Assembly (NCBI RefSeq): GCF_009937995.1
Contig: NZ_AP021881.1
Coordinates: 62,001-126,000 of the forward strand
Length of the DNA stretch: 64,000 nucleotides
Direction of reading: 5' to 3'
Source: Sulfuriferula nivalis
GTDB taxonomy: Bacteria; Pseudomonadota; Gammaproteobacteria; Burkholderiales; Sulfuriferulaceae
The position numbers and the translations under genes are program-made. Below are positions 1-64,000 of the stretch, one piece after another; within the stretch, counting starts at the first letter, position 1; each line of letters begins with the position of its first letter. The notes under the pieces are model-generated. The model ran no database searches. It was not told the origin of the DNA and saw nothing but the letters and a program-made list of their open reading frames with translations.

Positions 1-219
1 TATCTGGAGCCATCAGCGATCGGGCGTGTGCTGATGATAGCGGCGGTCTTGCTGGTGCTTATCGTCGAGTTGCTCAATTCTGCGGTTGAGGCTGCGGTAG
101 ACAGAATCTCGTTTGAGCATCATCACCTGATCAAGCGTGCCAAGGACATGGGTAGTGCTGCGGTATTAGTATCGCTGTTGAATGTTGTGGTTACTTGGGG
201 ATTAATCTTGCTGGGCTAA
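1..219 (+). CDS. dgkA: Diacylglycerol kinase, C-terminal part (cut by window start)
   Basis: The frame is open from base 1 and ends at TAA 217-219, so only the last 72 residues are present. The segment ELLNSAVEAAVDRI, then HHxLIKRAKDMGSAAV, is the hallmark of the small integral-membrane diacylglycerol kinase (DgkA/undecaprenol kinase family). This enzyme phosphorylates diacylglycerol to phosphatidic acid at the inner membrane. The conserved Glu of the NSAVE motif and the Lys/Asp of the KRAKD loop are present. Two hydrophobic segments, before ELLNS and at the C-terminus (AAVLVSLLNVVVTWGLILLG), correspond to the last two transmembrane helices. The next gene starts about 24 bases downstream on the same strand. 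Confidence is high; the missing part lies upstream of the window. Confidence 0.93.
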   Translation, partial: YLEPSAIGRVLMIAAVLLVLIVELLNSAVEAAVDRISFEHHHLIKRAKDMGSAAVLVSLLNVVVTWGLILLG

Positions 220-242
220 GTTATGCATCATGTTATATTTAC

Positions 243-1550
243 ATGATGCATACTCTACAACAATTACAAAACGGCGAATTAGCGGGGATTAAGCGACTGG
301 ATTTATCGTGCGGCTTGCGTGAATTTCCCGCTGAAATTTTCAACCTTGCGGACAGTCTGGAAATTCTTAATCTGTCTGGCAATGCATTGTCTACGCTACC
401 CGATGACCTGCCGCGTTTGCACAAGTTACGGGTAATATTTTGCTCGGATAATCTGTTTACTCATGTGCCCGAAGTATTGGGTAAATGTACGCAGTTGCAA
501 ATGATAGGTTTCAAGGCCAACCAGATTCAGCACTTGCCAGCCGCTGCCCTGCCCCCGGCTTTGCGCTGGCTGATACTCACCGATAATCAATTGCGCGAGC
601 TTCCTGACGCGCTGGGGAATTGCACACATCTGGAAAAACTCATGCTCGCGGGCAACCAGTTATCGGCGCTGCCTGATAGTCTGGCGGGGCTGCAGCAACT
701 CGCATTATTACGTATTTCGGCAAATCAATTTACTGAATTGCCGGACTGGCTATTTCAGCTTCCTCGTCTTGCATGGCTGGCCTATGCTGGAAATCCAGTA
801 AGTAGGCGCTCACACTTTCCGTCATGTGATACGGTTGCATGGGATGACTTGCAACTGGGTGAGCTGTTAGGTGAAGGCGCATCAGGGAAAATCTATCAGG
901 CACAATGGCGTGATAATCAGCCCGTGGCGGTGAAGTTATATAAAGGCAGCGTGACCAGCGATGGCTTGCCGAGTTGCGAGCTGGCCGCGTGCGTGACTGT
1001 GGGGGCGCATCCGCAATTGATGCCGTCGCTGGGCATTATCGCCGACCATCCAGAAGCCACAGCGGGTTTAATCATGCCCATGATTGCCACCCACTACATC
1101 AATCTTGCCGCACCACCCAGCCTGGAAAGCTGCACGCGAGATGTTTATGCACCCGATATACAGTTCAGTCTGACCAGCGCTTTGCTGATGGCATCCCGTT
1201 TGGCCAGCGCAGTGCAGCATTTGCATGAATGTGGACTGACGCATGGCGACTTGTATGCGCATAACGTGCTGTGGGATGGCGTGGATGATGTGTTGCTGGG
1301 AGATTTTGGCGCAGCCACGTTGAGTGACGATGTAAGGGCGCAACGACTGGAAGTATTGGCATTTGCGCATTTGTTTGCAGAATTGCTGGAACGCACGGTG
1401 GATACCGATAAGTGTGTGCTCGCAGCCGCATGGCAACTACAGCAGCAGTGCGCGCAAACCGACATGACTCAGCGCCCATTGTTTGCGGCGATTGCAGCGC
1501 AGCTGACGGAACTATGTCAGTTATGCGCCAGTCACACTGGACATAATTAA
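243..1550 (+). CDS. Leucine-rich-repeat protein with Ser/Thr/Tyr kinase-like domain
   Basis: About 435 residues. The N-terminal half (about residues 15-185) is a run of leucine-rich repeats of the form LxxLxLxxNxLxxLPxxL. The C-terminal half is a protein-kinase fold: glycine loop GEGASG (about 210-215), the ATP lysine in AVK (about 231), catalytic loop HGDLYAHN (from 334) and DFG (about 354-356). The catalytic loop has HGD rather than HRD, as in aminoglycoside-phosphotransferase-like and some bacterial kinases; the Asp, Asn and DFG Asp needed for catalysis are all kept. An upstream start at 195 would overlap dgkA; ATG 243 or 246 fits better. No signal peptide or membrane segment is visible, so it is probably cytosolic. 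It lies 9 bases ahead of msrP. The substrate is unknown. Confidence 0.82.
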   Translation: MMHTLQQLQNGELAGIKRLDLSCGLREFPAEIFNLADSLEILNLSGNALSTLPDDLPRLHKLRVIFCSDNLFTHVPEVLGKCTQLQMIGFKANQIQHLPAAALPPALRWLILTDNQLRELPDALGNCTHLEKLMLAGNQLSALPDSLAGLQQLALLRISANQFTELPDWLFQLPRLAWLAYAGNPVSRRSHFPSCDTVAWDDLQLGELLGEGASGKIYQAQWRDNQPVAVKLYKGSVTSDGLPSCELAACVTVGAHPQLMPSLGIIADHPEATAGLIMPMIATHYINLAAPPSLESCTRDVYAPDIQFSLTSALLMASRLASAVQHLHECGLTHGDLYAHNVLWDGVDDVLLGDFGAATLSDDVRAQRLEVLAFAHLFAELLERTVDTDKCVLAAAWQLQQQCAQTDMTQRPLFAAIAAQLTELCQLCASHTGHN

Positions 1551-1559
1551 GGAGCCACC

Positions 1560-2492
1560 ATGTTAATCCGCCGCGCCAATGATATTGCCTCATCAGAAAT
1601 TACGCCCGAAGCGATTTATCGGCAACGTCGCCAGTTTATGCAAGCGAGTGCGTTGTTTGCTACCGGCGCACTGCTACCTGGTATTAGTGAAGCGAATGTG
1701 CGACTGGCAGCGGCGGCGAATGCGCGTTACAGCACCACCGAAACTCCTACACCCTACAAAAGTGTAACGACGTACAACAACTACTACGAATTTGGCACAG
1801 ATAAATCAGACCCCGCTGAAAACGCGCAGAATTTCAGAACTCATCCGTGGACAGTCAGCATAGAAGGTGAAGTCAAACACCCCAAAGTGTGGGATATCGA
1901 CGCGCTGATCAAGGCGTTCCCGCTGGAAGACCGTACTTACCGGTTACGCTGCGTCGAGGGCTGGTCTATGGTGATCCCGTGGGTAGGATTTCCGTTGGCG
2001 AGCCTGATTAAGCAAGTTGAGCCGACAGGCAATGCCAAATATGTAGAATTCACCACGCTGCACGACCCTGCGCAAATGGCAGGGCAGCGTATCGGTGTAC
2101 TGGATTGGCCATACACCGAAGGCTTGCGTCTGGATGAGGCCATGCACCCGCTGACGCTGATGGCGGTGGGTTTATATGGACAAACATTGCCTAATCAGAA
2201 TGGCGCGCCGATACGTCTGGTGGTGCCGTGGAAATATGGTTTTAAAAGCGCAAAAGCTATCGTCCGCATCCGCTTTACCGACAAGCAGCCGCAAACCGCG
2301 TGGGGTCGTGCTGCGCCGAGTGAATATGGCTTCTATTCCAATGTGAATCCCGCTGTCGATCACCCACGCTGGAGTCAGGCCAAGGAGCGCCGCATTGGTG
2401 AATTCTTCAAGCGTGATACGTTGGCATTCAACGGCTACGGCGATCAAGTTGCGCAAATGTATCGTGGTATGGATTTGCGCAAATATTATTGA
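1560..2492 (+). CDS. msrP: Periplasmic methionine-sulfoxide reductase, catalytic subunit MsrP (YedY)
   Basis: 310 residues, preceded by a good ribosome site (AAGGAG, 7 bases upstream). It is a molybdopterin enzyme that repairs oxidised methionines in periplasmic proteins. Residues 23-40 (RRQFMQAS plus a hydrophobic stretch) form a twin-arginine signal, so the folded cofactor-loaded protein would go through Tat. The sulfite-oxidase-like core is visible, with molybdenum-ligand Cys131 in [14 protein letters not shown], followed by the conserved [21 protein letters not shown] segment near residues 208-228. Length matches the family. It overlaps msrQ by one base (TGATG), and the two form the classic MsrPQ pair. 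Confidence 0.95.
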
Positions 2493-3073
2493 TGAATGTC
2501 ACCCGCCTGAAAATCGCCACTTTTCTGCTGGCGTTATATCCGTTAATTCGTTTATTAGTCTTTGCCGCAACTGATAATCTGGGCGCAAATCCCATAGAGT
2601 TCATTACCCGCTCAACGGGAACATGGACGCTGGTGGGCTTGATGTTAACACTCACTATCACGCCATTGCGTAAGATGACGGGCTGGAACAGCCTGTTGCG
2701 GGTAAGGCGCATGCTGGGGCTATTCAGTTTCTTTTACGCTAGTCTGCATTTCATTACCTATATCTGGCTGGATCAGTTTTTTGATCTGGGTGCGATTATT
2801 CATGATGTATACAAACGCCCATTCATCACCGTAGGATTCAGTGCGTTCATCTTGCTCATCCCGCTGGCACTGACTTCCAGCAATGCCATGATACGGCGCC
2901 TGGGTGCAAAACGCTGGCAGCAACTGCATAAGCTGGTTTACCTCATCGCCATCCTCGGCGTGCTGCATTACGTGTGGTTGGTGAAAAAAGACCTTACCCA
3001 GCCGTTGATCTACGCAGGCGTATTGACGTTGTTGCTGGGCTGGCGGCTATGGCATGCGAGGGAGACCAAATGA
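2492..3073 (+). CDS. msrQ: Heme membrane subunit MsrQ (YedZ) of the MsrPQ system
   Basis: 193 residues of integral-membrane protein from the ferric-reductase-like family. It carries b-type heme and passes electrons from the quinone pool or flavin donors to MsrP. Several hydrophobic helices are evident, with histidines in the helix contexts SLHFITYIW and LHKLVYLIAILGVLHYVWLVKKD that fit heme ligation. ATG 2492 overlaps the msrP stop; a TTG three bases earlier is less likely. The stop overlaps the next start (ATGA at 3070-3073), so msrP, msrQ and the photolyase gene are probably translationally coupled. Confidence 0.93.
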   Translation: MNVTRLKIATFLLALYPLIRLLVFAATDNLGANPIEFITRSTGTWTLVGLMLTLTITPLRKMTGWNSLLRVRRMLGLFSFFYASLHFITYIWLDQFFDLGAIIHDVYKRPFITVGFSAFILLIPLALTSSNAMIRRLGAKRWQQLHKLVYLIAILGVLHYVWLVKKDLTQPLIYAGVLTLLLGWRLWHARETK

Positions 3074-4482
3074 ATACCGCAATAGTCTGGCTGCGTCGTG
3101 ATTTACGTTTGTATGATCATGCGGCTTTGTACCATGCCACCAGGCAAGCAACACGGGTGGTCGTCGTGTTCATTTTTGATACCGATATTCTCGCTGATTT
3201 ACCCCGCACAGATCGTCGAGTGGAATTCATCTGGGTGAGCTTGGTTGCGCTCAAATCCGAGCTGGAAGCGCACGGCAGCAGCCTGATAGTACGCCATGGA
3301 CGCGCAGTCGAGCTGATTCCGCAATTAGCGGCTGAATTTCAGGCCGATGCCGTGTTCTGCAACCGCGATTACGAGCCGCAGGCGATAGCGCGTGATGCGC
3401 AGGTGGGTAACCAGTTACAGCAAGATGGCCGTGCACTGCACAGCTACAAAGATCAGGTGATATTTGAATGTGATGAGGTGCTGACTCAGGCTGGCAAACC
3501 CTTTGGCGTATTCACTCCCTATAAAAATGCATGGCTCAAACGCCTCACACCATTCTACCTGCAAGCGTATCCCGTACGCACCGAAACATATGCAAGCATG
3601 CCCGCACAACCCATGCCCAGTCTGGCTGAACTCGGCTTTGTCCGAACCAATTTAACCCAACTGCCTGTTAAACACGGCAGTGAAGGCGCGGCGCAAACCT
3701 GGCAGGATTTCCAGACACGGATAGACAGTTACCAGGATGCACGTAATTTCCCCGCGATCAAAGGTCCATCGTATTTATCCGTGCATATCCGCTTCGGCAC
3801 GCTGTCCATACGGCAATTGGCGAATTACGCCTATCATCACGGCGGAGCTGGTGCCGAGACCTGGCTGTCCGAGCTGATCTGGCGGGAATTCTATCAACAA
3901 GTGCTATGGCATCACCCGCAACTCGCCGCTGGTCAGACCTATAAAGCCGATTTTAATGACATAGACTGGCCCAATCCAGACGGCCATTTTGCCGCATGGT
4001 GCGAGGCGCGCACAGGCTATCCGCTGGTTGACGCGGCGATGCGGCAGCTGAACAAGACCGGCTACATGCACAACCGCCTACGCATGGTGGCCGCCGCATT
4101 TCTGGTGAAAGACCTGCACGTCGATTGGCGTTTGGGTGAAGCGTATTTTGCCCAGCACCTGATAGATTTCGACCTTGCGGCAAACAACGGCGGCTGGCAA
4201 TGGAGCGCATCCACAGGCTGCGATGCCCAGCCCTGGTTTCGTATCTTCAATCCCATCACCCAATCAGAGAAATTTGACCCAGAAGGTAAGTTTATTAAAC
4301 GCTATCTGCCTGAACTGGCAGCCCTCCCCGCCAAATACATCCACGCTCCCTGGCTGCTCACGTCGGCACAGCAGCAAATGTACCATGTGCGCATTGGTGT
4401 CGATTATCCCCCGCCGATAGTCGATCATTCCGTAGCACGTGGAGTGACGCTGGTGTTGTTTAAGTCGGTAACGGGTGGTTAA
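3070..4482 (+). CDS. phrB: Deoxyribodipyrimidine photo-lyase (class I CPD type)
   Basis: 470 residues. This FAD enzyme uses light to reverse cyclobutane pyrimidine dimers. The N-terminus IVWLRRDLRLYDHAAL is the antenna-domain signature. The C-terminal FAD-binding half has SELIWREFY and NGGWQWSASTGCDAQPWFR followed by IFNPITQSEKFDP, which is diagnostic of the class I photolyase/cryptochrome family. The length is close to E. coli PhrB. The start is ATG 3070 (MNTAIVWL), overlapping the msrQ stop; the open frame extends upstream inside msrQ but that extension is not used. Coupling to MsrPQ suggests a shared oxidative or light-stress role (inference). Confidence 0.95.
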   Translation: MNTAIVWLRRDLRLYDHAALYHATRQATRVVVVFIFDTDILADLPRTDRRVEFIWVSLVALKSELEAHGSSLIVRHGRAVELIPQLAAEFQADAVFCNRDYEPQAIARDAQVGNQLQQDGRALHSYKDQVIFECDEVLTQAGKPFGVFTPYKNAWLKRLTPFYLQAYPVRTETYASMPAQPMPSLAELGFVRTNLTQLPVKHGSEGAAQTWQDFQTRIDSYQDARNFPAIKGPSYLSVHIRFGTLSIRQLANYAYHHGGAGAETWLSELIWREFYQQVLWHHPQLAAGQTYKADFNDIDWPNPDGHFAAWCEARTGYPLVDAAMRQLNKTGYMHNRLRMVAAAFLVKDLHVDWRLGEAYFAQHLIDFDLAANNGGWQWSASTGCDAQPWFRIFNPITQSEKFDPEGKFIKRYLPELAALPAKYIHAPWLLTSAQQQMYHVRIGVDYPPPIVDHSVARGVTLVLFKSVTGG

Positions 4483-4505
4483 TTATTTGGATTTATTGCG
4501 CATAG

Positions 4506-4527
4506 CCATTTCCTAATGGGTTTTTTT
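4506..4527 (+). terminator. Probable rho-independent terminator after phrB
   Basis: A 5-bp stem (CCATT/AATGG) with a 4-base loop is followed by G and seven T, 24 bases after the photolyase stop. The stem is short, so strength is uncertain. Confidence 0.5.
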
Positions 4528-4566
4528 GATGGGTATGAAAGTTAGGGTTGTGCTAGGAACGGTCAG

Positions 4567-4710
4567 TCATAGGCATGACCTTGAAGGTCTGTTGCTCGGC
4601 CAATCCGGACGGTCATAATCTCATCATTAAAGATCCGTATTACGCTCAACAGCAGCCACCAGATTGATGAATTTCCCCTGTTCCATTCCAGTCAGGCGAG
4701 CGTCATTGAT
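4567..4710 (-). pseudogene. Decayed remnant, possibly of a RelE/ParE-type toxin-antitoxin pair
   Basis: Read on the - strand, one frame gives a 27-residue tail ending in AAVERNTDL-stop. An overlapping shifted frame gives SVIRIFNDEIMTVRIGRATD and further residues to a stop. The second piece resembles the last beta-strands of RelE/ParE toxins, which often end in a VRIGHR-like strand; the first could be an antitoxin tail. Neither has a start region, and an in-frame stop lies just upstream. The family call is tentative and based on a few residues. The rest of the 4528-4849 gap shows no gene; the ribosome site of the next gene (AGGGGAAAAACGC) ends it. Confidence 0.28.
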
Positions 4711-4849
4711 TTACCGTATTATATCTTGTACGGACAGGGAAATTGATTGAGTTAATATAAATCAACAACTTACCAATAAACAACAAGCATCATTATTAAC
4801 AATATTACTGACCGTTGGGTCCGTCTAATTACCGTTAGGGGAAAAACGC

Positions 4850-5527
4850 ATGAAAGAATCTATCACGCCTCTTCGTTACACAAAGCGGTGGTTTGCGTAC
4901 TTCGATCTGCTTGGGTTTTCTAATTTTGTAAGACACCATGAAATAGAGCACGTGCTACCTATATATGAGGAAGTGCTCAATATAATAAGCCAGAAGGCGG
5001 AACCCAAAAGAAGTCAAGGTATCTCGTATAGTTGGTTCTCGGATACCTTTATTATTTTTTCTCGTGGATCATCAGAAAGCGAGTTTGCATTAGTAGAACA
5101 AGCATCAAGATTATTTTTTCAAAAACTAATAATGCGTGAAATACCTGTTAGGGGTTCCCTCACTGTAGGAAAATTCTATACTCAACAAAAGAAAAATATT
5201 TTTCTTGGTGAAGCATTAATCGACGCCTATGAATACGGAGAAAAACAGAATTGGCTAGGCTTCATTTTGACGCCTAGTGTTTATCATCACCTGAAAGAAA
5301 GTACGCTTCATTTAGAAAGAAGAGCGCATTACCGGCCCGTTACAATCCCTAGCGTAATTAGCCATCATAATCCAGATAATGTATATGCGTTCGCTTTCAA
5401 TAATGTTAGGTTGAATGGTGAAAATCTATATTTAAATGCGATTTCAGCCATGAGAGCTAGAGCCGGTATTAAATATGAAGAAAAGTACAAAAATACAGAA
5501 CAGTTTATCCGGCTTCATGATGTGTAA
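4850..5527 (+). CDS. Protein resembling a degenerate class III nucleotide cyclase domain
   Basis: 225 residues, AT-rich compared with the genes before it. I do not recognise a named family. The pattern matches class III adenylate/guanylate cyclase domains: AYFDLLGFSNFV (Asp19) at the FxDxxGFT metal site, YSWFSDTFIIF (Asp65) at the KxxGDxxxxxF metal site, then PVRGSLTVGKF (Arg101) and a GxALIDAYEYGEKQNW helix. The usual transition-state Asn and Arg of the VNxAxR helix appear replaced by Ile and Glu, so ordinary cyclase chemistry may be lost or altered. There is no membrane segment. It stands alone between two gene-poor gaps in an accessory stretch. An enzymatic or signalling role, possibly in defence, is inference only. 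Confidence 0.6.
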   Translation: MKESITPLRYTKRWFAYFDLLGFSNFVRHHEIEHVLPIYEEVLNIISQKAEPKRSQGISYSWFSDTFIIFSRGSSESEFALVEQASRLFFQKLIMREIPVRGSLTVGKFYTQQKKNIFLGEALIDAYEYGEKQNWLGFILTPSVYHHLKESTLHLERRAHYRPVTIPSVISHHNPDNVYAFAFNNVRLNGENLYLNAISAMRARAGIKYEEKYKNTEQFIRLHDV

Positions 5528-5895
5528 TGCCGTCTGGTTTGGCCGAATTCATGACTATCGCCGTTATTGATGCAACCGTCCGAATCTCGGCCATTGCGAT
5601 CATTTCACATTGATATGTACAATGACTGCTGAGTGCCACAAACGTTCATCTGGTCATTTCGCCCACAGCAGGCATTCGGTCCGTTGCATCATTACATATG
5701 CGGACAGGCACCTCGACGAAACTACCGTGATGAATCGATCAGTTACGGCACATCAGCATGTTTCTGCGAATTTCAATAATACGGGCGGATCGGTCTGGTA
5801 AATAACTGTTGGGCGCTGGGGGAGCGATATGACTTCTATGAGCACGCTATCCATCGTAGGTCTTCAATAATGGCTAACCTTGACGGGGAATAGGT
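5528..5895. other. Gene-poor gap of 368 bases
   Basis: No convincing gene. A short + frame at 5610-5801 has no ribosome site and a composition unlike a real protein. The gap ends with the ribosome site GGGGAA ahead of ATG 5896. A segment near 5567-5586 is loosely an inverted copy of 4598-4616 (GGCC...CGGACGGT), which may be chance. Confidence 0.5.
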
Positions 5896-6444
5896 ATGTT
5901 TAGTTTTATCAAGAAACTTTTTTCGGGCAACGTTAAACGGCTAGCGAACTACGGCGACGGGTTGGCCCAAGTCGCACAAATCACGTTGTACATGATCCTA
6001 ATGGAACAGCTTTCAAACCAGAACTCCAACAAGGACAAGGACGCGATTCGCTCGGTCGCCTCGTCTTGGTCAAATTACCTGTTTGGAAGGCCGCCATCAG
6101 ACCAACATAAGAACCTAGACCTTGATGCAGAACACGCCAAGGCTATTCGGTGGCTAGACAATGAGGGGGCGCCCTACCAAAAACTAGTAATTCAAGGTTT
6201 GCGAATAATAGCAACCGCCAACTATGCGAGAAGTGGAACGGCAAAGTCGATCGGTATTGAAATTCTGGAACGGTATGGAAAGAACTTTCCGGACTCGCCT
6301 GACTTGGATAGCTATGGGGCATCGCTAGTACTTATCATAGTAGGAGACCTTGACGAGGAAAGCCGTAATAACGTGTATCACTACATCTGGACGGGGCCAT
6401 ATGCCCCTTATTTCAAGACATCCAAAGCATTGGGGTGGAATTAG
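5896..6444 (+). CDS. Hypothetical protein, 182 residues
   Basis: Not recognised. Ribosome site GGGGAA lies 6 bases before ATG 5896. The protein starts with a basic-hydrophobic stretch (MFSFIKKLFSG) and has one moderately hydrophobic helix around residues 25-40 (GLAQVAQITLYMILMEQL), which is not clearly a membrane segment. The rest is mixed helical, with a C-terminal hydrophobic strand SLVLIIVGDLDEE. No catalytic motif is evident. It lies 368 bases after the cyclase-like gene, in the same orientation, in a stretch that looks horizontally acquired. A partner role is possible but not shown by the sequence. Confidence 0.6.
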   Translation: MFSFIKKLFSGNVKRLANYGDGLAQVAQITLYMILMEQLSNQNSNKDKDAIRSVASSWSNYLFGRPPSDQHKNLDLDAEHAKAIRWLDNEGAPYQKLVIQGLRIIATANYARSGTAKSIGIEILERYGKNFPDSPDLDSYGASLVLIIVGDLDEESRNNVYHYIWTGPYAPYFKTSKALGWN

Positions 6445-6446
6445 CA

Positions 6447-6539
6447 ATGACTTTGCAGAACACCACTAAAGCAACCATAGACGGATTGGATCTTGAACCG
6501 CTGTCTCCCTGTTTTCGAAGTAACGGCAAAATCAGATAA
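6447..6539 (+). CDS. Possible 30-residue peptide following the 182-residue gene
   Basis: ATG 6447 sits two bases after the stop of the 182-residue gene, as expected for translational coupling, and the frame runs 30 codons to TAA. There is no recognisable motif. A frame this short is easily chance. Confidence 0.2.
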   Translation: MTLQNTTKATIDGLDLEPLSPCFRSNGKIR

Positions 6540-6548
6540 GGCAATGCG

Positions 6549-6746
6549 ATGAAATATAAATTCGCCACAAAGTCATTGGCCAGCGTTAGAGAGGCGCGAA
6601 CAAATAGCACCATTAATTTGGTGGCTCTTTACCAACAACACACTTACAAAACCGTGCTTGAAGGCCTGCCGGATGCAAGAATGAATAAAGAAATACTAAA
6701 TGAACTAGAAACCATCCCTAAGCAGAAACATCAGGGACAGGTCTAG
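6549..6746 (+). CDS. Small hypothetical protein, 65 residues
   Basis: Follows the possible 30-codon frame by 9 bases, with AAGG about 8 bases upstream of ATG 6549. The product is basic and soluble (MKYKFATKSLASVREAR...) with a predicted helical C-terminus ending in KQKHQGQV. No family is recognised. The codon pattern is plausible but not decisive. After it, 6747-6930 holds no gene that I can support. Confidence 0.35.
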   Translation: MKYKFATKSLASVREARTNSTINLVALYQQHTYKTVLEGLPDARMNKEILNELETIPKQKHQGQV

Positions 6747-6930
6747 ATATGTAGTGCATTTATGCATATTTTCTCAAGCAGGCCTCAGGTTTCTTAGCTT
6801 CTTGGGGCTGGAAAATAGGCATGTATGGGTTACGAATCAAGATTTTGTATTTCCCGCCCGAGTTTTCTTGTATCCCCGCGGAGAAAAACGCCATCAATCA
6901 CCGCAATAATGGCGGCGAATAATTTGCATC

Positions 6931-6959
6931 TGCGGAGAATGTGGAACATAATCTCCGCA
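6931..6959 (+). promoter_or_regulatory. Perfect 8-bp inverted repeat across the fic start region
   Basis: TGCGGAGA (6931-6938) and TCTCCGCA (6952-6959) are exact inverted copies separated by 13 bases. The left arm contains the GGAG ribosome site of the GTG 6941 start and the right arm ends at ATG 6959, so a hairpin could hide the start, or the repeat could be an operator. A second inverted repeat lies just upstream (CGCCAT 6890-6895 with ATGGCG 6909-6914, also 13 bases apart), and GCGGAGA recurs at about 6879. Confidence 0.55.
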
Positions 6960-8095
6960 TGAATAGCGGTGATTACACATATATATGGCAAGCCAGTGAT
7001 TGGCCGAACTGGCATTATGATCTGGCTGCGCTGGCTGGATCTATGGCTGAGGCCAGTCGCGCCCAGGGTTTGTTGATGGGGCGTTTGGCTGATGTGGGCA
7101 TGGCATTGCGCGATCAGGCTAGCCTTGCTGCGCTAACTGAAGACGTGGTCAAGACCAGCGAGATTGAGGGTGAGATAGTTAGTGTCGATTCCGTGCGCTC
7201 TTCCATCGCTCGGCGTCTGGGTGTGGACATCGGTGCCTTGGTTCCGGCGGATCGTCACGTTGAAGGTGTGGTTGAGATGGTGATGGATGCTACTGTTAAC
7301 TGTATGGCACTAGTCACCCAGGAGCGCCTGTTCGGCTGGCACGCGGCACTTTTTCCTACTGGCTACTCGGGTCTTGCTCAGATCAACGTGGGTGCCTGGC
7401 GTGACGATGGTAGTGGTCCTATGCAAGTGGTGTCTGGACCTATCGGGCGGCAGCGAGTGCATTTCGAAGCGCCGCCTGCTGAAAACTTGAATATCGAAAC
7501 AGAACGATTTGTGGACTGGATCAATGGCTCATCTAATGAATCCCCGCTGATCAAGGCTGGCCTGGCTCACCTGTGGTTCGTGACTTTGCATCCATTCGAC
7601 GATGGTAATGGACGTATCGCCCGCGCCATTGGTGACCTGTTGCTGGCTCGCGCTGATGGCAGTCCGCAGCGCTTTTACAGTTTGTCGGCGCAAATTCAGC
7701 GGCAGCGCAAAGTCTATTACGAAATTCTGGAGCGGACTCAGAAGGGGGCTATGGATGTTACTGAGTGGCTGGCCTGGTTTCTCGACACTTTGCATCAGGC
7801 TGTCAATCAAGCACAACTTACACTGGATGCTGTGCTAATAAAAACTCGCTTCTGGCAGCATTGGGCGACAACGCCGCTGAATGAGCGGCAAGTGAAGTTG
7901 CTCAATCGGCTGCTTGATGGTTTTGACGGTAAACTCACCAGCAGCAAGTGGGCGGCAATCGCCAAGTGCTCACCAGATACTGCCCTGCGCGATATTAATG
8001 ATTTACTGGTGCGCGGCATTTTGTTAAAAACGGATGCAGGTGGGCGCAGTACCAGCTACGAGTTGAATAATCCAGGTCGAACAGAGCTGAGTTGA
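6941..8095 (+). CDS. Fic-family protein with N-terminal inhibitory motif (probable AMPylator)
   Basis: 384 residues from GTG 6941 (GGAG 4 bases ahead) or 378 from ATG 6959. Fic enzymes transfer AMP from ATP to hydroxyl groups of target proteins. The core motif HPFDDGNGRIAR starts at residue 217 and is intact. The N-terminal YIWQASDWPNWHYD segment matches the DUF4172-type domain often found ahead of Fic. At about residues 72-77, TSEIEG fits the inhibitory (S/T)xxxE(G/N) helix of class II Fic proteins, in which the Glu blocks productive ATP binding. The C-terminus looks like a winged-helix domain (SSKWAAIAKCSPDTALRDI). A HigA-like gene follows 90 bases later. Confidence 0.9.
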   Translation: MEHNLRMNSGDYTYIWQASDWPNWHYDLAALAGSMAEASRAQGLLMGRLADVGMALRDQASLAALTEDVVKTSEIEGEIVSVDSVRSSIARRLGVDIGALVPADRHVEGVVEMVMDATVNCMALVTQERLFGWHAALFPTGYSGLAQINVGAWRDDGSGPMQVVSGPIGRQRVHFEAPPAENLNIETERFVDWINGSSNESPLIKAGLAHLWFVTLHPFDDGNGRIARAIGDLLLARADGSPQRFYSLSAQIQRQRKVYYEILERTQKGAMDVTEWLAWFLDTLHQAVNQAQLTLDAVLIKTRFWQHWATTPLNERQVKLLNRLLDGFDGKLTSSKWAAIAKCSPDTALRDINDLLVRGILLKTDAGGRSTSYELNNPGRTELS

Positions 8096-8185
8096 CTCGT
8101 GGATGGAGCTAGATGTTAAATAAGTGATGACGCATCGTGAGTAAGATGAATGGTGTAAGCGCTATCGAAAAGGAAAGATCTAATC

Positions 8186-8614
8186 ATGCAATCAGCTCAA
8201 GTTAATTTCGATATTCAAGCCATCCAGTCTTCCTGGGCGGTGTTCGATGCTATCGCGCACCTGCGTCCTATTCATGACGAGGTAGATTACGATCAGATGA
8301 TAGCCCTCATGAATTCGCTGCTGGATGAGGTTGGCGACGATGAGGATCATGAGCTTGCTGGTTTGCTGGAATTACTTGGCGATATCGTATCCAAGTATGA
8401 ACAGGAACACTATCCCATAGAAGCCGCGGCACCAAACGATGCGTTGCGATTTTTAATGGAAGCTCGGGGTCTGAACCAAGATGACCTGAGCGCTATCGTG
8501 CCGCAGAGCAATCTTTCTGCAATCCTGGCTGGAAAGCGAAAAATCAGTGCGACATTGGCAGGAAAGCTGGGTAAGTTCTTCGGCACCAGCCCAGCGCTTT
8601 TTGTGCCAAGGTAA
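8186..8614 (+). CDS. higA: HigA-type antitoxin / XRE transcriptional regulator, no toxin gene beside it
   Basis: 142 residues, with AGGAAAG ahead of ATG 8186. The C-terminal 60 residues form an XRE helix-turn-helix (FLMEARGLNQDDLSAIVPQSN then LAGKRKISATLAGKLGKFF). The acidic N-terminal half matches the long HigA form (COG5499-like), normally paired with a HigB mRNA interferase encoded directly upstream. Here the upstream neighbour is fic, with only 90 bases between, and no HigB frame is seen on either side. It may be an orphan antitoxin or a regulator of fic; the second idea is inference. Confidence 0.8.
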   Translation: MQSAQVNFDIQAIQSSWAVFDAIAHLRPIHDEVDYDQMIALMNSLLDEVGDDEDHELAGLLELLGDIVSKYEQEHYPIEAAAPNDALRFLMEARGLNQDDLSAIVPQSNLSAILAGKRKISATLAGKLGKFFGTSPALFVPR

Positions 8615-8643
8615 CTCTTCCTGTAACATTTATGAACGGTCAG

Positions 8644-8695
8644 TTAAGATTTTAGTTCATGTATTCTCAATGTTCACGTTACATGTACATCTTAA
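8644..8695. repeat. Inverted repeat between convergent higA and livF
   Basis: TTAAGAT (8644-8650) pairs with ATCTTAA (8689-8695), and CATGTA (8658-8663) with TACATG (8680-8685), giving a two-part hairpin in the gap between two converging genes. It may stop transcription from either side, although there is no T-run. Confidence 0.4.
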
Positions 8696-8715
8696 ATGTA
8701 TGAACAGATGCTGCC

Positions 8716-9429
8716 CTACTCCCCAAAATAAGCCTGCTTAATATCATGATCCTGCGCAAGCTGGGCGGCGTTGCCGTGCTGGGTGATCTGGCCGTTGGCG
8801 ATGATGTAGGCGCGGTCGCTGTGGGCGAGGGCGAGGTGGGCGTTTTGTTCGACTAGCAGGATAGCTACGCCTTGTTGATGGGCTGCTGCCAGTGTTTCGA
8901 ATATGGCTTTGACCATTAGCGGCGCCAGTCCCATGCTCGGTTCATCTAGCAGCAGTAAACGCGGGCGTGACAACAAGGCGCGGTTGATGGCGAGTAGTTG
9001 CTGTTCGCCGCCTGATAGCTGCCCGGCTGGCTGTTGGTGGCGCTCTCCCAGGCGCGGATAGCGTTGGTAGATAGTGTCGATTTCACTGGCGACTACAGCT
9101 TTGTCTTTGCGTATATAGGCACCCATGGCCAGGTTTTCAGCGACGGTCATGCGGGTAAAGATGCCGCGTCCTTCGGGAACCAGAGTGATGCCTAGCGGCA
9201 CGATGTTATGTGATGGCAGGTGTGTGATGTTGTGTCCTGCGAACTGTACGCTGCCACCTGCGTGCGGGAGCATGCCAGCGATGGCTTTGAGTAGCGAGGT
9301 CTTGCCCGCGCCATTGGCACCGATCAGGCATACGCGCTCATTTTCTGCGACAGTCAGACTGACATCCTGCACTGCATGAATTTGCCCGTAAGCGACACGA
9401 AGGTTGTTGACGCTGAGTAACTCGCTCAT
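8716..9429 (-). CDS. livF: Branched-chain amino-acid ABC transporter, ATPase LivF
   Basis: 237 residues. Walker A GANGAGKTS, signature LSGGEQQ and Walker B LLLLDEPSMGL are intact. The short C-terminus ending near IKQAYFGE is typical of LivF. It is one of the two ATPases that power uptake of leucine, isoleucine, valine or related compounds through LivHM. It is the last gene of livKHMGF and overlaps livG by four bases (ATGA). Confidence 0.94.
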   Translation of the reverse strand: MSELLSVNNLRVAYGQIHAVQDVSLTVAENERVCLIGANGAGKTSLLKAIAGMLPHAGGSVQFAGHNITHLPSHNIVPLGITLVPEGRGIFTRMTVAENLAMGAYIRKDKAVVASEIDTIYQRYPRLGERHQQPAGQLSGGEQQLLAINRALLSRPRLLLLDEPSMGLAPLMVKAIFETLAAAHQQGVAILLVEQNAHLALAHSDRAYIIANGQITQHGNAAQLAQDHDIKQAYFGE

Positions 9430-10205
9430 GCGCCGTCTCCAAGGTAGGCGCTGATAACGCGCGGGTGTATGCGAATTTGATCGGGTGTGTCTTCGGCGAT
9501 TTTTTCACCAAAATCCAGCACGGCGATGCGGTCACACAAGCTCATCATCCATTTCACATCGTGTTCTATGACTAACAGCGTTAGCCCCAGCTTATCACGT
9601 AAGTCACGAATCAGTTGTTTCAAGGTGTCGCGTTCTGCTGGGTTCATGCCTGCGGCAGGCTCGTCCAGCGCCAATACCTGCGGGTCGCTGGCGAGGGCGC
9701 GGGCGATTTCGAGTCGGCGCTGGTCGCCGTAGGACAGATTTTTTGCCAGTGTGTTGCTGTGGCGGCTAATGCCGACCAGATGCAGTAATTCATGTGAGCG
9801 GGTGCGGATGGCGGCTTCTTCTTCGCGGCTGCGACGATGGCGCAATATTGCACCGATTACGCCAGTACGCGTGCGGCTATGGCGACCAACCATGACGTTT
9901 TCCAGTACGCTCATGTTGGCGAATAATCTGATATTCTGAAACGTGCGGGCGATGCCGTGCTGCACTACTTGATGCGGCTGCAGGCCGAGCATGGATACAT
10001 CATTGAACCATAGCTCGCCTCTGCTAGGTGTGTAAAAGCCAGTCAGAATATTGAACAGTGTGGTTTTGCCCGCGCCATTGGGGCCTATCAGTCCGAGTAT
10101 CTCGCCTTTGTGTACACTGAGCGACACATCGTTAAGCGCACGTATGCCGCCGAACTGCTTACTCACATTTGTTACTCTGATCAGTTCAGTCATGCTTGAA
10201 CTCAT
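9426..10205 (-). CDS. livG: Branched-chain amino-acid ABC transporter, ATPase LivG
   Basis: 259 residues. Walker [10 protein letters not shown], the LivG-type [22 protein letters not shown] segment, signature [15 protein letters not shown] and Walker [14 protein letters not shown] are visible. It pairs with LivF to form the heterodimeric ATPase. ATG 10205 overlaps the end of livM by 20 bases; an internal ATG four codons later is an alternative start. Confidence 0.94.
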
Positions 10206-11235
10206 TTTTTCGCTGACGTGAGGGTAATAATCCCGCCGGGCGGAACAGCATCATCAGGATGAGGGCGAAGCCGAACATCAGCATGCGCAAGTCATCGGGT
10301 GCCACCACCACGTGACCTAACAGGCTGCGTTGCAAATCGCCGACGTAGCGCAGCGCTTCGGGTAACACGGTAAGCATGACTGCACCCAGTACCACGCCAG
10401 GAATATTGCCCATCCCGCCCAGCACTATCATGCACAGTATCATGATTGATTCCATCAGGTTAAAGCTCTCGGGGCTAATGAAGCCCTGGAATCCGGCAAA
10501 TAATCCACCTGCCAGTCCACCAAAAGTCGCGCCCATGGCAAAGGCGAGCAATTTGGTATTGCGCAGATTGATACCACTGGCTTGCGCAGCCAATTCATCC
10601 TCACGTATCGCCGCCCATGCTCGTCCTATGCGTGAATCCTGCAAGCGCAAGGCAACAAAAATAGCGACCAGGGTGAGTATCAGGAAAAAATAATAATAAA
10701 GCTGGGGTGAGGAGACCGTGAACCCTAATATATGATGGGTTTTGCCTAATGAGAACCCTGCTATTCGGATAGGGTCAATCAGGTTTACCCCTTGCGGGCC
10801 ATTGGTCAGGTTGAAGGGCGCGTTCAGGTTGTTGAGGAATATGCGTATGATTTCACCAAAGCCCAGCGTGACAATGGCCAAATAATCTCCACGCAGACGC
10901 AATGTCGGTGCGCCCAGTAGTAAGCCGAATAAACCTGCCAGTGCCGCGCCCATGGGCAGTAACAGCCAGAACGGCAGGTGCAAGCCAAAGTGTGGCGAAG
11001 CCAGCAGTGCGTAACAATATGCGCCCACTGCATAAAAAGCGATGTAGCCCAAATCCAGTAGTCCTGCATAGCCGACGACAATGTTTAGTCCCACGGCCAG
11101 CATCACGTAGAGCAGCGCCAGATCCATGATGCGTACCCAGGAGCGACCCAAGCCTGCTTCTACCAGAAAGGGTAACAGCGCTAAGCCTATCGCCAGGGCG
11201 ACAAAGGTGAGCCAGGCGGACTTACGCGCGGTCAT
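10186..11235 (-). CDS. livM: Branched-chain amino-acid ABC transporter, permease LivM
   Basis: 349 residues with about ten hydrophobic segments. Diagnostic LivM motifs are [20 protein letters not shown] near residues 53-72 and [17 protein letters not shown] near 135-151, followed by NLTNGPQGV. It forms the inner-membrane channel with LivH. It overlaps livH by 14 bases and livG by 20. Confidence 0.94.
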
Positions 11236-12151
11236 GGCTGGCTTGCCCTAATAATCCGGATGGACGTACGATGAGGACGACGATGAGAACGAAAAAGGCA
11301 AACACGTCCTGGTAATTACTACCGAGGAATCCACCGGTAATGTCACCGATGTAACCTGCACCCAGACTTTCAATCACGCCCAGCAATAATCCGCCCAGCA
11401 TGGCGCCAGCCAGATTGCCGATGCCGCCGAGAACAGCGGCCGAGAATGCCTTTAATCCTAATAGAAAACCCATATAGTAATGGGCTAATCCATAGTAAGC
11501 ACTCACAAGCACACCTGCAACTGCGGCGATACCAGAACCGATGATGAAGGTAAGCGAGATGACATGATTGGCATTCACACCCATTAAACCCGCCAGCTGT
11601 GGTGACTGCGCGGTGGCACGCATGGCGCGGCCGAGCTGAGTACGTTTGACTAGTAAGGTCAGCGCGATCATTAATACGACTGAGGTGATGAGGATAAGGA
11701 TTTGCACATCGGTGATGCGTGCACCGAGTAAATTATGATGTCCTTGCGGCAAAATCGGGGGGAATGAAATATACTGCCGTCCCCAAATCAGCATGGCGAT
11801 GTTTTGCAATACGATGGATACACCGATAGCGGTAATCAGCGGTGCGAGTCGTGGTGCGTTGCGCAGTGGCCGGTAAGCCAAGCGTTCTATGCCGTAGCCC
11901 AGCAACATACAGGCAGGTATGGCAGTGAGCAGCCCAAGCAGCGCAATGACTACCCCGGGTAAATCTACCCCCGCACCCATCAGTGCAGAAATCACTGCTA
12001 ACGCAATCATTGCACCGAACATGGTAACTTCGCCGTGGGCAAAATTAATCAGTTCCAATATGCCGTAAACCATGGTGTAACCTAATGCCACCAACGCATA
12101 AACGCTGCCCAGCACCAATCCGTTAATCAACTGCTGTACTAAAATGTCCAT
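11222..12151 (-). CDS. livH: Branched-chain amino-acid ABC transporter, permease LivH
   Basis: 309 residues, all-helical membrane protein. The N-terminus QQLINGLVLGSVYALVALGY followed by TMVYGILELINFAHGEV is the LivH signature, and the C-terminal LLGVIESLGAGYIG with FAFFVLIVVLIVRPSGLLG fits too. It starts three bases after the stop of the binding-protein gene, so it belongs to the same transcript. Confidence 0.95.
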   Translation of the reverse strand: MDILVQQLINGLVLGSVYALVALGYTMVYGILELINFAHGEVTMFGAMIALAVISALMGAGVDLPGVVIALLGLLTAIPACMLLGYGIERLAYRPLRNAPRLAPLITAIGVSIVLQNIAMLIWGRQYISFPPILPQGHHNLLGARITDVQILILITSVVLMIALTLLVKRTQLGRAMRATAQSPQLAGLMGVNANHVISLTFIIGSGIAAVAGVLVSAYYGLAHYYMGFLLGLKAFSAAVLGGIGNLAGAMLGGLLLGVIESLGAGYIGDITGGFLGSNYQDVFAFFVLIVVLIVRPSGLLGQASHDRA

Positions 12152-12154
12152 GTG

Positions 12155-13315
12155 TTATTTGCTGTTGATGGTTTGCAGCGGCTGCCACTGTCCTGCCTTA
12201 ACTTGATACAAAGTAACAGCGCCACCGGTCAGATCGCCTTTGCTGTCAAAGCGGATATGTCCTGTTACGCCCTGATAATCGGTCTTGGGCAGTTCTGCCA
12301 GATATTTCACAGGGTCAGATGATTTGGCGCGCTTCATTGCTTCCACCATGACATAGACTGCATCATAGGCGTAAGGTGAGTAATTCTGTATCTCACCAAA
12401 GCGTGCGTTGAATTTCTGCTTGAATGCTTCACCACCCGGCATTTTTGCTAATGGTAAACCTGGATTAGAGGCAATTGCACCTTCTGCGTCTGCACCCGCA
12501 AGGTCAATGAATTTAGGTGTTTGCATGCCATCGCCACCCAGGAACTGGGCATTGACTCCCAGCTGCTTCATTTGCTTGATCATAGGGGCGGCTTGCGGGT
12601 CCATACCCGCAAAGAATACCACTTGAGGATCATGAGATTTGATGGAGGTCAGTATCGCCATAAAGTCTGTGGATTTGTCCGTGGTGTACTCGCGCGCTAC
12701 AACATCTGCGCCCGCTGCTTTGGCTGCACGTTCGAACTCATCGGCTAACCCTTGGCCATACGCGGTACGGTCATCAACGATGGCGATCCTTTTTGCACCT
12801 AATTGGCTGATTGCATATTCAGCAAGCGCTGAGCCTTGTTGCTTGTCGTTGGTCATGACGCGATATGCGGTATTAAAGCCCGACGCAGTGTAGGCAATAG
12901 CAGTCGCGGAAGGAGATATCTGCGGTATGCCTGCATCGAAGTAAATTTTTGATGCAGGAATAGTTGCGCCAGAGTTTAAGTGGCCGATTACGCCAACTAT
13001 GCCTTCATCAACCAATTTTTGTGCAACGGTGGTTGCAGCTTTGGGATCCGCCTGGTCATCTTCAGCGATCAGGTCAATTTGGACTTTTTTACCATCTAAA
13101 GTCAGTCCCGCTGCATTAATTTCATCTACCGCTAAACGCGCACCATTTTCATTATCTTTGCCTAAGTGTGCTTGGGGTCCTGTGAGTGGAGAGGCTGAGC
13201 CGATTTTAACGATGTTGTCATCGGTACCGCTTTTGCTGCAACCAGTTAATAAAGTGGCACCTATCAGTGCTGTTAGTAAACTAAGGCGAAAAGTGGTTGG
13301 CACAGCGAGCTCCAT
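12155..13315 (-). CDS. livK: Branched-chain amino-acid ABC transporter, periplasmic binding protein (lipoprotein)
   Basis: 386 residues from ATG 13315; a TTG 33 bases earlier is possible. The N-terminus MELAVPTTFRLSLLTALIG ends in the lipobox LLTGC, so the mature protein should be lipid-anchored, which is less usual for LivK of Gram-negatives. The body is a type I periplasmic binding protein: KIGSASPLTGPQAHLGKDNENG, then VIGHLNSGATIPASKIY and ISPSATA. It captures the ligand for LivHMGF. It is first in the operon. The ligand cannot be read from sequence and could be an amino acid or urea/amide-type. Confidence 0.92.
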   Translation of the reverse strand: MELAVPTTFRLSLLTALIGATLLTGCSKSGTDDNIVKIGSASPLTGPQAHLGKDNENGARLAVDEINAAGLTLDGKKVQIDLIAEDDQADPKAATTVAQKLVDEGIVGVIGHLNSGATIPASKIYFDAGIPQISPSATAIAYTASGFNTAYRVMTNDKQQGSALAEYAISQLGAKRIAIVDDRTAYGQGLADEFERAAKAAGADVVAREYTTDKSTDFMAILTSIKSHDPQVVFFAGMDPQAAPMIKQMKQLGVNAQFLGGDGMQTPKFIDLAGADAEGAIASNPGLPLAKMPGGEAFKQKFNARFGEIQNYSPYAYDAVYVMVEAMKRAKSSDPVKYLAELPKTDYQGVTGHIRFDSKGDLTGGAVTLYQVKAGQWQPLQTINSK

Positions 13316-13374
13316 GACAAAAATAATGAATGCTTTGTTATACCACAAAGCCTAATCAAGTTGAATGCAATACG

Positions 13375-13403
13375 CAAAAAAGCCAGCACTAGGCTGGCTT
13401 TTA
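13375..13403 (-). terminator. Rho-independent terminator after the cytochrome c gene
   Basis: AGCCAGC (13381-13387) and GCTGGCT (13393-13399) form a 7-bp stem with a 5-base loop. On the - strand it is followed by a run of T (13374-13380 read in reverse), 17-45 bases beyond the cytochrome stop. It separates the cytochrome gene from livK. Confidence 0.85.
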
Positions 13404-13419
13404 GCTGGATTAGATCGAT

Positions 13420-13782
13420 TTATTTGAGGCTAAGTATCCATTTAACGATAACATGCAAGTCGCCAACTTTAGCTTGTGGGTGAGGTGGCATAGGAATTTC
13501 GCCCCATACACCGGAACCACCCTTTTGCACTTTTTCTACCAGCTTGTCTTCAATGGCATTTTCTGCAGTTACTTTATCAGCAGGTTTTTTAAATACCATG
13601 GAGGATAGTTCGGTGCGATATTTGGAAGAAACATCCATAAATGCTGGTCCGACTATCTTTTTCTCAACACTGTGACAGGTCATACATGCATTTTTTTGTG
13701 CCATGGACATACCTGTTTCTGCATGAGCATTCAAGCTAAGTGTCAAGCATGTTGCAGCTATGATTTTGAAAGTCATTTTCAT
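13420..13782 (-). CDS. Periplasmic class I c-type cytochrome, monoheme
   Basis: 120 residues. A Sec signal peptide ends at about AHA (residue 21). One heme site, CMTCH (Cys33, Cys36, His37), is followed by VGPAFMDVSSKYR, a pattern typical of cytochrome c551/c552. Met98 in GEIPMPPHP is the probable distal heme ligand, and LHVIVKWILSLK ends the last helix. It would carry electrons in the periplasm to an oxidase or reductase. It is monocistronic, with its own terminator downstream; the upstream gap to the ParA gene (13783-13858) shows no clear promoter. Confidence 0.9.
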   Translation of the reverse strand: MKMTFKIIAATCLTLSLNAHAETGMSMAQKNACMTCHSVEKKIVGPAFMDVSSKYRTELSSMVFKKPADKVTAENAIEDKLVEKVQKGGSGVWGEIPMPPHPQAKVGDLHVIVKWILSLK

Positions 13783-13858
13783 TGGATGTACCTATAGATT
13801 AATGAATACTTAATGGGCATCGTAGCAGATAGACTCATCTATTTGCTATGGTAAATAA

Positions 13859-14494
13859 CTACTGCGCTGCGTTTAGCCAATTTAATAACGGTAACCATTG
13901 CTCACGTTCTCGCTGGGTTTGGTAGCTGGGTAGATCGAATACACTTTTGCCGTCAAACGCAGCATTGACGTAGGCTTGGGTATCCTGAATGTGGGTGAGC
14001 ACAGGTAATTCGTGCTGCTCCAAAAAGCTTTCCAGTACTTGTGCCACACGCGTCCTCGGCGTGACGCGCATACCCACCATGCCGACAAAAGCACGTTCTT
14101 TGCGGATAGCTTTTTCGGTTTTGAGGGCATCCAGAAAAGTGCGGCTGGCTTCCATGTCGAACAGGGATGGCGCTATTGGCACAATGACACGCTCAACCAT
14201 TTTCAATGCACGTTCCAGATTTTTGCCATGTAAACCGGCGGGTGAATCAATAATCAACCAGCCTGACTTATCTACGGTAGGCTGATCTTGCTGAAAAGGC
14301 CAGATTGCAGGTAAATCGGCAGTTCGACGCGCTAACCACGCGTTCGCTGACTGCTGTTTATCCAAATCCAGCAGACGTACGTTCTGCCCCGTTGCAGCTA
14401 ATGCACCTGCAAGACTAACGGCCAGGGTGGATTTGCCACTGCCGCCTTTTGGATTGGCAATCAGTATTGCACGCAGGTTATTTTTACTCGCCAA
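13859..14494 (-). CDS. Orphan ParA/MinD-family ATPase
   Basis: 211 residues. The deviant Walker A KGGSGKST (from about residue 15) with its signature Lys, the LLDLDKQQSANAW segment and IIDSPAGLHGKNLE are the ParA hallmarks. There is no ParB, no parS and no plasmid gene nearby, so it is unlikely to be a partition system. Orphan ParAs position diverse cargo such as chemoreceptor clusters or carboxysomes, or regulate surface structures. It starts two bases after the ilvD stop and is probably co-transcribed with it. The cargo is unknown. Confidence 0.82.
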   Translation of the reverse strand: MASKNNLRAILIANPKGGSGKSTLAVSLAGALAATGQNVRLLDLDKQQSANAWLARRTADLPAIWPFQQDQPTVDKSGWLIIDSPAGLHGKNLERALKMVERVIVPIAPSLFDMEASRTFLDALKTEKAIRKERAFVGMVGMRVTPRTRVAQVLESFLEQHELPVLTHIQDTQAYVNAAFDGKSVFDLPSYQTQREREQWLPLLNWLNAAQ

Positions 14495-14496
14495 GA

Positions 14497-16353
14497 TTAA
14501 CGCTTGCGCTCGACTTGGGTGACATCACGAATTGCACCAGTTGCCGCCGAGGTCGTCATTGCCGCATAGGCGCGTAACGCTACGGAAACTGCACGGTTGC
14601 GATTGACGGGTTGCCAGGCTTTATGACCTCGGTTATCCATATCAATACGACGCGCTGCCAGCACTTCATCGCTCACGGCCAAATGGATGCTGCGTTTGGG
14701 GATATCGATTTCTATGATATCGCCCTCTTCCACCAGACCGATGGTGCCACCTTCAGCTGCTTCGGGAGAAACGTGGCCTATGCTCAAGCCTGAGGTGCCA
14801 CCAGAGAAGCGTCCGTCGGTAATCAGTGCGCAGGCTTTACCCAGTCCTTTGGATTTGATGTACGAGGTTGGGTAAAGCATTTCTTGCATACCAGGGCCGC
14901 CTTTAGGACCTTCATAGCGGATCAGTACGATGTCGCCAGCAACAATCTGGTCAGCCAGAATTGCTTCAACAGCGCTATCTTGCGATTCAAAAATACGTGC
15001 AGGACCGCTGAATTTAAATATGCTTTCATCCACGCCTGCGGTTTTGACGATACAGCCGTCCTTGGCAATGTTGCCATGCAATACTGCCAGGCCACCTTCT
15101 TTGTTGTATGCATGTTCCAGACTGCGGATGCAGCCAGCAGCACGGTCAGTGTCCAAGGTCGCCCAACGTTTATCCTGACTGAATGCGACTTGAGTAGGTA
15201 CGCCACCTGGACCAGCACGGAAGAATTTCTGCACCGCTTCGTCACTGGTTTGCATGATGTCATATTTGGCTAATGCTGCTGCCATAGACGGGCTATGTAC
15301 CGTCGGTAAGTCACGATGCAGCAGCCCGGCACGATCCAATTCGCCCAGTATGCCCATCACGCCACCGGCACGGTGCACATCTTCCATATGGAATTGTTGC
15401 GTCGCTGGTGCAACTTTGCACAGGTTAGGCACGCGGCGGCTCATGCGGTCGATATCCTGCATGGTAAATGGTACGCCTCCTTCATATGCAGCAGCCAGCA
15501 GGTGCAGCACAGTGTTGGTCGATCCGCCCATGGCGATGTCGAGTGCGATCGCATTTTCGAATGCGCCAAATGAAGCGATGCTGCGTGGCAACACTGTGTA
15601 ATCGTCCTGCTCATAGTGGCGTTTTGCCAAATCCACGATCAGGCGCCCTGCTTCCAGGAATAGTTGTTCGCGGTCAGCGTGCGTCGCCAGAGTCGAGCCA
15701 TTGCCTGGCAGGCTCAATCCCAGTGCCTCGGTCAGGCAATTCATCGAGTTGGCGGTAAACATGCCCGAGCAGGAGCCGCAGGTTGGGCAGGCGGAGCGTT
15801 CTATCTGCTCGACTTCAGCATCAGTTTCTTTGGTATCTGCGGCTGATACCATGGCATCAACCAGATCCAGCTTCATTACTTTGCCGTGGATAGTGGTTTT
15901 GCCTGATTCCATCGGGCCACCAGAAACAAATACCACCGGAATGTTCAATCGCATTGCTGCCATTAACATGCCCGGGGTGATTTTGTCGCAGTTGGAAATA
16001 CACACCAACGCGTCAGCGCAGTGGGCATTGACCATGTATTCCACACTGTCGGCTATCAACTCGCGTGACGGCAGTGAGTAAAGCATGCCGCCGTGCCCCA
16101 TGGCGATACCGTCATCGACAGCGATGGTATTAAATTCTTTGGCAACACCGCCTGCTTTTTCAATTTCACGTGCAACCAGTTGGCCCATGTCCTTGAGGTG
16201 GACGTGTCCTGGTACGAACTGGGTAAATGAGTTAGCAACGGCGATGATAGGCTTTTCGAAATCACCGTCTTTCATGCCGGTGGCGCGCCATAATGCGCGG
16301 GCTCCAGCCATGTTGCGACCTTGGGTAGTAGTGCGTGAACGATAAGTGGGCAT
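14497..16353 (-). CDS. ilvD: Dihydroxy-acid dehydratase IlvD
   Basis: 618 residues from ATG 16353 ([20 protein letters not shown]); a second ATG two codons earlier is an alternative. It is an Fe-S enzyme of valine/isoleucine/leucine and pantothenate synthesis. The sequence is near-identical in pattern to the E. coli enzyme throughout: [35 protein letters not shown] and [20 protein letters not shown] with its catalytic Ser. The Fe-S ligand cysteines are kept. The livKHMGF operon lies nearby, but a terminator separates them. Confidence 0.98.
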
Positions 16354-16410
16354 GTGCAACCTTTAATCTAATGCGATAATAGCCTCAATTTTATCTCATT
16401 CCGCCCTGCT

Positions 16411-17190
16411 ATGCTTATACATCCTCAATTTGACCCTGTTGCGATTGCTATTGGCCCTCTTTCCATACGCTGGTATGGACTGATGTATTTACTGGCTTTT
16501 GTCTTGTTGCTGGTACTTGGACGTGTACGTATTAAGCAACGTCCAAATTCGGGTTGGGATATAAAACAGCTCGACGATGTGTTGTTTTACGGGGTGCTGG
16601 GTGTGGTGCTGGGTGGCCGACTGGGATATGTGCTGTTTTATAAATTCAGCTATTATTTGGCGCATCCGATAGAAGTTTTCTATGTGTGGCAAGGTGGCAT
16701 GTCTTTCCACGGCGGCTTTCTCGGTGTGGCGTTTGCCATGTGGTTATTTTCCCGTAAAGAGCACAAACCCTGGCTGGCAATTACTGATTTTATCGCGCCA
16801 CTGGTGCCGCTAGGTTTAGGTGCGGGACGTATTGGCAATTTTATTAATGGCGAATTATGGGGTCGTCCGACTGACTTGCCGTGGGGTATGGTTTTCCCGC
16901 AGGTTGATTCAGTGCCGCGTCATCCTTCGCAATTGTATGAGTTTGGTCTGGAAGGCTTGGTATTATTTGCGCTGGTCTGGTTTTACTCTGCACGGCCTCG
17001 TCCAGTTGGCGCGGTTTCGGGATTGTTTCTGGTAGGCTATGGGACGTTCCGCTTTCTGGTTGAATTTTCGCGTGAGCCTGATGATTTTCTTGGCTTGCTG
17101 GCGATGGGTCTGAGCATGGGTCAATGGCTGTCGTTGCCGATGATAGTGGCGGGTGTATTCATGATGATATGGGCATATCGTAAAAAATGA
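16411..17190 (+). CDS. lgt: Prolipoprotein diacylglyceryl transferase
   Basis: 259 residues. It transfers diacylglycerol from phosphatidylglycerol to the lipobox cysteine of prolipoproteins, the first step of lipoprotein maturation in the inner membrane. Seven hydrophobic segments and the signature [19 protein letters not shown] (near 143-161) are present, as are the catalytic-region HGG in SFHGGFLG and RHPSQLYE. Its start is divergent from ilvD with about 57 bases between. The stop overlaps the oxyR start by four bases. Confidence 0.97.
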
Positions 17191-18131
17191 CTTTAACTGA
17201 GTTGCGTTATATTGTGGCCGTTGCGCGTGAACGGCATTTCGGGCGTGCGGCCGAAGCCTGTTTTGTATCGCAACCTACACTGAGCGTGGCGATTAAAAAA
17301 CTGGAGGATGAACTTGGTGTAGCGCTGTTTGAGCGTGGTAATAATGAAATCAGCGTTACCCCGGTGGGTGAACGTATTGTCGATCAGGCGGCGCAGATAC
17401 TGGAACAGACGCAATCACTCAAGCTATTGGCGCAACAGGGTAAAAACCCGCTGGTAGGAACATTTAAAATAGGCTCGCTGTACACAATAGCGCCGTACTT
17501 GCTACCCTATCTTATACCCGCACTGCAAGAAATTGCGCCGCAGATGCCGCTGCAACTGGAAGAAAATTTCACCCGTAAACTGGCCGAAAAGCTGCGGTTG
17601 GGCGAGCTGGATGTGATTATCGTATCGTTGCCGTTTGATGAGCCCGGTATGGAAACCTTGATGCTGTATCATGAACCATTCAATGTGGTATTACCTGTGC
17701 ATCATCCGTGGGCAAATAAATCCAGTATTGCCGCGGTTGAACTGAGTGGTGAGAACATGTTGTTGCTGGGAGATGGACATTGTTTCCGCGATCAGGTGTT
17801 GCAGGCATGTCCAGCATTGAATCGTTCGGCGGCATCTTCGGGTACGATACAAAAGACACTGGAATCCAGTAGTCTGGAAACCATACGTTATATGGTGGCT
17901 TCTGGCACCGGAATCACTATCATGCCGTGCACGGCGGCCACTAGTGCGACGGTCAATCAGGGGCTGCTTAAATTTATTCCATTTGCGCACCCTGTTCCCA
18001 CCCGTCCCGTGGTGCTGGCATGGCGTAAAAGCTACCCGCGTATGGCCGCTATTGAAGCCTTGCGTCGTGCTATTTTGCAATGCCCGCTGAGTTGTGTTGA
18101 TTTTGTACCCAGTGCAGCGCTTGATAGTTAA
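17187..18131 (+). CDS. oxyR: Hydrogen-peroxide sensor and LysR-type regulator OxyR
   Basis: 314 residues. An N-terminal LysR winged helix ([20 protein letters not shown]) is followed by a regulatory domain with [14 protein letters not shown]. Cys199 and Cys208 fall at exactly the E. coli OxyR numbering and would form the peroxide-sensing disulfide. OxyR activates peroxide-defence genes. It overlaps lgt by four bases, so it is probably read from the lgt promoter. The rubrerythrin set begins 110 bases downstream and is a natural target (inference). Confidence 0.96.
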
Positions 18132-18240
18132 TTGCTATTAACATTATTGTGACAATCAATTAGATATATCAAATTGCCTTGCGTATTATGTGAACTGTGA
18201 GCACGCGCTCTCAGATTAATTAACCACAAGGAGATTTATC

Positions 18241-18717
18241 ATGGCAAACACAGATTCAGTCACAGTTAAAAATATAGAAGCCGCATTTGCAGGCGAATCG
18301 ATGGCGCATATTAAATATATGTATTTTGCAAAAATGTGTCGTGCTGTCGGCGATGAAGCCACAGCAAAAGTATTTGAAGAAACGGCAGCACAAGAAGTGA
18401 TGCACGCTTTTGGTCATTTGGATCTGCTCTACCCTAAAGACACGATGAGCCCGGCCCGTTGTCTGGATATGGCGATAGCAGGTGAGACCTACGAGTACAC
18501 CGAAATGTATCCTAATTTCCGTCATGCTGCGGTAGAAGAAGGCAATCAGGCGGCAGTAGCTGAAATGGACGAACAAATTGCAGAATCCAAAGAGCATGCA
18601 GCGCGTTTCCAGGCTATGCTGGAAAAGGCCGCTAAACGTTTTGCCGCATTGGCAAAAGTTGAAGAAAAACATGCGAATCATTATCGCGACACCTTGGCTA
18701 AAGTCCAGGCTGCGTAA
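18241..18717 (+). CDS. Rubrerythrin (di-iron peroxidase, short form)
   Basis: 158 residues, ribosome site AAGGAG ahead of ATG 18241. The ferritin-like di-iron motifs are visible: GESMAHIKY, EETAAQEVMHAFGH, GETYEYTEMYP and ESKEHAARF, with EKHANHY. Rubrerythrin reduces hydrogen peroxide to water. The C-terminal rubredoxin domain of classical rubrerythrin is absent, and a separate rubredoxin gene follows immediately, so the two together could replace the fused form. The gap from oxyR (18132-18240) is AT-rich and probably holds the promoter. Confidence 0.92.
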   Translation: MANTDSVTVKNIEAAFAGESMAHIKYMYFAKMCRAVGDEATAKVFEETAAQEVMHAFGHLDLLYPKDTMSPARCLDMAIAGETYEYTEMYPNFRHAAVEEGNQAAVAEMDEQIAESKEHAARFQAMLEKAAKRFAALAKVEEKHANHYRDTLAKVQAA

Positions 18718-18749
18718 AAATTACTGATTAATTATTTAGGAGTATGAAC

Positions 18750-18914
18750 ATGAAAACTTGGCAATGTGTAGTATGTGGCTTTATTTACAACGAAGCAGCG
18801 GGCTTACCTGAAGAAGGTATTGCAGCGGGTACAGCGTGGACGGATATTCCAGAAGACTGGGCTTGTCCTGACTGTGGTGTAGCCAAAGCTGATTTTGACA
18901 TGATAGAGGTTTAA
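18750..18914 (+). CDS. Rubredoxin
   Basis: 54 residues from ATG 18750 (AGGAG 7 bases ahead); an ATG two codons earlier is too close to the ribosome site. The Fe(Cys)4 pattern is CxxCG at [11 protein letters not shown] and again at [10 protein letters not shown], with the invariant acidic/aromatic core. It passes electrons from the reductase encoded next to rubrerythrin. Spacing is 32 bases from rubrerythrin and 2 bases to the reductase gene, so the three are one operon. Confidence 0.95.
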
Positions 18915-18916
18915 TT

Positions 18917-20065
18917 ATGAATACGTCCCCCATTATCATTATTGGTAGCGGCATGGCAGCTTATACCCTGGCACGCGAATTTCGCAAACTGGATGCTGAT
19001 ACTGCCTTAACCATCATCACCGCTGATGCGGGGGACGCTTACAGCAAACCTATGTTGTCCACTGCCTATACGCAAGGTAAATCAGCCGCACAGCTGGTGA
19101 CTATGTCCGCAGATAAAATGCGTGAACAGCTCAAAGCTACGATCTTGACCCATACTCGGGTGATCGCAATTAATGTTGCCGCTAAACAAGTTCAGCTGGC
19201 CAGTGAAACGCTGGATTACAGTAAGTTAGTACTCGCACTTGGTGCAGATACTGTGAAACCTAAGCTGGAGGGTGATGCGACTGATGCAATCTACTCGGTT
19301 AATGATCTGGAAGATTATGCACGTTTTCGCACAGCCGCAGAGGGTAAGAAGCGCGTCACTATCTTTGGTGGTGGCTTGATAGGTTGCGAATTCGCCAATG
19401 ATTTGGTCAATGCAGGCTACAGCGTTGATATTGCACATCCGCATCACTACCCTCTGGAAAGGTTAATGCCAGAAGTGCCGGGTATGGCGATTAAAAATGG
19501 TTTGGCACAATTGGGCGTGCGCTGGCATTTGGGTTTTGCCAGTGCAGTTAATCACGGTACTGATGGTTTAGTGGTTACCTTGAATGATGGCACTACGATA
19601 AATGCGGATGTCGTGTTGTCAGCAATTGGTTTGCGCCCACGCATACAGATGGCGCAAGCGGCGGGTATTAACGTTCAACGCGGTATCGTAACTGACAGGC
19701 AGTTGCGCACCAATGCGCCAGATGTATACGCATTAGGTGATTGTGCGGAAGTTGCGGGACATGTGCTGCCATATGTTTTGCCACTCATGGCTCAAGCCCG
19801 TGCACTCGCAGCAACCTTGTCCGGTACAGCTACCGAAGTCGCTTATCCCGCCATGCCCGTCGTGGTTAAAACGCCCGCCTGCCCCACCGCTGTTGCCACA
19901 GCGAACCCGCTGGATGGCGCTACCTGGCAAGTCAATTGCACTGAAGATGGTGTGTGTGCGCTGTATCAGGATGCAGAGGGTAAATTACTGGGCTTCGCGT
20001 TGACTGGCAAAGAAACCGCGCAACGGCAGACGCTTGCAAAACAGCTGCCACCAATATTGAATTAG
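18917..20065 (+). CDS. FAD-dependent NAD(P)H:rubredoxin reductase
   Basis: 382 residues. An N-terminal FAD-binding Rossmann motif (IIGSGMAAYTLAREF), a second NADH-binding motif FGGGLIGCEFANDL near residue 152, and the ATG/GD-type motif DVYALGDCAEVAG near 273 match rubredoxin reductases (AlkT/RubB-like). It supplies NADH electrons to rubredoxin and so to rubrerythrin. Its stop overlaps the stop of the convergent GGDEF gene by a few bases. Confidence 0.92.
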   Translation: MNTSPIIIIGSGMAAYTLAREFRKLDADTALTIITADAGDAYSKPMLSTAYTQGKSAAQLVTMSADKMREQLKATILTHTRVIAINVAAKQVQLASETLDYSKLVLALGADTVKPKLEGDATDAIYSVNDLEDYARFRTAAEGKKRVTIFGGGLIGCEFANDLVNAGYSVDIAHPHHYPLERLMPEVPGMAIKNGLAQLGVRWHLGFASAVNHGTDGLVVTLNDGTTINADVVLSAIGLRPRIQMAQAAGINVQRGIVTDRQLRTNAPDVYALGDCAEVAGHVLPYVLPLMAQARALAATLSGTATEVAYPAMPVVVKTPACPTAVATANPLDGATWQVNCTEDGVCALYQDAEGKLLGFALTGKETAQRQTLAKQLPPILN

Positions 20066-21183
20066 TTCATGTTGTTATATAACTGAATGTTATTGCGGCC
20101 TTGGGATTTAGCGAAAAATAACGCCTTATCCGCATGCTGCAATAAATTATGACTGGTATCTGCATCATCGGGGAAAATTGCGGCCCCTATGCTGAGGGTG
20201 ACTAATTTACTGATATCGTCGTCCATATTTTCTATTGCGCGCATTAATTTCTCGGCAATGTTGCAGATTTCACTCACCTGCTGCATTCCTTGCAATAGCA
20301 CTACAAACTCATCGCCACCCCAGCGTGCCAATGTGTCACTGGTGCGTAAATTTGACTTCAAAATATTGCTGATGGCGATAAGAAGTTGATCTCCCGCCTC
20401 GTGACCATGAACATCATTAACCTGTTTGAAATTATCAAGATCAATAAACAATAGTGCAACTTTAAACTCCGTACGTCTGGCCTGATTAATGGCTTGTTCC
20501 ATTCGTTCTTCCAACAATATGCGGTTAGGCAAGTTGGTTAATGCATCGTGCATCGCCAAATGAGCAATACGTTTTTCTTGTAAATTTGATTCGGTTACAT
20601 CCCTTAAAACGCCGCGAATTACCGATTGCTCATGGTTATTAACAAATAATGTAAATTTACCTTCCACCCAATTCTCAGCAAGGTCTGCTCGCAACATGCG
20701 GAACCGTAATGTGCTGATTTCATTTTGTTTTAGTTGGCTGAGCAGCTGACTCAAAGCAGTGCGATCTTCAACTTCTACGAAGTCGGTAAAGGGCTTGCCC
20801 AGACAGGGGCAGCTGGTTATGTTGAAAATTTCTACACCCAATAATTTATTCCAGCTTTCAGTCAGCCGTATTAATTTGCCATCAGTGGAGAGTTTAATCA
20901 CCACCTCACTCAGCATGTTTAAGGTCGCAAGATGGGCTGCATTAATTTTATTTAAACTCTTGATTTCATCCATCTCACTGCGAAACCCGAATTGTTTAAG
21001 GACTTTTTCCATTAAGCAAAAACGGGTAAAACTGGACTGAAGCAAATTTATACTGACAAAAAACAAGATCGTAAGCCAAATAAATTTCAAATCTGGACTC
21101 ACATACAACAACACAACCGAGGCAGTGACGAGGCCACCTGCAATGGAGCGAATAGTTGGTTCGATGTAGGGAAGTTTAGCCAT
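20062..21183 (-). CDS. Membrane diguanylate cyclase with PAS and GGDEF domains
   Basis: 373 residues. Two hydrophobic segments (about 14-28 and 34-48) anchor it in the membrane. A PAS-like domain (about 85-200) is followed by a GGDEF domain with an intact GGDEF at 289-293, which would make cyclic di-GMP. An RxxD product-inhibition site (Arg280, Asp283) lies five residues before it, so feedback control is likely. It is monocistronic. The signal sensed is unknown. The 338-base gap up to 21521 shows no further gene. Confidence 0.92.
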   Translation of the reverse strand: MAKLPYIEPTIRSIAGGLVTASVVLLYVSPDLKFIWLTILFFVSINLLQSSFTRFCLMEKVLKQFGFRSEMDEIKSLNKINAAHLATLNMLSEVVIKLSTDGKLIRLTESWNKLLGVEIFNITSCPCLGKPFTDFVEVEDRTALSQLLSQLKQNEISTLRFRMLRADLAENWVEGKFTLFVNNHEQSVIRGVLRDVTESNLQEKRIAHLAMHDALTNLPNRILLEERMEQAINQARRTEFKVALLFIDLDNFKQVNDVHGHEAGDQLLIAISNILKSNLRTSDTLARWGGDEFVVLLQGMQQVSEICNIAEKLMRAIENMDDDISKLVTLSIGAAIFPDDADTSHNLLQHADKALFFAKSQGRNNIQLYNNMN

Positions 21184-21521
21184 GAGACAAATTTTAAGAG
21201 TCGCGTGGGACTAATAATACGTCAATCAATTTTACTTTAATAGGCACAGCGCAAGATATTACTTAGAGTAATTGCATTAGCTGAAGCACGTATTTCAACA
21301 GGGCATGCTTGCTATTATGTGCGGTAGCGCACAGATAGTCATAGCAAATTAATCCACAGTACTCTTGTGGAAATTAAATGTTGGGATAAGCTTAAGTTTG
21401 TATTTGGTACTTAACTTATTGTTCAAAGTCAGCATGTATGATGTTTGCCCAATTTATCAGGTGTTGTCTTTATGCGCCATCATCCTGATGGTCGCTAGTA
21501 AATTAAGTCTGGAGGATAAAA

Positions 21522-22715
21522 ATGCGTTTCAAAACTATTGCATTATCATTGTTGATTGTTCCGCTAGTGGCAACCGTAGCAGATGCTTCTGGGAGTCGCC
21601 CCACTCAAGTATCCGTTGGCATCAATTATCCTGGCGTCAGTCTCGGTATTAACATGCCAGCGTATCCGCGACTTGTCCCAGTGCCGGGCTATCCCGTCTA
21701 TTATGACCCAAATGCAAATTCAAATTACTTCTTCTATGATGGGTTGTACTGGGTATTTCAGGGCGATAACTGGTATGCCAGCAGCTGGTATAACGGACCG
21801 TGGGATATGATCGGTTACGATTATGTGCCGCTATATGTGCTACGAGTGCCCGTGCGTTATTACCGCCAGCCACCGACCTATTTCCGCGGCTGGCGTGATG
21901 ATGCGCCTCCACACTGGGGTGAGCATTGGGGACGTGACTGGGAGCAACGTCGTAGTGGCTGGGATCAATGGGATCACCATGCTACGCCTGCACCTGCGCC
22001 ATTGCCGGCCTACCAGCGTGAATACTCGGGAGATCGCTACCCTCGTGCAGCAGAGCAACAACGTTCTATAGAGTCTGAGCACTACCGTTATCAGCCGCGT
22101 GAGCCTGTAACGCAGCAGTATATACAACGTCAGGGACAGCCAAATCAACAAAGGCAGCAAGAGCAGCAACGCTTGCAGGAACAGCAGGGTCAGCAACGCC
22201 AGTCAGATCAACAACATCAACAGGATCAGCAACGTCAGCAACAGCAACAGCAGGATAAGCAACAACAACAAAAACAGCAGGATCAGCAGCGCCAGCAGGA
22301 ACAACAGCGCTCGCAAGATCAGCAACGTCAGCAACAGCAACAACAGCAGGATAAGCAACAGCAACAAAAACAGCAGGACCAGCAGCGCCAGCAGGAACAA
22401 CAGCGCTCGCAAGATCAGCAACGGCAACAACAGCAGCAAGTACAACAGCGAAAGTTGGAGCAGGAACGACAACAGAACCAGCAACACTCACAAGGTCAGC
22501 AGCAACAACAGGATCAACAACGTCAACAGGATCAGCAGCGTCAGCAAGGTCAACAGCAGCAGGATAAGCAACAGCAACAAAAACAGCAGGCTCAGCAACG
22601 TCAGAAAGATGAACAGCATCAACAGAACCAGCAACACCCAGATCAGGGTAGTCAGGGTGGGTCGCAAGACCGAGGCGGGAAGCCCCAGAATGACGATCAC
22701 AATCAGTATCGTTAA
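21522..22715 (+). CDS. Exported Gln-rich repeat protein with Tyr/Trp-rich N-terminal domain
   Basis: 397 residues, ribosome site GGAGG 7 bases before ATG 21522. A Sec signal peptide (about 1-23, ending VADAS) leads to a Tyr/Trp/Pro-rich domain (about 40-150) with YYDPNANSNYFFYDGLYWV and WGEHWGRDWEQRRSGW. This resembles the YXWGXW-type exported proteins of betaproteobacteria. From about residue 185 the chain is almost pure Gln with Arg, Lys, Asp and Glu, containing near-perfect 31-32-residue tandem repeats. The tail is disordered and would be extended. The function is unknown; it is probably periplasmic or surface-linked. Confidence 0.8.
   Translation: MRFKTIALSLLIVPLVATVADASGSRPTQVSVGINYPGVSLGINMPAYPRLVPVPGYPVYYDPNANSNYFFYDGLYWVFQGDNWYASSWYNGPWDMIGYDYVPLYVLRVPVRYYRQPPTYFRGWRDDAPPHWGEHWGRDWEQRRSGWDQWDHHATPAPAPLPAYQREYSGDRYPRAAEQQRSIESEHYRYQPREPVTQQYIQRQGQPNQQRQQEQQRLQEQQGQQRQSDQQHQQDQQRQQQQQQDKQQQQKQQDQQRQQEQQRSQDQQRQQQQQQQDKQQQQKQQDQQRQQEQQRSQDQQRQQQQQVQQRKLEQERQQNQQHSQGQQQQQDQQRQQDQQRQQGQQQQDKQQQQKQQAQQRQKDEQHQQNQQHPDQGSQGGSQDRGGKPQNDDHNQYR
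22224..22412 (+). repeat. Tandem 93/96-bp coding repeats in the Gln-rich protein
   Basis: Unit 1 spans 22224-22316 (93 bases, 31 codons) and unit 2 spans 22317-22412 (96 bases, 32 codons). They differ by one extra glutamine codon and a few silent changes, and a partial third unit follows. Both keep the reading frame. Shorter degenerate CAG/CAA-rich copies continue to about 22640. Such a tract is prone to length change by slippage. Confidence 0.85.
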
Positions 22716-22741
22716 TCATCATGGCTATTTGAATTAATCAG

Positions 22742-22788
22742 GAAGGTCGGTTTTAACGACTTATTATTGCGGTGTTAAATTGACCTTC
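22742..22788. repeat. Inverted repeat between the Gln-rich gene and corA
   Basis: GAAGGTC (22742-22748) pairs with GACCTTC (22782-22788), with an inner TTAAC/GTTAA pairing. It sits in the gap of two convergent genes and may act as a shared terminator, but there is no T-run. The remainder of 22716-22906 is featureless. Confidence 0.4.
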
Positions 22789-22906
22789 TCATTCCGTTAC
22801 CAAAAAATGGATTTAATGTGCGCGCAATATATGAATAACAGTACTCGCATCATTTTTAAATATTCATGGCGCTAAGACTATTCCCGACGCCTAAGCGTAC
22901 ACTTAG

Positions 22907-23968
22907 TTAAATCCATTTTTTATACTTGAAGAATAGATACATTCCCACGCCAGTCACCAGCATTAGCAGCAATGTGCCTTGCAGGCCATGGGGCCAGTCT
23001 AGCTCGGGAAAGTTACGGAAATTCATGCCAAATATACCGACGATGAAGGTGAGTGGCAGAAAGATGCTGGAAAATAATGTCAGTACTTTCATGATCTCAT
23101 TAGTGCGGTTGCTGATGGTGGACAGGTACACGTCCTGCATGCTCGATAGCATGTCGCGGTATGTGTCGATACTGTCGGTAACGCGCAGCACATGGTCGTG
23201 CAAGTCGCGCAGGAATAGCTCGGTACTGTCGCGTATCAGCGGCGATTCGGCACGCTGCATGGAGGCAACTACGTCACGCAAAGGCCATACGGATTTGCGT
23301 AGAAAAATCAGCTCCTGACGCAGCTTGTGGATGTTGCGCAAAGTGTCCGGCTTAGGGTGTTTTGCCAATATCGTTTCCAGCGCTACGATACGGTCGCCGA
23401 ATTTTTCAAGCACATCGAAATAACGGTCAACGACTAAATCCATTAAAGCGTAGGCGGTGTAATCGGCTTTCGATTTGCGAATACGGCTGGCATTCTTACG
23501 TATGCGCTCACGCAGGGCATCGAACATATCGCCAGGACGTTCCTGAAACGAAATTATGTAATTCTCGCCGAGCACCAGACTTAATTGCTCAACGACGATT
23601 TCATTTTTGCCGCTGTCGAAATCCAGCATTTTGACTACGAGGTACAGGTAATCACCGTAATCTTCATATTTTGGACGTTGATCGGTATGCAGGATGTCTT
23701 CCAGCATGAGCGGATGAAACCCCAATATTTTACCAAAGCTTTCCAGCAATCCAGGTGTTTGTACATCATCGACATTAACCCAGGTCACAGTCTGTGCGTT
23801 GATAAACGGCAGACATTCAGCAATCTCATGAATAGCATTTTCAACTACAAGCTGCTCATCGAAATCGAATAGGGTAACTCCTGCATCCCGAGTTGTGGGC
23901 TGATCTGTAGCATAGACCAAGGTGCCAGGTGGCATGCCAGATTTGTGGATATTCTTCTTGTGTCGCAT
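22907..23968 (-). CDS. corA: CorA-family magnesium/cobalt channel
   Basis: 353 residues. A large cytoplasmic N-terminal domain is followed by two C-terminal helices with the selectivity motif FGMNFRNFPEL near residue 318. The short basic end FFKYKKWI is typical of CorA. It forms pentameric Mg2+/Co2+ channels in the inner membrane. The start at ATG 23968 is preceded by about 150 bases up to the next gene, with no obvious regulatory site. Confidence 0.94.
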   Translation of the reverse strand: MRHKKNIHKSGMPPGTLVYATDQPTTRDAGVTLFDFDEQLVVENAIHEIAECLPFINAQTVTWVNVDDVQTPGLLESFGKILGFHPLMLEDILHTDQRPKYEDYGDYLYLVVKMLDFDSGKNEIVVEQLSLVLGENYIISFQERPGDMFDALRERIRKNASRIRKSKADYTAYALMDLVVDRYFDVLEKFGDRIVALETILAKHPKPDTLRNIHKLRQELIFLRKSVWPLRDVVASMQRAESPLIRDSTELFLRDLHDHVLRVTDSIDTYRDMLSSMQDVYLSTISNRTNEIMKVLTLFSSIFLPLTFIVGIFGMNFRNFPELDWPHGLQGTLLLMLVTGVGMYLFFKYKKWI

Positions 23969-24121
23969 AACATCAGCTTGCCAGGTCAGAATTGTTTATC
24001 CTAGCACAGACTTGTGCCCAGCAAAATTTACAGGGAGCAGGGGTTGCTGATTCTCAGCCAGTTCTCGCCGACTGCCCGCCTTGCCTGCCGCTACAGAATG
24101 GCGCAAAGCGGGGTGACTCCA

Positions 24122-24571
24122 TTACAGCGCGACAAAGCGCCCAAGCGCTCCGCCCATGCTCAACATGGCACCTAAAACAAAGTTAGTGAGTATAAGCTTA
24201 CGCACAAAATCCAGTTTCTTGGCGGCGGCAGCGTTATTTCCTGCCAGCAATTCAGTATTGAATTGGCGGAATGGCACAAAATAGGCGAATAGAAAAATAG
24301 CGAACATGGTGTTGCCAAATATCAGCATCATTTTGACATGCCATGGCAGACCGTCCATCTGACTGACTACAAAATAGCCGCTGGTGGCCAGGGTGATAAC
24401 CAATATCCAGACCACTTTAAAAAATCGTTCCATAACGCCCCGCATCAACTTGATACGGAAAGGTCCCTCGAGATTTTCAATACAGGCCGGTCGCAAGATA
24501 AACAGAGAAAAAAACATACCCCCTATCCAGATAATGGCAGCAAATAAATGTAATGGAATGATCATGCTCAT
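24122..24571 (-). CDS. CopD-family integral-membrane protein
   Basis: 149 residues, AAAGGA ahead of ATG 24571. Four hydrophobic helices, starting HLFAAIIWIGGMFFSLFILRPAC, match the CopD-like (copper-resistance D) family. This family includes copper uptake proteins and b-heme-like membrane proteins. A His in helix 1 (PLHLFAAIIWIGG) is conserved in the family. It lies downstream of trmO on the same strand with 38 bases between. A copper role is inference. Confidence 0.75.
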   Translation of the reverse strand: MSMIIPLHLFAAIIWIGGMFFSLFILRPACIENLEGPFRIKLMRGVMERFFKVVWILVITLATSGYFVVSQMDGLPWHVKMMLIFGNTMFAIFLFAYFVPFRQFNTELLAGNNAAAAKKLDFVRKLILTNFVLGAMLSMGGALGRFVAL

Positions 24572-24609
24572 AGTGGTTTCCTTTGATGTTAAAGCGTTAA
24601 GGGGGTGAT

Positions 24610-25104
24610 TTAGTAATCCAGACGGAATATCCAGTCGGGTACGCGGATTTCATCCTGTTCCGTACAGTCATACTGTGGTGTGACTGGTTTGATATCGATA
24701 ATAGGCGTTTCATGCACGGCATCCAGCCCCTGTAGCGTGAGGATATTGTCTTTGATTTCCAGCAATCGTACGGTCGTGCAGCCAACAGGATTAGGGCGTG
24801 CAGGACAGCGGCAGGCAAAAATACCCACTTCGGGTACTAGTTCCTTGGCTTGCGGTACATGGACTGATTTGCTATAACAGACATAATGCATCCAGAAAAC
24901 AACCATGACGTGCGAATAAGTTAATAGCCCCTGTAACGAAGCGGCGTGGGCTGGGTCAAGTACGATCTGGGAGATATGGTCTCGCCAGCCGCCGAAAATG
25001 GGCTCGATAATTTCACTGCGTACATGACCAATGGGCTGTACCGTAATTTCTTCTTGCATTATGTATGCATGGTTAGAATCGACTGTTTGTGCTACAGCGT
25101 TCAT
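24610..25104 (-). CDS. trmO: tRNA N6-threonylcarbamoyladenosine methyltransferase TrmO (short form)
   Basis: 164 residues, AAAGGAGA 7 bases ahead of ATG 25104. TrmO methylates t6A37 of threonine tRNAs using S-adenosylmethionine. Motifs IGHVRSE and the diagnostic CRCPARPNPVGCTTVRLL, then GLDAVHETPIIDIKPVTPQYD, are present. E. coli TrmO is about 235 residues; this version stops after the core beta-barrel and lacks the C-terminal domain, as short bacterial and archaeal homologues do. Confidence 0.9.
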   Translation of the reverse strand: MNAVAQTVDSNHAYIMQEEITVQPIGHVRSEIIEPIFGGWRDHISQIVLDPAHAASLQGLLTYSHVMVVFWMHYVCYSKSVHVPQAKELVPEVGIFACRCPARPNPVGCTTVRLLEIKDNILTLQGLDAVHETPIIDIKPVTPQYDCTEQDEIRVPDWIFRLDY

Positions 25105-25349
25105 GACGTATCTCCTTTATTAATTATTTAATCGGCACATCAGGTGATGTGTGACGAGGAGCTAGCTTAACTAACAAAGTTGAATTTGAAACTGGCTGCG
25201 AGGCTATTTTTTCACGCTATCTTATTAGACAAATGGCTAGGTTATAACGCCTTAAAACTAGACCATTGGGGTATTTCATTAATGGTATTTTTCTACTATA
25301 AATATATACTTGGAAAATAATAACCTTTCGGGGATCAGGAGAATGTATT

Positions 25350-26165
25350 GTGGAGACATTAGCAGAGCAGCCAAAAAGTACGCAGGTGCAGATTAATCCA
25401 GTCCGGGTATTGGTATTGGCAAATCATGACTTTTACGTAGAAGGCATTTTGGGTATCTTGTCGCGTTCGTCAGAAATTGGTCTGGCGCGTTGTGAACGCC
25501 CGAATGGCGATTGTAAAAAAATACTGGCACAGTTTCGACCTGATGTATTGCTGGTGGACAGGCGTGTCGTACCCGATGAGCCGGGGTCATTAATCAAACA
25601 GTTCAGAGAAGGTGCGCCTGATGGTGGCGCGATAGTGTTTGGTCAGGGTATGCAGGATTTTTTATTGATCAAACTGGTACGTGCTGGTTTTGATGGGTAT
25701 TTGCGCGACAGCATGACCGCGGAGGATGTGGTTAACTCGATATTGGCAGTAAGTCGTGGCGAAATTTGGGTAGAACGGCATATAGCCGCACGTCTGGTGC
25801 GTAATTCACGCCAGATTGAAGACATCATTCAGGAATCTATCGACGCAATCAAAAAAATACTGACCTCCCGGGAGGCAGAAGTATTTCGTTATGTACTGGA
25901 TGGTTTATCCACTAAGGAAATCGCCAATGAAATGCATTTGTCAGAGCAGAGCGTCAAATTGTACCTGTCCAATTTATTCAAGAAATTTGATGTCAACAAC
26001 CGTGCACAGTTGATTTTGCTGGCATTTCAGCGGGTTTGCCCAGTGAATAACGTGTTGAAACTGTTTCGGATGTCTATGGATAAGCATCGTATAGACCGGG
26101 GTGAGACCGCAATTATTCCAGATCCGTTAGATGTATTGTTTGATGCTGCCAAGGAAGAAAGTTGA
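25350..26165 (+). CDS. LuxR/NarL-family response regulator with atypical receiver
   Basis: 271 residues from GTG 25350 (AGGAGA 7 bases upstream). The receiver-like N-terminus has an HD pair (ANHDFY) and the phospho-acceptor candidate Asp70 in VLLVD. The conserved switch Thr/Ser is Gly (VFGQG) and the conserved Lys is Arg (YLRDS), so phosphorylation signalling may be altered. The C-terminal LuxR helix-turn-helix (LTSREAEVFRYVLDGLSTKE, then IANEMHLSEQSVKLYLSNLF) is complete. No histidine kinase is nearby. Targets are unknown. Confidence 0.88.
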   Translation: METLAEQPKSTQVQINPVRVLVLANHDFYVEGILGILSRSSEIGLARCERPNGDCKKILAQFRPDVLLVDRRVVPDEPGSLIKQFREGAPDGGAIVFGQGMQDFLLIKLVRAGFDGYLRDSMTAEDVVNSILAVSRGEIWVERHIAARLVRNSRQIEDIIQESIDAIKKILTSREAEVFRYVLDGLSTKEIANEMHLSEQSVKLYLSNLFKKFDVNNRAQLILLAFQRVCPVNNVLKLFRMSMDKHRIDRGETAIIPDPLDVLFDAAKEES

Positions 26166-26254
26166 TACTTGGTATTTTGATGATTGTAGTACCTAATATT
26201 ACTACCTGACTTTTACTTAATCAATCAAGGCGTGCCTGCTGCTCATCACCATCC

Positions 26255-26284
26255 AAAAAAAACTCGCGCCAAGTGACGCGAGTT
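26255..26284 (-). terminator. Rho-independent terminator after the thioredoxin gene
   Basis: AACTCGCG (26261-26268) and CGCGAGTT (26277-26284) form an 8-bp stem with an 8-base loop. Reading on the - strand it is followed by at least six T. It lies 22 bases beyond the thioredoxin stop and ends the htpX-czcCBA-PII-trx operon. Confidence 0.88.
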
Positions 26285-26305
26285 TGTGTGGTGTTGCTGA
26301 CTGGA

Positions 26306-26683
26306 TTAAGCCTTGTCAGCTTTTGCCTGCTCTTCAGCGATTTCCTTGTGGACTTCTGCCATGTCCAGTTCGCGGACTTTGCCGATTAATTCATCCAGGC
26401 CTGATGCTGGCAATGAGCCTGCTTCCGAATAAATAATGACTTTTTCGCGGAATATCATCAAGGTTGGAATTGAACGGATTTGAAAGCTGCCTGCGATACC
26501 TTGTTCTACCTCGGTGTTTACCTTGGCAAAAACGATGTCGGGGTGCTTTTCAGCTGCGGCTTCAAAGGTTGGCGCAAAAGCACGGCAAGGACCACACCAT
26601 GGTGCCCAAAAATCAACAATAACGAAGTCGTTGTCGAGGACGGTAGATTCAAAATTCTCTTCGTTTAAGTCTAAAACAGCCAT
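26306..26683 (-). CDS. Thioredoxin
   Basis: 125 residues. The active site WCGPC has Cys30 and Cys33. FVIVDFWAPWCGPCRAFAP, the buried FAKVNTE, and cis-Pro in RSIPTLMIF complete the thioredoxin fold. The C-terminus has an extra charged tail of about 15 residues (HKEIAEEQAKADKA) beyond a minimal thioredoxin. It lies 42 bases after the PII-like gene, the last gene of the metal-efflux operon, which suggests a thiol-maintenance role during metal stress (inference). Confidence 0.92.
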   Translation of the reverse strand: MAVLDLNEENFESTVLDNDFVIVDFWAPWCGPCRAFAPTFEAAAEKHPDIVFAKVNTEVEQGIAGSFQIRSIPTLMIFREKVIIYSEAGSLPASGLDELIGKVRELDMAEVHKEIAEEQAKADKA

Positions 26684-26725
26684 GAGTTGCTCCTGATAAA
26701 AAGTGACATAACAATATCACGAGAT

Positions 26726-27103
26726 TTACACGGTGTCACTTTGTGGTGACAGGCATTCTATGCCGTTTTCACTGGCTTGCAGCCAATGACCATCGCGGAT
26801 GCGCTGTACGCTTACGATAGGCATGACCCAGATTAAGCCATCGCCTATCTGGCTGGTGCGACATTCGTCCATAATAACCTTGGTGATGACATCGACCATT
26901 TCATCCCGCGCGATAACGGAGACTAATACTTTATCAGTGAAGTCAGTCAGTTCCGCACGCAGGCTACTGCGGTCGGCTGATTCTGGTGCGGTGAAGCCTT
27001 CGCCGCGAAAAACGGTTACGCCGGGAAAGTGAGAAATATCCCGTAGCGCCTCGCGTAATTGCGACAGGCGTTTGGGGCGGATAACGGCACGGATTTCTTT
27101 CAT
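26726..27103 (-). CDS. PII-like protein linked to heavy-metal efflux (PII-NG type)
   Basis: 125 residues, AGGAAAA ahead of ATG 27103. The fold pattern MKEIRAVIRPKRLSQLREAL ... GVTVFRGEG ... IGDGLIWVMPIVSVQRIRDG is clearly PII superfamily. The canonical T-loop uridylylation region is replaced by FTAPESADRSSLRAELTDF. Published work on the PII superfamily describes a group (PII-NG) encoded next to RND heavy-metal pumps, and this gene fits: it lies 19 bases after czcA. It probably senses metal or nucleotide state rather than nitrogen. Confidence 0.85.
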   Translation of the reverse strand: MKEIRAVIRPKRLSQLREALRDISHFPGVTVFRGEGFTAPESADRSSLRAELTDFTDKVLVSVIARDEMVDVITKVIMDECRTSQIGDGLIWVMPIVSVQRIRDGHWLQASENGIECLSPQSDTV

Positions 27104-27122
27104 GGTATTTTCCTATTCAAAA

Positions 27123-30100
27123 TCAGGCTTCAATTGGTGGCTCATCGAACCATTTATAGAGCGAAGGCAACACTACCAACGTTAGCAATGTTGAGGTAAT
27201 CAGCCCACCGATAACGACGATAGCTAATGGGCGTTGTATTTCAGAGCCGGGTCCGGTTGAAAACAGGAAGGGTACCAGCCCCAGCATCGCCACCGTCGCG
27301 GTCATCATCACCGGGCGGAAACGGGCAGTTGCGCCCTCGACCACGGCATCCGCGATAGATTTTCCCTGTTCGCGGAGTGAGCGTATATAGGTCACGAGTA
27401 CTACACCGTTAAGCACCGCCATCCCCCACAGCGCGATAAAGCCGACGGATGCAGGCACGGAGAGATACTCACCCGTCACAAACAAGCCGATGACACCGCC
27501 GATAGAGGCGAATGGCAGCACCAGTATGATCAGGCTGGCTAAACGCAATGAGCCAAACAGCAAGAACAGTAAGAAGAAAATAGCGCCTATGGTAATCGGG
27601 ATAATTAACATCAGGTGACCCATGGCGCGTTCCATGTTCTGAAACTGACCACCCCACTCCAGATAATAACCCTCTGGTAACTTGATCTGGCTGTCGACTT
27701 TTTGTTGCAGCTCGGTCACAAAGCCACCGAGGTCACGATCTTTGACGTTGACGCCCACTACGATGCGGCGTTTGCCCATTTCGCGGCTGATTTGCGCCGG
27801 GCCTTCGACTATATTGATTTTGGCCAGGCTGCTCAGATTAACTTGTGCGCCTGACGGAGTACTCATCAAGATATTGCGGATGGATTCGATATTGTCGCGG
27901 AAGCCTTCTGGTAAGCGCACAGTGGCCTGGAAGCGCCGCTCGCCTTCAAAAATTTCCGTGGCAACTTTACCACCGATAGCCGTTTCGATAAGGTCTTGTA
28001 CATCGGCAACGTTGAGTCCATAACGCGCAATCGCGGAGCGATCAATATCAATTACCAGATATTGCTGTCCGGTGACGCGTTCTACCCGGATGTCCTGTGC
28101 ACCGTTGACGGTGCGTGCGACTTTGGCAATGGCATCAGCTTTGCGTTTGAGTTCATCCAGATCATCACCAAATACTTTGATCGCGACGTCTGAGCGCACC
28201 CCTGTGAGCAGTTCATCCACTCGATCAGAAATCGGCTGCGCCATCACGATTTGTACGCCGGGTAACACTGATAACTTACTGCTGATAGCATCTGCAATGG
28301 TGTCCTGAGTCCAGCCTTTAGGCCACTCATCGCGCGGCTTAAGACTGACAATAGGGGTGGACTCATTAGGGCCTTGCGCATCAGCCGGGCTTTCACCACG
28401 ACCAACGCCTGACACCACTGATTTTACGCCCGGCACTTGCATGACGAGTTTCATACCCTCCTGTTCCATGCGCAATGATTCTTCCAGCGAGATATTGGGC
28501 ACGCGGTTAATCGCTGGCACGATAGAGCCTTCTTTCATTTCCGGGATGAAGCTGCTGCCCAGAAATGGTACGAGCAAGACTGCGCCGATAAACGCACTGG
28601 TGCTGATGATGAGGGTTTTGCGTCTGTGCAACAATGCGGTGTTGAGCAAATGCAGATAAGGTCGCTTGATCGCAGCAATCAGCCGTGTGTCATGCTCTGC
28701 GCCACCTTTGAGCAGGTAAGAGGACAGCACTGGGGTGAGTGTAAGCGACAGTACCAGCGAAATCGCCAGCGCGATGGAAATAGTGAAAGCTAAAGGCGCA
28801 AACATCTTGCCTTCCATGCCTTCCAGCGTCATCAGCGGCAGGAATACCAGGATGATGATGCCCACGCCAAAGATGACCGGAGTTGCCACCTCCGTTGCCG
28901 CGCCGAGGATAATCCGCGCTTTGCTGTCATGGGGCTTGGCATGGCCGAGCTTGCCAAAGGCATTTTCTACCATTACCACCGAGCCATCGACCATTAAACC
29001 AATAGCAATGGCAAGACCACCTAATGACATTAAATTAGCGGAGATGCCGAGCTGATTCATTGCCAGAAATGTCAGTAATGGGGTCAGTACCAGAGTTGCC
29101 ACGACAATGAGCGACGAGCGCACATCACCCAGGAACAGGAACAACACGATGACGACGAGGATAACACCCTCTATCAGCACTTTTGTCACCGTATGCAAAG
29201 CGGCATCGACCAGTTCGGAACGGTCGTAATAAGGTACGATTTTAATTCCGCCCGGCAACATGCCTTTGGCGTTAATTTCCGCTACTCGGGCTTTGATGCG
29301 CGTGACCACTTCTTTGGCATTACCACCTCGCGCCATCATGACAATACCGCCGACGGATTCAGTGACGCCATTCTTGACGACAGCACCATAGCGGACTTCG
29401 TGGCCTATCTGCACATCCGCGACGTCACGCAGGAAGATAGGAACATCTTCTTTTTCTTTGACCACGATGGCGCGGATATCATCCAGATTTTTTACCAGAC
29501 CGATACCACGGATTAAGTATTGTTCGGTACGTTGCGGCAAAATACCGCCGCTGGCATTGGCGTTGTTACGCTCTACCGCCTGATAAATATCGGCTATGCT
29601 GAGTTTGTAGTGGCGTAATTTATCTGGGTTAACCAGAATTTGATATTCTTTGACATAGCCACCCTGAGAGTTGATTTCGGCCACGCCGGGAATAGACCGT
29701 AACAGTGGGCGCACGACCCAGTCTTGCGCAATACGACGGTCGGTAAGCTCAGTTTGGGTCAATTCACGATTGCCGTCATCAGGTCGGTCGAGTGTGTATT
29801 GATAAACCTCGCCTAGCCCTGTCGAAACAGGCCCTAGCACGGGGGTGATGCCTTGCGGCATTTTGGGCTGTACCTCCAGCAAGCGCTCCATTACCAGCTG
29901 ACGCGCAAAGAACACATCGGTTTGTTCGGTAAATACCAGCGTAATCAATGATAAGCCGGGTTTGTTTAACGAACGCATTTCAACCAGACCCGGCAGGCCG
30001 GTCATAATCACTTCCAGCGGTACAGTGATACCGCGCTCTACTTCTTCAGGTGATCGTCCCGAGGCATCGGTCGCGATTTGTACCTGGACGTTGGTGACAT

Positions 30101-30221
30101 CAGGGAATGCATCTACGGACAGTTTGCGTGCTGCGTCCAGCCCAAAAAGCAGCATGGCAACAGCGACAACGACAATAATCAGGCGTTGAGCGAGCGCATT
30201 TCTAATTAATCCAGCAATCAC
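27123..30221 (-). CDS. czcA: CzcA-family heavy-metal RND efflux pump
   Basis: 1032 residues, twelve-helix RND topology with two large periplasmic loops. It exports metal cations in exchange for protons, together with CzcB and CzcC. The N-terminus (LSVDAFPDVTNVQVQI, GRSPEEVERGITVPLE) is the HME-RND signature. In helix IV the residues around 404-420 read AIGLMVDGSVVMVEN, lacking the DFG...DGA signature of Zn/Co/Cd pumps and only partly like the CusA type. The substrate is therefore open. It lies two bases after czcB. Confidence 0.92.
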   Translation of the reverse strand: MIAGLIRNALAQRLIIVVVAVAMLLFGLDAARKLSVDAFPDVTNVQVQIATDASGRSPEEVERGITVPLEVIMTGLPGLVEMRSLNKPGLSLITLVFTEQTDVFFARQLVMERLLEVQPKMPQGITPVLGPVSTGLGEVYQYTLDRPDDGNRELTQTELTDRRIAQDWVVRPLLRSIPGVAEINSQGGYVKEYQILVNPDKLRHYKLSIADIYQAVERNNANASGGILPQRTEQYLIRGIGLVKNLDDIRAIVVKEKEDVPIFLRDVADVQIGHEVRYGAVVKNGVTESVGGIVMMARGGNAKEVVTRIKARVAEINAKGMLPGGIKIVPYYDRSELVDAALHTVTKVLIEGVILVVIVLFLFLGDVRSSLIVVATLVLTPLLTFLAMNQLGISANLMSLGGLAIAIGLMVDGSVVMVENAFGKLGHAKPHDSKARIILGAATEVATPVIFGVGIIILVFLPLMTLEGMEGKMFAPLAFTISIALAISLVLSLTLTPVLSSYLLKGGAEHDTRLIAAIKRPYLHLLNTALLHRRKTLIISTSAFIGAVLLVPFLGSSFIPEMKEGSIVPAINRVPNISLEESLRMEQEGMKLVMQVPGVKSVVSGVGRGESPADAQGPNESTPIVSLKPRDEWPKGWTQDTIADAISSKLSVLPGVQIVMAQPISDRVDELLTGVRSDVAIKVFGDDLDELKRKADAIAKVARTVNGAQDIRVERVTGQQYLVIDIDRSAIARYGLNVADVQDLIETAIGGKVATEIFEGERRFQATVRLPEGFRDNIESIRNILMSTPSGAQVNLSSLAKINIVEGPAQISREMGKRRIVVGVNVKDRDLGGFVTELQQKVDSQIKLPEGYYLEWGGQFQNMERAMGHLMLIIPITIGAIFFLLFLLFGSLRLASLIILVLPFASIGGVIGLFVTGEYLSVPASVGFIALWGMAVLNGVVLVTYIRSLREQGKSIADAVVEGATARFRPVMMTATVAMLGLVPFLFSTGPGSEIQRPLAIVVIGGLITSTLLTLVVLPSLYKWFDEPPIEA

Positions 30222-30223
30222 GA

Positions 30224-31387
30224 CTATGCTCCTTCCAGCGCTTGGCGATTGCGTTCGTTATTGAGGTGGAATGCACCGTCAATCACTACGTTATCACCCA
30301 GCTTCACGCCTGACAGCACTGGGCGTAAGCCATTCACTTCAGGCGCCAGACGCACTTCTGTCAGTTTGAATTGCCCCGGTTTGATTTGTAAAAATACATA
30401 GTCCAGGTTGTTTTCTCTAACCACTGCGGTGACTGGAACTGCCAGGCGTGGTACGGCTTCAGTCGCAATCAGCATAGTGGACAACATGGCGGGTTTTAAT
30501 CGGCCATCAGTATTGTTTACTACTGTGCGTACCAATACGGTTCGTGTTTCAGGGTTGACGGTATTGCTGATGTAAACCAGATGGCCAGCCACGTGCTCAC
30601 CATTTAATGCCGGGATTTCGATGGCGACTTCCTGGCCAATTTTGACATTGGCAGTCTGCTGCTCAGGCACTTCGGCAATCACCCATAAATGGGACAGATC
30701 AGCGATCGTGAACATAGGGTCAGAAGGTGCAACAACCTGACCCTGAGTTACATTGCGCTCCACGACTATACCTGACCTGGTTGCCGTTACTGGTTTTACG
30801 GAATCGATGCTGCCGGTTCGCGCAATACGTTGCAGACCGGCGCTGCTCATGCCCAATACTTTCAATTGATCAGCGGCGGCACGCATTTCCGCCTGTGCCA
30901 TTTCCAGTGCATTTTCACGGCGTTGCAGTTCGGCAGTACCTATCACGTCAGCGGATAATAATAATTTTGCCCGTTCTACGTTACGCTGCTCCAGTGCAGA
31001 CTGGGATCGGGCTTTGAGATACGCTAATTGCGCCTGACCCAATTCAGCGCTGTTTAATATGGCCAGTACATCACCTTCTTTGACGGTATTGCCCAAGTGC
31101 TGGCGAACTTCCACTACTCGTCCAGCGACGGTAGAACCAATGCGTTCGATACGCTGCTCATCAAAATCTACCTGCCCTGCCACGCGCAGCATGTCGGCTA
31201 TTGGATGTTCGGTCAGTGGTGCGACTTTAATTCGGGCAACTACAGTAGCAGGCGGTGTAACCAGAGTAGGGTCAACCTCAACAGCAGCGGGCGCCGGAGC
31301 TGGTTTTTTTTCTTCGCCACAGCCAGTCAGGCCGAATGTTAGCGCACTGGCTACGCACAAACTGATAATTTTGGATGATGTATTCAT
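30224..31387 (-). CDS. czcB: CzcB-family membrane-fusion protein (lipoprotein)
   Basis: 387 residues. The N-terminus ends in the lipobox LTGC (about residue 22), so it is a lipid-anchored periplasmic adaptor. The order is barrel-sandwich (VVEVRQHLGNTVKEGDVLAIL), helical hairpin (about 125-195), then beta-barrel with AIEIPALNGEHVAGHLVYI. This links the RND pump to the outer-membrane channel. No histidine-rich metal-binding N-terminus is seen, unlike the CzcB of Cupriavidus. It overlaps czcC by four bases. Confidence 0.92.
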   Translation of the reverse strand: MNTSSKIISLCVASALTFGLTGCGEEKKPAPAPAAVEVDPTLVTPPATVVARIKVAPLTEHPIADMLRVAGQVDFDEQRIERIGSTVAGRVVEVRQHLGNTVKEGDVLAILNSAELGQAQLAYLKARSQSALEQRNVERAKLLLSADVIGTAELQRRENALEMAQAEMRAAADQLKVLGMSSAGLQRIARTGSIDSVKPVTATRSGIVVERNVTQGQVVAPSDPMFTIADLSHLWVIAEVPEQQTANVKIGQEVAIEIPALNGEHVAGHLVYISNTVNPETRTVLVRTVVNNTDGRLKPAMLSTMLIATEAVPRLAVPVTAVVRENNLDYVFLQIKPGQFKLTEVRLAPEVNGLRPVLSGVKLGDNVVIDGAFHLNNERNRQALEGA

Positions 31388-32649
31388 GGTGCGGGGCTTT
31401 CTAAATTAAGGGCTGTGTAGCGTTCTAGTTCGACTAGTGCGGCGCCTTGTTCATAACGGGCTGCGATCAGATCATTGCGGGTAGTACGATATACACGCTG
31501 TGCATCCAGATAATCGAGGATGCCGCGTTCACCAAAACGGTATGCGGCTTCGGCAACTTTTAATGCGGCTTCAGCCTGGCGCATGACGCCTTCTTCCAGC
31601 GCAGATACCTGAGTGGTAGCAATTTCATATTCGTTTAATGCGGTAATCAGGCTTTGTTTGACGTTGTAATCCACTGCGTCATAACGATTGCGCGCTTGTG
31701 CCAGCTGCGCCGCGGCCACATCGATAGGGCCCTGACGCTGGTTCCAGATCGGCAGTGTGACTTGTATGCCGATACGTGAGGCATTGATGTCTGGTTCTCT
31801 ATCCCAGTCTGCGCGTAAGCTGATGTCAGGCGTGCGCAAGTTGCGTTCAAGCGTGAGTTGTTGTTGTGCGCGTACCAGATCGGCTTGTGACTGACGCAAA
31901 TAGGGGTTGTTGGCGATGGCTGCTTTCAAGTCAGCACCTGCTAACACCAGGCGTTTCACGCTGTAGTCTGCCACATTAAATTCAGGTGGTAATGCGCCAC
32001 CGACCTCACGGCTGAGAGCCGTTTTGGCCTGGGTGACGCGTAAGGTTGCGGCTTGTAATGTGCGTTGGGTGTTGAGTAATTCGGTTTCAGCCTTAATCAA
32101 TTCATAGCGTGGCGCTTCACCAGTATCTACCCTGACTTTTACGCGATTGAATATTTCCTGCACCAGTCTGTTGTTTTCTTGCGCTGCTTTTAGTTCTTCC
32201 TGGCGGCGTAGTACATTGAAATAGGCCAGCTTGATGCGTGCTCGCACTTCACTGGTGACTACAGTTTTCTCGCTGCTTGCATAGGCGACATTGGATTGCG
32301 CTACATCCACGCGGGCATTACGGACGTTGGGCAGATCCAGCCGCTGGATCAAGCCCATGGTCACTGTATTGCCTTCGGTTGCACCTGGCTGACGCGCGCG
32401 AATTTTGCCTGTGGTGGCTTCCAGCTCAGGGTTGGGGAAAGCGCGTGCACTTGTTATTCCTGCCTGTGCTGCCACGACGCCAGATTCGGCTGCCTGCACG
32501 TTTTGATTATTAGCCATACCCAGAGCGATCAGCTGTTCTACGCTATAAGTGGGTAAATCTGCCGCCCACGTTGATAGCGGCAGTAACAGTGCGGCTATTG
32601 TGACCTGCTTGAGCAAATTCAATGCTGCATTATCCTTGGCGTAAAGCAT
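31384..32649 (-). CDS. czcC: CzcC-family outer-membrane efflux channel
   Basis: 421 residues. A Sec signal (hydrophobic 15-28, ending STWAA) is followed by two TolC-like OEP repeats, with long helices such as VEQLIALGMANNQNVQAAESG and QLTLERNLRTPDISLRADWD. It forms the trimeric outer-membrane tunnel of the metal pump. The start ATG 32649 lies 20 bases inside the end of htpX, so translation may be coupled. Confidence 0.9.
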   Translation of the reverse strand: MLYAKDNAALNLLKQVTIAALLLPLSTWAADLPTYSVEQLIALGMANNQNVQAAESGVVAAQAGITSARAFPNPELEATTGKIRARQPGATEGNTVTMGLIQRLDLPNVRNARVDVAQSNVAYASSEKTVVTSEVRARIKLAYFNVLRRQEELKAAQENNRLVQEIFNRVKVRVDTGEAPRYELIKAETELLNTQRTLQAATLRVTQAKTALSREVGGALPPEFNVADYSVKRLVLAGADLKAAIANNPYLRQSQADLVRAQQQLTLERNLRTPDISLRADWDREPDINASRIGIQVTLPIWNQRQGPIDVAAAQLAQARNRYDAVDYNVKQSLITALNEYEIATTQVSALEEGVMRQAEAALKVAEAAYRFGERGILDYLDAQRVYRTTRNDLIAARYEQGAALVELERYTALNLESPAP

Positions 32650-33508
32650 TTATGCGTTCCTCCAACGGTGGGTGAGTCATGAATAAGCGACGTAAGCCTG
32701 ATGTGCCATTGCCACCAGCGATACCAAAAGCGGCCATTTTCTCTGGCAATGCAGCAGGTTCGTGGGCGCGTTGTAACGCTTGTAATGCAGCTATCATGTT
32801 TTGACGACCAGCCAGTTGTGCGCCGCCTGCGTCAGCACGGAACTCACGCTGGCGTGAAAACCACATGACGATAGTCGAGGCCAGAATCCCCAATACCATT
32901 TCTGCAATGAAATAAGTTACAAAATAGGCGGTGCCCTGTTCATTCTCGTTTTTAAACACCAATTTATCCACAGCATAACCAATTATTCGCGCCAAGAAAA
33001 TCACAAAGGTATTCACTACGCCTTGTATCAAGGCCAGCGTTACCATGTCGCCATTAGCAACGTGGGCGATTTCGTGACCAATCACGGCCTCGGCTTCTTC
33101 GCGGCGCAATTGCTGCAACAGTCCCGTTGAAACGGCAACGAGTGCGCTATTGCGGTTCATCCCTGTGGCAAATGCGTTAATTTCAGGGGAATCATAAATT
33201 GCCACTTGCGGCATGCCTATACCGGCTTCTTTTGCGTACATCTGCACCGTGGCAAATAACCAGGCTTCCTGATTGTTTTGTGGCGAGGTAATCACCTGCC
33301 CACCGACCATACGTAATGCGCTCCACTTAGAAATCGCCAGTGAAATAAATGCACCACCCATACCCATCAGCGCCGCAAATCCGAGCAAGCTACTGAGGTG
33401 CAAGCCATTGGCGTCTAAATAACGATTCAGTCCGAACACTTGGGCGGTCACTGACAGCACTAAAATAATGCCCAAGTTGGTTAATAAAAATAAAAAGGTA
33501 CGTTTCAT
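32630..33508 (-). CDS. htpX: Membrane zinc metalloprotease HtpX (intact copy)
   Basis: 292 residues from ATG 33508 (AGGAG 8 bases upstream; an earlier start is less likely). HtpX degrades misfolded inner-membrane proteins. Two N-terminal hydrophobic helices precede the protease domain; the zinc site HEIAH is at residues 145-149, with the third ligand in FRADAGG. The C-terminal THPPLEERI is typical. It is the first gene of the metal-efflux operon and is divergent from nhaR (110 bases between starts). A second, broken htpX lies at 45432-46295. Confidence 0.95.
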   Translation of the reverse strand: MKRTFLFLLTNLGIILVLSVTAQVFGLNRYLDANGLHLSSLLGFAALMGMGGAFISLAISKWSALRMVGGQVITSPQNNQEAWLFATVQMYAKEAGIGMPQVAIYDSPEINAFATGMNRNSALVAVSTGLLQQLRREEAEAVIGHEIAHVANGDMVTLALIQGVVNTFVIFLARIIGYAVDKLVFKNENEQGTAYFVTYFIAEMVLGILASTIVMWFSRQREFRADAGGAQLAGRQNMIAALQALQRAHEPAALPEKMAAFGIAGGNGTSGLRRLFMTHPPLEERINALRQG

Positions 33509-33617
33509 GTTAAATGCTCCTGAAGTAGAGAGAGTTGATAACACCCATTTTACGCATCAACATTGCACATGAATAATCGAATATAATTGAATAATTGTTC
33601 GTAAAAAACTTACTATC

Positions 33618-34553
33618 ATGAGTCAGATTAACTATAAACATTTGCATTATTTCTGGGTTGTCGCCAAAGCTGGCGGTGTTGGTAAAGCCGCTCAGCAATT
33701 GCATCTCACGCCCCAATCTATTAGTGGGCAACTCGGTATATTGGAAGAATCACTAGGTGTACAACTGTTTCGTAAGAGCGGGCGAAAGCTGGAACTGACC
33801 GAGACGGGGCGTTTAGTGCTTGGTTATGCAGAAGCAATTTTCGTGCTAGGTGAGGAAATGCAGGACGCGTTGCGTCAGCATCCGAGTAAACGCGCGTTGC
33901 AATTCAAGGTGGGTATTGCTGATGTCGTACCTAAAACCATGGCTTACCAGCTACTCGAACCCGCTATTCACATGGACGAGCAACCAAAAATGTTGTGTCG
34001 TGAGGGACGACTGGCAAGTTTGTTAGGCGACTTGGCGGTGCATAAACTGGATTTAGTCATTGCCGACAGAGCCATGCCCAGCAATCTGAATGTGCGTGGC
34101 TTTAGTCATTTACTGGGCGAATGTGGCATCAGCTTTCTCGCGAGCACCAGCCTTGCCGAGCAATATCAGGGGCTGGCTTTTCCTGCATTATTGGCCGAGG
34201 TGCCGTTGCTGCTGCCTGGGGAAGACGCGTCTATGCGACCGCGTTTGATGCGCTGGTTCGATAGTTTGCACATACGCCCTAATATCGTCGGTGAATTTGA
34301 CGATAGTGCGTTGCTGAATGCATTTGGGCAAGAGGGTGTGGGCGTTTACCCTGTGCCGACTGCGGTAGTTAAACTGGTACAGCAGCAATCAGGCAGTGTC
34401 CTGCTGGGCGCCACCACGGCGGTTACCGAACAGTTTTATGCGATTTCTACCGAGCGGCGATTGACTCACCCCGCCGTGCTGGCAATCAGCCAGGCGGCAC
34501 GGCAGGTGATGGTGGCGGGAACGAAGTTAAATACCGAAGTTCACACCAAATGA
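33618..34553 (+). CDS. nhaR: LysR-type regulator NhaR
   Basis: 311 residues. The N-terminus INYKHLHYFWVVAKAGGVGK followed by AAQQLHLTPQSISGQL is the NhaR-specific winged helix, and GECGISFLAS and GEFDDSALLNAFG match NhaR along the effector domain. NhaR classically activates the Na+/H+ antiporter gene nhaA, which is not in this window. It is divergent from the htpX-czc operon and could regulate it (inference). Its 3' end overlaps the convergent gene by 27 bases. Confidence 0.9.
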   Translation: MSQINYKHLHYFWVVAKAGGVGKAAQQLHLTPQSISGQLGILEESLGVQLFRKSGRKLELTETGRLVLGYAEAIFVLGEEMQDALRQHPSKRALQFKVGIADVVPKTMAYQLLEPAIHMDEQPKMLCREGRLASLLGDLAVHKLDLVIADRAMPSNLNVRGFSHLLGECGISFLASTSLAEQYQGLAFPALLAEVPLLLPGEDASMRPRLMRWFDSLHIRPNIVGEFDDSALLNAFGQEGVGVYPVPTAVVKLVQQQSGSVLLGATTAVTEQFYAISTERRLTHPAVLAISQAARQVMVAGTKLNTEVHTK

Positions 34554-35487
34554 AGCATTCCAGCGCGGTGCGAGTTGCAAGCCTTCTACATATTGATAAA
34601 CAGGCAATTGCACGAAGCCATAGACCTTAACTTGATCGCTGACTTTGATGGTAACGCCAGGGCTAAGGTAAGCCAGTTTGCCACCAGTGTTCATTGGGTC
34701 GCTTAAATTACCACTATCGCTCTGACGTTGCTGCGCGTTGATTTGCAATTGCGGCATGATGTTACCAAATCCCGTGTAGCGCATACCCAGATTGAGGTTG
34801 ATGGCATTGCCGGGGCGATAATCATTACGCGCACTCATCGCTGTCTGGTACAGGCCTTGTGCAAACCAGTCTACAGTCGGGGTGAGCCTGTCAAAATGGT
34901 ATGCTCCGATGATTAAATCAGTACTGCCCGTGCCTGGCTGCAGGCTGGCATCCAATGCGCCACCTGCTCCAGGGCCGCTGTTGAAGGTGTAGTCCTGCTT
35001 ACCCGTGGCAAATTTCATCCCCAGCATCAGCCCGGTTTTGGCATCAGGAAACAGTCCTTGGTAGCGCCCTATCAGCTTGATGTCACCCAGACTTTGCGTG
35101 TGTGAAGATGTGACATCAGTTTCGCTTGCACCCAGCGTGCCATGTTCGCGATCCATGTAAGGCACTTGCAGATTCACACCCCAGTTACGGTTAATCAGAT
35201 AATCCAGCCCTAAAGTGTAGTAATTGTTTTTGGTGTATTGCTCAGTTTCACCCGCGCTACCATTAGCTAGTGCGTTGGCGACATCTGCGCTACTGGCAAC
35301 ACCACTGCCATGCCGTAATTGATCCTGATTGATATAGTCATAACGCAAGTCCACGCGTAAACCTTCCTGAGTGGTCATGCCCTGGTTTTCCCCAGACAGG
35401 GCTTAGTGTGCAGCCGCAACTGGAGCATGCAAAAGCCGGAGTAGTAAGTAGCAAGCTGCTGAGTATGAGTAAATGTTGAGTTTTCAT
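34527..35487 (-). pseudogene. Exported beta-barrel-like protein split by a +1 frameshift
   Basis: The first frame, from ATG 35487, gives a signal peptide (MKTQHLLILSSLLLTTPAFA) and CSSCGCTLSP. The second frame (open to 34527) carries on with SGENQGMTTQEGLRVDLRYDYIN and a Gly/Tyr/Asn-rich chain of about 290 residues with alternating strand patterns, as in outer-membrane porin-like proteins. The two frames join at about 35395-35410 if one base is removed, for example one C of CCC. This is either a true lesion, a sequencing error or programmed frameshifting. I know of similar proteins that begin with a CSSCGC motif, but not their function. Confidence 0.7.
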
Positions 35488-35671
35488 GTTGTTTTTGTAA
35501 ATTGAGAAAAACAACATTATAAATAAAGGTATTACACACAAACCGCGTCAAATTGTCGCAGTCGGGTGTGTTTGCAGATTTGAGTGGGTAATAAATTTGC
35601 CCGAGAGGGCCAGATAGTTTTGTGTGGGTGCAGGCCAGTAACCGTCACCCTGAACTGATAGCTTAAATCAA

Positions 35672-35896
35672 TTACGCTTTGATGTTAATGACGCCACCCA
35701 CTGCAGAACCGATAGTTGGTTGATTCTGACTCGGAGGAACGCTGTTAGCCTGTTGTGCAATCTGTTTTTGCACTTCCTGAACTTGCGTATTCTGTTGCGC
35801 ACTGTTGTTTTGCTGCGCTTGCATTAACTGTTGATAGGCCTGTAGTGAATTGGAACCACTACCTGATTGGCAAGAAGCACATCCGCTGGTACTCAT
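35672..35896 (-). CDS. Small Gln-rich hypothetical protein with CxxC
   Basis: 74 residues from ATG 35896 (AGGAGG five bases upstream); a longer GTG start is unlikely. The N-terminus STSGCASCQSGSGSN has a CxxC that could bind metal or heme. The middle is a Gln/Asn-rich helix (about 20-55) and the end is SAVGGVINIKA. No signal peptide is seen. It is upstream of no close gene on this strand; copA lies 126 bases further upstream on the other side. Function unknown. Confidence 0.55.
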   Translation of the reverse strand: MSTSGCASCQSGSGSNSLQAYQQLMQAQQNNSAQQNTQVQEVQKQIAQQANSVPPSQNQPTIGSAVGGVINIKA

Positions 35897-36021
35897 CATA
35901 ACCTCCTGTGTCACGGTACAACTAAAACAAATAAACTACTTCGTGTTCTGTTAACGGCAGCATTTCATGAATATTTAGCCCTGTTTAGTTAAGAATAGTA
36001 TATTTTTTGCAAATAGGTAGA

Positions 36022-38388
36022 TCATTCAGGCCGCCAGCGTTTCAATAAAAGCGCATTGCTCACCACGCTGACACTGCTCATTGCCATGGCTGCACCGGCA
36101 ATGACGGGGTTCAGCATGCCTGCTGCCGCGAGGGGAATGCCGATGAGGTTGTAAACAAATGCCCAGAATAAATTTTGCCGTATCTTGTTATAAGTGCGGC
36201 GCGAAATATCCAGCGTGGCGGGGATGAGCATAGGGTCGCCGCGCATCAGTGTTACCCCCGCGGCATGCATGGCGACGTCGGTGCCTGTGGACATGGCGAT
36301 ACCGACGTCGGCTGCAGCAAGTGCGGGTGCGTCGTTGATGCCGTCACCGACCATGGCGACGATGGCTTTATTCTGTTTGAGCGCCAGCACCTGCGCGGCT
36401 TTGTCGACAGGCATCACTTCGGCGTGATATTCGTCTATGCCTAATGCCTGCGCGACGGCGGCTGCACTGGCGTGGTTGTCACCCGTGAGCATGACGCTGC
36501 GCACGCCCAAATCGCGCAATGCGCTTATTGCTGCGGCAGCGTTGGGTTTAATTTCGTCGCCAAATACCAGCATGCCCAGTAATTCGGATTTATCACCCTG
36601 CTGCCGTGCCAGCCATGAAATCGTGTGTCCTGCTGCGACATCGGTTGTGAGTAAAGCTGACAGGGTTGCCTCGTTAATCTGCAATTCCTGCATTAAGCGT
36701 GCATTGCCAAGATACAGCGTGGCGTCGTTGATTTGTGCGGATACGCCCAGTCCAGGCCGCGCAGTGGTGAGTGTAGTCGCTGTCGGCTGAATGCTGTGTT
36801 CCTTCGCCGTTTGCAGAACGGCACGTGCAAGTGGGTGCTCACTACCTTGCTGTACGCTGGCGGTCAGCTGCAATAATTCATCTGCGCTGATTTGATAGGG
36901 AATGTATGCTACCAGGCTGGGGCGACCTTGCGTGAGCGTGCCGGTTTTGTCGAAAGCGATGCAGGTTACGCTGTGTGCAATTTCCAGTGCTTCGGCATCT
37001 TTAATCAATATGCCGTAACGTGCTGCTACGCCTGTGCCTGCCATGATGGCGGTAGGCGTGGCTAAACCCAGCGCGCATGGGCAGGCAATGACCAGCACCG
37101 CGACGGCGTTTAATATCGCCACTTGCCAGTCACCACCGAGCAAGCCCCAGCCTAATAAGGTGATGAGTGCAATCACCAGCACCACGGGAACGAACACCGC
37201 ACTGACTTTATCGACCAGATGTTGTATCGGTGCTTTGGCGGCCTGGGCGGATTCGACCAGCTGGATAATGCGCGCCAGCAGGGTATCGTGGCCGATAGCG
37301 GTGGTGCGGATAACTAATACGCCATCGTAATTCACTGTGCCACCGATGACTTTATCGTCCAACGCTTTATGCACGGGCACGCTTTCGCCTGTCATCATGG
37401 ATTCATCAACCAGACTCTGCCCTTCTATGACTATCCCATCCACCGCAACACGCTCACCCGGGCGTGTGACGACGATGTCATCGATATGCACACTGGCTAA
37501 CGGGATTTCGCTATCCACGCCATCACGCCGCACCCGTGCAATGTCAGGACGCAGCGCAATCAGCGCACGGATAGCCGCAGCCGTCTCCCGCTTGGCACGA
37601 GATTCCAGCCATTTGCCGAGCAGTACCAAGGTGATGACCGCAGCAGACGCTTCAAAATATAAATGCTGATCTTGCCCCTGCGTGAGTAAATACAGTGACA
37701 AACCATAGGCTGCGGAGGTGCCGATAGCGACCAGCAAATCCATATTGCCCGCGCCGGCCTTGACTGCTTTCCAGCCCGCCCGATAAAAGCGTCCGCCCAG
37801 CCAGAACTGTACTGGTGTCGCCAGCAGCCATTGCAGCCAGCCGGGCAAGTTGAATTCGGCACCGAACAGCATCGCAAACATAGGCAGCGTTAGTGGTATC
37901 GTTAATATTGCTGCGAAAGCAACCGGCAGCCAGTCGGGTGTACGTGGTGCTGGTGCGGGTTCGTCGGTCAGCGCCGTTAATTCAAACCCTGCCGCTGTCA
38001 CGGCCGCTTGCAATTCGCCGAATATGACAGGTGTGAGGCTCACTACATGCGCGCGCTCAGTCGCCAGATTGACCGCAACTTCGGTCACGCCCTCCACCTT
38101 GCGCAGCGCCTTTTCCACTCGCGCCACACATGAGGCGCAGGTCATGCCTTTGATAGCGACATCCATGCTGAATTTGGCGACTTCGAAACCCGCAGCAACA
38201 ACACCAGCCTCAAGCGTAGCGATGGAAGTGCCTGCCTGAGTATGCAGCGTCGCCTGTTCGGTAGCCAGATTGACACTGCATTCCACCACCCCGTCGACTT
38301 TCCCCAGCGTCTTTTCCAGCCGGGCGACGCAGGAGGCGCAAGTCATGCCTTTGATGGCGAGCTGATGGGTGCTGTATTGTGGTTTCAT
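36022..38388 (-). CDS. copA: Copper-exporting P1B-type ATPase CopA
   Basis: 788 residues. Two N-terminal heavy-metal-associated domains (GMTCASC at Cys17/Cys20 and again near residue 85). The membrane metal site CPC is in [15 protein letters not shown]. The phosphorylation site is DKTGTLTQG, and GDGIND is in the hinge region. It pumps Cu(I) out of the cytoplasm. There is no CueR or CopZ gene beside it. Length and order match bacterial CopA. Confidence 0.97.
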
Positions 38389-38461
38389 GATAGACCTGCT
38401 TATGGGTGTTTAACTGAGACAAGTACAGGAAGGAAAAATTCGTCCTGTGTCACCAGACGTA

Positions 38462-39238
38462 TTAATTATCTTGCTGTTCGTCATTCGAGGTGCATCCAAT
38501 CCGCATTTCTGCATCATTTGACGAACATTCCCCGTCTCGCATCATACGTCCAATAGAATTCTTTCCAGGCCCAACCCAGGCCTCTTTGTAATAAATCAAA
38601 TTCATACACGAGGTGTTGGAATACCGCCCAGATGTCGGCGCGTGAAGAATAAAGTGGTATTCGGGCTGAACAAAACTACCGTTGAGTTTCTGAATCCCCT
38701 CTGGCGTAATGGGCGACTGGCTGGTCAAGTCGTCTTCATTACCCTGTATCACTAAATTAATCCGGGTTAAGTCAGCCGGGAATTCAGATAACGGAATGCG
38801 TTGCCATGCATTACTGTCGTATTTAAAAAATACATAAGGCGGATTGGGTCTGCCCCATTTGTTATAAGAAAGACAAAGATTGGGCGAAGTCACCAGATAG
38901 GGTGTGCCGTTTTCTACGTGCAAAGCCAACAAATCAAAATTGGCATGCCCAATGGCCTCAGTCGCCTTGTCTTCCCAGCTGATGGTTTTGTCTGTGCCAG
39001 GCAAAGTAAAACTCAGGGATTGTTTCTTTATAGGCGGCGACTGGCCAATTTCGTGACGGCCGCCATAACTTTGTGATCGGCTAACCAGTATCGTACTGCC
39101 ATCATTTTGCAACGCCTCTTCCTTCCAGCTTGTGCCACCGAACCCGAATAATCCTGCATGGGCGTTCAGGCTTAACCCCACGGCCAACACCAGCCCGATT
39201 ATTTGGAATATCCCCAACCACGATTGTTTGTTATTCAT
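38462..39238 (-). CDS. Exported hypothetical protein, 258 residues
   Basis: A signal peptide (hydrophobic 12-25, ending NAHA) leads to a soluble domain with no motif that I recognise. Features include GLFGFGGTSWKEEAL after the cleavage site and paired cysteines late in the chain (NTSCMN, DGECSSN, RIGCTSN), suggesting disulfides and a periplasmic or secreted location. It stands alone between copA and a VIT-like gene. Confidence 0.65.
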   Translation of the reverse strand: MNNKQSWLGIFQIIGLVLAVGLSLNAHAGLFGFGGTSWKEEALQNDGSTILVSRSQSYGGRHEIGQSPPIKKQSLSFTLPGTDKTISWEDKATEAIGHANFDLLALHVENGTPYLVTSPNLCLSYNKWGRPNPPYVFFKYDSNAWQRIPLSEFPADLTRINLVIQGNEDDLTSQSPITPEGIQKLNGSFVQPEYHFILHAPTSGRYSNTSCMNLIYYKEAWVGPGKNSIGRMMRDGECSSNDAEMRIGCTSNDEQQDN

Positions 39239-39301
39239 CTTGCCCTCTTGATTATGTTTGTATGTTTTATTTATTGATGTGGACTTAGTCTAGTCATTGC
39301 A

Positions 39302-39769
39302 TCAGTTGATTACGCTACTTATCCAGTGCCCTATTATTTTACTTGCACTGATGACGGCTACGGCTACCAGCAGGTGTTTAATGATTTCCGGCAGCAGTTT
39401 TACCTTGCGCTCCCATGCCACCATGCTGGTGATGCTAGCCAGAAGCAGCATACCCCAGATGATGGATAATTGGTCTATATGTGTGAGCGGGAAGTATGCG
39501 ATCAGGGGGATAAAGCTGATGCACAGCAGTAATCGGGTGATGAAGTTGGTGATGGTGCCGATGAATGCGGATTTTTGATCTAGTTGCGCTGATTCCTGAA
39601 AGACGTGGATGCTGAGTGCGTCGGTGAGGTTGTCAGCAAACGCGGCGATTAGCAGTGCGCTGATGATAATGGGTTTGGTGGCGTCAGCAGAATGGAGGCC
39701 AGTAATCAATGCCATGCTGGTAACGACAGCGGCTGTTCCGCCATAACTTATGCGGCTGGTCTTGAACAT
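39302..39769 (-). CDS. Small membrane protein resembling the VIT/CCC1 family
   Basis: 155 residues with four to five hydrophobic helices. The segment IISALLIAAFADNLTDALSI recalls the first helices of VIT1/CCC1-type Fe2+/Mn2+ transporters, but the cytoplasmic Glu-rich metal-binding domain is missing, so it is a truncated or divergent member at best. Metal transport is a guess. No operon partner. Confidence 0.5.
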   Translation of the reverse strand: MFKTSRISYGGTAAVVTSMALITGLHSADATKPIIISALLIAAFADNLTDALSIHVFQESAQLDQKSAFIGTITNFITRLLLCISFIPLIAYFPLTHIDQLSIIWGMLLLASITSMVAWERKVKLLPEIIKHLLVAVAVISASKIIGHWISSVIN

Positions 39770-39840
39770 GGGTATGCCTCACGGAAATACAGAAGTTGAT
39801 TGTATCTGGTTGGGACGCGTTATGGTTGTAGATGACAGGA

Positions 39841-40323
39841 TTATGGAAATTCAGTCTCGGTACCCGCCCAGGTTGCATTGAGGTTAATCGCGTTCTCCGC
39901 AACTGACATGCCGCGTTCGGCGATGAAGCCTTTGCCTGCGGCAGTGAGTTTCAGGTGAAAGTTATCGGGAAACTCGGTGAGCATCCAGTGGATTTCGGAG
40001 GGATGGACGGGCATGTCGTTGCGCACCAGATGGCGTACCCAGAGCTGATTGTCGATGACTTTGACAATAAATGGTGTCGGAATATGGTGGGTGAGCAAGT
40101 GCTGATGCACGACCCATTCGATGGGCGTGGGGCGGCGTGAGGGTGGACGGCGGGCGTCAATGCGGAAATGACTGCCACCGCCCGCCTCTTTTACCAATTC
40201 ACCTACCCAGCCTATGGTTAATCCGGTGTGGACGATAATTGTGCGTCCTGCAAACCGACTTAAAAAGCGTTCGCGTAATACTGTGGGATTGGGGCGGAAT
40301 ACCGCTATAATCTTATTTATCAT
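39841..40323 (-). CDS. Hypothetical protein, 160 residues
   Basis: Not recognised. A soluble basic protein with a conserved-looking patch [20 protein letters not shown] and a later [20 protein letters not shown]. There is no signal peptide and no clear catalytic motif. Its ATG 40323 is only three bases from the earliest metX ATG on the other strand, so the two starts nearly coincide and their 5' regions overlap. It may belong to a family restricted to betaproteobacteria. Confidence 0.5.
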
Positions 40324-40326
40324 TCA

Positions 40327-41478
40327 ATGTCTAGAATAACTATGCAGTCTGCATCATCAACTCAAAATATGGTCGTCGCCGCACAAACTGCGCATTTCGA
40401 CACCCCGCTGACGCTGAAAAGCGGCGCGGTGCTGGATAGCTACGACCTCGTTTATGAAACTTATGGCACGCTCAATGCGGATGCCAGTAATGCTATTTTG
40501 GTATGTCATGCTTTATCTGGCAACCATCATGTTGCTGGTGTGTATGAAGCAAGCGATAAAAAGCCGGGCTGGTGGGATAACATGGTGGGCGCGGGCAAGC
40601 CTATCGACACTGATCGCTTCTTTGTCATCGGCTTGAATAATCTGGGTGGTTGTCATGGTTCGACCGGACCTAAATCCATTAATCCTGCTACAGGTCATGC
40701 TTATGGCGCGGCTTTCCCACTGGTGACGGTGGAAGACTGGGTTGCCAGTCAGGCACGGCTGGCGGATAAGTTGGGCATACGCCAGTTTGCTGCGATTATG
40801 GGTGGCTCATTGGGTGGCATGCAGGTGTTGCACTGGAGTATTGCTTATCCCGAGCGTGTGCGGCATTGTCTGGTAATTGCGTCTGCACCCAAGTTGACGG
40901 CGCAAAATATTGCTTTTAATGATGTGGCACGGCAAGCGATTTTGACTGACCCTGATTTTCACGGTGGTGATTATTATCAGCATGACACTTATCCACGACG
41001 TGGCTTGCGGCTGGCGCGGATGCTGGGGCATATCACTTATCTGTCCGATGATGTGATGGGCAGTAAATTTGGGCGTATTTTGCGTCAGGGCGGGTTTAAT
41101 TATGGCTACGATGTGGACTTCGAGATTGAGTCCTACTTGCGCTATCAGGGCGATAAATTCGCCGACAGCTTTGATGCCAATACCTATTTGCTGATGACCA
41201 AGGCGCTGGACTACTTTGACCCTACGCACACTGCGCCTGAAGCGGGCTTGTCAGCAGCACTGGCGCCTGCGCAGGCGGCGTTTCTGGTGATTTCGTTTAC
41301 CACTGACTGGCGTTTCGCGCCGGAGCGTTCACGTGAGATAGTCAAGGCATTGCTGGATAACGGCCAGCAAGTAAGCTACGCCGAGATTGTTTCTAAGCAC
41401 GGCCATGATGCATTCCTGATGCCTGACGCACATTACCATGCCCTGGTGCGTGCCTATATGGAAAGGGTGAGCGGATGA
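40327..41478 (+). CDS. metX: Homoserine O-acyltransferase MetX
   Basis: 383 residues from ATG 40327; internal ATGs at 40342 and 40369 are also possible because no ribosome site is obvious. It activates homoserine for methionine synthesis. An alpha/beta-hydrolase with nucleophile Ser161 in [22 protein letters not shown], and the Asp/His of DWRFAPERS and HGHDAFL. Some bacterial MetX proteins are succinyl- rather than acetyl-specific, and the acyl donor is not settled here. It overlaps metW by four bases. Confidence 0.95.
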
Positions 41479-42056
41479 TACGGCAAGATTTTAAAACCAT
41501 CGCTGACTGGGTACCTGTGCGCGCGAAAGTGCTGGATCTGGGTTGCGGTGATGGCAAGTTATTAAAGCATTTGCAAGACACTAAACAGGCGCATGCCTAT
41601 GGCGTGGAGCTGTCTGATGCCAATGTGCTGGCGTGCGTGCAAAATGGCGTGAATGTGATCCAGCGCGATCTGGAAGCAGGTCTGTCTGAGTTTGCGAACG
41701 ATAGTTTTGACTATGTGGTGCTGTCGCAAACCTTGCAGGCCATGCATCACACTGAGGCCATATTGCGCGAAATGCTGCGCGTGGCGCATGCGGGCATTGT
41801 CACTTTTCCCAATTTTGGCTACTGGAAAAACCGCCTGCAAGTCATCCGTGGTCACATGCCGGTATCTACGGATATTCCCTATCAATGGTATGACACGCCT
41901 AACGTGCACCTGTGTACGATGCATGACTTTGAGGCCTTGTGTGCCAAACTGGACATCCGTATCTGCGAACGGGTGGTGATGACGGCGGGCAAGCGAGTGC
42001 ATTTCATGCAAAACCTCGCTGGCAGTCTCGCCGTTTACCGGTTTGAACGCAACTAA
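41475..42056 (+). CDS. metW: Methionine biosynthesis protein MetW
   Basis: 193 residues. A SAM-dependent methyltransferase-like fold: [15 protein letters not shown] is motif I, followed by [13 protein letters not shown] and [11 protein letters not shown]. MetW is encoded next to metX in many beta- and gammaproteobacteria and is reported to be needed with MetX for acylhomoserine formation. It overlaps metX by four bases (ATGA), and the lipid-transport genes follow two bases later. Confidence 0.95.
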
Positions 42057-42058
42057 TC

Positions 42059-43168
42059 ATGCTCCCCACGCTGCATGCTACCTCGACGGATAAGGCCATA
42101 CGCCTGGAAGTTGCAGGGGCGTGGCGTTTAAGTACATTCAATCAGCTGATACCACTGGACTCACCTGCTGCTATTTTGCCTGTCGAGGTAGATGGTAGTG
42201 CCATTACTTATTTAGATACCAGCGGTGCCTGGGCACTGTTGCGTGCGCTGCATGATGGTGGGCTGGCACCAGATACAGCCACATTTTCTGGATTCAGTAC
42301 TGAGCATCTGGCGATACTGGATTTGGTAAAACAGAATTTTGATGCCAGCTTGATCAGCAACCGTCACAGACAGCATTCTGCGTTAGCCGGTCTAGGTAAG
42401 TTAGCCACCACCGGCTGGCAACGCGCACATGGGCTGCTGGCATTTATCGGGGTGTTGAGCACAGAATTCATGCAGCTGCTCCGTTATCCCCAACGTTTTC
42501 GCACCAAAGAATTTACCAATCAAATCGAAGTGATACTGGTGTATGCCATTCCTTTGGCATTTGCCATGATGTTTCTGCTTGGCCTGGTGTTCAGTTATCT
42601 GTTGGGCATACAGGCCAAACAATATGGCGCAAATATCTTTGTGGTTGATGGCGCGGCATTAGCCGTGTGCCGTGAGCTTGCGCCAGTGATTGTGGCGATA
42701 CTGGTGGCGGGGCGTTCAGGGGCTGCGATTACGGCACAACTGGGCACGATGAAAGTGTATGAAGAAATTGATGCGATTAGTGTGCTCGGATTGTCACCCT
42801 ACGCTGTCTTGGTGATCCCCCGCATTCTTGCGCTGATCATCGCGCTGCCTTTGCTGGTATTTGTCGGTGATGTGGCGGGCTTGTTGGGGAGCATGCTGGT
42901 CGCGGCGCAACAGCTGGATATTACCCCTGCCAGTTTTATGAGTCGTCTGGATCAGGTGCTGGAAATAAAAACCGTATTGATAGGTTTGCTGAAAGCGCCA
43001 GTATTCGCGGCCTTTATCGGCGTGATTGCCTGCTATATGGGCTTTAATGTTGCCAGAGATGCACGCAGTATCGGCTTGAATACGACGGCGACGGTGGTGG
43101 AAAGCATCGTTTCAGTCATACTGTTAAATGCGATTTTCGCCATTTTATTAGTGAAGCTGGGTATTTGA
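42059..43168 (+). CDS. mlaE: Mla/MCE-type lipid ABC transporter permease with N-terminal STAS domain
   Basis: 369 residues. The N-terminal ~100 residues form a STAS-like domain (ITYLDTSGAWALLRALHDGG). The rest is the MlaE permease: FVVDGAALAVCRELAPVIVA, GRSGAAITAQLGTMKVYEEI and DAISVLGLSPYAVL are the family signature. In the E. coli Mla system the STAS protein MlaB is separate; here it is fused. Together with the next genes it would move phospholipids between the membranes. It is two bases after metW. Confidence 0.92.
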   Translation: MLPTLHATSTDKAIRLEVAGAWRLSTFNQLIPLDSPAAILPVEVDGSAITYLDTSGAWALLRALHDGGLAPDTATFSGFSTEHLAILDLVKQNFDASLISNRHRQHSALAGLGKLATTGWQRAHGLLAFIGVLSTEFMQLLRYPQRFRTKEFTNQIEVILVYAIPLAFAMMFLLGLVFSYLLGIQAKQYGANIFVVDGAALAVCRELAPVIVAILVAGRSGAAITAQLGTMKVYEEIDAISVLGLSPYAVLVIPRILALIIALPLLVFVGDVAGLLGSMLVAAQQLDITPASFMSRLDQVLEIKTVLIGLLKAPVFAAFIGVIACYMGFNVARDARSIGLNTTATVVESIVSVILLNAIFAILLVKLGI

Positions 43169-43169
43169 G

Positions 43170-43937
43170 ATGAGCGACGATACCCTTATCGCAGTTGAAA
43201 ATATTGTGACGCGATTCGGCGTTAATACCATACACGATGGTGTCAGTATGTCGGTGCGGCGTGGTGAAGTGGTTGCGTTGATCGGCGGTAGCGGTACTGG
43301 TAAGTCAGTGCTGTTGAAAGAAATGATAGGCTTGCTGCGGCCAACAGCTGGGCAGGTGCAATTGTTTGGTGAGTCGGTGTGGACGTCGAGTGAGGCTGAG
43401 TTACGCAGCCTGCGCCAGCGTTTTGGCGTGCTGTTTCAGGATGGCGCTCTGTTTTCGTCCATCAATGTCGCACGTAATGTGGCCACGCCATTGTTTGAGC
43501 ATACTGATCTGGCACAAGCCGATTGTTTGCAACTGGCGCAGCTTAAACTGGCACTAGCAGGATTGTCGCCTGATGCCGCAACGAAGATGCCAAATGAGTT
43601 ATCTGGCGGTATGCGCAAGCGCGTTGCGCTGGCACGGGCGCTGGCGCTGGATCCGGAACTGCTGTTTCTGGATGAGCCGACGTCGGGACTGGATCCTATT
43701 TCAGCGCGGGCTTTTGATCATTTAATACGTACACTGGCGGATAATCTAGGGTTAACGGTATTGCTGGTAACGCACGACCTGGATACTTTACTGAGCATCA
43801 TAGATCGGGTGATAGTGCTGTCTAACGGCAAGGTGCTGGGTTCGGGCACGGTCGCGGAAATTAAGCAAATTGATGATGATTGGCTGCAAGCGTATTTCGC
43901 AGCGCGTGCCAACACGGAGGATGGTAATGGAAAATGA
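43170..43937 (+). CDS. mlaF: Mla/MCE-type lipid ABC transporter ATPase
   Basis: 255 residues. Walker A GGSGTGKSV, signature LSGGMRKRVALARAL and Walker B LLFLDEPTSGLDP are all intact. The LSGGMRKR signature is characteristic of the MlaF/Mce ATPases. It starts one base after mlaE and overlaps the substrate-binding gene by eleven bases. Confidence 0.94.
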   Translation: MSDDTLIAVENIVTRFGVNTIHDGVSMSVRRGEVVALIGGSGTGKSVLLKEMIGLLRPTAGQVQLFGESVWTSSEAELRSLRQRFGVLFQDGALFSSINVARNVATPLFEHTDLAQADCLQLAQLKLALAGLSPDAATKMPNELSGGMRKRVALARALALDPELLFLDEPTSGLDPISARAFDHLIRTLADNLGLTVLLVTHDLDTLLSIIDRVIVLSNGKVLGSGTVAEIKQIDDDWLQAYFAARANTEDGNGK

Positions 43938-44871
43938 TGCGCGTTATACCTTAATCGGTAGCATAGTGCTGGCTATGGTGTTGTTGCTAGCCGCGAGTCT
44001 GGTGTGGCTGATGGGCGGCAGCGATAAACAGGATTATCAGCATTACAGCATTTATTTCCATGATCAGTCCATGGATGGGCTGGATGTGAATAGCGCGGTC
44101 AAATTGCGGGGGGTGAAAGTAGGTGAAGTAACTGATTATGGTTTTGTTGCTGGGACGAATGAAGCTGTACGTGTGAATATCAAGCTGCAAAGCAATACGC
44201 CTATTCATGTGGACAGTCTGGCATTCATCAAGCGTAATGTGGTTACAGGTATCGCTACGGTAGAAATCAGCAATCCCCATGCGGATACCGAATTGCTTAC
44301 TCTACGGCTGCCGGGTGAACGTTATCCGGTCATTGCTGAAGGTCGTTCAGATATAGATAAAGTCACCACAGATCTTTCCAAAATGGCAGAAAATGGCGCA
44401 CAGTTGCTGGATAAGGTTAATTTGCTGTTAAGTGTAGAAAACCGTGATGCAATGACCAGAACATTAAGTAATGTACAAGCGATAACGGGGCAATTGGCGG
44501 GTCACAAACATGCACTGGATGGCGCGATTAATGATTTTGCTGCGGCAGCGCAAGAAATGAAATTAACTGCACAAAACCTGAATCAGGTAAGTACGCATGC
44601 AGATATTGAATTACAAAATCTGAGTCATAAAGCCAGTCTTACGCTGGATCAGGCAACAACGGGAATGGCTGAGGTACAACAACAATCAGTGATTATTTCC
44701 AGGCAGTTACAGTTGCTGACTAATACCGCAAATTATCAAATCAAGCAGATAGGTCGAGATGTCCGTGATGGCAGTGATGCGATTACCGAGACCAGTCAGC
44801 GCTACGCAAATCCACGAGACCTGTTGTTTAATGCCGGCAAATCTGATGCCGCGCCAGGGGAAGAAAAATGA
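43927..44871 (+). CDS. mlaD: MCE-domain substrate-binding protein (MlaD family, long form)
   Basis: 314 residues from ATG 43927 (GGAGG six bases ahead, inside mlaF). One N-terminal membrane anchor (IGSIVLAMVLLLAASLVWLM) is followed by one MCE domain (YSIYFHDQSMDGLDVNSAVK then LRGVKVGEV). A long helical C-terminal part (about 150-300) is much longer than in E. coli MlaD and probably forms a coiled-coil conduit. It delivers lipids to or from the permease. It overlaps the next gene by four bases. Confidence 0.92.
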   Translation: MENDARYTLIGSIVLAMVLLLAASLVWLMGGSDKQDYQHYSIYFHDQSMDGLDVNSAVKLRGVKVGEVTDYGFVAGTNEAVRVNIKLQSNTPIHVDSLAFIKRNVVTGIATVEISNPHADTELLTLRLPGERYPVIAEGRSDIDKVTTDLSKMAENGAQLLDKVNLLLSVENRDAMTRTLSNVQAITGQLAGHKHALDGAINDFAAAAQEMKLTAQNLNQVSTHADIELQNLSHKASLTLDQATTGMAEVQQQSVIISRQLQLLTNTANYQIKQIGRDVRDGSDAITETSQRYANPRDLLFNAGKSDAAPGEEK

Positions 44872-45464
44872 AGTCATTGATATTGGTACTGATGTTGGCT
44901 GGGTGCGTCAATTTAGGTGGTGAAACCAGACCGAGTACGACTTATATTTTGCTGGATGCTCACAGTGCGTCTGCGGCAAGCGCGCAGCAGTCGCAGACCT
45001 TGATGGTTGCGCCGATACGGACCAGTAGCTTTGATGACAATGATAAGTTGGTCTTTGCGCGCACTGCGAATACGCGTGCAGTCTATCAATTGGCACGTTG
45101 GAGTGAGCGACCCAGCAGTCGATTGAATGAATTGCTGTTCAGTCGTTTAAGCAATAGTGGGGTTTATGCCAATATTGTGCCTGATGACAGTGATGTGATT
45201 GCCGATAGATTGCTCACGGCAGATTTGCTGAGCTTTTATCATGATGCCAGTACGCAACCGGGTCAGGTATACGTGCGTATGCGTTTCACCTTGTACGATA
45301 ATCAACAGCATATGCTGATTTCACAGCGGATATTTGAACAAACTGCAGCGGTGAAAACGTATGACGCAGCAGGTGCCGCGACTGCGTTTGATCAGGCTAC
45401 TACGGCGTTATTGGATGATGTCGTGAACTGGTTAGCGCAGCCCGCTGTTACGCATGGCCATTAA
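44868..45464 (+). CDS. ABC-type transport auxiliary lipoprotein (PqiC/LptE-like family)
   Basis: 198 residues. The lipobox LAGC falls at residues 10-13, so it is an outer- or inner-membrane lipoprotein. [12 protein letters not shown] then [15 protein letters not shown], the [20 protein letters not shown] patch and the late TFRTLYD-type strands fit the auxiliary lipoprotein family that accompanies MCE/Pqi systems. It ends the mla set. Its 3' end overlaps the convergent htpX pseudogene by about 33 bases. Confidence 0.85.
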
Positions 45465-46295
45465 TCTGTCAACACGTTCAGCTGTGGCGGGGTGAGTACG
45501 AAACAGGCCTTGCACACCTTCACTACTGAGCGGGTTGATTATCATCATTTGCGCCGTTTCAGGATGCAGTACGGCTGTTTCCATGGGTGTGCCATGAGCA
45601 TAGGCTTCGATTTTTTGTAATGCCATAGCCAGTGCTTCCGGGTCACCTGATATCGCTGCACCGCCAGCATCGGCACCAAATTCCCGCGCACGAGAAATCG
45701 CCATTTGTATCAACATCGCAGCTATCGGTGCAAGCAGCATAATCAGGATTGCTACTACTGGGTGTACGTTACGCTCACCCTGGCTGTTACTGCCACCACC
45801 AAATAACATGCCAAATTGAGCAATAGCGGAAATCGCACCGGCTATGGTCGCTGATATGGTGGAAATGAGCGTATCACGGTTTTTTACATGGGTGAGCTCA
45901 TGTGCCATTACACCGCGTAATTCCCGTGGGCTGAGCATGCGGATAATGCCTGTGGTCGCTGCGACGGCAGCGTGTTCAGGATTGCGCCCTGTGGCAAAGG
46001 CATTGGGTTGAGCTTCGTCGATGATATAAACCGCTGGCATAGGCAGGCCAGCACGTTGAGCCAGTTCGGCTATCATGCCGTAAAACTCAGGCGCGGTAGA
46101 TGCATCCACAGGTTGCGCATTGTACATTTTCAAGACGGCCTAGTCGGAGAACCAGTAAGCATAGATATTCATTGCGCCTGCAAATGCCAGCGCGATTAAC
46201 ATGCCACTTTTGCCACCCAGCAACATGCCCACCGTCGCAAATAAAACGACGATGCCTGCCATTAAAACAGTGGTCTTGAACCAGTTATCTAACAT
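45432..46295 (-). pseudogene. htpX: Second htpX copy interrupted by an in-frame amber codon
   Basis: AGGAG lies 6 bases before ATG 46295. The frame gives MLDNWFKTTVLMAGIVVLF and further residues, with two membrane helices ending YAYWFSD at codon 51, then TAG at 46140-46142, then [12 protein letters not shown] and the whole protease domain with HELTH and EFGADAGG. In HtpX the codon at this place usually encodes Lys (FSDK), so a single A to T change could have made the stop. The downstream part could restart at TTG 46133 or ATG 46127 but would lack its membrane anchor. An intact htpX is at 32630-33508. Sequencing error is possible. Confidence 0.85.
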
Positions 46296-46319
46296 GTTTT
46301 CTCCTGTATGGAAGCGTTC

Positions 46320-46342
46320 CAGGGCAAAAACAGCATGCCCTG
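46320..46342. repeat. Inverted repeat downstream of fmt
   Basis: CAGGGCA (46320-46326) and TGCCCTG (46336-46342) form a 7-bp stem with a 9-base loop, between the fmt stop and the htpX start. There is no T-run, so any terminator role is weak. Confidence 0.4.
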
Positions 46343-46365
46343 AACTAGGTGCTTGAAACTGGTAA

Positions 46366-47286
46366 TTAGATGATGGTGTTTTTCAGAAATTCAACGCCAG
46401 GCCCAGCGATAAATTGTGCGGCAGATAACCGCTTGCCACCAGCTGGCTGTAATTCAGTGATACACAGGGCTTGCTGCTGGCAGGCTATGGTGATGCCGTG
46501 CGCGTCAGCGCTGATTAATTTGGCAGGGGTGCCGGATTGGTCTACTACGTGGGCTTGCCATACTTTGATGATTTTTTCCTGCGCAAGGAAATAGGCACCT
46601 GGGGCGGGGTTAAAGGCGCGAATGTTACGAGCTAATTGCTGTGCTGGCAGATTGAAATCCAGCAGTGCTTCGGCTTTGGTGATTTTTGCGGCATAAGTGA
46701 CACCTGCTTCTGGCTGCGGCACTGGGGTAAGCTCAGTGATCTGTCCTAGCGTTTCCACTATCATGGTGCCGCCCAGTGTCGCTAGCTTGTCATGCAGGCT
46801 GCCTGTGCTGTCGTCATCAGCGATGGCGATAGTTTCGGTGGTTAACATTGCACCCGTATCCAGACCTGCATCCATTTGCATAATGGTGATGCCTGTAGTG
46901 CTGTCTCCAGCCAGTATGGCGCGATGTATGGGCGCCGCACCGCGCCAGCGCGGGAGCAGGGATGCGTGAATATTGAGGCAGCCGTATTTGGGCATATCCA
47001 GTACGGCTTGCGGCAAGATCAAACCATATGCAGCAACCACCATAACATCGGCGTTGAGTGTGATGAGTTGCTGTTGTATGTCACTGCTTTTTAACGTCAA
47101 TGGTTGCAATACGGGAATGTTAAGGTGTATCGCTTCCTGTTTTACAGCGCTAGGTGTCAGCTTCATGCCGCGTCCTGCGGGACGGTCAGGCTGGGTCAGC
47201 ACAGCAACTATTTCGTGACCCGCATTGTGTATGGCGGTGAGTGCAACACGAGCAAACTCAGGCGTGCCTGCAAAAATTACTCGCAT
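46366..47286 (-). CDS. fmt: Methionyl-tRNA formyltransferase
   Basis: 306 residues. It formylates Met-tRNAfMet for initiation. The folate-dependent core [16 protein letters not shown], the NIHASLLPRWRGAAPIHRAI motif and ITIMQMDAGLDTGAML are complete. The C-terminal domain that binds tRNA is present. Its ATG overlaps the def stop by one base (TAATG), and the def-fmt pair is a common bacterial arrangement. Confidence 0.97.
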   Translation of the reverse strand: MRVIFAGTPEFARVALTAIHNAGHEIVAVLTQPDRPAGRGMKLTPSAVKQEAIHLNIPVLQPLTLKSSDIQQQLITLNADVMVVAAYGLILPQAVLDMPKYGCLNIHASLLPRWRGAAPIHRAILAGDSTTGITIMQMDAGLDTGAMLTTETIAIADDDSTGSLHDKLATLGGTMIVETLGQITELTPVPQPEAGVTYAAKITKAEALLDFNLPAQQLARNIRAFNPAPGAYFLAQEKIIKVWQAHVVDQSGTPAKLISADAHGITIACQQQALCITELQPAGGKRLSAAQFIAGPGVEFLKNTII

Positions 47287-47789
47287 TACATGGTCTCAAG
47301 TACACGCTTTTTAAGCTTGTTCTTGATGCGGCTTTGCTTGAGTGGCGAGAGGTATTGGACAAATACTTTGCCCAGCAAGTGATCCATTTCGTGCTGTATG
47401 CATACACCCATCAGGCCGTCAGCTTCTAGGGTAAAGGTTTTGCCGTCCAGATCCATGGCTTCTACTGTGATTTTTTCAGCACGAGTTACTTTGTCGTAGA
47501 TGCCGGGCACAGATAAGCAGCCTTCTTCATGCACAGCACTACCGTCAGCAGTGAGGATTTTAGGGTTGATAAATACGCGTAAATCATCATGTTCTTCGCT
47601 GATATCGATGATCAGCAGTTGTATATGCTCATCGACTTGTGTAGCAGCCAGGCCTATGCCCGGCGCGTCATACATAGTCTCAGCCATGTCAGCAACCAGC
47701 TGCTTAATTCGCGCATCTATTTTAGCAACGGGTTGTGCTACCGTGTATAAACGGTAGTCTGGGTAACGTAAAATCGAGAGTTTAGCCAT
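47286..47789 (-). CDS. def: Peptide deformylase
   Basis: 167 residues from ATG 47789 ([11 protein letters not shown]). The open frame extends 31 codons further upstream, but that part has no family similarity. Three deformylase motifs are intact: [18 protein letters not shown] and HEMDHLLG, giving the Cys and two His metal ligands and the catalytic Glu. It removes the formyl group from nascent proteins. It is followed directly by fmt. Confidence 0.97.
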
Positions 47790-47912
47790 AAGTGCTTGCC
47801 TGCAAAGATAATTAGATGCAGAATTGGAAAAATGTATAGCTATTATACGATGGTTGCGGGTAGAGTTAAAATATAGTGTCAAATCATAATCAATTAAGCG
47901 CGAGGGGAAATA

Positions 47913-48992
47913 ATGTATAAATTAGGGATTTCAGTTTTATTGGCAGGTCTGATGAGTATGACCAGTTATGCTGATGAATTGCAGCTGCAGAAAGACGCGC
48001 CTAGCCGTTATACCGTTGTCAAAGGCGATACGCTGTGGGATATTTCAGGAAAATTTCTGAAAGACCCGTGGAAATGGCCGCAGATCTGGGGCATGAATAA
48101 AGCTGAAATAAAAAATCCGCATTGGATATATCCCGGTGATATTGTTATTTTGGATCTCAGTGGCAAAACCCCAAGATTATCCCTGCAGTCTTCAGGCATG
48201 CTACAGACTGTGAAGCTCAGCCCGACTATGCGTGCTACCAGCATAGATGAAATGGGGATTCCCCCTATCCCTGCATCAGCGATTAATGCTTTTATTAAAC
48301 AGCCGTTCGTGATGGGCGAGGGTGCGTTGGATAAAGCACCGCGTATATTGGCGGCGCAAGAAGACCGGATGATGCTGGGTGCGGGTGATTTGGCCTATGC
48401 AACGAATGACGGTAGTGACACAACGGACTGGAAAATATTGCGTCCGGGTAATGCATTAATTGACCCGGATACTAAAGAGGTGTTGGGATATGAGGTGAAA
48501 TACCTCGGTGAAGCGCGTACACAGGTGAAAGGTGATCCGCAACGGGTATTGATTACTGCTGCAGTACAAGAAGTCCAGGCCAGAGACAGGTTGATTCCTG
48601 CGGATGATAATTATTCTTTCCGTTATGTACCACATGTATCTGGCAGTAATATTAACGGGAAAGTGATTTCCGTTTCTGGTGGTATGACTGAAGCGGGGCA
48701 GTTTGCCACCATAATTATTAACAAAGGTTCGCGCGATGGTGTCGATGAAGGTACGGTGTTAGCTGCTTATAAAAATGGCGGCAACTTGAAAAATGAACTC
48801 AGCGTGGCTAATGCACGGCTTAACTGTACTGTATCTGGCGGGGATTCCTGTGGCAAAGTAGAAGATATTACATTACCTGATGCGCGCTCTGGCCTGGTGA
48901 TGGTGTATCGTGTGTTTGATAAGGTTTCGTATGCGTTAATTATGCAAACCACTCGTCCTATCAGCAAATTAGATTTTGTGCGCAATCCTTGA
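47913..48992 (+). CDS. Exported LysM-domain protein
   Basis: 359 residues, AGGGGAAA ahead of ATG 47913. A signal peptide (to about SYA, residue 20) is followed by one LysM domain at about 32-82: [20 protein letters not shown] with [20 protein letters not shown]. LysM binds peptidoglycan. The remainder (about 100-359) is an uncharacterised beta-rich region. The arrangement def/fmt, LysM protein, dprA is frequent in betaproteobacteria. It starts divergently from def. Confidence 0.9.
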
Positions 48993-48999
48993 GTAAAGT

Positions 49000-50070
49000 T
49001 TGAACGACGCAGAACGTAACGCCTGGCTTGGCCTGTCACTGACAGCCGGGCTGGGTGCACTTTCATATCGCAAGTTGCTCACCGCTTTGGGCGGTCCCGA
49101 GCAGATTTATGCCGCTACAGTCAGCACACTGAAACTATATGTGCCTGTCGCCTTGGCGCAACGTATTGCCCTTGGCGTTGATACCGATGCTATTGCGCCG
49201 ACATTGGACTGGCTGGCGCAGTCTGATAATTATTTGGTCACTTTGGCGGATAGTGATTACCCACAACGACTGTTAGAAATCCCCGATCCCCCGCCGCTTC
49301 TGTATGTTAAAGGGCGGCGGGAATTATTGAACAAACCGAGCTTGGCTATTATCGGTAGCCGTAGTACGACACCACAAGGTCGGCTTAATGCGGAAAATTT
49401 TGCGCATAGTTTGGCTGATGCGGGTTTGACTATCGTGAGTGGATTGGCATTGGGTGTGGATACGGCGGCGCATCAAGGTGGTTTGCTAGGCGCTGCAAGT
49501 ACAGTGGCGGTCGTGGGTACGGGTTTGGATATTGTTTATCCGGCCAGCAACAAAGCGCTGGCGCATCAAATCGTCGCACAAGGTGCAATAATTTCCGAGT
49601 TTCCACTAGGTACGCCATCAATTGCAGGTAATTTTCCCCGTCGAAATCGGATTATTAGCGGTATGGGATTAGGTTGTCTGGTGGTTGAGGCAGCGTTGAA
49701 AAGTGGCTCGCTGATTACTGCGCGACTGGCTTCTGAACAAGGGCGTGAAGTGTTTGCGATCCCCGGTTCTATACATTCACCTGTGGCGCGTGGCTGCCAT
49801 TATTTAATCAAGCAAGGCGCAAAGCTGGTAGAAAGTGCGCAGGATATTCTGGATGAGCTACGCTGGCAAACGGATGCTGTTCCTAGTGTTGTGCAGGCGG
49901 AAGTAAGCGACCCTCTATTTGATGCAATGGGGTTTGAGCCCTGCCATATTGACACACTCATTATGCGTAGCGGGTTGACGGCGCAAACGCTTTCCGCCAT
50001 GCTGTTAGAAAAAGAGCTGATGGGGCAAGTGGCAACACACCCTGGCGGCATGTACCAACGAATATTTTAA
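49000..50070 (+). CDS. dprA: DNA-protecting protein DprA (Smf)
   Basis: 356 residues from TTG 49000. DprA loads RecA on incoming single-stranded DNA during natural transformation. The Rossmann-like core has AIIGSRSTTPQGRLNAENFA, TIVSGLALGVDTAAHQGGL and the KSGSLITARLASEQGREV segment. A C-terminal winged-helix domain (about 290-356) follows. It starts seven bases after the LysM gene stop and is followed directly by smg. Confidence 0.93.
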   Translation: MNDAERNAWLGLSLTAGLGALSYRKLLTALGGPEQIYAATVSTLKLYVPVALAQRIALGVDTDAIAPTLDWLAQSDNYLVTLADSDYPQRLLEIPDPPPLLYVKGRRELLNKPSLAIIGSRSTTPQGRLNAENFAHSLADAGLTIVSGLALGVDTAAHQGGLLGAASTVAVVGTGLDIVYPASNKALAHQIVAQGAIISEFPLGTPSIAGNFPRRNRIISGMGLGCLVVEAALKSGSLITARLASEQGREVFAIPGSIHSPVARGCHYLIKQGAKLVESAQDILDELRWQTDAVPSVVQAEVSDPLFDAMGFEPCHIDTLIMRSGLTAQTLSAMLLEKELMGQVATHPGGMYQRIF

Positions 50071-50538
50071 ATGACTATGCTAGAAATTCTGATTTTTTTA
50101 TTTGAGAGCTACCCACAGATCGAGCTGGCACCCGACAGGGACGCGCTTACGGTAAAATTGCATGCAGCTGGTTTTAATGGGCTGGAGGTCAATCAGGCAT
50201 TAGACTGGTTCGCTGATTTAGGTGCGCTTAATTCGTCACAGTACCCTACCAGTCTGGCGCAGCACTCGGGTGTGCGCATTTACGCTGAGGAAGAGCTGGC
50301 TCGTATAGATACCGCCAGCCGTGGTTTTTTGATGTTTCTGGAACAGGCAGGCATACTGAATCCGTTACAGCGTGAGTGGGTGATAGATCGTATCCTTGCG
50401 CTTGATGAAGATGAAGTGAGTCTGGAAAAAATCAAATGGATAGCGCTCATGGTGTTGTGGAGTCAAAACCCCAATCAAGATTACTCACTTTTAGAAGATA
50501 TGCTGTTTAACGACGGTACTGGTCTTCCTGTACATTAA
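50071..50538 (+). CDS. smg: Smg family protein (DUF494)
   Basis: 155 residues. ILIFLFESYPQIELAPDRDA and FLEQAGILNPLQREWVIDRI match Smg. Function is not established; it is genetically linked to dprA/topA in many beta- and gammaproteobacteria. The start codon follows the dprA stop without a gap, and topA begins four bases after its own stop. Confidence 0.93.
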   Translation: MTMLEILIFLFESYPQIELAPDRDALTVKLHAAGFNGLEVNQALDWFADLGALNSSQYPTSLAQHSGVRIYAEEELARIDTASRGFLMFLEQAGILNPLQREWVIDRILALDEDEVSLEKIKWIALMVLWSQNPNQDYSLLEDMLFNDGTGLPVH

Positions 50539-50542
50539 ACCC

Positions 50543-53122
50543 ATGTCCACGCTCGTTATTGTAGAATCGCCTTCCAAGGCAAAAACGCTTAATAAATACT
50601 TAGGTGCCGATTACGTAATCCTTGCTAGTTATGGTCACGTTCGTGATCTCGTGCCGAAAACGGGTGCGGTAGATACGGATAACGAATTCGCCATGAAATA
50701 TCAGCTCATAGAACGTAATGAGCGGCATGTCGACGCCATATTGCGCGCAGCAAAAAAAGCTGACCGCATCTTGCTTGCAACCGATCCGGATAGAGAGGGT
50801 GAAGCGATTGCTTGGCATCTGGCAGAGATACTGGCGGAGAAAAAAATCACGCCGAAGAAGCCTGTCTCTCGGATAGAGTTCCACGAAATCACTCAAAGTG
50901 CGATACAGCATGCGGTGGATAATCCGCGTGAAATTGCTATGCCGCTGGTTGATGCACAACAGGCACGGCGGGCATTGGATTATCTGGTCGGGTTTAATTT
51001 GTCACCGCTACTATGGCGCAAAATCAGCCCGGGGCTATCCGCAGGACGCGTACAAAGTCCTGCGTTGCGGCTGATAGTCGAGCGGGAACTTGAGATTGAG
51101 AAATTTATTGCGCGTGAATACTGGAGTATCCACCTCGATAGTCACAAAGCCAGCCAGCCGTTTTCTGCGCGTCTGGTACAGTTCGCGGGTGAGAAACTGG
51201 AGCAATTCAGCGTGCCCACTGTGGACGCGCAACAGAACATACTTGACCAACTGGCACCGTTTAACACCGGTACAGTCACTCGCGTCGAAAAGAAACGCAA
51301 ATCACGCAATGCCGCGGCGCCATTCACGACCTCTACGTTGCAGCAGGAAGCCGTGCGCAAGCTGGGTATGACCACTGATCGTGCCATGCGTACCGCGCAA
51401 CAGCTCTATGAAGGTATAGATACCGGTAGTGGTGCTGTGGGTTTAATTACCTATATGCGTACTGACTCGGTGAATTTGGCACGTGAAGCGATAGAAGATG
51501 TGCGTGGCTATATTCAGAAGAATTTCAGCGCGGATTACTTGCCAGCTGCACCTGTGTATTTCCGTAACAAATCTAAGAATGCGCAAGAAGCACACGAGGC
51601 GATACGTCCGACAGCGATTGCACGTACGCCTGATTCTGTACGTCAGTTCCTGACTTTAGATCAGGCGCGGCTGTATGAAATGATATGGAAGCGTACCCTC
51701 GCCTGCCAAATGGCGCCTGCACAATTTGATACTGTAAGTCTGGATATTGCAGTAGGTAGTCCTGCCAACTTGTTCCGTGCCAACGGGCAAACCTTGGTGT
51801 TTCCGGGTTTTATTGCGGTCTATCAAGAACATCAGGATGATGCAGCGGAAGAAGATGAGGCGAAACTGCCTGTGTTGGTTGAGGGTGAAACGATATCGGT
51901 TGATAATTTAAGCGGCGAGCAGCATTTTACCCAGCCACCACCGCGTTACACAGAAGCCAGTCTGGTAAAGACCTTGGAAGAATATGGTATTGGTCGCCCT
52001 TCAACTTACGCCAGCATTATCTCTACCTTGCAAGACCGAGAATATGTTGAGCTGGATAAGAAACGTTTCACGCCTACGCCCACAGGCCGGTTGGTCAATT
52101 GTTTCTTAACTACGCATTTTACATCTTACGTAGATTATGATTTCACCGCAAAACTGGAAGATAAGCTAGATGATGTGGCGAATGGTGAGATGAAGTATCT
52201 GCCTCTGCTACATGAGTTCTGGGACGGCTTTTCCAGCACGCTGACTGCCAAAGCGGATGTAGAGCGTGGCTGTCCGATAGAAGATGAGCCCTGCCCTAAG
52301 TGTGGCGCAAAATTATTTCTGCAAGCCAGCAAGCGCGGCTTGTTTATCGGTTGTTCTGGCTATCCTACTTGCGACTATACGCGGCCATTACATGGCGGCA
52401 ATGAAGAAGGTCCTGTGGTGCTGGGCAGCGATCCTGCCACTGGCGAAGATATCTTATTGCTGAACGGGCGTTATGGTTGGTACGTTCAGGTAGGTGCAAC
52501 GCCAGAAGATAAAAAAATCAAGCCACGTCGCGCATCCTGGCCAAAAACTGTGCCGCACGAAGCAGCGGATTTACCTACCGCATTGCGACTGTTATCGCTG
52601 CCGCGTGAGGTGGGTACGCATCCAGATACCGGGTTGACTATTGTTGCCAATATTGGACGATTTGGCCCTTATTTGCAGCATGACGGCAAATTCAAGTCCG
52701 TCCCTAAAGATGACGATGTTTACACTATCGCTTTACCTAGAGCATTGGAAGTATTGCTGATGGAGCGTGCACCTCGTGCAGGCGCGCCTGTAGGTAAGCC
52801 ATTAGGTAATCATCCTGAAGATGGCAAGGCAGTTACCTTGAACGAAGGTCGTTATGGCTGGTACGTCAAACATGGTAGTGTAAATGCCACCATACCTAAA
52901 GATACCAAGCCAGATGAAGTAACTCTGGAAATCGCATTACCTTTACTTGCGGATCGCGCCAGTAAAGGTAAACCAGCGCGCAGGAAAGCGGCCAGCAAAA
53001 CGACAGCAGCGAAGAAGCCCGCAGCAACTAAAAAAGTCGCTGCTAAAAAGCCAGCTGCTAAAACCAGTGCAGCTAAGAAACCTGCTGTCAAGAAAACCGC
53101 AACTAAAAAAGCAGTCGCCTGA
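50543..53122 (+). CDS. topA: DNA topoisomerase I
   Basis: 859 residues. It relaxes negative supercoils by transient single-strand breaks. The Toprim domain (LVIVESPSKAKTLNKYLG, DPDREGEAIAWHL), active-site Tyr304 in GLITYMRTDS, and a CPKCGAKLFLQASKRG plus CSGYPTCDYT four-Cys zinc finger are seen. Two further topoisomerase C-terminal repeats follow (NGRYGWYVQVG and EGRYGWYVKHG). The tail (about 815-859) is a Lys/Ala-rich repeat (KKPAAKK-like) typical of betaproteobacterial TopA and may contact DNA or RNA polymerase. Confidence 0.97.
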   Translation: MSTLVIVESPSKAKTLNKYLGADYVILASYGHVRDLVPKTGAVDTDNEFAMKYQLIERNERHVDAILRAAKKADRILLATDPDREGEAIAWHLAEILAEKKITPKKPVSRIEFHEITQSAIQHAVDNPREIAMPLVDAQQARRALDYLVGFNLSPLLWRKISPGLSAGRVQSPALRLIVERELEIEKFIAREYWSIHLDSHKASQPFSARLVQFAGEKLEQFSVPTVDAQQNILDQLAPFNTGTVTRVEKKRKSRNAAAPFTTSTLQQEAVRKLGMTTDRAMRTAQQLYEGIDTGSGAVGLITYMRTDSVNLAREAIEDVRGYIQKNFSADYLPAAPVYFRNKSKNAQEAHEAIRPTAIARTPDSVRQFLTLDQARLYEMIWKRTLACQMAPAQFDTVSLDIAVGSPANLFRANGQTLVFPGFIAVYQEHQDDAAEEDEAKLPVLVEGETISVDNLSGEQHFTQPPPRYTEASLVKTLEEYGIGRPSTYASIISTLQDREYVELDKKRFTPTPTGRLVNCFLTTHFTSYVDYDFTAKLEDKLDDVANGEMKYLPLLHEFWDGFSSTLTAKADVERGCPIEDEPCPKCGAKLFLQASKRGLFIGCSGYPTCDYTRPLHGGNEEGPVVLGSDPATGEDILLLNGRYGWYVQVGATPEDKKIKPRRASWPKTVPHEAADLPTALRLLSLPREVGTHPDTGLTIVANIGRFGPYLQHDGKFKSVPKDDDVYTIALPRALEVLLMERAPRAGAPVGKPLGNHPEDGKAVTLNEGRYGWYVKHGSVNATIPKDTKPDEVTLEIALPLLADRASKGKPARRKAASKTTAAKKPAATKKVAAKKPAAKTSAAKKPAVKKTATKKAVA

Positions 53123-53143
53123 TTATTAACCTCAATGCTCAAT

Positions 53144-53200
53144 CAGCTCTGCCATAATCTCCAAGCAGCATTCAGCGATGATGGCAGAGCTGTGATTTTT
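53144..53200 (+). terminator. Probable terminator after topA
   Basis: A perfect 12-bp stem (CAGCTCTGCCAT at 53144-53155 with ATGGCAGAGCTG at 53181-53192) has an unusually long 25-base loop and is followed by GTGATTTTT. It lies 22 bases after the topA stop. Confidence 0.65.
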
Positions 53201-53292
53201 ACTTGGTGTTGTTTTTGAGATTATTAAGGGCGTATTTTATGGTGGATTTCGCGTAAAATTACGTTTTTATTACTCGCCTTACTGAACACGCT

Positions 53293-54216
53293 ATGTCCGC
53301 AATTGCCGCAACTGTATTAGACCAACCCCAAATCTGGGAAGCTCAAGCTGATTTCAAAGAATATATGTCGGCGGTCAATCCGTCCATGCCTAAAATCGAG
53401 GTGGTTGGTTATCCCAATACCCTGCACGCGGATGGCCCAACACGGCTGATTCCATTTGATTTGTCCGCAAGTTTGCAAACCCGATATGCTGCGACTACAC
53501 CTAATCTTTATGCGGGCTATCTTCGTATTTGTGCTGGCGAGCAATTGCAAACTGATTTTATTGCTGCGTCACAGATGTACTTTGTTATTAGCGGCGCAGG
53601 TAGTACCGAGATGGATTTTGGCACGATATTTTGGAAGACTGGTGACTTGTTCACTCTGCCCTCGATCAAGTCTGCCTTGCATCAAGCCAGCACAGATACC
53701 GTGCTGTTTTGGGTGAATGATGCGCCATTGATGCGCTATCTGGGCGTGACACCAACTGAGCAACGTTTTGAGCCTGTACTTTACACACAAGAGCGCATTA
53801 CTGAGGAGCTCAATAAAGTTCGTGCTATGGGTGAGGATAGAAATCGTGTTGGCATATTGTTGTCTAACCCACATTTCCCCTCGACGATGACATTGACTCA
53901 TACTTTGTGGTCGCTTTATAACATTTTGCCGAAAGGTGTAGTGCAAAAGCCACATAGACATAACTCGATAGCAATTGATCATTGTGTATCCGCAGGTGAA
54001 GATACTTATACGCTCATAGGTAAAGATGTGGATGCTGATGGCAATATTGTGAACCCTATCAAAGCCATGTGGGTTCCTGGCGCTACATTTATCACGCCGC
54101 CAGGCTGGTGGCATTCACACCACAATCATTCTGGACAGGATGCTATCGTTTTGCCTATACAGGATGCAGGTTTGGTGATGAATATGCAGGTGCTGGATTT
54201 TCAGTTGGTGAAATAA
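53293..54216 (+). CDS. Double cupin-domain protein
   Basis: 307 residues. Two cupin folds: the first around 70-150 (LRICAGEQLQTDFIAASQMY) and the second around 215-300 with metal-ligand histidines in KPHRHNSIAIDHC and WWHSHHNHSGQDA. The overall pattern resembles gentisate 1,2-dioxygenase-like bicupins. The reaction is unknown. The first cupin lacks an obvious His triad, so only the second may bind metal. It is monocistronic. Confidence 0.75.
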   Translation: MSAIAATVLDQPQIWEAQADFKEYMSAVNPSMPKIEVVGYPNTLHADGPTRLIPFDLSASLQTRYAATTPNLYAGYLRICAGEQLQTDFIAASQMYFVISGAGSTEMDFGTIFWKTGDLFTLPSIKSALHQASTDTVLFWVNDAPLMRYLGVTPTEQRFEPVLYTQERITEELNKVRAMGEDRNRVGILLSNPHFPSTMTLTHTLWSLYNILPKGVVQKPHRHNSIAIDHCVSAGEDTYTLIGKDVDADGNIVNPIKAMWVPGATFITPPGWWHSHHNHSGQDAIVLPIQDAGLVMNMQVLDFQLVK

Positions 54217-54430
54217 TGTTGGGTCAAGCGCGGCTTAACTTAATGTGTGAATCTGCTTGTTAAATTGTATACAATTATCTTTAATTTGTATGAAATTAGT
54301 GGTAATCTTTCATTCACCATTACAAAAAAGTGGTTATTGTGGTGGTCATAACTGATTCGTTTTTTACGGCTCATGTTTTGGGAAAAATTATTAATAAAAC
54401 AGCTAATTTTAATTTGCGAGAGGGATGATC

Positions 54431-54784
54431 ATGGATTTGACGAGTGCAGTTGGTAAGCATGCTGAATGGAAAACAAAATTCCGTAGTGCGATTACTAAAA
54501 AAGAAGAGATGGATGCCGCAACAATCGCCAAAGATAATTGTTGTGAATTAGGTAAGTGGTTGCATGGCGAAGCCAAGGCACAATTTGGAGCGTTAACGAG
54601 TTATAAAGAATGTATTCAAAAGCATGCGGCGTTTCATACTGAGGCGGCTAAAGTTGCTGCGGCGATTAATGCGAAAAAATTTACTGAAGCAGAGGCAATG
54701 CTGGGTAATGGCACAGGATATACAAAAGTGTCGGGTGAAGTAGGTGTTGCAATTATGCATCTAAAAAAAGAAGCGGGTTTGTAA
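54431..54784 (+). CDS. Stand-alone CZB zinc-binding protein
   Basis: 117 residues from ATG 54431 (GAGAGG seven bases upstream). The chemoreceptor zinc-binding (CZB) pattern is complete: His10, Cys38 in CELGKWLHG, His65 and His69. CZB domains usually sit at the end of chemoreceptors or diguanylate cyclases, where zinc binding modulates activity. Here the domain is alone and soluble, suggesting a free zinc- or oxidant-responsive module that may bind a partner in trans. The tail (AEAMLGNGTGYTKVSGEVGV) is a helical extension. Confidence 0.85.
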   Translation: MDLTSAVGKHAEWKTKFRSAITKKEEMDAATIAKDNCCELGKWLHGEAKAQFGALTSYKECIQKHAAFHTEAAKVAAAINAKKFTEAEAMLGNGTGYTKVSGEVGVAIMHLKKEAGL

Positions 54785-54822
54785 TTAAAGATTTCCTGTA
54801 GATTCTCGCTACTGACCCAATT

Positions 54823-54858
54823 AACACCTAAGAGCCGTTGGTTTTTAGGTGTTTTTTA
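54823..54858 (+). terminator. Rho-independent terminator after the CZB gene
   Basis: A 9-bp stem (AACACCTAA at 54823-54831 with TTAGGTGTT at 54845-54853) and 13-base loop is followed by TTTTATT, 39 bases after the stop. Confidence 0.85.
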
Positions 54859-54971
54859 TTACAAATGGGTAGTTTGGCAATTGCTAGATATGGCGCAGCG
54901 CATGTGATCTGTATGCAAATTGATCATGCGTATGTAGGCGGTATGGAAATATAAATTGTTCAGGGTGGTGG

Positions 54972-55021
54972 GATGGGCGGAATCGAACCGCCGACCTATG
55001 GGTTATGAATCCATCGCTCTA
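54972..55021 (-). repeat. Left attachment site: displaced 3' half of tRNA-Met
   Basis: Identical over 50 bases to 60380-60429. It holds the anticodon loop, variable region and T-arm of the tRNA but lacks the D-arm and 5' acceptor strand, so it cannot be a functional tRNA. Beyond the identity the acceptor 3' strand reads CATCCCACC instead of CATCACCACCA, consistent with decay after displacement. The rest of the gap (55022-55307) is AT-rich, with no gene. Confidence 0.92.
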
Positions 55022-55094
55022 CTAAATATAACCTTACTATTCAATTGGTTAGACATTAACCAACAGCCAATTATAACCTAATGAATGATGTTAG

Positions 55095-55121
55095 TGTGAA
55101 CAGAATGTGAATGAAATAGGT
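55095..55121 (+). repeat. Candidate left arm-type integrase site
   Basis: 27 bases with 23 identities to 60307-60333. Both contain TGTGAACAG followed two bases later by TGTGAATG, two half-sites 11 bases apart, and end ATAGGT. One copy lies 73 bases inside the left att repeat, the other 46 bases inside the right. Direct orientation. Confidence 0.6.
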
Positions 55122-55307
55122 AACACTAGTTGTTCCAAGGTAGGGCTATCGGCAAGGGAATGAAGGGGTGGGTAGGGGCAAATGTGCACCTGCTTATTAT
55201 CTACATAAGGCACCTTGATATTTTTTATAATATTTTTAGATTTCTCAAAAGATATAACTTTGTAAGTTATTGATTTGTATAGGTTGCTCTTTGTTATGTA
55301 ATATAAC

Positions 55308-55649
55308 TTATTGATTTGTATTGTTATTTATTTCGCTTTTTAGCTTTTCATTTTCAAGGCGCAACTTTTCCATTTCTAACTCTCTCATTTGTATTAATTG
55401 CTGATTCTGTGCTGCTGTTTGTTGGTTCTCAAATTGCTGTTGCTGAAGTTTTTGATAGGCTGTACTTGAATAGACCATACCTTGTAAGCCTTGAGCATTA
55501 TTATTATTGTAGGAACATGCCTGCTGGCAATACTGATATGTTGAGCCTTGCCCAATACAATTATTCTGGCATGTGTAATCCACATCGGCATAACAAATGG
55601 AAGAGATGAACAATGCCGCAAATAGAATTAGGGTGCTTTTGGTGGTCAT
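55308..55649 (-). CDS. Exported coiled-coil protein of the element, 113 residues
   Basis: AAGGA ahead of ATG 55649. A signal peptide (to about CYA, residue 21) is followed by a Cys-rich patch (DVDYTCQNNCIGQGSTYQYC plus QQACSY) with four cysteines that could form two disulfides. A Gln-rich linker and a charged coiled coil (IQMRELEMEKLRLENEKLKS) complete it. It is the last gene of the - strand operon. Possibly a periplasmic or surface protein; I do not recognise a family. Confidence 0.65.
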   Translation of the reverse strand: MTTKSTLILFAALFISSICYADVDYTCQNNCIGQGSTYQYCQQACSYNNNNAQGLQGMVYSSTAYQKLQQQQFENQQTAAQNQQLIQMRELEMEKLRLENEKLKSEINNNTNQ

Positions 55650-55704
55650 GATGTGTCCTTCATATTTTACATGTGATAAAGGTTAACAATTTAATTTATA
55701 AATG

Positions 55705-56040
55705 TTATTTGCTGGTATTGTCTTTTAAAAACTGCATGTGAGTTGTCCCAATTTCCCCTGTGTCATCTAGCACATCCATTTCTTCCCATGCGCTTGGTTT
55801 TCCTGGTAAATCGCTAAATTGGGTTTGTTGCCATATCCGACCTTTTTGAGTATCTATTAAAAATGTATCAGCCCTCATCTGTGGATTAAATACTATTTGG
55901 AATCTTCCAATTCCAGTTGATGTAGTGGTGGTTGGTAAAGTAGGGGTTATTGGTAGGGGGGTGGGTGGTGCTTTAGTGGTGTTGTCACACCCAGTCACCC
56001 CAAGGGTTAGTAGCAATATTATGATTTTCAAATCTCTCAT
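55705..56040 (-). CDS. Small lipoprotein of the element, 111 residues
   Basis: AAAGGTC ahead of ATG 56040. The N-terminus MRDLKIIILLLTLGVTGC is a clear lipoprotein signal with lipobox VTGC at 15-18. A Pro/Thr-rich linker (PPTPLPITPTLPTTTTS) leads to a C-terminal domain of about 65 residues (GRFQIVFNPQMRADTFLIDT then QKGRIWQQTQF) that looks like a small beta-rich periplasmic domain. No family is recognised. It lies 15 bases after the polymerase-like gene. Confidence 0.65.
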   Translation of the reverse strand: MRDLKIIILLLTLGVTGCDNTTKAPPTPLPITPTLPTTTTSTGIGRFQIVFNPQMRADTFLIDTQKGRIWQQTQFSDLPGKPSAWEEMDVLDDTGEIGTTHMQFLKDNTSK

Positions 56041-56055
56041 GATATGACCTTTGAG

Positions 56056-57456
56056 TTAAGTTAAAAATGGGGTAAATCCAGTTACCTTATAATAAGCATT
56101 AATGATTGTTTCATGTAGTAAATGTTTATCTTCCTTTTTAGCAATAAAGCTATCATGAACTGTAAGAACAGGCTTGCCTAGTCTGGTAAATTCTTTGATT
56201 ACAGCTAAGGCTATTTCACTCTCAAGAAACATCATAGTGCTGCCTACTTCTCCATTAAAGAAAGGTATTTGTGGATGCTTAGCTATAAGCTTCTTTATTA
56301 ATTCTGGGGCTTCTTCATTTACTCTTTTAGAGATGTTTTCTTTTCTGATGATTCGGGTAAGCCACCCCTGATTTTTCCCTTCATTGGTTGCATTGATTAA
56401 TGAGCTAGAAATCTTCTTGAGTGCCTTTCTGTGATCTTCTCCTGTGTATCCTTCTATATAGTAAGGGTCTACCTCTTCTATCCATTCCTCATTACTTAGA
56501 TCGCCCCAATAATCAATGCCTAATGAATGATAGACCAAGATAGGAAATGTAGCCCTTATGTCTATCTCTGTAACCTCTTGACCATCAAGCAGTATGGTAA
56601 GCCGCGCTTCTTTAGAAAAGCCCTGCCATAATCCACCAGACAGCCTACCGCCTCTATCCCAAGAGCCATTGTTAAATACCCTTCTTACATATTTATCATA
56701 AGGGGTGAATTCACCTTTAAAAATGTCTCCCTTTTTTCCTGTTATTTCAGCAGGTAAGCTGATGATAGTAGTGTCTAGAAGCTCTTGATACTTTTCTAAG
56801 AGCCTCTGACACTCTGCAATATGACTGGGTAGTCTTGCTACTGTTATAGGTTGTTTATCGGTATCCCTTAACTCTATCCTTGGTCTATCCTTCGCTGACT
56901 TGTATCTGTGCTTGTCTTTAGCTAAATTAACTAAATCTACTGCTTCTATTAACTTCGCTGTTGCTCTAAACCTTGTCTGTTTTCTCTTATCTGGATTCCA
57001 ATGTTGATTACCTTTAACTAACTCACAATAACCATTTTCTTCTAATCTCTGTATTGCCTTGCTTAACTGTTCAGCCTTTAACCCTAAGGTGTAATATCTG
57101 CCACCTTTATCCCAGTCATTTTTATTTAAGCTTACTGTTTGCCATTTGGTTGGGTTTTTCTCAAAGACTTTGATTGAACTTATAACTAGGGTTCTAATTA
57201 CTGTTCTTGCCTTTCCTTGCTTCGCTCTTGTGCTTAACTCTCTGACTGTATAACATTCCTTCATTACCTTGTTGCATACACCTAGAAGATGTTTATTATC
57301 TGTTACTAAGTACTTGTAAAAGCCTTGGCTGTTGTCGACCCCTACAGAAGGCTCTAGGATGCTCTCTGTTGCATTTAACTCATATTCTGATATGATTGTA
57401 TAGACTTCTTCATTTAAATCGATTTTAGAGCTTCCTATGGCTTCATCATAGTTCAT
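56056..57456 (-). CDS. Putative replication protein with family-A-like polymerase palm
   Basis: 466 residues. About residues 127-150 look like a winged helix (LKAEQLSKAIQRLEENGYCE). The C-terminal half shows, in order, a motif A-like Asp299 (EVTEIDIRATFPILVYHSLG), DPYYIEGY, an O-helix-like Arg343-x3-Lys347 (RKALKKISSSLIN) and motif C-like His434-Asp435-Ser436 (VLTVHDSFIAKKE). HDSF recalls T7 RNA polymerase and VHDE the DNA polymerase A family. Tyr and Gly at the end of the O-helix are not kept. No 3'-5' exonuclease motifs are seen. It may prime or copy element DNA. It overlaps the previous gene by 11 bases. Confidence 0.6.
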   Translation of the reverse strand: MNYDEAIGSSKIDLNEEVYTIISEYELNATESILEPSVGVDNSQGFYKYLVTDNKHLLGVCNKVMKECYTVRELSTRAKQGKARTVIRTLVISSIKVFEKNPTKWQTVSLNKNDWDKGGRYYTLGLKAEQLSKAIQRLEENGYCELVKGNQHWNPDKRKQTRFRATAKLIEAVDLVNLAKDKHRYKSAKDRPRIELRDTDKQPITVARLPSHIAECQRLLEKYQELLDTTIISLPAEITGKKGDIFKGEFTPYDKYVRRVFNNGSWDRGGRLSGGLWQGFSKEARLTILLDGQEVTEIDIRATFPILVYHSLGIDYWGDLSNEEWIEEVDPYYIEGYTGEDHRKALKKISSSLINATNEGKNQGWLTRIIRKENISKRVNEEAPELIKKLIAKHPQIPFFNGEVGSTMMFLESEIALAVIKEFTRLGKPVLTVHDSFIAKKEDKHLLHETIINAYYKVTGFTPFLT

Positions 57457-58186
57457 ACATTTGCCTCATGAAGTCATGGGTGCCTAAACCTAGCATGTCG
57501 CATAAATCCTTAGCTTGTTCTCTGGCATAAGCCCGCGCTTCTTCAATGTGCCTGTTGTATTCTCCTATGCTGTGAAAGTATGGATAGATAATGTTCGGTA
57601 TGCTTATGGTAAATCTTGAGCCTGACATTTTGGCTTTGAAACAAATTTCTTTAGACCAGTTGCTCCTAGCTGTCGGAAAACCATACCCATTAACACCAAC
57701 AGGATTTACCATATATGGTAGCCCCCCTTTGACTTCCTCCTTGAAACTGCCAGTCCATAACCACCTCATCCACCCTTCATTGTGCATTAGGTTCTCACCA
57801 ACTAAGGCTAAATCAATAATATAAACATCCTCTAGGGTTGACTTGGAATCATCTTCATCAGCAAGGCAATAAATAAGAAAAGATGACTGATATTTCCCTT
57901 CTAGTATTTTGTATATTTCTTTATCTCTTAGAACAAAATCGGTAGGGTAGTATTTTTTATTTCTATTCCCTCTTGCTCTGTAAGCTAGCCATATCTCTAC
58001 ACCATCCAATATCATTAGGGCATCTATACCATCTTTCATATCTTGGGAGTCTGATGCGCAAACGAATTCAGGGTGTTTGCAGTAGGGCACCAGCCCCCTC
58101 CCATGCAGCATGTGATAGGCGCTAGTATTTTGTGCGGAAATGTATTTGTCAGACCAGCTCCTTCTGTCTGGACTATAGCTGCTCAA
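57446..58186 (-). CDS. Unknown element protein, possibly nuclease-like, 246 residues
   Basis: TTG 58186 overlaps the HTH gene stop (TTGA). Not recognised as a family. Residues 52-72 read DGIDALMILDGVEIWLAYRA followed by R72: a short loop with Asp55, a beta-strand with Glu64 and basic residues (Arg70, Arg72). That arrangement resembles the PD-(D/E)xK nuclease core, although the usual Lys is not there. Later there is a conserved-looking PYMVNPVGVNGYGFPTARSN and a helical C-terminus. Co-transcribed with the polymerase-like gene, so a role in replication or recombination is plausible but inferred. Confidence 0.5.
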   Translation of the reverse strand: MSSYSPDRRSWSDKYISAQNTSAYHMLHGRGLVPYCKHPEFVCASDSQDMKDGIDALMILDGVEIWLAYRARGNRNKKYYPTDFVLRDKEIYKILEGKYQSSFLIYCLADEDDSKSTLEDVYIIDLALVGENLMHNEGWMRWLWTGSFKEEVKGGLPYMVNPVGVNGYGFPTARSNWSKEICFKAKMSGSRFTISIPNIIYPYFHSIGEYNRHIEEARAYAREQAKDLCDMLGLGTHDFMRQMYEL

Positions 58187-58380
58187 GGATTAGCCCTCAT
58201 CAATCGGGAAACATAATGCTGTTGCCATGATACTTCGCCTTTGCTGTTCTGATAGCCATGCTCTTTTAACCATTCTGCTATTTGGTACTGACTAAGCCCT
58301 TGAGAATGAAGCTCTCTGATAACAGCCATAATGTCTAATAACCAGATTAAATGTTCTTGTAATTTTTTTATTGAATTCAC
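58183..58380 (-). CDS. Small HTH protein of the element
   Basis: 65 residues from GTG 58380 (AAGGAG eight bases ahead). VIRELHSQGLSQYQIAEWLK is a helix-turn-helix of the type found in recombinase-associated and resolvase-like DNA-binding domains, followed by GEVSWQQHYVSRLM. It is first in the operon behind a strong promoter with a palindromic -10 region, so it may regulate itself or serve as a replication initiator. Both roles are inference. Confidence 0.65.
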   Translation of the reverse strand: MNSIKKLQEHLIWLLDIMAVIRELHSQGLSQYQIAEWLKEHGYQNSKGEVSWQQHYVSRLMRANP

Positions 58381-58467
58381 TTGCTCTTCTCCTTTAGTTG
58401 TTGTATAATCTTTTTAATCACTTAATTGATGATGTATTTATTCGCCTTTTTCAAGTGTAATATAACT

Positions 58468-58496
58468 ATTATATCATCAAAAGCTTATGTTGTCAA
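58468..58496 (-). promoter_or_regulatory. Consensus sigma-70 promoter of the element operon
   Basis: On the - strand TTGACA (58496-58491) and TATAAT (58473-58468) are separated by exactly 17 bases, about 90 bases before GTG 58380. Around the -10, TATAATAGTTATA is a near palindrome (5-base arms around TAG), a likely operator. The rest of 58381-58587 is AT-rich and holds no gene. Confidence 0.85.
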
Positions 58497-58587
58497 GCAT
58501 TATTTATGCCAGTTAATGTAACTCTATGATTTATTGGTAATCTATTTTTAATAGTGTCTTTAGCAAGCCTGGTGGAGTTTTTGAGAC

Positions 58588-58764
58588 ATGAAAGACAACA
58601 AAGGTTGGAAGTTTCCAGAAGCATGGCTTATAGAGGATGATGGACTGATAGTGCGGCTTATAAGAGGGGTTGCGCTTATTTTGACTTGGTTAATAATGAT
58701 TGTTGTTTTCGGTATGCCGCTATACCAATTACTTTACCCAATTATTCTTAAAAGCTATTCTTAA
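58588..58764 (+). CDS. Small membrane protein of the element, + strand
   Basis: 58 residues: MKDNKGWKFPEAWLIEDDG, then a membrane helix LIRGVALILTWLIMIVVFG and a second hydrophobic part PLYQLLYPIILK. GGAG lies about 10 bases ahead of ATG 58588. It is the only gene on this strand in the element and is divergent from the main operon. A holin- or inhibitor-like role cannot be judged. No family recognised. Confidence 0.5.
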   Translation: MKDNKGWKFPEAWLIEDDGLIVRLIRGVALILTWLIMIVVFGMPLYQLLYPIILKSYS

Positions 58765-58792
58765 AGGTAAAGGTAAAGGTAAAGGTAAAGGT
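58763..58792 (+). repeat. Hexanucleotide tandem repeat (AAAGGT)x5
   Basis: Five exact copies run from 58763 to 58792, starting in the stop codon of the 58-residue gene. It may be a slippage-prone tract or a DNA-binding iteron. Confidence 0.9.
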
Positions 58793-58808
58793 GAAGCAGG
58801 GTTCTTCC

Positions 58809-58843
58809 AAGGTAGAGCGTAGCGACACTCTTATAGTGTCTTA
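58809..58843. repeat. Element hairpin repeat, copy 1
   Basis: A constant 17-base block (AAGGTAGAGCGTAGCGA) leads into a hairpin: GACACT (58824-58829), 5-base loop, AGTGTC (58835-58840), then TTA. Copies 2 and 3 share the block but have different, still paired, stems. It lies downstream of the 63-residue membrane protein gene, where a terminator could act. Confidence 0.75.
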
Positions 58844-58857
58844 TTTACAAAGTATTG

Positions 58858-58883
58858 AATGGTTGTAAGCTTTATATAATAAA
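58858..58883 (+). repeat. 26-base direct repeat, copy 1
   Basis: 24 of 26 bases match 59108-59133 (AATGG[T/C]TGTAAGC[T/C]TTATATAATAAA). Both contain TATAAT on the + strand and a TATTATATAA on the - strand. The pair flanks the 63-residue membrane protein gene. Confidence 0.75.
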
Positions 58884-58888
58884 TCCAA

Positions 58889-59080
58889 TCACCAATCTGG
58901 CATCCAGTCTAGTGGCTCATTAGGTGGAAAGACTAGTATTATCAGCAGGAGTCCATAAAAAACACCAAGCCAGAAAAGTCTAGCGCCTCTGTCCTCATTA
59001 TTAATTCTTCCTGCTCCATACCCAGTTAGTAGTACAACAGCTATTCGGAGTGATTCCATAGCATGATATTCTGTAATCAT
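58889..59080 (-). CDS. Small membrane protein of the element, 63 residues
   Basis: ATG 59080 with GGGGG five bases upstream; the frame is open further upstream but lacks a ribosome site. One or two hydrophobic helices (LRIAVVLLTGYGAGRI and RLFWLGVFYGLLLIILVFPP). No family. It is flanked by the 26-base direct repeats. Function unknown. Confidence 0.55.
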   Translation of the reverse strand: MITEYHAMESLRIAVVLLTGYGAGRINNEDRGARLFWLGVFYGLLLIILVFPPNEPLDWMPDW

Positions 59081-59107
59081 TATTACCCCCTTATTTCTAA
59101 AGTAGAA

Positions 59108-59133
59108 AATGGCTGTAAGCCTTATATAATAAA
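59108..59133 (+). repeat. 26-base direct repeat, copy 2
   Basis: Second copy of the repeat at 58858-58883, about 28 bases before the start of the 63-residue gene on the - strand, where its TATTAT could serve as a -10 element. Confidence 0.75.
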
Positions 59134-59210
59134 GCATACAGACTTATTATTAGAAATAACTCCCTTAGTATTGCTACTTATACCTATAATAATAATAACT
59201 AGTAAGTATT

Positions 59211-59243
59211 AAGGTAGAGCGTAGCGAGACCGATGGTCTCTTA
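59211..59243. repeat. Element hairpin repeat, copy 2
   Basis: The same 17-base block as copy 1, then GAGACC (59226-59231), loop GAT, GGTCTC (59235-59240) and TTA, which is the integrase stop codon on the - strand. Three stem positions differ from copy 1 and all are compensated. Confidence 0.8.
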
Positions 59244-60260
59244 GTGAAGTCTTACAGCTAAATCAGTAGCCTTTAGATGAGTATATCTTTTAAGCATTTG
59301 TAATGTTCTATGTCCTGTTATAGATGCTACTTCCATTACATTAAATCCCTTTTCAAAGAATCTTGTTGTGGCTTCATGCCTTAGGTCATGGAAATGAAAG
59401 TTAGTTATACCCGCTCTATTTAATGCAGTATGCCAAGACCTTTTAATGCTGTCGCTTCGCTTCCAAGTATAGAATATATAGACATCCTCCGATGTCGGCT
59501 TATAGAGATTGTCGTTATCTCTTTTAATGTCTCTTGGAATGGTCTTTAGCAGGTGTATTGCATGACTAGATAAGGGAACAGTGCGGCTATCTCCATTCTT
59601 GGTGGTGTTAAGCTTTATGGTCTTATCGGTGTAATTAACCATATCCCAAGTAATAGAAAGTATCTCACCTAACCGCATACCTGTTTCCATTGCAAACTCA
59701 ACAAGGTATGGCAATAAGTGGCTATCAGACAAAGAACAAGCAGCTAACAATCTAATCAGCTCATCCCTGTCTAATCTTCTGTCTCTTGCATTGTCAGCCT
59801 TGGGCTTGCGAATATTGTCTATTGGATTAACTAAAGACATTCCCCATTCTTTCGCCGCAATTGTGAATAGGTGTGAAATGATTGCAAGTTCTGATCTAAT
59901 TGTAGAAGCGGCTATTCCAGCCTGTAATCTGCTGTCTCTATGCTTGGCAAAGTCCAAAGGTTTTAATGTATCAAGGGGCTTTTGTGCTAGTGGATTCTGT
60001 AGCCATTGATTGATTCGGATTAGCTCTATCTTAGCCCCTTTCTTACTAGGGGTTATCTCAAGCCTGTATCGGTCTAATGCTTCTGCTAGTGTGGTAGTGT
60101 TGGTTTTGGTGTAGATATGCCTAATCATTTCAGACTCAGTAATCTTGACCCACTTGTCTGCTAGGGATTTACTTGGAAATGATTTAGATGCTTGTGGATG
60201 CCCTTTCATTCTAATTTGGGCATTCCATTTACCAGAAGGAAGCTTGCGAACTGTAGCCAT
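59241..60260 (-). CDS. int: Tyrosine recombinase (phage-type integrase)
   Basis: 339 residues from ATG 60260 (MATVRKLPSGKWNAQIR); a GTG eight codons upstream is possible. Catalytic residues are complete: Arg196 (TGMRLGEIL), Lys221 (TTKNGDSRT), His291/Arg294 (HDLRHEATT), His317 (GHRTLQ) and nucleophile Tyr326 (KRYTHL). An N-terminal DNA-binding domain (about 1-50) and a SAM-like core-binding domain precede them. It would integrate and excise the element at the tRNA-Met att site beside it. No excisionase gene is recognised, although the small HTH protein could serve. Confidence 0.97.
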   Translation of the reverse strand: MATVRKLPSGKWNAQIRMKGHPQASKSFPSKSLADKWVKITESEMIRHIYTKTNTTTLAEALDRYRLEITPSKKGAKIELIRINQWLQNPLAQKPLDTLKPLDFAKHRDSRLQAGIAASTIRSELAIISHLFTIAAKEWGMSLVNPIDNIRKPKADNARDRRLDRDELIRLLAACSLSDSHLLPYLVEFAMETGMRLGEILSITWDMVNYTDKTIKLNTTKNGDSRTVPLSSHAIHLLKTIPRDIKRDNDNLYKPTSEDVYIFYTWKRSDSIKRSWHTALNRAGITNFHFHDLRHEATTRFFEKGFNVMEVASITGHRTLQMLKRYTHLKATDLAVRLH

Positions 60261-60273
60261 AATCTTACTCACT

Positions 60274-60305
60274 AAGTGGAGCACAGCGACACTGTTGGTG
60301 TCTCA
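60274..60305. repeat. Element hairpin repeat, copy 3
   Basis: A degenerate block (AAGTGGAGCACAGCGA) is followed by GACAC (60288-60292), 5-base loop, GTGTC (60298-60302) and TCA. It lies just upstream of the integrase ATG 60260, so this copy could control integrase expression rather than termination. Confidence 0.65.
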
Positions 60306-60306
60306 C

Positions 60307-60333
60307 TGTGAACAGGTTGTGAATGGCATAGGT
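60307..60333 (+). repeat. Candidate right arm-type integrase site
   Basis: Second copy of the 27-base repeat at 55095-55121 (23/27 identical), between the integrase start and the right att repeat. Confidence 0.6.
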
Positions 60334-60372
60334 GTTTAGATAAGCTAAATAGGCGCAAAGCCTTATAGGTCT

Positions 60373-60449
60373 TGGTGGTGATGGGCGGAATCGAACCGCC
60401 GACCTATGGGTTATGAATCCATCGCTCTAACCGTCTGAGCTACATCACC
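60373..60449 (-). tRNA. tRNA-Met (anticodon CAT)
   Basis: 77 bases with CCA encoded. Acceptor GGTGATG/CATCACC with discriminator A; D-arm GCTC...GAGC; anticodon loop TTCATAA; T-arm GGCGG-TTCGATT-CCGCC. The anticodon stem ATGGA/CCCAT has one A/C mismatch at the loop end. CAT could also be a lysidine-modified tRNA-Ile, which cannot be excluded by sequence alone, but the elongator Met reading is the more likely. The 3' half is supplied by the integrated element. Confidence 0.93.
60380..60429 (-). repeat. Right attachment site inside tRNA-Met
   Basis: The 50-bp identity block shared with 54972-55021. It covers the anticodon arm through the T-arm and the start of the acceptor strand, the usual target of tyrosine integrases. 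Confidence 0.92.
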
Positions 60450-60611
60450 AACATACTACGAAGCCGCGCATTATGCGGGCTAAATGGGTGTGCTGTCAAG
60501 GTGGTATTATTTAAAATTCAATAAAATCAAGTTTGCACCTTGCACATATTGAAGTTTTGCCTGATAATGACGTCCTTTCTGCGTACACGCCGCAGCACCT
60601 TAGGAAAAAAT

Positions 60612-60815
60612 ATGAAAGCTGATACCCATCCAACTTATGAAGAAATTAACGTGACTTGCAGTTGCGGTAATAAATTTGTGACTCGTTCAACCATGAACAA
60701 AGCTTTGCACGTTGAAGTATGTTCAGAGTGCCACCCTTTTTACACGGGTAAGCAAAAGATAGTAGATACCGCTGGTCGTGTTGAGAAATTCCGTCAAAAA
60801 TACGGTATGAAATAA
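60612..60815 (+). CDS. rpmE: Ribosomal protein bL31 (zinc-binding form)
   Basis: 67 residues from ATG 60612 (TAGGAAAA ahead). It begins [20 protein letters not shown]; four cysteines in CSC and CSEC bind zinc (C+ form), and HPFYTGKQK with [11 protein letters not shown] is typical L31. An upstream extension of the frame is not used. It is followed by a strong terminator. Confidence 0.97.
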
Positions 60816-60842
60816 TCAACTGCGCATTATGCAGGTGTTAAT

Positions 60843-60876
60843 AAAAAAGACAGCTCAGGCTGTCTTTTTTGTTTTT
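60843..60876 (+). terminator. Rho-independent terminator after rpmE
   Basis: AAAAAAGACAGC and GCTGTCTTTTTT form a 12-bp stem around TCAG (60843-60870), followed by GTTTTTT. The symmetry of A and T runs makes it usable in both directions. Confidence 0.95.
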
Positions 60877-60916
60877 TGGCGTAAAATTATGACTTTATCT
60901 CGTCAGCGAGTGCCGC

Positions 60917-62569
60917 GTGTCTAATCTGTTTACTGTTCGACCTTATCGATTTGTACCAAGCTTACTTACACTGGCTTTGTGTCTTGCTTGGTTGCTGCCT
61001 GGTTTAATTGGTCATGAACCGTGGAAAGGTGACGAAGCTGAAACTATGGGGCTGATACATAGCGTACTTTCAGGTATGCCTGTGGCAGTACCAACTTTGG
61101 CAGGTGAGCCTTGGCTGAGTGTGCCACCCTTGTATAGCATAATTGGTGCAGGGTTTGCGCAGGTGTTGGCGCCTTGGCTGCCTGCACATGATGCAGCACG
61201 TCTGGCGGGTGGTTTTTTTGTATTATTGGCATTGTTGTTTGCCGGTTTTGCGGGGCGAGAGTTATACGGTAGCGAACATGGGCGTTTAGCTGCGTTGGTA
61301 TTAATTGGCAGTGTCGGGTTGTGGGTACGTGCGCATGAGGCGATACCGCAAACGATACTGCTGGCAGGTGTGGCGATGGTGGGTTATGGTGCCGCGTTGT
61401 CGGTGCGGCGGGCGTATGTCGGTGGTGCAGTAGTCGGCACGGGCTTGGGTCTAAGTTTCATGAGTGTGGGTGTGGCGGAAACCTTGGCACTGGCGCTGGC
61501 TTTGTTGGCACTGCCTGTTTTTAGTCCGCATTGGAGGCAATGGAATACAGCTAAGGCGGCCGGACTAACGGTGTTGTTTATGGCACCGTGGTTGCTGATT
61601 TGGCCTTGGGCTTTGTGGCAGTCGTCACCAGGCTTGCTAATTGATTGGTGGCATAGTCAGGTACAGGAGCGCTTTATTTTCTGGTCACCCCATGCACAAT
61701 CGTGGACAGGGTACTATTTTAAGTTTCTACCGTGGTTTGCATGGCCGGCGTGGCCATTGGCATTGTGGACAATGTGGCATGCTCGTCGTGAGCAATTAAC
61801 CACGACGGGGATCGTTCTGCCATTGGCAATGTGGCTGAGTTTAACAGTAGTGCTTGGGTTTACTGTTGATCCGTCACCTGATGATGGCTTGCCTATATTG
61901 ATTCCTCTGGCGTGGCTGGCGGCAGGCAGTACATTTACGCTGCGCCGCGGCGCGGCAAACGCATTGTACTGGTTTGCCATGATGACCTTTGGTGTGGTCG
62001 CAATTACGGCGTGGGTGTATTGGAGCGCGTTTGATTTAGGCATTCCAGCTGCCTTATCTGCACATTTACACAAGTTGCAGCCAGGATATCAGGGGGAATT
62101 TCATCCATTCCCTGTGGTCATGGCAATTTTGTATTGCATCGCGTGGGTGTTGCTATTATTGCGTATGCAGCGTTCACCACAGCGGCCATTGATTGCCTGG
62201 GCAGCAGGAATGGCGTTAACTTGGGGTTTGGCAGCGAGTTTATTTGAGCGACCTATGGATGAACGTATGGGCTATGAATCAGTAATGAAATCCATGCAGC
62301 CACATTTGCCCAGTCGGTCATGTGTTGCCAGTCTGGGCGTGAATGCAGGAGCACGGGCGATGCTGGATTATTATCTGGGTGTACAGACTTTGCGGATGGA
62401 AGATACACATGCGCCTACCTGCCCTATGTTACTAGTGGAAGAAAATGGTGGTCAGGAAGCCTTGCCGCAACGTGAGGGATGGCGTGTAATATGGCATGGT
62501 AATCGTCCTGGCAATCGCACAGAACGCTATATCTTATATAAGAAAATTAAATCCAGGCAGCATGGTTGA
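60917..62569 (+). CDS. GT-C-type membrane glycosyltransferase (ArnT/PMT-like)
   Basis: 550 residues from GTG 60917. About twelve hydrophobic segments. The N-terminal loop HEPWKGDEAETMGLI has the Asp-Glu pair (GDEAE) that in GT-C enzymes sits at the active site of the first periplasmic loop. ArnT-like and PMT-like proteins move sugars from undecaprenyl-phosphate donors to lipid A or proteins. The C-terminal ~90 residues (CVASLGVNAGARAML...) are a soluble domain. The exact substrate is unknown. Its stop overlaps mobA by eight bases. Confidence 0.8.
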   Translation: MSNLFTVRPYRFVPSLLTLALCLAWLLPGLIGHEPWKGDEAETMGLIHSVLSGMPVAVPTLAGEPWLSVPPLYSIIGAGFAQVLAPWLPAHDAARLAGGFFVLLALLFAGFAGRELYGSEHGRLAALVLIGSVGLWVRAHEAIPQTILLAGVAMVGYGAALSVRRAYVGGAVVGTGLGLSFMSVGVAETLALALALLALPVFSPHWRQWNTAKAAGLTVLFMAPWLLIWPWALWQSSPGLLIDWWHSQVQERFIFWSPHAQSWTGYYFKFLPWFAWPAWPLALWTMWHARREQLTTTGIVLPLAMWLSLTVVLGFTVDPSPDDGLPILIPLAWLAAGSTFTLRRGAANALYWFAMMTFGVVAITAWVYWSAFDLGIPAALSAHLHKLQPGYQGEFHPFPVVMAILYCIAWVLLLLRMQRSPQRPLIAWAAGMALTWGLAASLFERPMDERMGYESVMKSMQPHLPSRSCVASLGVNAGARAMLDYYLGVQTLRMEDTHAPTCPMLLVEENGGQEALPQREGWRVIWHGNRPGNRTERYILYKKIKSRQHG

Positions 62570-63116
62570 CGCTGTTATTCTTGCAGGTGGAGAAGCGCGC
62601 CGTATGCATGGGTGTGATAAAGGCTTGTTGCTACTGAATGAGCAACCTTTGGTGCAGCATGTGATTACTCGGATTGCACCACAAGTCGATGCTGTATGGA
62701 TTAGTGCCAACCGGCATGTGGATGTATATCAGCGTTTTGGTTACCCTGTGATACGCGATGCAACTGATGACTATTTGGGACCATTGGCCGGTGTTCTGGC
62801 TGGGTTACAGCACGCTCAGGGCGAGTGGGTGTTGACGGTGCCATGCGATACCCCAAGTCTGCCAGAAAACTTGGTGGCACAGATGCTGGCTGCCAGCGCA
62901 GGCAAAGATGTCGTAGTTGCTGCTGCCGAGAGAGTGCATGCAACGGTGATGTTATGTCGGCGCAATTTAGTGAACAATCTCGCTGAATTCCTAGCGCGAG
63001 GGGAACGTAAGGTTCAGGTCTGGCAAGCACAGCAAAATTCTGCAATTGCTCAGTTTGATGATGAGTCTGCCTTTGCTAATTTGAATACACCTGAGCAGTT
63101 ATTGCCTAAACAGTGA
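62562..63116 (+). CDS. mobA: Molybdenum cofactor guanylyltransferase MobA
   Basis: 184 residues from ATG 62562 (MVDAVILAGGEARRMHGCDK), overlapping the upstream stop. The nucleotide-binding loop LAGGxARRMxGxDKGL, ISANRHVDVY and GPLAGVLAGL with VPCDTPSLP are the MobA signature. It attaches GMP to molybdopterin to form the bis-MGD cofactor. MsrP at 1560-2492 uses plain molybdopterin, so the clients of MobA lie elsewhere. Convergent with the next gene (11-base overlap). Confidence 0.95.
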   Translation: MVDAVILAGGEARRMHGCDKGLLLLNEQPLVQHVITRIAPQVDAVWISANRHVDVYQRFGYPVIRDATDDYLGPLAGVLAGLQHAQGEWVLTVPCDTPSLPENLVAQMLAASAGKDVVVAAAERVHATVMLCRRNLVNNLAEFLARGERKVQVWQAQQNSAIAQFDDESAFANLNTPEQLLPKQ

Positions 63117-64000
63117 ATCCTTCTGCCCAGATCAGGGTTTTGACATGCATCACATTAACGCTGTTTACATCCAGATGTATGGCTTGAGCCAATTCTGAGA
63201 TTTGAGCCTGGTCACCTTGCTCGCAAGCAATCGCCAGACGCAGGTAAGGTGCATAAGGGCCATTGTCATCGACTAAGGCCTGGGTGAGCGCTTCGTTCAG
63301 ATTTAATTCGGCAACTGCTGATTTGATAGGCGTGTTTAACAGCGTATCTAATAATGAAAAAATACCGACGATAAACAGGCTGTCTCTTTCACTCGCAGGT
63401 AAAGTATTTTCTCCCAATAATTCAGTTAATCGACCCCGTATCAGCGCATTTTGTAACAGTGCTCGACCTCGAGCATCCAGATTTCCGCTGCTAAACATAA
63501 GCAGAGTCAGCCAACGATAGAATTGTTGATAGCCTAACAGGATCAGCGCTTGTGAAATGGACTCAAGCTTGCGGGTCAGTCCATTGGCGGCAGAATTGAT
63601 AAAGCTGAGCAATTTATAAGACAGCACTGCATCCCGTTTGAGTACGGCTTCTAATTCATGTATTTCTGCTTGTTTGATTACCATGTTAAGCAGTTCGATA
63701 ACGTGGGCGCGATTTTTGTCTATGCGTTTTGCCTGATTGGGGATGGCATGGGTAAAGAAATATCCCTGGAAGGCATGAAACATCATGGACTGGTAAGCAA
63801 CATATTCATCTTCTGATTCCACATGTTTTGCGATGATTGTGGCTTTGCTCCGCCCCAGTGTAGTAATCATATGTTTGCTGAGTTCAATCGCGCTATATTG
63901 CTCTGTATCAAAGCGTATATATTTTGCTAGCGCAATAATAGGCATCTGTTCAGCGCTAAAAGTAGGATTGTCGATGGCAATGCAAAAGCCTTCGGCGATA
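63106..64000 (-). CDS. EAL/HDOD-type signalling protein (C-terminal part, runs off window end)
   Basis: The - strand frame stays open to base 64000, so its start is outside the window. The visible part begins with the last segment of a degenerate EAL-like domain (AKYIRFDTEQY ... AKHVESEDEYV ... FHAFQGYFFTHA) and continues with an HDOD domain (about 200 residues: VLSYKLLSFINSAANGLTRK, QALILLGYQQFYRWLTLLMF). This is the YuxH-like EAL-HDOD architecture, usually a catalytically inactive c-di-GMP-linked regulator. The catalytic EAL residues lie upstream of the window and cannot be checked. Confidence 0.8.
   Translation of the reverse strand, partial: IAEGFCIAIDNPTFSAEQMPIIALAKYIRFDTEQYSAIELSKHMITTLGRSKATIIAKHVESEDEYVAYQSMMFHAFQGYFFTHAIPNQAKRIDKNRAHVIELLNMVIKQAEIHELEAVLKRDAVLSYKLLSFINSAANGLTRKLESISQALILLGYQQFYRWLTLLMFSSGNLDARGRALLQNALIRGRLTELLGENTLPASERDSLFIVGIFSLLDTLLNTPIKSAVAELNLNEALTQALVDDNGPYAPYLRLAIACEQGDQAQISELAQAIHLDVNSVNVMHVKTLIWAEGFTV

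Follow-up and report, generated by a model that had tools for sequence, protein, structure and literature searches.

A small tRNA-Met-targeting integrative element of Sulfuriferula nivalis carries a family-A-like polymerase of the divPolA2 family

Minimal family-A polymerases named TV-Pols were described in 2008 in bacterial mobile elements that carry lambda-type integrases or resolvases (Iyer, Abhiman and Aravind, 2008; PMC2579912). They are characterized by two palm Asp residues, a hairpin with an absolutely conserved Arg, a fingers Asp together with an RxxxK motif, and a thumb formed by a two-helix coiled coil; their genes lie in the context of an integrase, a resolvase or a transposase, or of a D5 helicase, and a prim-pol activity was argued for them (PMC2579912). 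In 2024, the divPolA2 family was described from Caudoviricetes phages (PMC11348598). In that article, divPolA2 is presented as having active palm residues, no 3' exonuclease, no thumb homologous to that of other polymerases and an N-terminal domain that is of unknown kind and shows no relation to its counterparts in PolA-related RNA polymerases; the phages concerned also encode a regular polymerase, the gene context is variable, and the protein was proposed to act in phages as a repair polymerase or as an RNA polymerase. In the literature searched, the name divPolA2 was found in this article and its preprint only, and divPolA2 activity was not reported.

Integrative elements with a polymerase of their own also include pipolins, which are inserted in tRNA genes, bounded by att direct repeats, and carry a tyrosine recombinase and variable cargo including restriction-modification genes; priming was demonstrated for their family-B polymerase, piPolB (PMC7385651). 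In SCCmec, CCPol-MP primes DNA de novo (PMC7581432). CCPol-MP and PolA-SSB primases are family-A polymerases of integrative elements with an operon partner; this partner has an OB fold, a helicase is present, the recombinases are mostly serine recombinases, and the Pol domain is near that of housekeeping Pol I (PMC7581432, PMC10061031). The element described below shares the features listed for pipolins, but its polymerase belongs to family A and its priming activity is putative; compared with CCPol-MP and PolA-SSB elements, it has no recognised helicase, a tyrosine integrase and a very divergent Pol.

The window is the whole stretch of 64,000 nucleotides of S. nivalis DNA that was analysed. 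It contains an integrated element of 5408 bp (54972..60379, no strand assigned), delimited by 50-bp exact direct repeats of the 3' part of a tRNA-Met gene and by composition: G+C content is 36–39% within the element versus 47–54% for most of the flanks (1-kb windows; 50–53.5 kb and 61–63.5 kb). One att repeat (54972..55021) is a displaced copy of the tRNA-Met 3' part, and the other (60380..60429) lies within the intact tRNA-Met (cat) gene that is the integration target (60373..60449, minus strand, ARAGORN). The two copies are identical and have a period of 5408 bp, which confirms the 5.4-kb element proposed in an initial annotation of this DNA. The element encodes a tyrosine integrase of 347 aa (59241..60284, minus strand; Pfam Phage_integrase 7.7e-33 and Int_N 4.4e-6, phrog_1 2.8e-57). 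A pattern search with the 19-bp arm-type repeat TGTGAACAGNNTGTGAATG, allowing up to 2 mismatches, gave two matches in the whole window (chance mean 0.02), one near the left end (55095..55113, plus strand) and one near the right end (60307..60325, plus strand), both just inside the element. Mobility of the element is well supported.

A repeat search of the element found no clear origin; the candidate iterons that stood out were a repeat pair and a tandem array. The pair consists of two 17-bp repeats, 41 bp apart (55263..55320, plus strand), a candidate origin or control site. These AT-rich repeats, of 17–22 bp and near the att end, have a counterpart with the same 41-bp spacing in a sister element (L053, 9696-9758); of its two copies, only one is picked up when the 17-bp pattern is allowed up to 2 mismatches. 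The array, 5.8 tandem copies of TAAAGG (58762-58796), lies amid small ORFs of the element. A Pfam scan of the 8 ORFs recognised neither a helicase nor a Rep protein, and no phage structural family scored above cut-off in Pfam or PHROG within the element, which gave a weak spanin match only (E 0.008). A DNA search of plasmids for distant matches to the whole element returned 17 records, none covered to 80%; among the matches listed, for ten of the 17 records, nine fell on the integrase stretch and one on the tRNA end.

The right flank of the window aligns to other genomes of the genus and the left flank does not: positions 52900-54960 match none of the seven genus loci at the same tRNA-Met, where matching is limited to att and to the sister element's own end. 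This left-hand stretch, outside the element, has been rearranged or carries a further insertion.

The nearest relative of the polymerase, at 87% identity, is encoded in one genome of the genus (G016). This protein, used as a query against the genome collection, found one locus, L053, identical in sequence, on a Sulfuriferula MAG contig. L053 holds a 4.8-kb element that occupies the same tRNA-Met, has a repeat of 57 bp and shows the order integrase, HTH gene, middle gene, polymerase, as in the window; the same two arm sites are present, so that they mark both ends of both elements. In G003 and G017 the tRNA-Met is empty, and the flanks of the G016 element align there unbroken, bar the 57-bp shared core, an empty site that is established for the sister element and not for the window's own locus. 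The polymerase is present in two of the 18 genomes of the genus. Besides its housekeeping Pol I, G016 has a second frame, of 502 aa, that matches Pfam DNA_pol_A at 3.6e-20 (contig C7, 27799-28839); it is perhaps another mobile small Pol A.

Three genes of the window element form a tight row on the minus strand. The first encodes a 65-aa helix-turn-helix (HTH)-like protein (58183..58380), with Pfam matches below cut-off that include PA4575-like (0.00034), Recombinase (0.0044) and HTH_38 (0.031). It is 94% identical to its sister-element copy, with a dN/dS of 0.16, and would be a regulator or an excisionase. The middle gene encodes a 246-aa protein (57446..58186) and overlaps the HTH gene by 4 bp and the polymerase gene by 11 bp. 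This protein has no Pfam family, its best PHROG match has an E value of 0.34, it has no match in the phages or plasmids searched, and within the order it has matches in three of the 399 genomes searched, among them the window's own and G016. It is only 31% identical to its L053 counterpart (7327-8013) amid integrase, HTH and polymerase neighbours that are 87–94% identical, which suggests an exchange of this gene alone; dS is 3.8, versus about 0.3 for the neighbours, and the gene looks swapped or under diversifying pressure. By its position it is a candidate partner of the polymerase, as MP is for CCPol. A resemblance of its predicted topology to PD-(D/E)XK nucleases was dropped, the AlphaFold2 model being too poor (pLDDT 46).

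Two other small ORFs, exported-looking and presumably cargo, lie on the minus strand to the left of the row. The first (111 aa, 55705..56040) is lipoprotein-like, with an N-terminal signal and a lipobox-like Cys seen by eye, and is the source of the weak match, to an Rz-like spanin, mentioned above; the second (113 aa, 55308..55649) has, by eye, a signal-peptide-like start and a Gln-rich coil, and no Pfam family above cut-off. Two other elements have Adhesin_E-like (surface-adhesin protein E) ORFs, as recognised by Pfam: L053 (6492-6965, 8.4e-20) and L139 (4961-5665, 5.6e-37).

The last gene of the row encodes the polymerase, of 466 aa (56056..57456, minus strand). The initial annotation had read in this ORF motifs A, B and C of a right-hand polymerase, and they are present in the order and spacing claimed: Asp299 in EIDIRATF (motif A, codon 56560..56562), Arg343 and Lys347 in RKALK (motif B RxxxK, 56416..56430), which are 44 and 48 residues past Asp299, and Asp435 in VHDSF (motif C, codon 56152..56154), 88 residues past Lys347. 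Conservation was scored in an alignment of 43 near-full-length sequences, 33 non-phage (the 466-aa protein included) and 10 phage. The 42 relatives are 16–27% identical to the 466-aa protein, except one at 87%; fragments and truncated relatives (L023, L024, L036, L044 and L049–L052) were omitted. Two of the latter, L036 and L044, whose frames are about 340 aa long, match the family profile just to positions 270 and 295, i.e. without motif C, as a result of gene truncation or of contig ends.

R271, R285, D299, Y332, K347 and D435 are invariant (43/43), and R259, R343, S413 and H434 are near-invariant. Among the four residues singled out beforehand for such an alignment, Asp299, Lys347 and Asp435 were thus found invariant, but Arg343 was not, being kept in 41 sequences and replaced by one Ile and one gap; homologues in which Asp299 or Asp435 is not conserved, a result that was to count against a polymerase, did not appear. 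The column of D330 contains 37 Asp, 5 Glu and 1 Ala. Arg271 (codon 56644..56646, minus strand) lies in a beta-hairpin before motif A (strands 257-261 and 269-274 of the model), where TV-Pol and superfamily A are described as having their template-strand Arg (PMC2579912). Compared with the nearest relative, dN/dS is 0.21 over 463 codons of the polymerase and 0.11 for the integrase. The ORF is real and under purifying selection.

No Pfam or NCBIfam family scored above cut-off for the 466-aa protein when the 43 aligned sequences were scanned, PF00476 did not report the gene in its own genome, and a PDB sequence search with the protein gave no match. The AlphaFold2 model, built from 11 sequences, has a pLDDT of 73 and a pTM of 0.59; residues 291-300 and 411-460 form blocks of pLDDT above 90. 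Compared with the PDB by Foldseek (537 matches at E up to 10), its best 50 matches were, without exception, either family-A DNA polymerases or mitochondrial RNA polymerases, and a match to another fold was not seen among these 50. The best E value was 1.2e-4 and 30 of the 537 matches were at or below 0.001; TM-scores were low (0.24–0.36 in the best 50). In BFVD, the best eleven matches were below 1e-15; they include two proteins of Aeromonas phages and a barbavirus protein annotated as DNA polymerase (5.4e-22). Virophage Zamilon was matched through its replication protein at 8.1e-4. The predicted structure supports the palm of family-A polymerases and T7-like RNA polymerases that had been proposed.

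A tie to Pol I was also seen in sequence comparisons. The best local alignment of the family profile coincided with motif A, with the Asp in register, for 26 of 27 housekeeping Pol I proteins, which are related to one another, and with motif C for the 27th. The scores were within the shuffle range (best 1.9 bits versus a shuffle maximum of 2.8), and hhalign of the family with Pol I gave an E value of 0.033 and a probability of 1.6% over 22 columns; T7 RNA polymerase aligned with the profile in another register, and no alignment was obtained for T7 gp5. The sequence tie to Pol I appears local and faint, but well placed. In conclusion, the family-A fold of the 466-aa protein is well supported. 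A chance occurrence of the three motifs in a protein with some other fold, which would be in line with the silence of PF00476 and with the lack of Pfam and NCBIfam matches above cut-off, is hardly credible given the invariance of D299, K347 and D435 in 43/43 sequences, the structural matches and the membership in divPolA2 established below.

The protein had also been described as small, with a winged helix in front and no exonuclease. Its small size is borne out. The last point holds too, as no Pfam or NCBIfam exonuclease family matched the 466-aa protein; one of the 43 aligned sequences weakly matched the NCBIfam bifunctional 3'-5' exonuclease/DNA polymerase (E 0.015). The winged helix is plausible but weak: Pfam HTH_27 matched residues 124-168 at E 0.006, below cut-off, where the model has a helix and two strands, and the N-terminal part of the model consists of helices and this winged-helix-like part, predicted at moderate confidence. 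The family profile gave three weak matches in the PDB (E 0.59–1.3), a predicted regulator, eS19 and an ArsR-type regulator, which we take to be winged-helix folds.

Residues 52-461 of the protein matched phrog_4756, a group of unknown function, at 4e-46. A profile made from the 33 non-phage members found the phage proteins AUR84708 (2.4e-37) and Barba19A (2.7e-43; E values for one target), when two housekeeping Pol I proteins scored 0.0087 and 0.017 in the same search; AUR84708 was also found by the 466-aa protein alone, at 1.9e-5. Since both phage proteins were found by a phage-free profile, the 466-aa protein is a divPolA2. It resembles the published members by sequence, by its palm residues, by the lack of a recognised exonuclease and possibly by an N-terminal domain of unclear kind; it differs from them in setting, as these were published from phages beside a regular polymerase, whereas the 5.4-kb integrative element has no other recognised polymerase. 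In a tree of 53 rows, unrooted and with long branches, 12 phage rows were separated from 41 others by a branch with support 80/88; the 41 include eight IMG/VR contigs labelled bacterial, from a collection that holds viral and proviral contigs.

The TV-Pol features scored outside the thumb are present in the protein: the two palm Asp, a hairpin Arg (R271), the fingers D330 with RxxxK, and the integrase context; helices 182-189 and 211-229 precede the hairpin in the model (pLDDT 73). TV-Pols and the 466-aa protein also have in common a minimal family-A core, the absence of a nuclease and a location in mobile elements with an integrase or a resolvase, but a D5-like helicase was not recognised here. 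A direct sequence link was sought with phage Ma-LMM01 only, which is named as a TV-Pol holder in a text that leaves the gene unspecified (PMC2579912). A search of its genome at E up to 10 gave no match, and an unfiltered search of 354 Ma-LMM01 ORFs gave gp030 as the best match (E 0.0012, the next being 0.67), over the hairpin and motif A only. gp030 may be the TV-Pol of Ma-LMM01; it is annotated as hypothetical (NC_008562, 22746-24266; 3746-5266 in L093) and adjoins two transposases. Given the TV-Pol features seen in the protein and the gp030 match, divPolA2 and TV-Pol are probably one family. The initial annotation had known of no described element of this build. This is not supported, as part of the build had been published: TV-Pols in mobile elements were in print in 2008 (PMC2579912), and the same protein family was in print in 2024, as phage divPolA2 (PMC11348598).

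With the 466-aa protein or the profile as a query, relatives were found in 7/399 genomes of the order, 5/369 of the class and 24/398 of the phylum (own genome included). The 466-aa protein found 40 phage records, and a phage member found 290 at E ≤0.001, including ICP1 and barbaviruses; in ICP1 of Vibrio cholerae, the relatives are annotated as hypothetical proteins (e.g. HQ641347, 53935-54771). Viral contigs scanned with three single proteins gave no match, and DNA patterns (the hairpin motif and one close pair) gave ten loci in them; the locus L061 was dropped because it has no family ORF.

Gene context was compared in the window, in L053 and in 32 flanked stretches, 34 bacterial loci in all; the stretches come from 37 relative rows outside the window's genus, L024 and L049–L052 being left out as fragments, although the L052 frame has 450 aa. 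A tyrosine recombinase was present in 25 of the 34 stretches, up to 7 kb from the polymerase, and in none of 20 control stretches from genomes that hold relatives (326 ORFs, versus 557 in the 34 loci). The nine loci with no recombinase, several of which are on short contigs, were kept in the counts; some recombinases up to 7 kb off may belong to other elements. An exact repeat of at least 17 bp of a tRNA gene was found beyond the polymerase for 10 of 25 tRNAs, in 10 of the 34 loci (25 of the 26 tRNAs, across 20 loci, were used, tRNA-Phe of L053 being excluded), and 0/4 control tRNAs had any 15-bp repeat. The implied element sizes are 4.8–13.4 kb. Other genes of these elements vary and include DNA methylases, an OLD-like ATPase, an HNH nuclease and surface-adhesin-E-like proteins, as well as resolvases in L140, L146 and L149. 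In nine delimited elements, no helicase family was found among the 40 of 75 ORFs (at least 80 aa) scanned with Pfam; the other 35 comprise the polymerases, seven whole or partial recombinases and ORFs of up to 178 aa.

We infer the biochemical role of the 466-aa protein as follows, with a probability of roughly 0.6: the locus is a small site-specific integrative element, the A-family counterpart of a pipolin, in which a primase-polymerase initiates copying of the circle after excision. The integrase would cut the element out as a circle and insert it at tRNA-Met, with the arm sites and the HTH protein setting the direction of recombination. The polymerase, the HTH protein and the variable 246-aa protein are probably made from one transcription unit. 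Acting as a primase-polymerase, the 466-aa protein would lay the first DNA strand on single-stranded element DNA, its winged helix and hairpin Arg holding the template and its two Asp the metals. Host replication proteins would provide the helicase and bulk synthesis, a borrowing proposed since the element has neither a recognised helicase nor a recognised Rep protein. The copies would let the element persist extrachromosomally and then re-integrate. Such working would resemble that of a pipolin or of the SCC CCPol-MP module, with a different polymerase branch.

The residue at motif A +5 bears on the choice of substrate. This position is occupied by the steric-gate Glu in Pol I and by Gly in T7 RNA polymerase. 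It is His, Phe, Tyr, Glu or Met in 38 of the 43 aligned sequences, Asn in one and Gly in four; a residue other than Gly in 39/43 would favour dNTPs over a T7 RNA polymerase-like use of rNTPs. It is accordingly unlikely that the protein is a single-subunit RNA polymerase which, like the T7 or mitochondrial enzymes, synthesizes RNA primers or transcripts of element or phage genes, even though four sequences do have the Gly, mitochondrial RNA polymerases occupy ranks 23, 29, 43 and 45 among the best 50 of the 537 PDB matches, and this function is one of the two raised for divPolA2 in 2024. A tyrosine recombinase at 25/34 bacterial loci suits element maintenance better than transcription, and the published description of the divPolA2 N-terminal domain sets it apart from PolA-related RNA polymerases (PMC11348598).

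Another proposal is that the polymerase is cargo, with an accessory function in repair, gap filling or defence outside the element's own replication. The regular polymerase and the variable gene context of divPolA2 phages, reported in the 2024 article (PMC11348598), are in its favour, as are restriction-modification-like or OLD-like genes in several elements; we nevertheless consider it improbable, as polymerase and tyrosine recombinase recur together in delimited elements when the other genes change, and in PADLOC the 466-aa protein had no match, the only hit for the 43 sequences being that of one relative to a type II restriction enzyme model (E 0.0043). There is very little chance that the element is decaying and its polymerase a relic or only a DNA-binding protein: its tiny size, the lack of a recognised helicase or Rep protein and the truncated relatives L036 and L044 could be so explained, but the dN/dS values of polymerase, integrase and HTH gene, the complete catalytic set and the identical att copies speak against it.

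The preferred reading, a self-copying element with a primase-polymerase, can be extended, more tentatively, to the whole family. Pseudomonadota would then have a broad class of integrative elements that copy themselves with a helicase-free family-A primase-polymerase, A-family counterparts of pipolins, and the element in the window would be one of the smallest; TV-Pol and divPolA2 would be one family, and phage divPolA2 a side branch from such elements.

This kind of element is already known in outline. What is new, as far as searched, is that an integrative-element protein belongs to divPolA2, that this family and TV-Pol are likely to be one, and that many tRNA-targeting elements with no recognised helicase seem to be built on it. 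Two descriptions, both of polymerases that have been little tested, TV-Pol (2008) and phage divPolA2 (2024), are thereby joined, and divPolA2 acquires a clear genomic setting, that of small tRNA-targeting integrative elements. If the protein does prime and copy DNA with no helicase but the host's, it would count as a very small primase-polymerase of family A, of use for understanding how primer independence is gained or lost in family-A enzymes and for DNA amplification tools. The family is widespread, found in phages also, and hardly studied, and an element of about 5 kb offers a cheap test bed for divPolA2 function.
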